In this document: one piece after another, positions 1 through 33,085 of the stretch | Layout of the letters: every line of letters starts with the position of its first letter | Numbering within the stretch: the first letter of the stretch is position 1 | Assembly (NCBI GenBank): GCA_020848195.1 | Contig: JADLAP010000121.1 | Span: forward strand, 1 to 33,085 | Length of the DNA stretch: 33,085 nt | Origin: Phycisphaeraceae bacterium | Lineage (GTDB): Bacteria; Planctomycetota; Phycisphaerae; Phycisphaerales; Phycisphaeraceae | Direction of reading: 5' to 3' | The notes under the pieces: generated by a model | Told to the model about the DNA's origin: nothing | Database searches by the model: none | Seen by the model: the letters and a program-made list of their open reading frames with translations, nothing else | Position numbers and translations under genes: made by a program

Positions 1-69
1 CAGGTTTCGCATGCCGTTGTCTTTGCCGACCTCAGGCGTTGCATTCGGGAAAGGTCTGCGGATACGCAC

Positions 70-114
70 GGCCCCCTTGGGGGGCCTTCCTGATACCACC
101 CCCTATGGGGGTGG
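70..114. repeat. Two tandem perfect GC hairpins
   Basis: The first inverted repeat (70-86) has 7-bp arms GGCCCCC/GGGGGCC around TTG. The second (96-114) has 8-bp arms CCACCCCC/GGGGGTGG around TAT. They are 9 nt apart. Neither has a following T-run on either strand, so a classical intrinsic terminator is not supported. They could be a terminator pair of a Rho-type or protein-bound sort, or an operator. Confidence 0.5.
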
Positions 115-359
115 AGTCTCATTCGGACTTGGACCTTCGGTCATTGGCTCCGGTCAAGGCCCAAATGGCCAGATGCGCTCACCCTGGAGACCCCCACGGC
201 TCGAAGACTCGCCATGGGGCTTGCAGTCCGGCACAATTCAACGGGGTCAAAGCACCGAAGTCTTTCACCGGGCGATTCCAGGAAACTGCGAACGACACGC
301 TGACCACGAAGGCGAGCGTGGATCCATGTCTTCATCTTGCATTTTTCCGCTCGTCGCTT

Positions 360-389
360 TCGACATCGTGCGGGTGGATGGGTTATGCT
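360..389 (+). promoter_or_regulatory. Possible sigma70-type promoter for the GH-A hydrolase
   Basis: TCGACA (360-365, 5 of 6 to TTGACA) and TATGCT (384-389, 4 of 6 to TATAAT) are 18 bp apart. Transcription would begin near 396, about 35 nt before the start codon. This is pattern matching only. Confidence 0.3.
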
Positions 390-429
390 GTTTCCCCAAT
401 CCTGACTTCATTCCCTGATACAACGAGTA

Positions 430-2595
430 ATGGTCATGCGAAAAGAGAAAACCGACGTGTCATCCCATGGTCACGATTCCAACAGCATCTTCGGCGCGGA
501 GGTGCAGTACTTCCGGCTCGATCATCGGTACTGGGACGAAGTGCTCGACCGGTTCTGCGATGCCGGGCTGTCCTGCGTGACCACCTACGTGCAGTGGCTG
601 ACGCATCTCGTCGGCGAGCCGGACGCCAAGCATCCCGCCGGCGTGCTGGACTTCGAGGGCAGGACGAATCCGCGTCTGAATCTGCTGAAATTTCTCGATC
701 TGGTCGAACGTCGCGGGCTGAAGCTCAACTTCCGCTGCGGGCCGTTCTGCTGCAATGAAATGATCTGGGGCGGCTATCCGTCGTGGCTCGTGAATGGCGA
801 TCCCAACATCATGTGCTGGGACTACACCAACCGTCCGACGCAGGGCTACTGGATCGGCAAGCGGGAGGGCATGCAGCCGTCGTACCTGCACCCGACCTAC
901 CTGGCCTGGTGCGACAAGTGGCTCGCCGAGATCGACAAGATCATCGCCCCGCGCACGCTCGGCAAAGGCCGGTTCATTTCCATGATTAACCTCGACAACG
1001 AGATTTCCTACATCTGCAAGGACTCGATGCTCGACAGCGACTACAACCCGATCATGGTGAAGCCCGGCGGGTTCTATCACCAGTTCCTCAAGGAGCGCTA
1101 CGGCAGCACCAAGGCGGTCAGCGACGCGTATGGCGTCAAGTACGCGAGTATCGAAGCCGTGGAACCGCCGCGCAGCGTGCCCGCCGAGCTTGGCCGCGAT
1201 CTGGCGTGGCACACCGACTGGATGGAATTCAAGACCTGGATCATGTGCCGGTACATCGAGAAGCTCCGCGCGATGCACGAGGCCCACGGCGTGAAGGGCG
1301 TGACCTTCATGACCAACTTCAACCCGCACCGGCCCGAAGGCATTCCGACCCGGATGCCCGAGTTTCAAAAGGCTGTCGGCAAGGGCGGCATCGTCGGCTA
1401 CGACTTCTACCGCGGCAGCTTCATGAGCTACAGCGGCTACCACTCCATGGCCCGCGTGCTCAAGCTCATGAACGCCAGCCTGCCCTACACGTGGTCCGCC
1501 GAGTTCATGTCCGGCACATGGCAAAAGGACCTGACCAAGGGCGGCCGGATCAGCGACGATCACATGCAATTCATGGCCCGTTGCGCGCTGAGCCACGGGT
1601 GCAAGTCGATCGCATGGTTCATGTTCCACGACCGCGACTGCTGGGGCGACTCTCCAAGCAGCAGCCACGGCCACGCCCGGCCGAGCCTCAATGTTCTCCG
1701 CGACACTTTCGCCATGGTCAAGGACAAAATCAAAGGCTGGGACAGCCTGGTTCCCGCCGGCGACGTCGCCGTCATCTATGACCTCGTGCAGCACCTGCAC
1801 ACCGGCGTGGGCGATCCGAACCCGTGCGCGGACAACTCCGCCCACGTCGGCGCTCCGACGATCTGCGGCGTGCAGGCCGGCGTGGCGAGCAGGGAATATG
1901 AGGGCCTCTTCCGTCTGGTCGAGCAGGCCGGCGCGCAGGCCAATGCGGTCGATGTGATGCACGACGCTTCGCTGCTGATGAACTACCCGCTGGCCATGCT
2001 GCCCGGCAGCCCGGTGGTCGAGCGGCAGGTGGACAAGGCTCTTAAGCAGTTCGTCTCCGCCGGCGGCACGCTGCTGGTCAGCGGCGCGTGGCCCGCCGTG
2101 GACGAGCACGGCAAGTCGATCAAATTCCTCGGCCTTTCCGCGGTGAAAGCCGGCTCCGTCAAACTGGGCAAGGGCGCGGTCATCTGGCACGCCCAGCCGC
2201 TGGCGCAGGAAGAACCGGAAAGCGAAAACCTCGACAGCGTGGCCTTTGTGAAGTCGCTGCTGAAGAAGCTGGCTCCGAAGCCGCATGTGTCGGTGGAGCC
2301 GGCGGAACTGCCGGTGACGTATGTGGACTGGTCGCCGGCGCCCACGGGCGGCCACCACGTCCTCAAGCGGACCCACAACCTCGGCTCGGCGGTGCTGCAC
2401 GAAGGCCCGGAGGATCGCGTGCTGTTCGTGCTCAACCACTACATCGAGGCGGTGAAGTTCGCGGTCAGCTTCGGCAAGCTCAAGGTCAGCGAACTGGAAA
2501 ACCTCGACACCGGCGAGCGTCTGGCGGTGAAGAACGGCAAGGTCAGCGTGGACATCGACCGCAAGAGCGCGTCGATCTACCGCGTGATCGTCTGA
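430..2595 (+). CDS. Beta-galactosidase-like glycoside hydrolase (GH35/GH42 type, clan A)
   Basis: This 721-residue protein looks like a retaining clan-A hydrolase. The opening GAEVQYFRL (22-30), followed by WDEVLDRFCDAGLSCVTTYVQW, resembles the first strand and helix of the GH35 TIM barrel. N190-E191 in MINLDNEISY fits the acid/base pair and E358 in WSAEFMSGTW is the best nucleophile candidate. After the barrel, a Rossmann-like segment (about 445-560, with the phrases DVAVIYDLVQHL and AGGTLLVSG) resembles the GATase-like trimerisation domain of GH42 enzymes. No signal peptide is visible, so it probably acts in the cytoplasm on imported oligosaccharides. The start could also be the second Met at 436, which has ACGAG 8 nt upstream. 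Exact family and substrate are uncertain; beta-galactoside is the family default. Confidence 0.8.
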   Translation: MVMRKEKTDVSSHGHDSNSIFGAEVQYFRLDHRYWDEVLDRFCDAGLSCVTTYVQWLTHLVGEPDAKHPAGVLDFEGRTNPRLNLLKFLDLVERRGLKLNFRCGPFCCNEMIWGGYPSWLVNGDPNIMCWDYTNRPTQGYWIGKREGMQPSYLHPTYLAWCDKWLAEIDKIIAPRTLGKGRFISMINLDNEISYICKDSMLDSDYNPIMVKPGGFYHQFLKERYGSTKAVSDAYGVKYASIEAVEPPRSVPAELGRDLAWHTDWMEFKTWIMCRYIEKLRAMHEAHGVKGVTFMTNFNPHRPEGIPTRMPEFQKAVGKGGIVGYDFYRGSFMSYSGYHSMARVLKLMNASLPYTWSAEFMSGTWQKDLTKGGRISDDHMQFMARCALSHGCKSIAWFMFHDRDCWGDSPSSSHGHARPSLNVLRDTFAMVKDKIKGWDSLVPAGDVAVIYDLVQHLHTGVGDPNPCADNSAHVGAPTICGVQAGVASREYEGLFRLVEQAGAQANAVDVMHDASLLMNYPLAMLPGSPVVERQVDKALKQFVSAGGTLLVSGAWPAVDEHGKSIKFLGLSAVKAGSVKLGKGAVIWHAQPLAQEEPESENLDSVAFVKSLLKKLAPKPHVSVEPAELPVTYVDWSPAPTGGHHVLKRTHNLGSAVLHEGPEDRVLFVLNHYIEAVKFAVSFGKLKVSELENLDTGERLAVKNGKVSVDIDRKSASIYRVIV

Positions 2596-2603
2596 GTTCC
2601 GCG

Positions 2604-2711
2604 ACGAGCCGTGACCGTGAGGGAGCGGACCGCCTTCGACCGCCAAGGGTGCTGGTATTTTTTGCATCCCCGTGTCCGCCCGTGGTCCGCTTCCTCACGG
2701 GCGCGGCTCGT
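2604..2711. repeat. Inverted pair of ACGAGCC-family repeats at the end of the AraC gene
   Basis: Two 27-nt arms (2604-2630 and 2685-2711) match in inverted orientation at 24 of 27 positions. Each begins ACGAGCC and ends AGCGGAC when read outward-in. The loop between them is 54 nt. The right arm overlaps the last codons of the AraC-type gene and supplies its stop. This is a REP-like element sitting between convergent genes, where it may also form a transcript-ending hairpin. Confidence 0.7.
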
Positions 2712-3579
2712 GGCGCGATGGCCGGTGCTGCCGGCGCGACTGCGTGGGGCTGCGCCCGACGATCCGGCTGAACGCGCGGCTGAAGTGCAATGGATCCTTG
2801 AATCCGACCATGGCGGCGATGCGGGCCACGGGCAGGTTGCTCTGCGCGAGCATTTTCTGGGCCATGGCGATGCGCTGTTCGAGCAGGAACCGGGCCGGGG
2901 TCTTGCCGGTCTGGCGGTGGAACGCGCGTTGGAAATAGCCGGTGGAATAGCCGAGTTTCGCCGCCAGTTCATCCATGCGCAGCGGCTGGCTGGGCTTTTC
3001 GCGCATGATGCGGATGGCGTGCTGCACGAGGTCGGCGGCGGGCAGGTGCTGCTGTTCGTGCCACCGTCGCAGGACGCGGCCGAGCATGGCACCGACCAGG
3101 CCGTCCAGTTCCGGTCCCACCGGGGCGTGGATATCGCCGGCGCAGAGCCACAGGGCGGTGGCCCACGGCGTCAGGCCGGCGTCCACGGCATGGAGGACGC
3201 GATCCGTCGGCAGCTCGTCCAGCCGCGTGCCCTTGAGGCCAATCCACAGCGTGTCCAGTCGGGTGACGACCTGTTCGCGGTGGGGGCAGGTCGGGGGGAT
3301 CAGCACCGCGTGTCCCGCGGCCAGACGGCAGGCGGCGGGACAGATGAATCGTCCCCGGCCGCCGAAGACGTAGATCAATTCCCAGAACGGATGAGCGGAC
3401 AGTTCCTCGACATCGCGAGGCCCGGCGTAGCGCTGAACGTACAGCGGCGTCAGCTCTTCCGATCGCCGCGCCACGTCCGGGCCTTGCCACAGAGGGTCCT
3501 CCAGCGTCCGCAGCCAGGGCATGTCCGGCAGGTTCATGAACGATTGAATATCATTTTTATCCATGTCGGGCCATGCCAT
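2695..3579 (-). CDS. AraC-family transcriptional regulator
   Basis: The 294-residue protein has an N-terminal cupin-like sensing domain (about 45-165, with the phrase HPFWELIYVFGGRGRF and IPPTCPHREQV typical of sugar-responsive AraC proteins). It is followed by a C-terminal double helix-turn-helix (about 195-282): MDELAAKLGYSTGYFQRAF, then VARIAAMVGFKDPLHFSRAF. It is convergent with the hydrolase and divergent from the SDR-PhyH-UroD genes, with 68 bp between its start and the SDR start, which suggests it controls that cluster. The start is uncertain: Met6 (3564) and Met15 (3537) are alternatives and no clear SD is seen for any of them. The last five residues (HEPRP) come from the repeat arm at 2685-2711. 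Confidence 0.9.
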   Translation of the reverse strand: MAWPDMDKNDIQSFMNLPDMPWLRTLEDPLWQGPDVARRSEELTPLYVQRYAGPRDVEELSAHPFWELIYVFGGRGRFICPAACRLAAGHAVLIPPTCPHREQVVTRLDTLWIGLKGTRLDELPTDRVLHAVDAGLTPWATALWLCAGDIHAPVGPELDGLVGAMLGRVLRRWHEQQHLPAADLVQHAIRIMREKPSQPLRMDELAAKLGYSTGYFQRAFHRQTGKTPARFLLEQRIAMAQKMLAQSNLPVARIAAMVGFKDPLHFSRAFSRIVGRSPTQSRRQHRPSRHEPRP

Positions 3580-3647
3580 GCGTCAGAGCGAAATCCACGT
3601 CGGCGGGTATTGTAATCCCGTGCGTCACAATCTTGAAAGGAAATAGC

Positions 3648-4400
3648 ATGGATCGCGTGGTCATCATCACCGGAGCTGCCCGTGGCATCGGATACGGAAT
3701 TGGACAATGTTTCGCCAAAACCGGAGCGACGCTGGTCATCGCCGACGTCAATCTTGAGGCGGCGCGGAAGGCGGCGGCGCAGCTCGACGCCGAGGGCGCC
3801 AAGCAGTCGATGGGACTGGCATGCGATGTCACAAATATCCAGCAGGTGCAGGCCATGGTGGATGATGCGATCAAGCGTTACGGCCGGATTGACGTGCTGG
3901 TGAACAACGCAGGCATCTGCCCGTTCATCGACGGCATGGAAATGTCGCCCGCCGTGTGGCAGAAGACGATGGACGTCAACGTCAATGGCGCGTTCTACTG
4001 CATCCAGGCCGCGGCGAAGCACATGATCGAACGCGGCAAGGGCGGACGGATCGTCAGCATCACCTCGCTGGCGGAAAACGTCACCGGCCCGGCGCAGGTG
4101 GACTACGCCGCGTCCAAGGCCGCCATGCGCATGCTCACCGTCGGCATGGCCACCCGGCTCGGCAAGCACGGCATCACCTGCAACTGCGTCGCTCCCGGCA
4201 TGATCCTCACCGACATGACCCGCCACTACTGGGAACAGCCCGGCCCGGCCGAAATGATCAAGACCCGCGTCCCCGTCGGCCGCATCGGCACGCCCACCGA
4301 CATCGGGCACGCCGTCGTCTTCCTCGCTTCACCCGAAGCCTACTACATCAGCGGCATTACCCTTCGCGTCGACGGCGGCCATCAGGCCGTCTGCAACTGA
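3648..4400 (+). CDS. SDR-family NAD(P)-dependent oxidoreductase
   Basis: A classical short-chain dehydrogenase of 250 residues. It shows the cofactor motif TGAARGIG (8-15), the acidic end of strand 2 (D33, favouring NAD over NADP), NNAG (86-89), and the catalytic set S140, Y153, K157 in DYAASK. The C-terminal GGHQ fits the family. It likely oxidises or reduces a hydroxyl on a sugar or sugar acid; the substrate cannot be read. The start at 3648 is chosen because AAAGGA lies 6-7 nt upstream and the longer reading frame from 3573 adds only non-family residues. It leads the plus-strand run SDR, PhyH, UroD-like, with 38 bp to the next gene. Confidence 0.92.
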   Translation: MDRVVIITGAARGIGYGIGQCFAKTGATLVIADVNLEAARKAAAQLDAEGAKQSMGLACDVTNIQQVQAMVDDAIKRYGRIDVLVNNAGICPFIDGMEMSPAVWQKTMDVNVNGAFYCIQAAAKHMIERGKGGRIVSITSLAENVTGPAQVDYAASKAAMRMLTVGMATRLGKHGITCNCVAPGMILTDMTRHYWEQPGPAEMIKTRVPVGRIGTPTDIGHAVVFLASPEAYYISGITLRVDGGHQAVCN

Positions 4401-4438
4401 TACCCCCAAACACCCTCTTTTCCTCGGAGTTTCCCGCC

Positions 4439-5161
4439 ATGAATCCCGATGAACTGAAGTTCTATCAAGACAACGGCTATCTCATCCTCCGCGGCGCGGT
4501 GACCGGCCGCGACCTCGACGCGCTGCGCCGGGAACTGCTGACCATGCAGACCGCCGTCGAAACCGGCGCGTGGCGCGGCAACCACCTGTTTGAAAAATCA
4601 GGCATTGCCCGCGTCATCTTCAACCCCTACGACAACTGCCCCACGCTGCGCGACCTTGTGGGCAGGGACGACATGATCGACCGCGCCAAGGCCATTCTCG
4701 GCACGGCAGTCCAACTCGACCACACCAAGCTCATGTGCAAGGTCGCCCGCGACGGCAGCGCGCAGCCGCCGCATCAGGACTACTTCTACTGGCAGGGCAA
4801 CAAGGCCAACCAGGTCGCCGTCTTCGTCTGTCTCGACGCCTGTGATGAAGCCAACGGTTGTCTTCGCGTCGTGCCAGGTTCGCACAAGCGGGGATTGCTC
4901 GAACATCACGAGGAATATCACGAAACCACGGGCGAACGCCACTGGGTCTGTCCATATCCCGACGAGGTTCGCGCCCGCGAAGTGAAGTTCCTCGCCGAGC
5001 CGGGCGACGCGGTGTTCTTCGGCTCGCTGACCGTGCATCGTTCCGACGGCAACACGAGCCAGCGCCATCGGCGCGCGGTGGTCTTCGAGTACGATGAAAA
5101 GGGCAATCTGCCGCAGCGTCCAGGCTGGGGCGCACCAACGCCAGCCGCCCAATGGGATTGA
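4439..5161 (+). CDS. Phytanoyl-CoA dioxygenase (PhyH) family 2OG-Fe(II) oxygenase
   Basis: The 240-residue protein has the PhyH-type double-stranded beta-helix. The iron triad is visible as H112-x-D114 (PPHQDYFYW) and the distal H200 (GSLTVHRSDGNTS), with R210 or R212 in the place that binds 2-oxoglutarate. The N-terminus, FYQDNGYLILRGAVT, is typical of the family. Members in bacteria hydroxylate many small substrates and some remove methyl groups oxidatively; the substrate here is not readable. GGAG lies 9 nt before the ATG. It is 38 bp behind the SDR and ends 4 nt before the UroD-like start, so all three are probably one transcript. Confidence 0.88.
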   Translation: MNPDELKFYQDNGYLILRGAVTGRDLDALRRELLTMQTAVETGAWRGNHLFEKSGIARVIFNPYDNCPTLRDLVGRDDMIDRAKAILGTAVQLDHTKLMCKVARDGSAQPPHQDYFYWQGNKANQVAVFVCLDACDEANGCLRVVPGSHKRGLLEHHEEYHETTGERHWVCPYPDEVRAREVKFLAEPGDAVFFGSLTVHRSDGNTSQRHRRAVVFEYDEKGNLPQRPGWGAPTPAAQWD

Positions 5162-5165
5162 ATCC

Positions 5166-6110
5166 ATGAACGCACGACAACGCATGATGAGCGCTTACAC
5201 GCTCAAGCCCGTGGACCATCCGCCGCACTTTGAACACATGTTCGAGCTGGAAAAGGAAGCCTTCGGGCTGGAGTTTCCCGACCGTCGTTTGTGGGAAACC
5301 GTTGGCGCCGAAGAGCGGAAGCGCATGGTCAGCCGGTGCATGGAGGTGTACGCGAAGATCATCGAGGTTTTTCGTTGGGATGCGCTGCCGGTGTTCTGGC
5401 CGTGGAGCAGCGAGGACGGCGTGACGGCGGCGCGTAAGCAGTTCGGCGATCGCGTGCTGGTTGGCACGCTTGTCGGCGGCTCGCTCTGGTGCATCGACAC
5501 CATCAAGGACTGGGAACAGTTCGCGCTGGACCTGTACGAGAATCCGAAGCAATTGCACGAGGAAGCCGAGCGGAAATGCCGGGGCGGACTGGCTGTGATC
5601 GACAAACTGGTTGACGCCGGCGCGGAGTTTATTTCACTGGTGCATGACGTGGCGTCGAACATGGGGCCGTTCTGCTCCAAGCCTCATTTCGATGAATTCG
5701 TCACGCCCTACCTCGCCCGGCTGGTGGACCGCGTGAAGTCTCGCGGAGCGTACTGCACCGTGCACAGCGACGGCATGTTGATGCCCATCTGGGATTCGCT
5801 GATGTCCACGAAGCCGCACATGATCCACTCGCTGGACCCGATGGCGGGCATGGACATCGTGGAAGTCCGCCGGATCACGCGGGGCAAGCTCGCGCTGATG
5901 GGCAACGTCCGCTGCGACGCCTTGCAGACCGGCCCGGTGGAAATGCTCGAGGAATCCACACGATATTGCCTGAACGCCTGCGGCCGGGAGCCGGGGTATG
6001 TCTTCAGTTCCTCCAACACGATCTTCCCCGGCATGCCGCTGGAGAACTACAAGCGGATGCTGGAGATGTACTGGACATTCTGCGACGAACTGAAAAAGGA
6101 ACGAGCGTGA
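5166..6110 (+). CDS. Uroporphyrinogen decarboxylase-like (UroD/MtaA fold) protein
   Basis: The 314-residue protein matches the UroD superfamily barrel in layout: ALPVFWPW near 80, YENPKQLHEEAE near 125, GAEFISLVHDVASNMGPFCS near 155, GAYCTVHSDG near 195, and the late HSLDPMAGMDI and LMGNV. The textbook N-terminal UroD substrate residues are not obvious, and the HxC zinc motif of MtaA methyltransferases is replaced by C-x-x-H-S-D. It is therefore probably not a haem enzyme. Such paralogues are common in sugar-catabolism clusters of planctomycetes and Lentisphaerae, function unknown. It starts 4 nt after the PhyH gene; an earlier ATG at 5094 would overlap that gene by 68 nt. Confidence 0.8.
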   Translation: MNARQRMMSAYTLKPVDHPPHFEHMFELEKEAFGLEFPDRRLWETVGAEERKRMVSRCMEVYAKIIEVFRWDALPVFWPWSSEDGVTAARKQFGDRVLVGTLVGGSLWCIDTIKDWEQFALDLYENPKQLHEEAERKCRGGLAVIDKLVDAGAEFISLVHDVASNMGPFCSKPHFDEFVTPYLARLVDRVKSRGAYCTVHSDGMLMPIWDSLMSTKPHMIHSLDPMAGMDIVEVRRITRGKLALMGNVRCDALQTGPVEMLEESTRYCLNACGREPGYVFSSSNTIFPGMPLENYKRMLEMYWTFCDELKKERA

Positions 6111-6119
6111 ACAAGCAAA

Positions 6120-6192
6120 ACGAGCCGGAAGCGTAAGCGACGACCCCCGGAAGAGGTCCATTGTCCGAACGAGCCGGAAGCGTCAGCGACGG
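6120..6192 (+). repeat. Two direct copies of the ACGAGCC-family repeat
   Basis: Copies at 6120-6142 and 6169-6192 read ACGAGCCGGAAGCGT then AAGCGACG or CAGCGACG, one mismatch apart, 49 nt start to start. They lie between the UroD-like gene and the second SDR. Their first eight bases match the arms at 2604 and 2685 and the rest shares an AGCG-rich tail, so they look like the same or a sister family. Confidence 0.7.
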
Positions 6193-6266
6193 CCTTCAGG
6201 CGAATGACCACAAGGGTTTCATTGCAGGGCCGTCGCGCGATTGCGGCTCGTACAGGAAACGACTCC

Positions 6267-7025
6267 ATGATTTCCATTGATTTAAGCGGCAAAACGGTGG
6301 TGGTGACGGGCGCGACCGGCGAGCTTGGCCGGGTGATGTCGCGGACGCTGGCGAAGGCGGGCGCGGATGTGGCGGTGCATTGTCACGCCAACCGCGCCAA
6401 GGCCGACGCGCTGGCAAAGGAACTGCGGGACATGGGCCGTCGTGCCCTGGTCGTGCAGGCGGATGTGGCGGACCACGATTCCGTCTTCGCCATGCGCGAC
6501 GCTGTGGTCAAGGAACTCGGTCAGCCTCACGTCATTGTGAACAACGCGGTATCGCAGTATGCATGGACGACCGTGCTGGAGCAGAACGAGGCGGATTACG
6601 AAAGTCAGTTCCGCACATGCGTGATGCAGAGCGTGCTGATGGCCAAGGCGTTCGTGCCGGCGATGGTGGAGCGCAAGTGGGGCCGGGTGATTGCGATCAA
6701 CACGGAATGCTCGATGCAGTGCTGGCCGAACCAGTCGGCGTATGTGTCGGGCAAGCGCGGGATGGACGGCGTGCTTCGCGTGCTGGCACGGGAGGTCGGC
6801 CCGTCCGGCGTCACGGTCAACCAGGTCGCGCCCGGCTGGACCATCAGCGAAAACCGCGGCGGCGACGATACGCCTCAGTGGTATCTCGATCGCGTCGCGC
6901 TGGGCCGGCGGGGCTTCGATCAGGAAATCGCCAATGCCGTGGCGTTCCTCGCCTCCGATCTCTCCAGTTTCATCACCGGCGCGTACGTGCCCGTCTGCGG
7001 CGGCAACGTGATGCCCGCCATCTGA
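6267..7025 (+). CDS. SDR-family oxidoreductase, second copy
   Basis: This 252-residue SDR has TGATGELG (14-21), NNAV (92-95, with V where G is usual) and Y159-x3-K163. The residue 13 places before the tyrosine is T146 rather than serine, with S149 nearby, so the catalytic serine is replaced or shifted. That may mean a slow or altered enzyme. The start at 6267 has AGGAAA 7 nt before it; the longer frame from 6204 has no family match. It follows the UroD-like gene after a 156-bp gap that holds the repeat pair at 6120-6192, and is followed by the GH38 gene after 31 bp. Confidence 0.88.
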   Translation: MISIDLSGKTVVVTGATGELGRVMSRTLAKAGADVAVHCHANRAKADALAKELRDMGRRALVVQADVADHDSVFAMRDAVVKELGQPHVIVNNAVSQYAWTTVLEQNEADYESQFRTCVMQSVLMAKAFVPAMVERKWGRVIAINTECSMQCWPNQSAYVSGKRGMDGVLRVLAREVGPSGVTVNQVAPGWTISENRGGDDTPQWYLDRVALGRRGFDQEIANAVAFLASDLSSFITGAYVPVCGGNVMPAI

Positions 7026-7039
7026 TGAAACGTTTATTT

Positions 7040-7048
7040 TGGTAGCAT
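7040..7048 (+). promoter_or_regulatory. Extended -10-like box of the GH38 gene
   Basis: TGG followed by TAGCAT (4 of 6 to TATAAT) ends 8 nt before the ATG at 7057, and there is no SD. This would give a leaderless transcript. The same layout recurs before other genes in the window. Confidence 0.35.
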
Positions 7049-7056
7049 TTCGCCCC

Positions 7057-9297
7057 ATGACGACCATCCACCTGATCCCCAATGCGCACCTCGACCCCGT
7101 CTGGCTCTGGGACTGGCGCGACGGCCTGAACGAAGGCCTGGCCACCTGCCGCACCATCCTTAACCTGATGGACGAGTTCCCCGATCTGACCTTCATCCGC
7201 GGCGAAGCGACGATCTATGAACACGTCGAACGCCACGATCCGGACACCTTCGCCCGCATCCGCAAGATGGTGGACGCGGGACGCTGGGATGTCGTCGGTG
7301 GATCGATGATTCAGCCCGACACCAACATGCCGCACACGCGCACATTCGAGCGGCACTACGAGCTGGGCCAGCGGTATTTCCAGTCGCGGTTCGGCAGGCC
7401 GGTGCGCGCGGCGTGGGCGGCGGATTCCTTCGGCCACAGCGCGGGATTGCCCGACATTCTCCATCGCGCGGGGCTGAGCTACTTCGCCTGCACGCGCCCG
7501 CCGCAGGACGCTGTATCCATCGACAAACCCGCCTTCTGGTGGCAAGGCGTCGGCGGCGCGACCCTGCTCACCTACCGTCCCCGCCGGCTGGCTTACTGCT
7601 GCGAACGCGGCGATATGGCGGCTCGCTTCCAGGAAACCCTCAACGACGCCAAAGACACAGGCCTGGAGAACCTCGCCATGTTCTTCGGCCTGGGCAACCA
7701 CGGCGGCGGCCCCACGCGCCGTCACATCCTCGACATCCAGACGTGGATCAAGGAACACCCCGAAGTCCGCGTTGTCTTCTCCCACCTGCACGGACTGTTC
7801 GCGGCACTGGAGAAGGAAATCGCCCAGAAGGGCCGGGATTTCCTGCCCACGCATGTCGGTGAGATGAATCATTGCCTGCGCGGCTGCTATGCCTCCGCGG
7901 CGAAACTCAAGTTCGCCTATCGCCGCGCGGAAGCGGGACTGATCCGCGCCGAAAAGACCTGCGGTCTGATCGACCGTAGCCTGTCCCGCCCGGCGACCAG
8001 TCTCGAAGAACCGTGGCGCGGCTTGCTGTTCAACAGCTTCCACGACATCCTCCCCGGCTCCAGCATCGAACGCGCGCTCGATGAGCAGATTCAATGGCTC
8101 GGCGGCGTGCAGCACCAGGCGAGGACCGCCGAGTTCGAGGCGGTCAACGATCTGGCCCGAACGCTGGACACCCGCGTGCCCAAGCCGGCGGACGACTGCC
8201 CCTGCGCCGTGCCGCAGGTGCTGGTCAATCCGCACGACCATGCGTTCGACGATTACGTGGAAATTGAAGCAGCGCTCGATCATCGACCGCTGTTTGAGTA
8301 CAGCAATCGCTGGCCTGAACTGCCCGTGCGGCTGCACGACGGTCAGGGCAGGGATGTGCCGTTCCAGGTGATTCTCACGGAACACCGGTTTTACCGCCAT
8401 GTCCCCTGGCGTTGCCGCGTGCTGGCGAAGGTGCATCTGCCGGCGAAAAGCTGGGGCGTGTACAGCCTCGGTTACGTTCCCGGCGCGGCGAAGCCCGCAG
8501 GCCCGCAGGCGGCCCCGGCGACGTCGCCCAAGCCCGGCACGATCGACAACGGCCTATGCCGCGTGGAAGCAACCGTCGGCGAACTGGCTGTGAAAGTGCA
8601 TCAGAAATGGGACGCCAAACTCGACAGCGAAGGTCTGTCGGCAGGCGTGTATCACGATCCCTACGGCTCGTGGGGCGATTTCGCCGAAAGCGAGGAAGCG
8701 GCCCAACTGACCCGCTGCCTTGAAACCTGGCGCGTGACGCAGGTGGAAATGATCGAGACCGGCCCGCATCGCGCAGCCATGTGGGTTCGCTTGTCCGGGC
8801 ATCGTTCGTGGATCGACCTGACGTTCCATGTGCTCGCCGGCATGGATCGCGTGCAGGTCCACGCCCGCGTGCGATGGAACGAACAGTCGGCCCGGCTGAA
8901 GCTGACCATCCCCGGCAGCTTTGGCGAAGCGGATTTCGACGTGCCCGGCGGCATCGCGCGGCGCAAGCCCTGCGGCCAGACGCCCGGCGGCCGGTGGGTG
9001 CGTGGCATCACAGGCGAGGGCAAGCCGTCCCTCGGCGTGATCACCGACAGCCTCTACAACTTCGCCACGCAGCCGGACGCGCTGACCGCGACGGTTTGCC
9101 GCGCCACCCGCTACGCCGACGACTATGTGGTGACGCATCCGCTGGTGCATCCGTGGCAGCCGATGGTCGATGCCGGCGAACTGCTGTTCCAGATGATCCT
9201 CGCCCCCGGAAGCGAAGACCTGGCGAAGCTGGCGCTCAACCTGGAGCAGCCGATCCTCGTGCAGACGGTTCCCGCCCGACCGGCTCAGTCGCGGTGA
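7057..9297 (+). CDS. Alpha-mannosidase, glycoside hydrolase family 38
   Basis: The 746-residue protein starts with the GH38 signature [12 protein letters not shown] (H11 and D13, zinc ligands) and has [15 protein letters not shown] with D123 as the likely nucleophile and zinc ligand. [10 protein letters not shown] and the [12 protein letters not shown] segment (third zinc-site histidine) follow. The C-terminal half is the beta-rich GH38 domain. The enzyme removes alpha-mannose residues from glycans. No signal peptide is seen, so it is probably cytoplasmic. ATG 7057 is preferred over the TTG at 7039 because the family N-terminus begins there. Its last 13 bp overlap the convergent radical SAM gene. 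Confidence 0.93.
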
Positions 9298-10772
9298 CGC
9301 TGCTGACGCGAGGCGCGGCTCGATGGGGCGACGGTTGGACGTGGCTGACCGCCGGCGATGAACTGTCGCAGGCCGTCGGCGTCGAGGCTGTCGTCCACCG
9401 TCTGTGCTGAAATACCCTGGATTTCCAGCAGAAATTGCCGCACCAGCATCGTCAACCGCGGCAGGGCGATCGCATGCGTCCGGCCCGATGCGGCATATAG
9501 CCAGTCGCTCAGGTCCATGAACCGGGCGAACGGCGAACCTTCATCCCATAGCCGCGGCAACGTGCGATGGAACCGGCCGCTGTTGGCGATCAGATCCCAG
9601 TACCGCGCGAAGCGACGCAGACGCTGCATCGTGGGAAAGTCGATCGCGCTGTTCTGGAGGATTTCATACGGCGAGTGCGGGCTGTAGATCATTTGCCAGA
9701 CTTCATCGTGCCGGGCGATCGGCGTGCCGCGCAGACGCTTGAGCATGCCGACCTGAATCTCCTGCGGGCGCAGCGCCACAAGCCGGTCGAATCCCGCGGC
9801 GAAACCGGCGACATCCTCGCCCGGCAGACCCACGATCAGGTCCGCATGAACGTGAACCTGCGTCTTGTCCCGGAGAAATCGCAGGTTTTCCTCCACTTTG
9901 GCGTTGTCCTGCCGCCGGCTGATGCGCTGGGCGATGTCCTCGTTGAACGTCTGAATGCCCACCTCGAACTGCAACGTTCCCGGCGCAAAAGCCTGCACCA
10001 GTTCGCGCAGCACAGGCGGAAAACGGTCGGGAATCATTTCAAAATGCAGGAACAGCCCGGGCCGCTGACGCTGGAGGAAGAAATCCAGAATGGCGCGGCT
10101 CACACGCAGGTCCAGGTTGAAAGTGCGATCGACGAATTTGAATTGTTTCAATCCGCGGTCCAGCAGCCGCTGCATCGCCGCGAGGAACGGTTCCAGGGGA
10201 AATGCACGGACGGGCACGTCCAGCGACGACAGGCAGAATTCGCAGGAAAACGGGCAGCCGCGTGACGCTTCCACGTAGACCACGCGATGGGCGATGTCTT
10301 CGTCCGTGTACAAGTCATAGGGCAGGGCGAGGTCGTTCAGGTCCGGCGTGGCTGCCTCGATGCGCCGGATCAGCGGACGATCGCCGGCGAGCAGCTTGCG
10401 GCAAATCTCGGCGAACGCCAGGTCCGCTTCTCCGGCGATGACGTAATCCGCCTCATCCACGATGGCCAGCCCGGTCGTGTCGTAGCTGACCTCCGGCCCG
10501 CCGAGAACGATCGTGATGTCGGGCCTCAGTCGCTTGAGCTGCGCGACGACGAGCGTCAGTTCATGCACATTCCAGATGTAGACGCCGAAGCCGACGATGC
10601 GCGGCTGCAGCGCGAGAATGGCCTCCACCACATCCACGCTTCGCCGCGTCAGATCGAATTCCACGATGGCCGCCCGATCCCGCAGCTCGCCGAGATTGAC
10701 CATCAGATACCGCAGCCCGAACGCGGCATGCGCGTAACGGGCGTTGAGCGTGGTCAGGACGATGTCGGGCAT
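9285..10772 (-). CDS. B12-binding-domain radical SAM protein (DUF4080 type)
   Basis: The 495-residue protein has an N-terminal cobalamin-binding-like Rossmann domain (1-140; [13 protein letters not shown] and [10 protein letters not shown] are characteristic). The radical SAM core follows with C173-x3-C177-x2-C180 in [11 protein letters not shown], and later [14 protein letters not shown] and [12 protein letters not shown], as in the MiaB/BchE-like group. The C-terminal region resembles DUF4080. The reaction is unknown. The 3' end overlaps the GH38 gene. The start ATG has no SD but a TACACT box 6 nt upstream. Confidence 0.9.
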
Positions 10773-10778
10773 GACGAC

Positions 10779-10784
10779 AGTGTA
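10779..10784 (-). promoter_or_regulatory. -10-like box just before the radical SAM start
   Basis: TACACT (4 of 6 to TATAAT) on the minus strand ends 6 nt before the ATG, with TG two bases upstream. No SD is present. It would make this gene a separate, leaderless transcript from hepT, which ends only 24 nt upstream. Confidence 0.35.
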
Positions 10785-10796
10785 CGCAAGTTCAAT

Positions 10797-11141
10797 TCAT
10801 CTCGATTCCTCATCAAGCACGTGATCCAGCGCACGGGCCAGTGAGGGCAGATCCTTTTGCACCGTATTCCATAGGGTTGCAAGGTCGATGTCGAAATACG
10901 CGTGAATCAACCGATTTCGCATGCCGATGATCGCCATCCAGGGAATGGCGGGGTATGTCTGTCGGGTTGATGGGGATGTGCGTGCCGCCGCTTCGCCAAT
11001 GATTTCGATGCATTTGACGAGGGCGAACACCAGTTTGTCGTCGCGGTCAAACGCAGATCGGTCTATTCCCGCCACAAACTCCAACGCCTTGTGCGTGGCG
11101 TCGCGCATGTGACGGAGCCGGATTTCGTCTTCAGGCGGCAA
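10797..11141 (-). CDS. hepT: HepT-like ribonuclease toxin (DUF86)
   Basis: The 114-residue protein is an all-helical HEPN protein. R-N-R-L-I-H-A-Y fits the Rx4HxY RNase motif of HepT. In known pairs, the partner MntA silences HepT by adding AMP to this tyrosine. The start codon is TTG, preceded by AAGGTG. The N-terminus EDEIRLRHMRDATHKALEF matches the family start, so the later ATG (11108) would cut off conserved residues. The gene overlaps the end of mntA by 11 bp, which implies translational coupling. I infer function from family resemblance and gene order. Confidence 0.85.
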   Translation of the reverse strand: MPPEDEIRLRHMRDATHKALEFVAGIDRSAFDRDDKLVFALVKCIEIIGEAAARTSPSTRQTYPAIPWMAIIGMRNRLIHAYFDIDLATLWNTVQKDLPSLARALDHVLDEESR

Positions 11142-11430
11142 ATTGCACCTTGGCCTCGGCCAGCACCTGGTCGCGGAAATACCGGCTCAGTTCGGCCGGT
11201 GTTCTCAGGTCCACCTGACGCCCGACAATGGCGGTCAGTTCCTGTTCCATGATGGCCAGTGTGAAGTACCCGATTTCCGCGTCCGGCTGGAACTCCACGA
11301 GCATGTCCACGTCGCTGTCCGAGCCGAAGTCGCCATGAAGGATGGAGCCGAACAGCGAAAGTCTGGCGATGGGATATCTCCGGCAGAACCGGGCAATCGC
11401 TTCCTGATCAATGTTCGGCATCGCAGACAT
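11131..11430 (-). CDS. mntA: MntA-like nucleotidyltransferase antitoxin
   Basis: The 99-residue protein is a minimal nucleotidyltransferase with the motif FGSILHGDFGSDSDVDML (27-44), giving the GSx10DxD active site (D40, D42). It lies upstream of and overlaps hepT, the classic HepT/MntA layout. An upstream extension of the frame overlaps the cysE coding region and is not family-like, so Met at 11430 is used; 11421 is an alternative. The gap to the cysE stop is 20 bp, so the pair may share the cysE transcript. Confidence 0.87.
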   Translation of the reverse strand: MSAMPNIDQEAIARFCRRYPIARLSLFGSILHGDFGSDSDVDMLVEFQPDAEIGYFTLAIMEQELTAIVGRQVDLRTPAELSRYFRDQVLAEAKVQFAA

Positions 11431-11450
11431 ATCGACATTGTAACCTGAGC

Positions 11451-12434
11451 TTACGCCGACGGGCTGTCGAGGTCGCCGTTGCGTTGGGGTTTGCGCGGCC
11501 GGGGACGGATTTCGAGTTCCTGGGTTTTCATGGTGACGGTGTGCCAGGGTTCGACGGACTTGGTGAGGAAGACGGAGCCGCCGATGACGCAGCCTTCGCC
11601 GATGGTGATGTCGCCGAGGATGATGGCGCCGCCGTAGAGGGTGACGTCGTTGCCGATGGTGGGGTGACGTTTTCGTCCGCGCCACGACTGGCCGCCCTTG
11701 GTGGACAGTGCGCCGAGTGTCACGCCCTGATAGACCTTGACGTGATCGCCGAGGACGCAGGTTTCGCCGATGACGACGCCGGTGCCGTGGTCGATGAAGA
11801 ACGACCGGCCGATGGTCGCGCCGGGGTGGATGTCGATGCCGGTTTCGTTGTGCGCGTACTCGGACATGATCCGGGGCAGCAGGGGGACGCCGAGGACGTG
11901 CAGTTCATGGGCGACGCGGTGGATGAAGGTGGCGTCGACGCCGGGGTAGCAGAAGATGGTTTCGTCGATGCTGCCGGCGGCGGGATCGCCGTCGAAGGCG
12001 GCCTGGACATCGCTGGCCATGACATCGCGCAGCGCGGGGATCCGGCCGAGGAAGTCGTCGGTGAGCTTGGCGGCCTTGTGGTCGCACAGGTCGCACGCGT
12101 CGCCCCGGCCCTGGGCCTGATGATTGGCGTCGTGACGCAGGGCCTGGCGAACCTGTTCGTACAACTGCCCGCGCAGGCAATTCACCAGTTCTCCGACGTG
12201 GAACCGGATGGTGTCGGAGGTCAGCCTCTGATCGTCGAAGAAGCCGGGGAAGACGACGCGGCGGACGAGTTCGATGATGTCGATGGTTCGGCCGCGATGG
12301 GGGAGGAAGGTGGCGTCGAGATGGTGGAGCGAAGGAAGCTGGCGATAGCTTTGCAGGATCGCGTCGACCATCTCGCCCAGGGGCGCTCGGTTCGCGGCGG
12401 CGGAAGTTTGATTGTCGTCGTGCGTGCTTGTCAT
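11451..12434 (-). CDS. cysE: Serine O-acetyltransferase
   Basis: The 327-residue protein makes O-acetylserine from serine and acetyl-CoA, the first step of cysteine synthesis. The core has an alpha-helical N-terminal domain and the left-handed beta-helix of the hexapeptide family: HPGATIGRSFFIDHGTGVVI, then GETCVLGDHVKVYQGVTLGA, and NDVTLYGGAIILGDITIGEG. The catalytic His and Asp lie in the RSFFIDHG stretch. A CDLCDHKAAK segment in the middle may bind metal. ATG 12434 is chosen because the frame further upstream runs over the RNA terminator. TAACAT ends 7 nt before it. Confidence 0.93.
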   Translation of the reverse strand: MTSTHDDNQTSAAANRAPLGEMVDAILQSYRQLPSLHHLDATFLPHRGRTIDIIELVRRVVFPGFFDDQRLTSDTIRFHVGELVNCLRGQLYEQVRQALRHDANHQAQGRGDACDLCDHKAAKLTDDFLGRIPALRDVMASDVQAAFDGDPAAGSIDETIFCYPGVDATFIHRVAHELHVLGVPLLPRIMSEYAHNETGIDIHPGATIGRSFFIDHGTGVVIGETCVLGDHVKVYQGVTLGALSTKGGQSWRGRKRHPTIGNDVTLYGGAIILGDITIGEGCVIGGSVFLTKSVEPWHTVTMKTQELEIRPRPRKPQRNGDLDSPSA

Positions 12435-12441
12435 GACTGAT

Positions 12442-12447
12442 ATGTTA
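12442..12447 (-). promoter_or_regulatory. -10-like box before cysE
   Basis: TAACAT (minus strand) lies 7 nt upstream of the cysE ATG and just downstream of the terminator at 12452-12481. No SD is seen. It could give cysE its own leaderless start independent of the upstream RNA. Confidence 0.3.
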
Positions 12448-12451
12448 GCGC

Positions 12452-12481
12452 AAAGAAAAACGGCCCGCCATGTGGCGAGCC
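12452..12481 (-). terminator. Intrinsic terminator of the structured RNA
   Basis: On the minus strand an 8-bp stem GGCTCGCC/GGCGGGCC (one G-U) with loop ACAT is followed by GTTTTTCTTT. It lies 18 nt upstream of the cysE start. An upstream segment (12506-12517, minus CGGCCCATGTGG) can pair with the same sequence (12461-12475), so two hairpins compete. Confidence 0.75.
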
Positions 12482-12492
12482 GCGTGTAAAAG

Positions 12493-12693
12493 GATTGCTC
12501 CCCATCCACATGGGCCGGACGGCGTAGTTCGCTCGAACCCCATGAATAGGTGGGTGCGTTGCCGAGTCGTCCCTGTCTTCCACTCGATGGTGGCTTGACA
12601 TTCGCGCCCGAAACCGGCTCCCGTGGGGTTCAGCAAGGTTCGAGGCGATGACTATGGACGCCGAAGATCGAACCCCGCAGACAAAGAGCAATC
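12493..12693 (-). ncRNA. Candidate structured RNA with rod-like fold (6S-like layout, unassigned)
   Basis: No protein is supported here, but the minus strand folds into nested long-range helices. Closing stem: GATTGCTC (12686-12693) with GAGCAATC (12493-12500), perfect. Inside it: CGGCGT (12658-12663) with ACGCCG (12520-12525); AGT with ACT; CTCGAACC (12637-12644) with GGTTCGAG (12532-12539), perfect; then 12603-12609 with 12552-12558 (one mismatch) and a CCAC/GTGG hairpin (12580-12593). It has a perfect TATAAT upstream (12717-12722) and an intrinsic terminator downstream. A bulged rod of about 200 nt with paired ends is the architecture of 6S RNA. I cannot confirm that family from sequence. 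tmRNA, RNase P RNA and SRP RNA signatures were looked for and not found. Confidence 0.55.
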
Positions 12694-12716
12694 TTGTTCG
12701 GATGTCAACTGCGGCC

Positions 12717-12722
12717 ATTATA
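12717..12722 (-). promoter_or_regulatory. -10 element of the structured RNA promoter
   Basis: A perfect TATAAT on the minus strand would start transcription near 12709, 16 nt before the closing stem. The -35 is poor: GTTCTC or TGTTCT at 17-18 bp spacing. Confidence 0.5.
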
Positions 12723-12766
12723 CCCCGGGGCCGATGCGCGAGAACAGAGAAGTGCAAAAGAATCGT

Positions 12767-12785
12767 GAATGAACGGTTTTCATTC
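12767..12785 (-). terminator. Possible terminator downstream of the lipoprotein gene
   Basis: A perfect 7-bp stem GAATGAA/TTCATTC with a 5-nt loop lies 25 nt past the lipoprotein stop. The minus strand then reads ACGATTCTTTTGC, a weak T-rich tail. It would separate the argD-lipoprotein unit from the structured RNA. Confidence 0.35.
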
Positions 12786-12810
12786 GGAAAAAGCGGGGGT
12801 TGGATTCAGA

Positions 12811-13752
12811 TTAATCGCCAAGCGGGAGCAGGATCATGACGCGTTGCGTGGGGGTGGGACCGCGCCGGCCCTGGAGCAGCACCTGACCAAGCCGGGGGCA
12901 TTCGACCTCCGCGGCCGCGGCGGGCTGCGTGGCCGGTGCTTCGCCGTCGGCCGGCTGGGTGGCGGGTGATGCAGGCTGCGTCGTCGCGGATTGCGTCACG
13001 GGCCGCGGCGCCACCACGAGAGCTTGCCTGGCCGACAGTTTCCACGTGATGCCCGCGGCATCGAACACCACGCCCTGCAACTGCGTTTCCATGAAGGTCC
13101 GGGGCTTGAACGTGTCGAACCGGATGTGGTGCTGCGGCGCCAGTTGCAGCACGGTTTCCTTTGCGTCGCGGGTGACCAGTTGGAGCAGCCAGCGCAATCG
13201 GCCGCCGGAGAGCGGACGCGACCGCACGCCCAGGCCGTCGTCGTAGGCCAGGCAGCGAAACGCCGCGGGATTCGGCGAGGTTTCCCATGCGGACACCGGC
13301 GTCCGCGGCTGCAGCAGCATCTGCTGCCGGGTGATCGAGATGGTCTTCGCCAGCAGCGGCTGGAGCAGAATCATGCGATCGCTGCTGAGCCATCCGGCCC
13401 GCAGGCCGTTGGAATGCAGCGCGGCCTGTTGCGGGGCGAGCGCCGCTTCGCCGTCGAGCTGCGACCACAATTGCTCCACATCATCGCTGGGCTGGGGAAG
13501 TTCGAGAATCATCGCGGAAATGGCCACCGGCGATTCGATGGCGGCGTTGCCCGTGGCGGACACCGGCTCGCGGTAGCGATCAAGGTCCAGGCGGGGCAGA
13601 GGCGACGTCGCGGGCCTTGCCGCATCGCCCGCCGGCGGCGCCTGCGCGCAGCTGCCCAGCATCAGCGTCGCCATCGTCCACAGCCCAGCCCACGCGACGC
13701 GGATGCGGCAATCAGCCGAGAATGACCTGTTCCAGCACCGACAGGCCTTCAT
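12811..13752 (-). CDS. Putative lipoprotein of unknown function
   Basis: I do not recognise the family. The 313-residue product has a basic N-terminus, a hydrophobic run (VAWAGLWTMATLML) and a lipobox-like LGSC with Cys35, so it is probably a lipid-anchored envelope protein. The body has no motif I can name. Near the C-terminus is a low-complexity linker with repeated ATQPA units, a style often seen in Phycisphaerae proteins. The start at 13752 is set by a strong SD (AGGAGGAG, 13757-13764) 4 nt before the ATG. It overlaps the end of the aminotransferase gene by 41 bp, so the two are probably translationally coupled. Confidence 0.75.
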   Translation of the reverse strand: MKACRCWNRSFSADCRIRVAWAGLWTMATLMLGSCAQAPPAGDAARPATSPLPRLDLDRYREPVSATGNAAIESPVAISAMILELPQPSDDVEQLWSQLDGEAALAPQQAALHSNGLRAGWLSSDRMILLQPLLAKTISITRQQMLLQPRTPVSAWETSPNPAAFRCLAYDDGLGVRSRPLSGGRLRWLLQLVTRDAKETVLQLAPQHHIRFDTFKPRTFMETQLQGVVFDAAGITWKLSARQALVVAPRPVTQSATTQPASPATQPADGEAPATQPAAAAEVECPRLGQVLLQGRRGPTPTQRVMILLPLGD

Positions 13753-14950
13753 CCATCTCCTCCTGCCCAATCGCCAGGGATGGCGCCAGGCGGATCACCA
13801 CGTTCTGCGTGGCGTTGACCAGCACGCCGCGTTGCCGGCAGCGATCCACGATTTCACCGGCGTTTTTGAATGTCGCGCCCTTGGCTTGTGGATTGAGTTC
13901 CACGCCAATGAACAGGCCCTTGCCGCGCACGGCGGCAATGCGCCCGCCGCTGCGCTTCATGGCGGCACGGAGGCGAGTCATCGCGTGATTGCCGATCTTG
14001 TTCGCGTGATCCAGCAGGCCCTGTGCTTCGATCGTGCGGAACACCGCCGCCGCCGCCGCCATGGAGAGGCAGTTGCCGCCGAGGGTGGTGGCGTGCGCCA
14101 CCGTGCCGTGCCGGCGGTGGTCGAACAGCCCGGCCACGCGCTCGTGCGCGCACATGACGCCGACCGGCAGGCCGCCGCCGACGCCTTTGGCCAGCGTCAT
14201 CATGTCCGGCACGATGTTCCAGTGCTGATGCGCGAACCACTTGCCCGTGCGTCCGCCGCCGGTCCACACTTCGTCGCAGATCAGCAGCAGATCGCGGTCA
14301 TCGCACAGTTTTCGCAGGCCCGGCAGGAAGCCGTCGGAAGGCACGCGGACGCCGCCTTCGCCCTGAATGGGTTCGACGATGACCGCCACCGTGACTTCGT
14401 CAACCGCGGCTTCCACCGCCTTGAGGTCGTCATACGGCACGCACGTGTAGCCGGGCATCAGCGGTTCGTAGCCTTCGCTGACTTTCTTCTGCGCGGTGGC
14501 GACCATGGTGCCGAACGTCCGGCCGTGGAAGCTCTGCTGCGCGGAGATGATCTTGTACCGTTTGCCCTGTTTCCCCGGGTTTTTCCGGCCATACAGGCGC
14601 GCCAGCTTGAACGCCGCCTCGTTGGCGTCCGCCCCGCTGTGACAGAAGAACGACCGGCCATGGAAGCCGCTGCTCCAGATCGCCTGGGCCGCCTGCGTCT
14701 GCGGCAGCGTGTGCGTGAGGTTGCCCGAATGCCACAGCGTCCGCGCCTGCTTCGTCACCGCATCCACCAGGGCCGGATGGCAATGCCCCAGCAGCCCCGC
14801 GCCGAAGCCGCAGAACAGGTCGAGATATCGCTTGCCTTCGGCGTCCCACAGATAGCTGCCTTCGCCCTTGACCATGGCGATGGGATACCGGCCATAGTTG
14901 ATGGTCATGTACTGGTCATGCGCGCCGATGATGGATGCCGTGTCGGTCAC
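13712..14950 (-). CDS. argD: Class-III PLP aminotransferase, acetylornithine aminotransferase-like
   Basis: The 412-residue protein has the class-III fold type I signature: LDLFCGFGAGLLGHCHPAL, SGADANEAAFKLAR, VEPIQGEGG, DEVWTGGGRTG (Asp226 binds the pyridine N) and TLAKGVGGGLPVG with Lys255 as the Schiff-base lysine. The closest family is acetylornithine aminotransferase (arginine synthesis), but the W in DEVWTG, where ArgD usually has Q, leaves ornithine or GABA-type aminotransferase possible. GTG 14950 is chosen because AGGAG lies 7 nt upstream. The longer frame adds an atypical hydrophobic stretch. No other arg gene is nearby. Confidence 0.8.
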   Translation of the reverse strand: MTDTASIIGAHDQYMTINYGRYPIAMVKGEGSYLWDAEGKRYLDLFCGFGAGLLGHCHPALVDAVTKQARTLWHSGNLTHTLPQTQAAQAIWSSGFHGRSFFCHSGADANEAAFKLARLYGRKNPGKQGKRYKIISAQQSFHGRTFGTMVATAQKKVSEGYEPLMPGYTCVPYDDLKAVEAAVDEVTVAVIVEPIQGEGGVRVPSDGFLPGLRKLCDDRDLLLICDEVWTGGGRTGKWFAHQHWNIVPDMMTLAKGVGGGLPVGVMCAHERVAGLFDHRRHGTVAHATTLGGNCLSMAAAAAVFRTIEAQGLLDHANKIGNHAMTRLRAAMKRSGGRIAAVRGKGLFIGVELNPQAKGATFKNAGEIVDRCRQRGVLVNATQNVVIRLAPSLAIGQEEMDEGLSVLEQVILG

Positions 14951-15020
14951 GGGGATGCTCCTGAAGCGGAAAAACGCAAAGGATACCAATTCTGAAATCG
15001 TAGGGACACGAACGCAAGCA

Positions 15021-15132
15021 ATGACCGGATGACCAAATCAGAATGACGAATGACAGGAAAGGTATTTTGTAGCCGCGGGCAAACTGCCCGCGCGTCTTCG
15101 CATTCGTCATTCGGATTTCGTCATTCGGTCAT
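15021..15132 (+). repeat. Intergenic inverted-repeat element, copy A
   Basis: The outer arms are imperfect inverted repeats rich in ATGACC and GAATGAC units. The centre is the hairpin GCGGGCAAACTGCCCGC (15075-15091). It fills the gap between the aminotransferase start and the acyltransferase end, its right end lying 2 nt before the acyltransferase stop codon. Same orientation as copies B and C. Confidence 0.85.
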
Positions 15133-15133
15133 T

Positions 15134-16168
15134 TCATTTGCGCTGATTGATTTCCGGCGGCAGCGGCTGCATGAGGCTGTCGAGCGTGGGCTGGTCCATC
15201 CAGGGCAGGTCTTCGAGATTCCGGCGCAGGGAGGAAGGCATCGGCTGGTTCTCGCGTTCGTGCCTCGGCCTGCTCTTCCAGCGACGGTGGAGCCAGAGAT
15301 ACTGCGGGGGATAGCGGCGGATGATGGTTTCGATGCCGCGCATGAAACGGGCGGTGACGTAGTACAACGGGTTGCGCTGGCCGGCCCAGTCGTCGGGATA
15401 GATGATGTCGGCCACGCCCATGACGTACTGGAGCGGCAGCTCGGTGCGGACGGTGTAGCCGCAGACGACGGGGAGGTTTTTGGCGATGGCGAGGAGGCCG
15501 ATGGATTTGTAGGTGCTGGCGAGTTTGCCGAAGAAGGGAACGAACAGGCCTCGGTCGCCGGCGTTCTGGTCGGCGATGAATCCGAGCACGCCGCCTCGGT
15601 CGATGATCTCGACCATGCGGTCGGTGGCGTCCCACTTGGTGATGAGGCTCAGTCCTCGTTTTTCGCGGATGCCCGCGACCCAGTCGTTGACGAGGGGATT
15701 GTCCAGCGGCCGGGCCAGGGCGTGGATGGGATAGCCCAGCAGAGCGAGCAGGGTCCCCATGACTTCCCAGTTGCCCACGTGGCCGGTCAGCAGGAGCAGG
15801 GGCCTGTGGGCGTTGAGCATTTCGACGACGGGGCTCATTTCATCGAGCTTGAGCGCGGCCCGGCGGGTCCAGCTCTGCGGATTGATGTGCCTTGGCGTGT
15901 GCATCACTTCCACCGCCAGTCGGGCCAGGTGATGGAAGCTGTCGCGGACGATCTGCACCTGCTCCTCGGCGGGAAGCTGGGGCAGGGCCATGGCGATGTT
16001 CCGGGCGGCACGGTTGCGGTGACGCTTGTCGAACCGCCACAACAGGTCGCCGATCCCGCTGGCCATGCGCAGGTTCACCTCCGGCGACCGCATGTTGACC
16101 AGCATGTCCCCCAGCCTCGCGGCCAGATACTGGGACCAGAGGGTGAAGGCTGAGCGGGGTCGGGCCAT
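15134..16168 (-). CDS. LpxL/HtrB-type lysophospholipid acyltransferase
   Basis: The 344-residue protein transfers an acyl chain to a lipid A precursor or similar lipid at the inner membrane. The HVGNWE segment carries the H-x4-E active site of the family, and GFIADQNAGDRG with PFFGKLASTYKS and RRYPPQYLWLHRRWKSRP are the following family blocks. The hydrophobic N-terminal anchor seen in E. coli LpxL is weak. The last gene-end codon lies next to repeat copy A and its start is 45 nt from repeat copy B. Whether the substrate is lipid A is inferred from the family only. No SD is visible before the ATG. Confidence 0.85.
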   Translation of the reverse strand: MARPRSAFTLWSQYLAARLGDMLVNMRSPEVNLRMASGIGDLLWRFDKRHRNRAARNIAMALPQLPAEEQVQIVRDSFHHLARLAVEVMHTPRHINPQSWTRRAALKLDEMSPVVEMLNAHRPLLLLTGHVGNWEVMGTLLALLGYPIHALARPLDNPLVNDWVAGIREKRGLSLITKWDATDRMVEIIDRGGVLGFIADQNAGDRGLFVPFFGKLASTYKSIGLLAIAKNLPVVCGYTVRTELPLQYVMGVADIIYPDDWAGQRNPLYYVTARFMRGIETIIRRYPPQYLWLHRRWKSRPRHERENQPMPSSLRRNLEDLPWMDQPTLDSLMQPLPPEINQRK

Positions 16169-16213
16169 ATCGCGTGAACCGGAGAAAAAGGAATAAGTGC
16201 GTGGTTGGTGTCA

Positions 16214-16336
16214 AAATCCGAATGACCAAATCCGAATGTCAAATGACGAAAACACGTTCCCATTTCCAGCCGCGGGCAAACTGCCCGCGCGTCTTGTCAT
16301 TCGTCATGCGTCATTCGGATTTGGACATTCGGATTT
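16214..16336 (+). repeat. Intergenic inverted-repeat element, copy B
   Basis: This is the clearest copy: the ends read AAATCCGAATG on both outer arms in inverted orientation, and the second unit CCAAATCCGAATG also recurs. The core hairpin GCGGGCAAACTGCCCGC is at 16272-16288. The right end overlaps the stop codon of the coiled-coil gene by 2 nt. Confidence 0.85.
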
Positions 16337-17735
16337 ACCGCTTGTAGTAGCCGACCATGGTCAGGAAGCGGTTCTGATTGAGCACGGGGATGGACAGCCC
16401 CTTGGCTTCGCTGACGAGGCTGAAGTAGCGATCGTACTTGCGTACCGCTTCGGCGTTGGCTTCGATCTTGCCGGGATCGATTTCATCTTTGGACAGGGTT
16501 TCCGGCTTCTTGGGCGCTTCGCCGAGGACGAGGAAGTCCAGGTCGAAGGGGAGGATGCCTGCGTCCTTGTCGCCCGATGCTTCGCGTGGGGCCGCCAATT
16601 GACCGCCCCATTTGACGATCATGTTCTCGATGCGGCTCTTGTCGATGGACATCGATTGCCCGAAGTGGTCGATGTCGAAATCGCCGAAGACGAAGAAGGT
16701 CATGGTCATTCGCGGGTCGTAGACGGCGTTGGCGATGATGTCGCCTTCAAAGATTTCGGTGTTCTCGTTGATGCGGACGATGCGGGCGACGCTGTAGGTG
16801 TCGAAGACGTTGGTGATTTCGATGGTGGCTTTGCCGCGGAGGGTTCCGGTGGGGTCGGTTTCGACGCCGGTTTTGCGGCTGAAGACTTCAAAGGTGATGC
16901 CGGGGATCAGGCGGCTGGTCAGGCCGATGTTGATGTAGACCCGGCCCTGATCGGGGAGCACGGAATCGATCTGGCCGTCGGCGAGGGTCGCGGGATTGAC
17001 CTGGCCTCCCAGCGGGCTTCGCCGGCTGCTTTCGATCGACTGCAGCCGCTTCTTGAGCATGTCGATTTCGGAATCCTTCTGGGCGAGGATGCTTTCCGAA
17101 TTGGTCCGCTGCTGCTGCAAGTCGTCGCGCACGCCCTTGAACTGCTGTTCGAGCGTGGCGCGGGACGCGGCGACTTTCTTCTCGTAATCCGCGGCGGCTT
17201 TCTTCAGTTCCGCCAGTTCCTTCTGGAGCGATTCGACGGAGCCTCGGTAGTCCTTTTCCACCTGGTTCTTGGCGGTTTCCGACTGGTCGGCGCGGCGGTT
17301 GGCGGCTTCGTATTTCTTGGTCAGTTCGGAGGCCAGGTCTTTGGCGGCGTCCTCCTCGGCGCGAAGCCGGCGGATTTCACGCATCAGCGTCTGCCCGTCG
17401 GGCATGCTGAGCTTGGACATTTCATCCTTGATGGCGTCGAGGCTGGAGGTCGCCGAGCCGGTGATGATCTGCTTGAGCCGGGTGATTTCATCGCGGAAGA
17501 CGCCGACGACGCTGCTGGTGCCGTTGGTGATTTCGACGATGTCAGGCTCGCGCCGTTCGCCGGCGGTGGCGAATTGGTCCAGCGATTTGACGGCGGCGGC
17601 TTCGTTCTGCTTGGCGGCTTTGATCTGCGTGGCGAAAATAATCGCCAGCACAAGGCAGATCACGAAGCCGAAGGCAAAGACGACGACCGCCCAGATCATG
17701 CCTCCGGAGCTGCTGCCCGTGCGTGCGCGTGCCAT
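16335..17735 (-). CDS. Membrane-anchored coiled-coil protein of unknown function
   Basis: I do not recognise a named family. The 466-residue protein begins with basic residues and one transmembrane helix (13-35, MIWAVVVFAFGFVICLVL). A long coiled coil (about 95-235) with KKAAADYEKKVAASR-like heptads follows, then a beta-rich region (245-350) with a SRLIPGITFEVFSRKTG stretch. The C-terminal part (about 350-466) has FFVFGDFDIDHFG, ENMIVKWGGQL and DLDFLVLGEAP, a spacing that recalls a BRCT-like fold, but this is a guess. A good SD (AAGGAG) precedes the ATG. It may be a periplasmic-facing or cytoplasmic scaffold; topology cannot be decided. Confidence 0.85.
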   Translation of the reverse strand: MARARTGSSSGGMIWAVVVFAFGFVICLVLAIIFATQIKAAKQNEAAAVKSLDQFATAGERREPDIVEITNGTSSVVGVFRDEITRLKQIITGSATSSLDAIKDEMSKLSMPDGQTLMREIRRLRAEEDAAKDLASELTKKYEAANRRADQSETAKNQVEKDYRGSVESLQKELAELKKAAADYEKKVAASRATLEQQFKGVRDDLQQQRTNSESILAQKDSEIDMLKKRLQSIESSRRSPLGGQVNPATLADGQIDSVLPDQGRVYINIGLTSRLIPGITFEVFSRKTGVETDPTGTLRGKATIEITNVFDTYSVARIVRINENTEIFEGDIIANAVYDPRMTMTFFVFGDFDIDHFGQSMSIDKSRIENMIVKWGGQLAAPREASGDKDAGILPFDLDFLVLGEAPKKPETLSKDEIDPGKIEANAEAVRKYDRYFSLVSEAKGLSIPVLNQNRFLTMVGYYKR

Positions 17736-17864
17736 CGTCGTCTGCTCCTTGTGTTTCCGTTACGTCCGGCGTCGACAGTTCGGTCGACCGCCTATGGCGC
17801 TAGGCTCCAAGTGTCCGCGTCCCATGGCTTTTCGTCAAGCGGAGACGGCGACGCTTGCGGGGAG

Positions 17865-18326
17865 TTAGCGCACTTCCGCCATCAGTTCCAGTTCCACCGT
17901 GGCGCCGAGGGGCAGCGTGTTGACGCCGACGGCGACCCGGGCGTGCTGGCCGACCGGTCCCAGCAGCTTGTACAGCAACTCGCTGGCACCGTTGGCCACA
18001 CGGGGCTGCTCGGTGAATTCGTCCTCGCTGGCGATGAAGACGCCGATACGGACGATGCGGACCAGCCGGGACCAGTCGCCGCCGATCTCGCCTCCGACGA
18101 CCGCCAGGGCATTGAGCACGCATTGCCTGGCCGCCTCCTGGGCTTTTTCGATGCTGACCACGCCGGGAACGGATCCGATCGTCACCAGCCGGCCTCCCTG
18201 CGTGGGCAGTTGTCCGCTGACCACGACCAGATTGCCCGTCCGCACCGCGGGGATGTACGCCGCCACCGGCTTGGGCGCTTCGGGCAGCTCCAGTCCCAGC
18301 TCCGCCAGTTTCGCCAACAGGTCCAT
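17865..18326 (-). CDS. RidA-family (YjgF/YER057c/UK114) protein
   Basis: The 153-residue protein has the small trimeric Rid fold, with VSGQLPTQGG, AARQCVLNALAVVGG, RIVRIGVFIAS and the late VGVNTLPLGATVELELMAEV. The last block lacks the Arg that enamine/imine deaminases need (usual R-x-A-V-x-V-x-x-L-P pattern is A-R-V-A-V-G-V-N-T-L-P here), so R127-like position is kept nearby but deaminase activity is not proven. It belongs to the longer YjgF-like subfamily. SD AGGAG precedes the ATG. It is transcribed divergently from fliM, and 129 bp separate it from the coiled-coil gene downstream. Confidence 0.9.
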   Translation of the reverse strand: MDLLAKLAELGLELPEAPKPVAAYIPAVRTGNLVVVSGQLPTQGGRLVTIGSVPGVVSIEKAQEAARQCVLNALAVVGGEIGGDWSRLVRIVRIGVFIASEDEFTEQPRVANGASELLYKLLGPVGQHARVAVGVNTLPLGATVELELMAEVR

Positions 18327-18405
18327 CGTTCTTTCTCCTGAGCCTTACACATCATACGGCGATCCGAGGTCCGCCGGCCAACCGTGGGCTATCTCTGGAC
18401 TTTTG

Positions 18406-18432
18406 CAGAGCCTTTCCCTCAATACCCGATAA
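18406..18432 (+). promoter_or_regulatory. Possible sigma28-like promoter of fliM
   Basis: CCCGATAA (18425-18432) matches 7 of 8 bases of the FliA-type -10 GCCGATAA. The -35 candidate CAGAGCCT, at the usual 11-bp spacing, matches 4 of 8. This fits a flagellar gene but the -35 is weak. Confidence 0.3.
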
Positions 18433-18468
18433 CTCCACCAGAAGGCACTGTCTCGCTGAAAGTGCGCT

Positions 18469-19497
18469 ATGGCAGAAATTCTTGACCAATCTGAAGTTGA
18501 CGCTTTACTGGCTGCCGTCGAAGGCGGACAGGTCAGCAAGGACGACGGCGATGCGCCGGTCATCGTCTACACCTCGCCCGAGCGAGGCGGCATCCTCACC
18601 GACGTGGAAGTCCGGCCTTACGATTTCAAGCGACCCGAGCGCGTCAGCAAAGATCAGATGCGGGCTTTGGAAAACCTCCATGAAGGTTTCGCACGCAACT
18701 TCGGCGCGGCCCTGTCCGGCTTCCTGCGTACCATCGTCGAAGTGAAAGTCGCCAACATCGAACAGATGACCTTCAGCGAGTTCACCCACAGCCTGCCGAA
18801 CCCCACGTGCTTCAACCTGCTGGCCGCCGAGCCGCTCGACGGGAGCATGTGCATGGAAATCAGCCCGCTGATCATCTACCCCATCATCGACCGGCTTCTC
18901 GGCGGATCGAACGCCGACCTGTTCATTCCGCAGCGTCCTCTGACCGCCATCGAACAGCGTCTGGTGCAGAAGATTCTCGACCGTGCGATGAGTTCGCTGC
19001 GTGAAGCGTGGGCGAGCATCACGCCGTTGAAGTTTTCGCTGGAAGAGACGGAGAGCAACCCGCAGCTCGTGCAGATCGTGCCGCCGAACGAAGTGGTGGT
19101 GGTGGTGGGCTTCGAGATCAAGATGGGAGGCCGGGCCGGCACGATGAGCCTGTGCATTCCGTACAACGTCATCGAGCCGGTGATGGACAAGCTGAGCAAC
19201 CAGACGTGGGCGGCCTACAAGCGCAACCGCCGCGACGCGAAGCTGCGCCAGCGCGTCTCCCGCCGGCTCGAAACCGCGAAGCTGACGATCTCCACCGTGC
19301 TGGCGGAAACGAAGATCACCATGCGCGACCTGATCAGCCTGCAGGTCGGCGATCTGATCGTGACAGAAAAGCCGGCGAAGCTGCCGATGACGCTGCTGAT
19401 CGAGGGCCGGCGGAAGTTCGTGGGCCACATCGGCCAGCACCGGGGCAATCGCGCGTTTAAAGTCGCGCGTCCCATACACCCCAAAGATCGCGTGTAG
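18469..19497 (+). CDS. fliM: Flagellar motor switch protein FliM
   Basis: The 342-residue protein is part of the C-ring that turns CheY-P binding into a change in motor rotation. The N-terminal ILDQSEVDALLAAV holds the CheY-P binding motif. The CheC-like middle domain follows (LHEGFARNFGAALSGFLRT, then IDRLLGGS), and the SpoA C-terminal domain begins near 255 (LAETKITMRDLISLQVGDLI). Length is normal. It stands alone, with no other flagellar gene in the window. The stop codon's G starts a perfect hairpin at 19497-19516. Confidence 0.97.
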   Translation: MAEILDQSEVDALLAAVEGGQVSKDDGDAPVIVYTSPERGGILTDVEVRPYDFKRPERVSKDQMRALENLHEGFARNFGAALSGFLRTIVEVKVANIEQMTFSEFTHSLPNPTCFNLLAAEPLDGSMCMEISPLIIYPIIDRLLGGSNADLFIPQRPLTAIEQRLVQKILDRAMSSLREAWASITPLKFSLEETESNPQLVQIVPPNEVVVVVGFEIKMGGRAGTMSLCIPYNVIEPVMDKLSNQTWAAYKRNRRDAKLRQRVSRRLETAKLTISTVLAETKITMRDLISLQVGDLIVTEKPAKLPMTLLIEGRRKFVGHIGQHRGNRAFKVARPIHPKDRV

Positions 19498-19516
19498 CGC
19501 CGCCGGTTAGCGGCGC
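19497..19516. terminator. GC hairpin between fliM and pyrK
   Basis: A perfect 7-bp stem GCGCCGC/GCGGCGC with a 6-nt loop sits at the fliM stop codon. There is no T-run, so it may only partly stop transcription. It lies between convergent genes. Confidence 0.35.
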
Positions 19517-19562
19517 GGCCGCAGGCCCGCCCGTCCCGTTACGCGTTCGTATTTGACGCGAT

Positions 19563-20576
19563 TCACCACACCACCCGCTCCGCCGCGAACACCGGACCAT
19601 CCGTGCACGCCAGCTTGTACCGCCACGGCCTGCCCTCCGACGTCGTGCCCTGCGGCTTCTCCCGGTCTTCCATCTTCACCACGCAGGACTGGCACGTGCC
19701 CATGCCGCACGCCATCGCCTGCTCCATGCACGCCTGCACGGGTACGCCGAATTGTTCGCCGAGCTTTGCCACCGCGTGCATCATGCGATGCGGGCCGCAC
19801 GTCAGCAGCACCGCTTCGCCGCGTTGCGATTCGGTCATCCGGTCCAGGTGTCGCCGCAGGCCGTCGGTGATCAGACCCTTGAGGCCGCGGGAGCCGTCGT
19901 CCGTCGTCACCACGCTGGGCACGTTCCATTGTGAGAACGGCTGGGCGCACAGCGACGCCCGACCATCGCCGGGGACATCGCCCGTGAACGACACCGGCAA
20001 CAGATCCGCCGTCATGGCGCCGATGAACGCCACGGCCTGGAAGTCCTGTTTCACCCACGTTTGGGCGACGTAAAACATGGGAGGCAATCCCACGCCGCCG
20101 CCGACGAGCAGGGCGATGCGATTGCCCTCCGGCATCGTGAAGCAGTTGCCCAGCGGGCCGATCAGGTCCACATCATCGTCCGGCCGTAGCGCACTGAGCC
20201 ACTGCGTGCCCACGCCGACCACGCGATGGAGAATCTCCAGCACCGTGCCCCGCGCGTCGTCCCAGCGTCCCGCGAGGCTGAACGGCCGGCGAAGCAGCGC
20301 CAGCGGCGAAACCAGCTCCATCTGGCTGGGCGTCGCGGGCTGTCCCGGCGACCAGTCCCAGTCGTCGCCCAACAGCCTCGGATCATCCATCCGCGACGCC
20401 GGAGGCCGGCATCCGATCTGGATGAACTGCCCCGGCCGGCTCGCGGGAAACGTTGCGTGGCGGTCCATTCGCAGCCGCAGTCGGAAATGCTCCCGGCAGA
20501 CCGGCTGGTTCGCTTCGACTTTCGCGGCGAACAAGCCTCGGCCGGCATTGGATCGGGATGCGCTGCCTGTTACCAT
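19563..20576 (-). CDS. pyrK: Dihydroorotate dehydrogenase electron transfer subunit (PyrK-like)
   Basis: The 337-residue protein is a ferredoxin-reductase-type subunit that would pass electrons from dihydroorotate oxidation to NAD in pyrimidine synthesis. Evidence: RPFSLAG (98-104, FAD binding), DLIGPLGNCF, ALLVGGGVGLPPMFYVA (156-172, NAD/flavin site), LTCGPHRMMHAVA, and the [2Fe-2S] cluster ligands C290-x4-C295-x2-C298 and C324. The partner PyrD is not in the window. A longer open frame from 21119 runs back through the ComF gene and is not used; ATG 20576 fits the FAD domain start and has a TATACT box 7 nt upstream. No SD. Confidence 0.9.
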   Translation of the reverse strand: MVTGSASRSNAGRGLFAAKVEANQPVCREHFRLRLRMDRHATFPASRPGQFIQIGCRPPASRMDDPRLLGDDWDWSPGQPATPSQMELVSPLALLRRPFSLAGRWDDARGTVLEILHRVVGVGTQWLSALRPDDDVDLIGPLGNCFTMPEGNRIALLVGGGVGLPPMFYVAQTWVKQDFQAVAFIGAMTADLLPVSFTGDVPGDGRASLCAQPFSQWNVPSVVTTDDGSRGLKGLITDGLRRHLDRMTESQRGEAVLLTCGPHRMMHAVAKLGEQFGVPVQACMEQAMACGMGTCQSCVVKMEDREKPQGTTSEGRPWRYKLACTDGPVFAAERVVW

Positions 20577-20583
20577 CGGCGGG

Positions 20584-20589
20584 AGTATA
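20584..20589 (-). promoter_or_regulatory. -10-like box before pyrK
   Basis: TATACT (5 of 6) on the minus strand ends 7 nt before the pyrK ATG. It lies in the 40-bp divergent gap shared with the ComF gene. There is no good -35, no TG extension and no SD. Confidence 0.35.
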
Positions 20590-20616
20590 TCCCCCGGGGC
20601 GAGGGGCGTGGGGCGT

Positions 20617-21390
20617 ATGGCGGTATTTTCACGTCGGCTCGCGGGCTGTGTTTCGGGGCTGGGTCGCGGCATGTGCCGCGGGCTGTCGCCTGTCGCCGCG
20701 GTCGCGCGGGAAGCGGCGGAGGTTGCGTGGCAGGCGGATGTGGCCGGCGCGTATTGTCCTCGCTGCGGCGCGACGATCGCAGCGGAAGCGGTCGATGAGG
20801 CCGGCTGTCCGTTCTGCCGGGGAAAGCAACTGCCGTGGAAATCCCTGATCCGGCTGGGCGCGTACCAGCCGCCGCTGTCGGGGTGGATCGTGCAGATGAA
20901 ATTCCATCGCCGCTGGCCCTGGGCGCCGTGGTTTGGCGGTGAGCTGGCGCGGCGGATGGTCGAAAGCGGCGAGTCGCGCGGCTGTGCGACCAGCGTGCTC
21001 TGTCCGCTGCCGATGCACTGGCTTCGCCGCTGGAGCCGGGGCTTCAACCAGTCGCAGATGATCGCCGAAGCCGTGGCCCGGCAAGGGGGCTGGCGACTGA
21101 CGCCGTTGCTCCATCGCATCCGCTATACACCGGCCCAGACGGCCATCGCGCCGTCACGCCGACACCACAACGTCCGCGACAGCGTCGCGGGGCTGCCCAT
21201 CGACCTCGCCGGCTGGCGGGTCTGGATCATCGACGATGTGAAAACCTCCGGCGCGACGCTGGAGACCGCCGCACGCGAGCTGCGCCGCATGGGCGCCAGG
21301 GACATTCACGTCGCCGTCGTGGCGGTGGCGGATCCCCGCGGCGGCAACTTCCGACAGATCGCCGCCAAACCGGGCTTCGCGGGGGAGTAA
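20617..21390 (+). CDS. ComF-family phosphoribosyltransferase
   Basis: The 257-residue protein has a zinc-ribbon-like N-terminus (YCPRCGATI, then GCPFC) and a type-I phosphoribosyltransferase domain. Its PRPP motif is VWIIDDVKTSGATL and CPLPMHWLRRWSRGFNQSQMIAEA is the typical ComF block. ComF proteins are tied to DNA uptake in some bacteria, but here there is no competence context, so the role is open. ATG 20617 is used because it begins the recognisable region; GAGGGG is 11 nt upstream. The gene is divergent from pyrK with a 40-bp gap and converges on pheT 34 nt away. Confidence 0.88.
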   Translation: MAVFSRRLAGCVSGLGRGMCRGLSPVAAVAREAAEVAWQADVAGAYCPRCGATIAAEAVDEAGCPFCRGKQLPWKSLIRLGAYQPPLSGWIVQMKFHRRWPWAPWFGGELARRMVESGESRGCATSVLCPLPMHWLRRWSRGFNQSQMIAEAVARQGGWRLTPLLHRIRYTPAQTAIAPSRRHHNVRDSVAGLPIDLAGWRVWIIDDVKTSGATLETAARELRRMGARDIHVAVVAVADPRGGNFRQIAAKPGFAGE

Positions 21391-21424
21391 TTCGCGTCTC
21401 GCTACCTGCGGCCCACGTCGCCGC

Positions 21425-23455
21425 TTACGCCTCGCGCACCTGCGCCCCGACCGTGTCCCGCAGTTTGTCCACGATCGCCTGCATGTGCGGATCGACCTGT
21501 TCCCGACGAAGCGTGCCCGCTGGATCGCGGAAGAGCATGCGCATCGTCACGCTCTTGCGGCCCGACGGAATCGGCTTGCCTCGGTAGGTCGTCACAAACT
21601 CCAGGCTTTCCATGATCGCCGGCGCGACGGCCTGAGCCTGCTGACGGATCGCGTCCCACGTCACCGACTGCGCCACGATCACCGACAAGTCACGCTCGAT
21701 GCCCGGCACGCGGATCAGCGGCGTCACCTTGCGATGCGGCGGATACAGGTCCAGCAGCGGATCCAGATTCACTTCCGCCAGGATCACCGAGGTTTGCAGG
21801 TCAAACTGCTTGAGCGTCGCTTTGCCGAGGATGCCGCCGACGCCGAGGGGCAGGCCGTTCAAGGCGATGGCGATGCCGGTTTCATAGGGCGTAAGCGGCT
21901 CCGCGGCAAAAGTCAGCTCCGCGCTGGCGCCGAGTCGTTCGACCAGTTCCTCCATCGCGCCGCGGAGATCGCGCAGGGCGTCGCCGGGTTTGTCCGCGTC
22001 GGCCAGCAGGGCGAGCTTGCGGGTTTCCACGATCTGTCCCGCCTGGCGCACCCAGGTCGCCGCCGTTTCAAACAGCTTCACGCCGGTGTTGCCCACGTCC
22101 TGATTCGACTTGCGGCAGACCAGCAGGCTCGGCAGCAGCGACGGGCGGAGCATGGGTTCCGCCTTGCGGCGATCGTCGGACACTTCCAGTCCTTCGGCGT
22201 TCTGGGGCAGAAAGGCCTGACCTTGCGGCACACGCAGGAAGCTGGCGGTGACGGTTTCGTGGTAGCCGTGCGCCACGAGGGTCTGGGCGAGGATTTGCCG
22301 GGCGGCGACGCGCGTCTGTGCCGGACGGATGTTCACCGGCATCTTGTCGTGCGTGGGCACATGGTCCAGGCCGTGCATCCGGGCGATTTCCTCGATCAGG
22401 TCCACTTCGCGTTCGACGTCCCGCGCCCGCCACGAGGGGACGGTGCAGACGATGGCCTGACGGACGGCGTCGAGTTGCGGGGCGAAGCCGAGGTGGTCCA
22501 GATGACGCATGATCGCGTCGGTGGGCACGGCATAGCCGAGCAGTTGCTCACAGCGGGCCAAGCGCATGGTCACGGTGGCCAGAGGCAGTTCCGGTTCGCC
22601 GGCACGGATGACGCCGGAGGCGAGTTTGCCGCCTGCGACTTCGACGATGAGCCTGGCGGCACGTCGGCTGGCCTGTTCCACGCCGGCCCGATCGACGCCG
22701 CGCTCGAAGCGGTAGCTGGCGTCGCTGGCGAGCTTGAGCTTTCGGCTCGTGGTGCGGACCGGCAATGCGGCGAACTGGGCGGATTCCAGCAGAATGTCGG
22801 TCGTGCCGGAGCTGACTTCCGTGTTCAGGCCACCCATCACGCCCGCCACCGCCACGGGACGCTCGGCGTCGGCGATGGCCAGCATGGCGTCATCGAGCGT
22901 GTGCTTCGTGCCGTCGATGGCGTCGATGGTTTCGCCCTTGATCGCGCGGCGAACGACGATGCGGCGACCCTTCAGCCGCGCCAGGTCGAAGGCGTGCAGC
23001 GGCTGGCCCATCTCCATCATGACGAAGTTGGTCACGTCCACGACGTTGTTGACGCTGCGCAGACCGATGGCTTCGAGGCAGTCCACGAGCCATCGGGGGC
23101 TGGGGCCGACCTTGACGCCCTGGATCACGCGGGCGGTGTAGACGGGGCAGAGGTCCAGCGCCTGATTGTCGATGCTGGTGAGCGAAGACGCGGGCGTCGC
23201 GGCGTTCTCCGTCAGCGCGATGTCGGGCAGCTTGAGCGTGCGGCCGGAACCCGCCGCCACTTCCCGCGCCACGCCCACGTGGTAGAGACAGTCGCCGCGA
23301 TTGCTCGTGACTTCCACGTCCAGCATCACGTCGCCGTTGGGCAAAGCGTGCCGGCCTTCCACGGGAAAACCCTGACGGCCAAGCGTCTGCTCCGCCTCCT
23401 CGGCGGTGACGGAACGATCCAGGCAACGATTGAGCCAGGCGAGGCTGATTTTCAT
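21425..23455 (-). CDS. pheT: Phenylalanine-tRNA ligase beta subunit, short form
   Basis: The 676-residue beta subunit charges tRNA-Phe with PheS. Family parts seen: N-terminal B1 fragment (MKISLAWLNRCL), then DVEVTSNRGDCLYHVGVAREV, B3/B4 editing domain (SVNNVVDVTNFVMMEMGQPLHAFD), B5 (VTMRLARCEQLLGYAV), the core near 365-550, and a C-terminal FDX-ACB domain (VTPLIRVPGIERDLSVIV). The usual tRNA-binding EMAP/OB domain of about 115 residues is missing between residue 37 and VEVTSNRGD. E. coli PheT is about 795 residues. No pheS lies in the window. The start is followed upstream by repeat copy C, 48 nt away. Confidence 0.95.
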   Translation of the reverse strand: MKISLAWLNRCLDRSVTAEEAEQTLGRQGFPVEGRHALPNGDVMLDVEVTSNRGDCLYHVGVAREVAAGSGRTLKLPDIALTENAATPASSLTSIDNQALDLCPVYTARVIQGVKVGPSPRWLVDCLEAIGLRSVNNVVDVTNFVMMEMGQPLHAFDLARLKGRRIVVRRAIKGETIDAIDGTKHTLDDAMLAIADAERPVAVAGVMGGLNTEVSSGTTDILLESAQFAALPVRTTSRKLKLASDASYRFERGVDRAGVEQASRRAARLIVEVAGGKLASGVIRAGEPELPLATVTMRLARCEQLLGYAVPTDAIMRHLDHLGFAPQLDAVRQAIVCTVPSWRARDVEREVDLIEEIARMHGLDHVPTHDKMPVNIRPAQTRVAARQILAQTLVAHGYHETVTASFLRVPQGQAFLPQNAEGLEVSDDRRKAEPMLRPSLLPSLLVCRKSNQDVGNTGVKLFETAATWVRQAGQIVETRKLALLADADKPGDALRDLRGAMEELVERLGASAELTFAAEPLTPYETGIAIALNGLPLGVGGILGKATLKQFDLQTSVILAEVNLDPLLDLYPPHRKVTPLIRVPGIERDLSVIVAQSVTWDAIRQQAQAVAPAIMESLEFVTTYRGKPIPSGRKSVTMRMLFRDPAGTLRREQVDPHMQAIVDKLRDTVGAQVREA

Positions 23456-23502
23456 GGTGACGAAGAGGTTAGCATCCAGGCGATGGCGGGCAAATCAGGG
23501 AG

Positions 23503-23612
23503 AATGACCGAATGAAGAAATCCGAATGACAAATGACGCGCTCCATTGCAGCCGCGGGCAAACTGCCCGCGCGTCTTGTCATTCAGCATTCGGATTTGGA
23601 CATTGTGTCATT
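23503..23612 (+). repeat. Intergenic inverted-repeat element, copy C
   Basis: The core hairpin GCGGGCAAACTGCCCGC lies at 23554-23570, followed by the same GCGTCTTGTCATTC as copy B. Outer arms are imperfect inverted repeats. It sits in the 202-bp divergent gap between pheT and pyrG and ends 12 nt before the putative pyrG -35. Confidence 0.85.
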
Positions 23613-23623
23613 GCGCTGAGGTA

Positions 23624-23652
23624 TTGCGTCCCGACTCGCGTCTTGGTACGGT
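23624..23652 (+). promoter_or_regulatory. Possible promoter of pyrG, near-leaderless
   Basis: TTGCGT (23624-23629) and TACGGT (23647-23652) are 17 bp apart, and TGG precedes the -10. The -10 ends 5 nt before the ATG, so the transcript would start at or near the start codon. No SD is seen. Confidence 0.35.
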
Positions 23653-23657
23653 AAGTC

Positions 23658-25505
23658 ATGCCCCCTGAACAAAACAACACCTGCGGCGACGAGATTCCCT
23701 GCTCCACCGACAGCCTTCAAATGCTCGCGGAAGCCGGCAGGAGTTCCCACGAGTCGGAATTCTTCAATCCCATTCCGCCGGGCTACGTGCGTGGCCGGCA
23801 CAAGTACATGGCGGTCCTCGGCACCGTCATGAGTGGTCTGGGCAAGGGCATCTTCTCCAGTTCGCTGGCCAAACTGCTCAAGGACAAACGCCTTCGCGTC
23901 GCCCCCATCAAGATGGAGGGCTATCTCAACATCGATTCCGGCACGCTCAATCCCTACCGCCACGGCGAAGTGTTCGTCCTCGACGACGGCATGGAAACCG
24001 ACATGGACCTGGGCACGTACGAGCGCATGCTCGACCAGGATCTGACGGCGGACAACTTCACCACCAGCGGGCAGATTTTCCGTCGCGTGCTCGACAAGGA
24101 GCGCCACGGCGGCTACCTCGGCCGGGACGTGCAGATGATTCCCCACGTCACCGGCGAAGTGAAATACGCCCTGCGCGAGCTGGCGATGAAGCAGAACGCC
24201 GACGTGGTGTTCATCGAGGTCGGCGGCACGGTGGGCGACTACGAAAACGGCTTCTACATCGAAGCCCTGCGCGAACTGGCCTTCGAGGAAGGCGAGAAGA
24301 GCGTCTGTTTCGTGGCGCTGACGTACATCATCGAGCCGCACTCGCTGGGCGAGCAGAAGTCCAAGGCCGCGCAGCTTGGATTGAAGAAGGTGATGGAAGC
24401 CGGCATTCAGCCTCACATCGTCGCCTGCCGCGCCCACACGGAAGTCAAGGAAACGGCGATGGAGAAGATCGCCATGTTCAGCAACGTGCCCAAGCGGCGC
24501 GTCTTCTCCATGCACGACCGCGAGTCGATCTACACCATTCCCGACGCCATGCGCGAGGCCGGCCTCGACAGCCAGGTGCTGACGATTCTCGACCTGCACG
24601 ACCGCGTGGACCAGGGCTTCGAGGACCGTTCCCGCGACCGCTGGCACGTGTTCGTGAACAAGCTGCAATCCAAGCGGAAGTTCACCGCGCGCGTGGCGAT
24701 CACGGGGAAATACGCGAAAATCCGCGACGCCTACGCCTCCATCGACAAAGCTCTGGAGCATTGCGGCGCTCATCTGTCGGTGGAACTGGACACGAGGTGG
24801 GTGGACACGACGCAGATGGACCCGGCGAAGGTCACCGGCGTGCTGGAAGGCTTCGACGCGGTGATCGTGCCCGGCGGGTTCGGCGTACGCGGGACGGAGG
24901 GCAAGATCGCCTGCGTGCGGTACTGCCGGGAAAACGCGCTGCCGTATCTGGGCATCTGCCTCGGTTTCCAGATCGCGGTGATCGAGTTCGCACGCAACGT
25001 CTGCGGGATGCAGGAGGCCAGCAGCACGGAATTCAACGCAGGCACGCCGCATCCGGTGATCGATATCCTGCCGGAGCAGAAGAAAATCGAAGGCCTCGGC
25101 GGAAACATGAGACTCGGCGGCAAGGATGTGCTGCTGACGCCGGGGACGCTGGCGTCGTTCCTGTTCGACAGCGCCAGGACGGTTCGCGGCCGATTCAGGC
25201 ATCGGTACGAAGTCGATCCGCGGTTCATCGAAACGCTGGAACAGCACGGCATGGTCTTCTCCGGCCGGCATCCGCAGCAGCCGATCATGCAGATTCTCGA
25301 ACTGCCGCATCGCGACCATCCTTTCTTCATCGGCGGTCAGTTCCATCCGGAGCTGACCAGCCGGCCTCTGAGGCCCCAGCCGATGTTCATGGGCCTGGTC
25401 GCCGCCGCGATCCGTCACGCCCATCCCGACGTGCCCGCCGGTGAAATCAGCGATCGCTGGCTGCCTCCGGTCAAGAAGCCCACGCTGCAGACCAGCCCGG
25501 CCTGA
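23658..25505 (+). CDS. pyrG: CTP synthase (glutamine-hydrolysing), divergent form
   Basis: The 615-residue protein converts UTP to CTP using ATP and glutamine. The amidoligase domain has TVMSGLGKGIFSSSLAK (56-72) and HGEVFVLDDGMETDMDLGTYER. EVGGTVGDYE is the second family block. The glutaminase domain has GICLGFQ with the nucleophile Cys and FHPEL with the His-Glu pair. Two things differ from the usual form: about 47 extra residues precede HKYMAVLG, and the canonical KLDPYINVDPGTM region reads KMEGYLNIDSGTLNP. Met22 (23721) is an alternative start. The gene is followed after 122 bp by the DUF481 gene. Confidence 0.93.
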   Translation: MPPEQNNTCGDEIPCSTDSLQMLAEAGRSSHESEFFNPIPPGYVRGRHKYMAVLGTVMSGLGKGIFSSSLAKLLKDKRLRVAPIKMEGYLNIDSGTLNPYRHGEVFVLDDGMETDMDLGTYERMLDQDLTADNFTTSGQIFRRVLDKERHGGYLGRDVQMIPHVTGEVKYALRELAMKQNADVVFIEVGGTVGDYENGFYIEALRELAFEEGEKSVCFVALTYIIEPHSLGEQKSKAAQLGLKKVMEAGIQPHIVACRAHTEVKETAMEKIAMFSNVPKRRVFSMHDRESIYTIPDAMREAGLDSQVLTILDLHDRVDQGFEDRSRDRWHVFVNKLQSKRKFTARVAITGKYAKIRDAYASIDKALEHCGAHLSVELDTRWVDTTQMDPAKVTGVLEGFDAVIVPGGFGVRGTEGKIACVRYCRENALPYLGICLGFQIAVIEFARNVCGMQEASSTEFNAGTPHPVIDILPEQKKIEGLGGNMRLGGKDVLLTPGTLASFLFDSARTVRGRFRHRYEVDPRFIETLEQHGMVFSGRHPQQPIMQILELPHRDHPFFIGGQFHPELTSRPLRPQPMFMGLVAAAIRHAHPDVPAGEISDRWLPPVKKPTLQTSPA

Positions 25506-25537
25506 GCGACATGCGACAAGAAAGTTTTCGCACGACA

Positions 25538-25567
25538 TTGCCGCGAACCGACGCGGCTTGCTATCCT
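25538..25567 (+). promoter_or_regulatory. Possible promoter of the DUF481 gene
   Basis: TTGCCG and TATCCT are 18 bp apart, each matching 4 of 6. They would start transcription near 25574, about 54 nt before the chosen ATG. Confidence 0.25.
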
Positions 25568-25627
25568 TCCTTCCACGCGCCGCCCGGTCGCGCGGCAACG
25601 GCTCAAATGATCGCGGGAGTGATCGAC

Positions 25628-26614
25628 ATGGTGATGCGTGTGCTGTCGTCTCTGACATTGTCGGCAATGCTGCTGGCCGGTTCGGCTGCGCTGGCGGACG
25701 AGGTGGTGCTCAAGACCGGGGACCGTCTGATCGGCGCGGTGCTGGAGCAGACGGCGGAAAAGGTGACGGTGCAGCATCCGGTGCTGGGCAAGCTGGAGAT
25801 TCCAGCCTCGCAGGTGGCGCAGGTGGTCAAGGAAGGCGACGCACAGGCCCCGGTTCCGGCTGCCCCCGCGCCGACGCCCGTGGCCGCCGCGGTCGCCGCC
25901 GCGCCCAAGTCTGACGCCCCCGCACTGCCTGAGCGGGAGTCCTGGTTCGATCGCATGCGCAAGGTCTGGAAGTCCCACTTCGAACTCGGCGCCAACATCA
26001 CCTCCGGCAACAGCGAAGCCGTGGCGTTCTACTCCGCGTTCAAGACCACGCGGGAAACCAAGTCCAACACGCTCAAGCTTGATGCCGCGTACTACCGCAA
26101 CACCAGCGATGGAACGGAATCCCGCGACAACTTCACGACCGGGCTGTTCAGCGAGTGGCCGATCGCGGATTCGCGCTGGTCCGTGTTCGCCCAGGGTCGG
26201 TATGACTACGACGAATACCAGTCCTGGCTGCACCGGCTCACCGGCGCCGGCGGTCTGGGCTACGATCTGATCAAGCTGCCCAAGTTCGACTTCAAGCTCC
26301 GCGGAGGTGCCGGCTTCGCCAGGGAGTTTGGTTCGGAGGATGAAAACATCAAGCCCGAAGGTCTGGCCGGTTTCGATTCGCACTGGACCATCACCGACGC
26401 CCAGACGCTGGCCGCCCGGTCCATGTATTACCCCGACATGGGCAGCTTGGGCGAATTCCGCGTTGTTTCCGCGGTGGAATGGCTGGTCAAGCTGTCCACC
26501 GCTGACGGGCTGAGCCTCAAGGTTGCCATCGAACACGAGTATCAGTCCGAGGTCGATCCCGGCCGCAAGAACAACGATCTGAGGCTGATCAGCGCCATCG
26601 TGTTCGACTTTTGA
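25628..26614 (+). CDS. DUF481-family outer-membrane protein
   Basis: The 328-residue product has a signal peptide (MRVLSSLTLSAMLLAGSAALA, cleavage likely after A23), a short N-terminal segment DEVVLKTGDRLIGAVLEQTAEKV that resembles the small SH3-like repeat found before DUF481, a Pro/Ala-rich linker, and then a beta-rich domain from FELGANITSGNSEAVAFY onward that ends in a C-terminal Phe typical of outer-membrane barrels. Its function is unknown; the family name describes a putative salt-induced or porin-like barrel. ATG 25628 is chosen as GGGAG lies 8-9 nt upstream. The longer frame from 25511 would put 39 unlikely residues before the signal peptide. Confidence 0.85.
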   Translation: MVMRVLSSLTLSAMLLAGSAALADEVVLKTGDRLIGAVLEQTAEKVTVQHPVLGKLEIPASQVAQVVKEGDAQAPVPAAPAPTPVAAAVAAAPKSDAPALPERESWFDRMRKVWKSHFELGANITSGNSEAVAFYSAFKTTRETKSNTLKLDAAYYRNTSDGTESRDNFTTGLFSEWPIADSRWSVFAQGRYDYDEYQSWLHRLTGAGGLGYDLIKLPKFDFKLRGGAGFAREFGSEDENIKPEGLAGFDSHWTITDAQTLAARSMYYPDMGSLGEFRVVSAVEWLVKLSTADGLSLKVAIEHEYQSEVDPGRKNNDLRLISAIVFDF

Positions 26615-26635
26615 TCGGCATCGCCGGCCTCGGCA

Positions 26636-26665
26636 TCGACGGCGGCGCAAGCCAACTGCTATCAT
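26636..26665 (+). promoter_or_regulatory. Possible promoter of tyrS, near-leaderless
   Basis: TCGACG (4 of 6) and TATCAT (5 of 6) are 18 bp apart, and TGC precedes the -10 as an extended -10. The box ends 9 nt before the tyrS ATG and no SD is present. Confidence 0.45.
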
Positions 26666-26674
26666 GTTCCGGCC

Positions 26675-27865
26675 ATGAACATCGACGAACAACTGACACT
26701 ATTGGGCCGGGGCGTGGAACAGATTTTCAGCCTGGAGGAACTGAAGCGGAAGCTCAGTCTCAAAAGGCCTCTGCGCATCAAGCTCGGCATGGATCCCACC
26801 GCGCCGGACCTGCACCTCGGTCACACCGTCGTGCTGCGGAAGCTGCGCCAGTTCCAGGACCTGGGCCACATCGCCATCCTCATCATCGGCGACTACACCG
26901 CCCGCATCGGCGATCCCACCGGCCGGGACACCACGCGACCCGTCCTCGACGGCGACCAGATCGCAGCCAACGCCAGGACCTACCTCGACCAGGCGGGCAA
27001 AATCCTCGATATGTCCCCGGGAAAACTCCAGGTCCGGCCCAACAGCCGCTGGCTCGCCCAACTGAGCTTCGCCGATGTCCTGCGTCTGACCGGACAGATC
27101 ACCGTCCAGCAGATGCTCCACCGCGAGAACTTCAAAAAGCGTCTTGCGGAAGAGCGCGAAATCATGGTCAGCGAGTTCATGTACCCGCTCATGCAGGCCT
27201 ACGACTCCGTGGTCATCGAAGCCGACGTCGAACTCGGCGGCACGGATCAGACCTTCAACAACCTCATGGGCCGGCAACTCATGGAGAAACAGGGCCTGGA
27301 CAAACAGGTCGTCATGGTCCTGCCCCTGCTCGTCGGTCTCGACGGCAAGGACAAGATGAGCAAGAGCAAGGGCAACGCGATTGCCATCACCGAAAAGCCG
27401 GACGAGATGTACGGCAAGGTGATGAGCATCCCCGACAATCTGATGGTCAACTACTTCGACCTGCTGACCGGCCTGCCCGCCGACCGGATTCGCAGCCTGG
27501 TCGATGTGAGCCAGACGCATCCGCGTGACGCGAAGGACATTCTTGCCCGGATCATCGTGGAGAACTACCACGACCGCGACGCCGCCAACGCCGCCAGCAC
27601 GGAGTTCCGCCGCCGGTTCAGCGAAGGACAGCTTCCCACGGACCTTGAAACGAAAACCGTGTCGGAAGCGACGCTCGGCATCATCAAGCTCATCGTGCAG
27701 GCCGGTTTTGCTCCCAGCAACGGCGAAGCTCGCCGGCTGATCCAGCAGGGCGCGGTCACGCTGTCCGGCCGCAAGATCGAAGACGCCAATGAACAGATCG
27801 CCATCGAAGGCGAATTGATCCTCCAGGTCGGCAAGCGCCGCGTCTGCCGCGTGGTTCGAGGCTGA
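26675..27865 (+). CDS. tyrS: Tyrosine-tRNA ligase
   Basis: The 396-residue class-I synthetase charges tRNA-Tyr. HLGH (47-50) and KMSKS (227-231) are the two signatures, with GDYTARIGDPTGR and GGTDQTFNNLMGR in between. The C-terminal S4 domain (about 335-390, ending EGELILQVGKRRVCRVV) binds tRNA. The short length and motif layout fit the TyrZ-like group. It begins right after a -10-like box with no SD. It converges on the metallophosphoesterase gene, with 24 nt between. Confidence 0.97.
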   Translation: MNIDEQLTLLGRGVEQIFSLEELKRKLSLKRPLRIKLGMDPTAPDLHLGHTVVLRKLRQFQDLGHIAILIIGDYTARIGDPTGRDTTRPVLDGDQIAANARTYLDQAGKILDMSPGKLQVRPNSRWLAQLSFADVLRLTGQITVQQMLHRENFKKRLAEEREIMVSEFMYPLMQAYDSVVIEADVELGGTDQTFNNLMGRQLMEKQGLDKQVVMVLPLLVGLDGKDKMSKSKGNAIAITEKPDEMYGKVMSIPDNLMVNYFDLLTGLPADRIRSLVDVSQTHPRDAKDILARIIVENYHDRDAANAASTEFRRRFSEGQLPTDLETKTVSEATLGIIKLIVQAGFAPSNGEARRLIQQGAVTLSGRKIEDANEQIAIEGELILQVGKRRVCRVVRG

Positions 27866-27889
27866 AGCACGATCCGCCGGCGGTCGGAG

Positions 27890-28621
27890 TCAGGCACGCC
27901 ATCGCGTGAAGCGCGTCAACACGTGGCGCCACAGGGAAGGCCGTTCCGCCAGGACGTTGTCCACGCACTGCACCGTGCCGTCGCCGTGAAGCAGGGCATA
28001 ACCGCGCCAGCTCTGGGGCAGGCCCAGGTAGCGGGTGTCGCCGATCTGCTTGTCGAACCACTGGTGATGATGTCCGAAGAACCAGAGTCTGGGCCGGTAT
28101 CGGTGCGCGATGCGGTCGCCGCCTTCAAAGCCAGTCGGCCCCATGTGACCGAAACGTGGGTTGCCCGGCACGCCGATGCCCGCCGGACAGTCGTGCGTAA
28201 CCACGATGTCCACCGCGTCAGGCGGATGGCTCAGACATTGTTCGATGTGACAGGTTTCGATGACCGCCGCCCTCGGCGTCTCCCGGGCGTCCATGTACTT
28301 CGCGCCGCCCAGCGCCAGGAAATGGAACCCCGCGATGGTGGATAGCGATCCCCGCGGCATGTGCGTCAGGCAGTGACGATAGCGCAGAACCAGGACGGGC
28401 AGGGCGTCGAAATCCTCGTGATTGCCTTCGATGAAATGGACGGGACAGGGATATTGCAGTTTTTTTCCGCGGAAATGGCGGCGGAGGAAAGGCTCGTACA
28501 GGCCGAGGTCGCCAAGCACGACCGCGGCGTCGACGGGTTGTCCGGTCAGCGCCTGGGCATGTTCGATCTGCTGGAGCGGCAGATCGAATCGGCAATGCAC
28601 GTCCGCCAGCAGGAGGATCAC
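27890..28621 (-). CDS. Metallophosphoesterase
   Basis: The 243-residue protein has the calcineurin-like dimetal set: D7-x-H9 (ADVHC), GDLG (37-40), GNHE (66-69), THDCPAG and GHHH. Substrate unknown. The GTG start overlaps the stop of the upstream sensor gene as GTGA, so the two are translated together. That ties this hydrolase to the sensor's nucleotidyltransferase output, possibly reversing or acting on the same nucleotide signal (inference). Confidence 0.88.
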   Translation of the reverse strand: MILLLADVHCRFDLPLQQIEHAQALTGQPVDAAVVLGDLGLYEPFLRRHFRGKKLQYPCPVHFIEGNHEDFDALPVLVLRYRHCLTHMPRGSLSTIAGFHFLALGGAKYMDARETPRAAVIETCHIEQCLSHPPDAVDIVVTHDCPAGIGVPGNPRFGHMGPTGFEGGDRIAHRYRPRLWFFGHHHQWFDKQIGDTRYLGLPQSWRGYALLHGDGTVQCVDNVLAERPSLWRHVLTRFTRWRA

Positions 28622-30843
28622 GTGGGCACCTGGGCCATGCCCGTGAAGTCGTAGGCCAGGCGGGTCTGGAAGTGACGGACCTGCGAGAAGCTCTCCTTGA
28701 GGATGCGTTGTTCGAGATGGGTCAGGTGCGACGGTTCGATGAAATTGTCCGGCGGCCTACCCTCGCTCAGCGCTCGCACCTGCGTGGCGAAGCGCATCTG
28801 CATCAGGGACAGATAGACCTCCTGGATTTCCATGTGATTCAGGGGCTGGATGACGCCCAGGTCGCGCAGATGTTCGAGTCGTTCGAGGGTGTTGGTGGCC
28901 TTGACCCCATGGCGCAGGGCGTAGATGCGGGTGAAATCGACGATGGGCGTCATCGCGGCCTTGATGTTCAGCGCGCGTCGTCCGTCGGGCGTCTGTTCGA
29001 GCTGGAAGTGGCCGAAAACGCCCAGGGGCGGCACGTAGAGCAGGATGTTCCGCGCCAGTTGCGCGAAGAAGCGTGCGTGGCCGGCCAGTTCCGCGTCCAG
29101 GTGACGGCGCAGCTCATCGGCCAGCGCGGATTCCCCGTGGCCGCCGCGGAAGTCGAAGAAGATTTTCGCCTGCAGCAGATCATCCGCTTCCAGCGTGCGG
29201 ATCCAGCCGGAAAAGTGACGTTTCCACGCGGACAGCGGCTGACACCATTTCGGGTTCATCGCCATGACCTGCCCGTTGCAGCGTGCGTAGCCGGCGTCGT
29301 GAAGCCGGTCGCAGACCTGTCGTCCGAGCGCCAGGAAATAGGCCTTCGCGGCGTCCAGTTCCTCCTCGCGCACATCGGCGAAGAGCAACGCGTTGTCCTG
29401 GTCGGTGTGCAGCGTCTGTTCCCGCCTGCCCTCGCTGCCCATGATCAGAAACACGAACGGGGCGGGCGGCGGTCCCATCTCCCGCAGTGCCATCCGCAGC
29501 AGCGATTCCACCACCGCGTCGGTGTTCAACGTGATCAGCCGGTTGACCAGGGGCGCTTTGACCCCGCTGTCGACCAGGGATTTGACCAGCGTGGGCAACG
29601 CCTGGTTGACGCGAATGATGTCCCGCGGCGTCGCGGCGTCACGCAGATCGTCCAGAATCCGATATCCCGTGCCACCCTCCTGCCCGGCGCGCAGCATCGT
29701 CAGACTCAGTTGAAGCTCCTCCACCACGGTCTTGAGCCTGGCCTCCTGGCGACGCGAGAGGCCCAGGTCTTCGAGCAGTTGCCCGTGGGTCTGGTCGAGC
29801 GCTTCCTGTTCCCGTTTGCGGCTGGTGATGTCCGTGGCGACGATGATCCTGCCCCGTCGCGGACCGATGTGAATGTCGGAACACGCCAGCATGCAGTGGA
29901 GGATGGAGCCGTCCTTGCGGCGCAGGTCCGCTTCATGCTGGTCCTCGGCCGGTGACGCATCGGACGAAGTTTCCGCCGGTTCGCCTGTGGACGTAACCAG
30001 CAGATCGTGAAAGCTCAGTTGGGCAAGCTCCTCCTGGCTGTAGCCGAGCATGACGCAGGCGCTGGCGTTGCCGTAGAGTTTGTCGTCATCGAGCGACATG
30101 AGGATCGACGCTCCCGCGGATTCGACGAGCGTGCGATACCGGGCTTCGGACTGCTTGAGGGCATCCTCGGCCAGTCGGCGTTTCTTTTCAGCGGTCCAAC
30201 TGACGGCGGCGATCAGCGTCAGCAGCGACGCCACCGCCAGCAGAATGGCCACGGACCAGCCGACCAGCCGGCGGGTGACGCCTCGGATTTCCTCCTGAAC
30301 ATCGTCGAGGTAAATACCTGTGCCGATGATCCAGCCCCACGGCTCAAATCCCTTGACAAACGACAGCTTGGGTACGATCCGGCTCGGATCGTCTTTCCAG
30401 TTCCACTGGTAATGGATGTATCCCGATCCCTTGCGACGGACCAGTTCGACCGCCTCCACGAACAGGCGCTTGCCGCTGGGGTCGGCGAAATCGGTCAAAT
30501 CCTTGCCGTTAAGGTCGAATCGGTAGGGATGGACCACCATGCGCGGGTGCATGTCGTTGATCCAGAAGTAGTCCTTCATGTGAGGCCCGTAGTGAAGGTT
30601 CTGGACCTGGATGATCGCCTGCGCCTGGGCCTGATCGCGGGTGATGCGGCCTTCACGGACCTGCTGCTCGAAGTTCGCCAGAATGTTCCACGCCGAGTGG
30701 GTTAGTTCCCGGATCATCTCCTTTTTGCGATCCAGGATGGACTGCTCGAGCGCGGGGAGGAGGACTGAGAAAATGGCGACGCCGAAGAGTGCGGCGCAAA
30801 GGAGGATGGGCAGGACGATTTTGAGGATGAAGGCGCGCCACAT
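28618..30843 (-). CDS. Membrane sensor: Cache, PAS and DUF294 nucleotidyltransferase domains
   Basis: The 741-residue protein has TM1 (8-30), a periplasmic Cache domain (about 33-188, with HYGPHMKDYFWINDMHPRMV and GTGIYLDDVQEEI), TM2 (193-216), a PAS domain (225-345, ending in the GRIIVATDITSRK block), a linker, and a DUF294-type nucleotidyltransferase (about 395-560) with GS469-470-EGRREQTLHT-D481-x-D483 as active site. A C-terminal helical DUF294_C-like domain (570-730) follows. DUF294 is usually found with CBS or cNMP-binding domains in soluble proteins, so this membrane-sensor fusion is unusual. The start at 30843 has GGAGG 6 nt upstream. The longer frame to 30882 has no family match. Confidence 0.9.
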   Translation of the reverse strand: MWRAFILKIVLPILLCAALFGVAIFSVLLPALEQSILDRKKEMIRELTHSAWNILANFEQQVREGRITRDQAQAQAIIQVQNLHYGPHMKDYFWINDMHPRMVVHPYRFDLNGKDLTDFADPSGKRLFVEAVELVRRKGSGYIHYQWNWKDDPSRIVPKLSFVKGFEPWGWIIGTGIYLDDVQEEIRGVTRRLVGWSVAILLAVASLLTLIAAVSWTAEKKRRLAEDALKQSEARYRTLVESAGASILMSLDDDKLYGNASACVMLGYSQEELAQLSFHDLLVTSTGEPAETSSDASPAEDQHEADLRRKDGSILHCMLACSDIHIGPRRGRIIVATDITSRKREQEALDQTHGQLLEDLGLSRRQEARLKTVVEELQLSLTMLRAGQEGGTGYRILDDLRDAATPRDIIRVNQALPTLVKSLVDSGVKAPLVNRLITLNTDAVVESLLRMALREMGPPPAPFVFLIMGSEGRREQTLHTDQDNALLFADVREEELDAAKAYFLALGRQVCDRLHDAGYARCNGQVMAMNPKWCQPLSAWKRHFSGWIRTLEADDLLQAKIFFDFRGGHGESALADELRRHLDAELAGHARFFAQLARNILLYVPPLGVFGHFQLEQTPDGRRALNIKAAMTPIVDFTRIYALRHGVKATNTLERLEHLRDLGVIQPLNHMEIQEVYLSLMQMRFATQVRALSEGRPPDNFIEPSHLTHLEQRILKESFSQVRHFQTRLAYDFTGMAQVPT

Positions 30844-30860
30844 GCGGTGCCTCCGGGCTG

Positions 30861-30889
30861 ATCGGACACCAAGGCCGGGCAAGTGTCAA
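30861..30889 (-). promoter_or_regulatory. Possible promoter of the Cache-PAS-DUF294 gene
   Basis: A perfect TTGACA on the minus strand (30884-30889) is followed 17 bp later by TCCGAT (3 of 6). The -10 is weak. Confidence 0.3.
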
Positions 30890-30891
30890 CA

Positions 30892-30938
30892 AGGCCCATG
30901 GGCCTAAGGGGCGTCGCGGCGACCATCCCGCGACGCCC
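30892..30938. terminator. 14-bp palindrome and 11-bp-stem hairpin downstream of the symporter
   Basis: AGGCCCATGGGCCT (30892-30905) is a perfect palindrome. Next to it GGGCGTCGCGG (30909-30919) and CCGCGACGCCC (30928-30938) form a perfect 11-bp stem with an 8-nt loop, 16 nt past the symporter stop. No T-run follows on the minus strand. It is the best candidate for ending the symporter transcript before the next promoter. Confidence 0.5.
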
Positions 30939-30953
30939 GGATCATCTTAACGG

Positions 30954-32861
30954 TCAGGCGGACTCCGTGTTTTTGCTCCGCGATCCCGGCGTCAGCAGCG
31001 ACACCACCACGAGGGTGATGAACGAAAGCGGAATGGAGACGATGCCGGGATTGGTGAAGGGGAAGAGCGCTTCGGTCCGCTTGTAGCCGTACATTTCGTA
31101 CAGGTCGGGTGAGACGACGATCAGTCCGATGGCGGAAACGACGCCGACGAAGATGGAGGCGGCGATGCCCTTGGAGGTGGTTCCCTTCCAGAAGATGAGC
31201 ATCAGGATGGAGGGCAGGTTGGCCGAAGCGGCGACGGCGAACGCCAGGCCGACGAGGAAGGAGACGTTCATGCCCTTGAAGAGGATGCCCAGACCGATGG
31301 CGATGACGCCGACGCAGACGGCGGCGATTTTGCCCGCCATGACCTTGGAGCGGTCGCTCATCTTGATGGACATGAAACGGTCCATCATGTCGTGGGCGAC
31401 GGCGCCGGAGGCGGCGACGATCAGGCCGCTGACCGTACCCAGCACCGTGGCGAACGCCAGGGCGGAGATGATGGAGAACAGCACCGTGCCGAAAGATCGC
31501 GCCAGCAGCGGCGCGGACATGTTGTCGCTCTGGACGTCGAGCACGCCGTTGACCATCGCGCCCAGGCCCATGAACAGAGTCAGGATATAGAAGAACCCGA
31601 TGGCGGCGATGGCGACGATCGTGGACTTGCGGGCGTCCTTCGGACTGGGCACGGTGTAGTAGCGGATCAGGATGTGGGGCAGCGCCGCCGTACCGAAGAA
31701 CAGCGCCAGCATCAGGGAGATGAAGTCCAGGCGAGACCAGATGTTGTGGACCGGGAACTTCAGGCCCGGCCTCATGATTTTCGTGCCCACGGTGGGGTTC
31801 TGATAATACACCGTGACCTTGTCGTCACCGTCCGTCACCGCCTGCTTGGCGAAGCGAACGATCGTGCTGGATTCGATCGTTTCCAGGTATTCAAACGGCC
31901 CCACGGGTCCGGTGGATTGCACTTCCTTGCCCTTGTGGACGACTTTGCTGACGTGGCCGACCTGGTAAAACGCCTTGTCCGCCTTGGGCTTGCCGTTGTA
32001 CAGCACGCCTCCATCGGCGGTTTTGGTGATCGACAACGCCTCGTTGAGTACGGTCTTTTCCGTCGCGGATTGCTTCCACCAGGTGTTGACGTCGTCCTGG
32101 CGGAGCTTGACGACCATGCCTTTCTCCGGATCGCCCATCGCGGCGACGAACTGGTAGCCCGGCTCCGTCACGCCGGCGACCTTGCCATCGGCGACCACCG
32201 CCGTCAGCGTCTTGAACTGGTGGTAATCCTCGGAAGGTTTGTCGCTGACGCCCTTGTAGCACGACATGAAGACCAGAATGGTGGAGCAGACGATCAGCAG
32301 GCCGCCTTTGATGAACTGGACGTAGGTCGTGGAGGTCATGCCCGCGGTGGCGACGATGAAAATGACGATGGCGCCGACCATGATGACGCCCCAGTGATGC
32401 GCCAGGCCCAGCAGGGGGGTGACCAGGTCGCCGGCGCCGACCATCTGGGGAATCAGGTAGCAGACCGAGACGATCAGCGTGCTGATCGCCGCCATGAGCT
32501 GAATGCCTTTGGAGCCGAAGCGTGAGTCCAGCGCGTCGGTGAAGGTGAATTTGCCCAGGCGTTTGAGCGGTTCGGCCACGACGAACAGCGCCACCACCCA
32601 GCCGGCCAGGTATCCGATGGAGTACAGGAAGCCGTCGTACCCGGACGTGGCGATCATCCCGCAGATGCCCAGGAACGACGCGGCGGAAAGGTAGTCGCCG
32701 GCGAACGCGATGCCGTTGACGCCCCAGTGAATGGTTCCGCCGGCGGCGAAATAGCTGTGTGAGCTTTTCGTCTTTCGCGCAAAATAAAACGAAAGACACA
32801 ACACCACCGCGACGAACGACACGAACAACACGACGGCAATCATGGATGGATCGTAAATCAC
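30954..32861 (-). CDS. Sodium/solute symporter (ActP-like, acetate family) with soluble insert
   Basis: The 635-residue integral membrane protein fits the SSF family, cation/acetate symporter branch. Helices and the YFAAGGTIHWGVNGIAFAGDYLSAASFLGI block match the sodium-binding N-terminal core; AALPHILIRYYTVPSPKDARKS is the family's TM7-8 region and SFLVGLAFAVAASANLPSILM the later one. A hydrophilic stretch of about 170 residues (202-375) separates TM6 from TM7, about 100 longer than in E. coli ActP (549 residues). Start GTG 32861 is set by GGAGG 8 nt upstream and by overlap with the DUF485 stop (GTGA). The exact substrate is inferred, acetate or another small carboxylate. Confidence 0.9.
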   Translation of the reverse strand: MIYDPSMIAVVLFVSFVAVVLCLSFYFARKTKSSHSYFAAGGTIHWGVNGIAFAGDYLSAASFLGICGMIATSGYDGFLYSIGYLAGWVVALFVVAEPLKRLGKFTFTDALDSRFGSKGIQLMAAISTLIVSVCYLIPQMVGAGDLVTPLLGLAHHWGVIMVGAIVIFIVATAGMTSTTYVQFIKGGLLIVCSTILVFMSCYKGVSDKPSEDYHQFKTLTAVVADGKVAGVTEPGYQFVAAMGDPEKGMVVKLRQDDVNTWWKQSATEKTVLNEALSITKTADGGVLYNGKPKADKAFYQVGHVSKVVHKGKEVQSTGPVGPFEYLETIESSTIVRFAKQAVTDGDDKVTVYYQNPTVGTKIMRPGLKFPVHNIWSRLDFISLMLALFFGTAALPHILIRYYTVPSPKDARKSTIVAIAAIGFFYILTLFMGLGAMVNGVLDVQSDNMSAPLLARSFGTVLFSIISALAFATVLGTVSGLIVAASGAVAHDMMDRFMSIKMSDRSKVMAGKIAAVCVGVIAIGLGILFKGMNVSFLVGLAFAVAASANLPSILMLIFWKGTTSKGIAASIFVGVVSAIGLIVVSPDLYEMYGYKRTEALFPFTNPGIVSIPLSFITLVVVSLLTPGSRSKNTESA

Positions 32862-33085
32862 TTGGCGGCCTCCGTCGTCTGCGCGGGCGCGTTCATGGCA
32901 TCTTCCAGCCGGCCGCACATGTGGTTGTAAATCAGCCCCATGATGATCGCCAGAACGATCAGGCCGAACCCGTACAACACAGCCAGATTCATGCCCAGGA
33001 TCGTCTTGATTTCCATCCACTGCGGAGCGAGCAGGTTAATGGCGACGAACCCGGCATAGACAAGCGAGTAAAAAACAAAAAGCCG
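32858..33085 (-). CDS. DUF485-family membrane protein, cut by the window edge
   Basis: The last 75 codons are visible. They show a hydrophobic segment (FVFYSLVYAGFVAINLL), then LGMNLAVLYGFGLIVLAIIMGLIYNHMCG, the DUF485 pattern, and a short Ala-rich tail. DUF485 proteins almost always precede ActP-type symporters and their gene overlap here (GTGA) is the normal coupling. The N-terminus lies beyond 33085. Confidence 0.85.
   Translation of the reverse strand, partial: RLFVFYSLVYAGFVAINLLAPQWMEIKTILGMNLAVLYGFGLIVLAIIMGLIYNHMCGRLEDAMNAPAQTTEAAK

Follow-up and report, generated by a model that had tools for sequence, protein, structure and literature searches.

The minus-strand segment 12493-12693 of a 33,085-nt stretch of DNA from a Phycisphaeraceae bacterium (contig JADLAP010000121.1; hereafter the window) is, judged from its sequence, a bacterial 6S RNA and thus belongs to an established family. 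6S RNA is a widespread bacterial small RNA and a global transcription regulator that turns off RNA polymerase once growth stops. Its exit from RNA polymerase has, to our knowledge, been examined in few model species only. The whole explanation put forward here, a single-copy ssrS gene with its own TATAAT box and terminator, located next to cysE and with a proposed mode of polymerase holding and release, is almost certainly correct. Transcription, polymerase binding, product-RNA synthesis and release from the enzyme are what we infer by analogy from family membership.

At a permissive threshold, the Rfam 6S/SsrS model (RF00013) matched the window over 187 of its 187 positions, from 12686 to 12499 on the minus strand, with a score of 41.1 bits and an E-value of 6.5e-7. 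Scanning the window with Rfam defaults brought up no family, because this score falls just under the 46.4-bit gathering score, which is a curation cut-off and not a biological feature. Neither a tmRNA or tRNA nor any other credible Rfam family was found in the window, where the best other match reached 17.5 bits. An earlier note on this DNA had described an unassigned structured RNA resembling 6S RNA in its layout, and had reported the absence of tmRNA signatures. The resemblance proved correct, with an end-to-end match to RF00013, and 6S was the only credible family when this model and the whole Rfam set were searched. The RNA is structured, as proposed, but it is not unassigned, since it can be placed in RF00013 below the gathering score. 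On this comparison it is a genuine 6S RNA of an ordinary kind that default cut-offs overlook.

The fold agrees in detail with the earlier description of a bulged rod of about 200 nt with pairing ends, and the two perfect 8-bp stems then proposed are both present (Table 1). The predicted structure of the segment 12460-12710 (minus strand) has a free energy of -105.7 kcal/mol, as compared to -89.8 +/- 4.6 kcal/mol for dinucleotide shuffles (z = -3.45), and 0 of 200 shuffled sequences folded as well. The Rfam 6S pairing was carried over from the window onto 38 orthologues in a plain MAFFT alignment. Under this pairing 75.1% of the cells are paired, versus 36-45% when the partners are slid along the alignment. 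Cells with a double change numbered 186, against 86 in shuffled and 76-99 in slid controls, and the covariation score of 0.271 exceeded that of the shuffled controls (0.172) and those of the slid ones (at most 0.105). The closing stem, helix P2, the central bubble and the distal stem are kept by compensatory change; collecting homologues and testing their covariation, as the earlier note had suggested, has thus revealed covarying pairs of the Rfam structure. The helices of the closing stem are the most variable, with a paired-cell share of 66-71% for the two long ones, a lower value due to the poor alignment of these helices in several rows. An all-pairs covariation test of the raw MAFFT alignment retained only two pairs at E < 0.05. 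This test is weak here because conserved pairs have little power and because some rows are shifted by one base in the central bubble. It was replaced by counts directed by the structure and by an analysis of the bubble with anchored rows.

The elements of the locus are listed in Table 1. The perfect TATAAT expected ahead of the RNA is exact, and 28 of 41 orthologues carry an exact copy in the 60 nt upstream, where 0.12 would be expected. A simple promoter scan detected no sigma-70 -35/-10 pair, and the promoter therefore rests on the -10 box and on its conservation. The intrinsic terminator predicted after the RNA was also recovered, as a hairpin followed by a T-rich tail. On sequence evidence, these elements delimit a small-RNA gene of about 180-200 nt with its own promoter and terminator. 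Many Phycisphaerae 6S genes have a conserved GACAAGTGAAGAT-like box after the -10 box and ahead of the 6S body, outside the Rfam model. It can be recognized as a pattern in 19 of 41 orthologues (for example L006, L017, L069 and L073) and has diverged in the window.

Table 1. Features of the 6S locus in the window.
Feature	Position	Strand	Basis or remark
-10 promoter box TATAAT	12717..12722	-	exact match; kept upstream of orthologues
Presumed 5' leader, from transcription start to 6S body	12694..12712	-	start inferred from the -10 box
6S RNA body	12493..12693	-	RF00013 match and order-specific model R1
Closing stem, 5' arm GATTGCTC	12686..12693	-	pairs with 12493-12500
Closing stem, 3' arm GAGCAATC	12493..12500	-	pairs with 12686-12693
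Helix P2, 5' strand CTCGAACC, predicted pRNA (product RNA) template	12637..12644	-	near invariant among orthologues
Helix P2, 3' strand GGTTCGAG	12532..12539	-	pairs with 12637-12644
Alternative helix, 5' strand GAACCCCA, in the 5' central bubble	12624..12631	-	covariation in 58 orthologues; folding with blocked template
Alternative helix, 3' strand TGGGGTTC, overlapping the P2 3' strand	12535..12542	-	covariation and folding
6S gene terminator (intrinsic, stem-loop)	12460..12483	-	10 pairs, 8 of them G-C; T-rich tail after
cysE, serine acetyltransferase-like, hexapeptide repeats	11451..12434	-	Pfam Hexapep; gene order kept in relatives

A 108-aa reading frame (12431-12757, minus strand) is open across the whole region and could have indicated a protein-coding gene. 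However, the corresponding ORF has no Pfam match and its frame, interrupted by stop codons in the orthologues, stays open in only 4 of 43 of them. This ORF was rejected on both grounds, and the chance that a coding gene is conserved across the region, which would have contradicted the earlier note, appears negligible.

6S RNA is common in Planctomycetota according to our survey, yet in Phycisphaerae it often lies under the default detection score. RF00013 matches were obtained in at least 28 of 61 genomes (that of the window and 60 relatives; best score 69.2 bits) and in at least 132 of 294 sampled Planctomycetota genomes (81 above the cut-off; best score 86.9 bits), both counts being lower bounds because the strict filters missed even the window copy. 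As the whole-genome search with RF00013 lost this copy to a prefilter, we built an order-specific model, R1, from 18 orthologues including the window. R1 matched the window over the full model length with 185 bits, the window having been in the training set, and found exactly one 6S copy in the genome to which the window belongs. The class sample holds 48 genomes of this order, the window's own included, and in these R1 found 37 copies. R1 scores are high by construction, since the model was trained partly on the same sequences; RF00013 provides the independent evidence. Further 6S candidates were observed in other orders of the class (L140-L152), some of them longer (up to about 250 nt) and several under the Rfam cut-off. 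A planctomycete genome paper reported no 6S RNA in Thermogutta and cited Pirellula and Rhodopirellula as lacking it too (PMC5673643).

The position of the terminator, close ahead of cysE, had led the earlier note to consider a second view, an attenuator leader for cysE. Here this rival was taken as a transcription attenuator or riboswitch leader controlling cysE by means of the terminator, which lies about 20 nt ahead of the start of that gene. The order of the two genes is indeed conserved: of the 28 loci found by RF00013 alone, 22 have cysE downstream in the same orientation. Starting from cysE instead, 6S was found directly upstream at 16 of the 20 planctomycete loci and at none of the 60 loci taken from other phyla (the 6S-gathered and cysE-gathered sets share some genomes). 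The RNA is not found only as the leader of a regulated gene, however. cysE is divergent from 6S in one of the 28 loci (L028), and five have no cysE in the flank that was fetched (L016-L018, L024 and L010); L010 lies at a contig end and so carries no information on this point, leaving four. The existence of 6S loci without cysE nearby, or divergent from it, therefore speaks against the role of a cysE attenuator. The 6S-to-cysE distance also varies widely between loci, and the fold covaries as 6S and matches no riboswitch family. An attenuator is thus very improbable, and the 6S-cysE link is, as far as gene order and sequence tell, a lineage-specific arrangement.

The same co-directional neighbourhood would also be compatible with some 6S transcripts reading through the terminator and coupling cysE output to 6S, which would be an addition to the 6S identity. 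Such read-through seems rather unlikely, as a strong terminator separates the two genes and neighbourhood alone is no demonstration of co-transcription. Just downstream of cysE, a HepT-like ribonuclease gene (Pfam PF01934; 10797-11141, minus strand) adjoins an ORF (11131-11685, minus strand) that resembles an MNT-type nucleotidyltransferase by eye; the two form a probable HepT/MntA toxin-antitoxin pair.

Within the 6S RNA, the 3' strand of P2 (xUGGGGUUCGAG) is complementary both to CUCGAACC, the presumed product-RNA template in P2, and to GAACCCCA in the 5' central bubble. The second pairing defines an alternative helix, which was analyzed in 58 sequences aligned on the CC run and GGTT and not on the covarying bases, with seven rows set by hand. 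At the pairs k3 and k4 of this helix, C-G, U-A and A-U replace one another and all 58 sequences are canonical, and at k5 (A-U, U-A, G-C and C-G) 52 of 58 are canonical. Pairs k3 to k6 covary above a tree-based null in which the changes of each column were re-placed independently (p_G 0.0003-0.0033). The 7-bp register of the helix is 93.7% canonical, whereas slid registers reach at most 66.7%. The shared GG/UUC positions give no covariation evidence because they are invariant.

Folding predicts a swap between the two helices. When a 14-nt stretch of template was blocked, P2 in the window fell from 0.99 to 0.00 and the alternative helix rose from 0.00 to 0.99; averaged over 48 sequences, P2 went from 0.76 to 0.00 and the alternative helix from 0.18 to 0.72. 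Some sequences, such as L045, L049, L062 and L075, did not refold to the alternative helix with the template blocked. Covariation and the predicted swap both point to a 5' bubble that is complementary to the P2 3' strand and whose pairing excludes P2. Covariation by itself would fit either a switch to a release state or a short helix that the ground state already contains.

The xGGGG strand could instead pair with CCCACC in a hairpin of the 3' central bubble, the release mode of E. coli 6S, and a 4-bp version of such a hairpin is possible in 38 of 57 sequences if the best of three registers is taken. However, the partner of CCCACC varies together with the 5' bubble (A-U, U-A, G-C, C-G), while CCCACC itself, being nearly invariant, does not covary with this partner. 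We consider this hairpin improbable, and retain pairing with the 5' bubble. In four sequences from other planctomycete classes (L161, L172, L178 and L188), an E. coli-like complementary stretch occurs inside the 3' bubble (CCTGAACCCATCGGTTCAGG in L188). Judging by these sequences, release strategies may differ within Planctomycetota.

By analogy with studied systems, the window's 6S RNA would imitate an open promoter and, in stationary phase, keep the housekeeping RNA polymerase holoenzyme bound. The polymerase would then copy a short product RNA (about AAGGUUCGAG...) off the CUCGAACC strand of helix P2, from a start placed, again by analogy, near 12635-12637; the template role of CTCGAACC is predicted from B. 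subtilis and E. coli 6S RNA. Copying would free the P2 3' strand UGGGGUUCGAG, which could re-pair with GAACCCCA in the 5' central bubble, leading to bubble collapse and release. Covariation and modelled folding suggest that the alternative helix probably helps 6S RNA to leave the polymerase, and its covariation offers an evolutionary handle on this exit. In studied 6S RNAs, the product RNA is copied from the 5' bubble and the P2 5' strand, P2 opens and the enzyme is freed (PMC8876501). A "central bubble collapse helix", in which the P2 3' strand pairs with the distal 5' bubble, has been inferred in B. subtilis and A. aeolicus (PMC8876501), and in the open-access literature searched a single paper employs this name. 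It is fairly likely that our data provide covariation evidence, in a lineage where 6S and cysE are linked, for a helix otherwise inferred in the open-access literature only in B. subtilis and Aquifex.

Compared with known systems, the window's RNA shares with RF00013 a full-length match, the closing stem, P2 and distal stem, covarying pairs, a promoter and terminator, and a central bubble with the GGGAGC...GCACCCACCU motifs; it differs in scoring 5 bits under the gathering cut-off. Its downstream neighbour is cysE, unlike that of gammaproteobacterial 6S, which is ygfA. As in B. subtilis 6S-1 and A. aeolicus 6S, the P2 3' strand is able to pair with the distal 5' bubble to the exclusion of P2, but the collapse helix was deduced there from probing and mutants (PMC8876501) and here from covariation across an order. 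E. coli 6S RNA has in common the overall rod with its central bubble and P2. On release, however, its 3' bubble folds internally into a 9-bp hairpin (PMC8876501), whereas the covarying partner found here is located in the 5' bubble.
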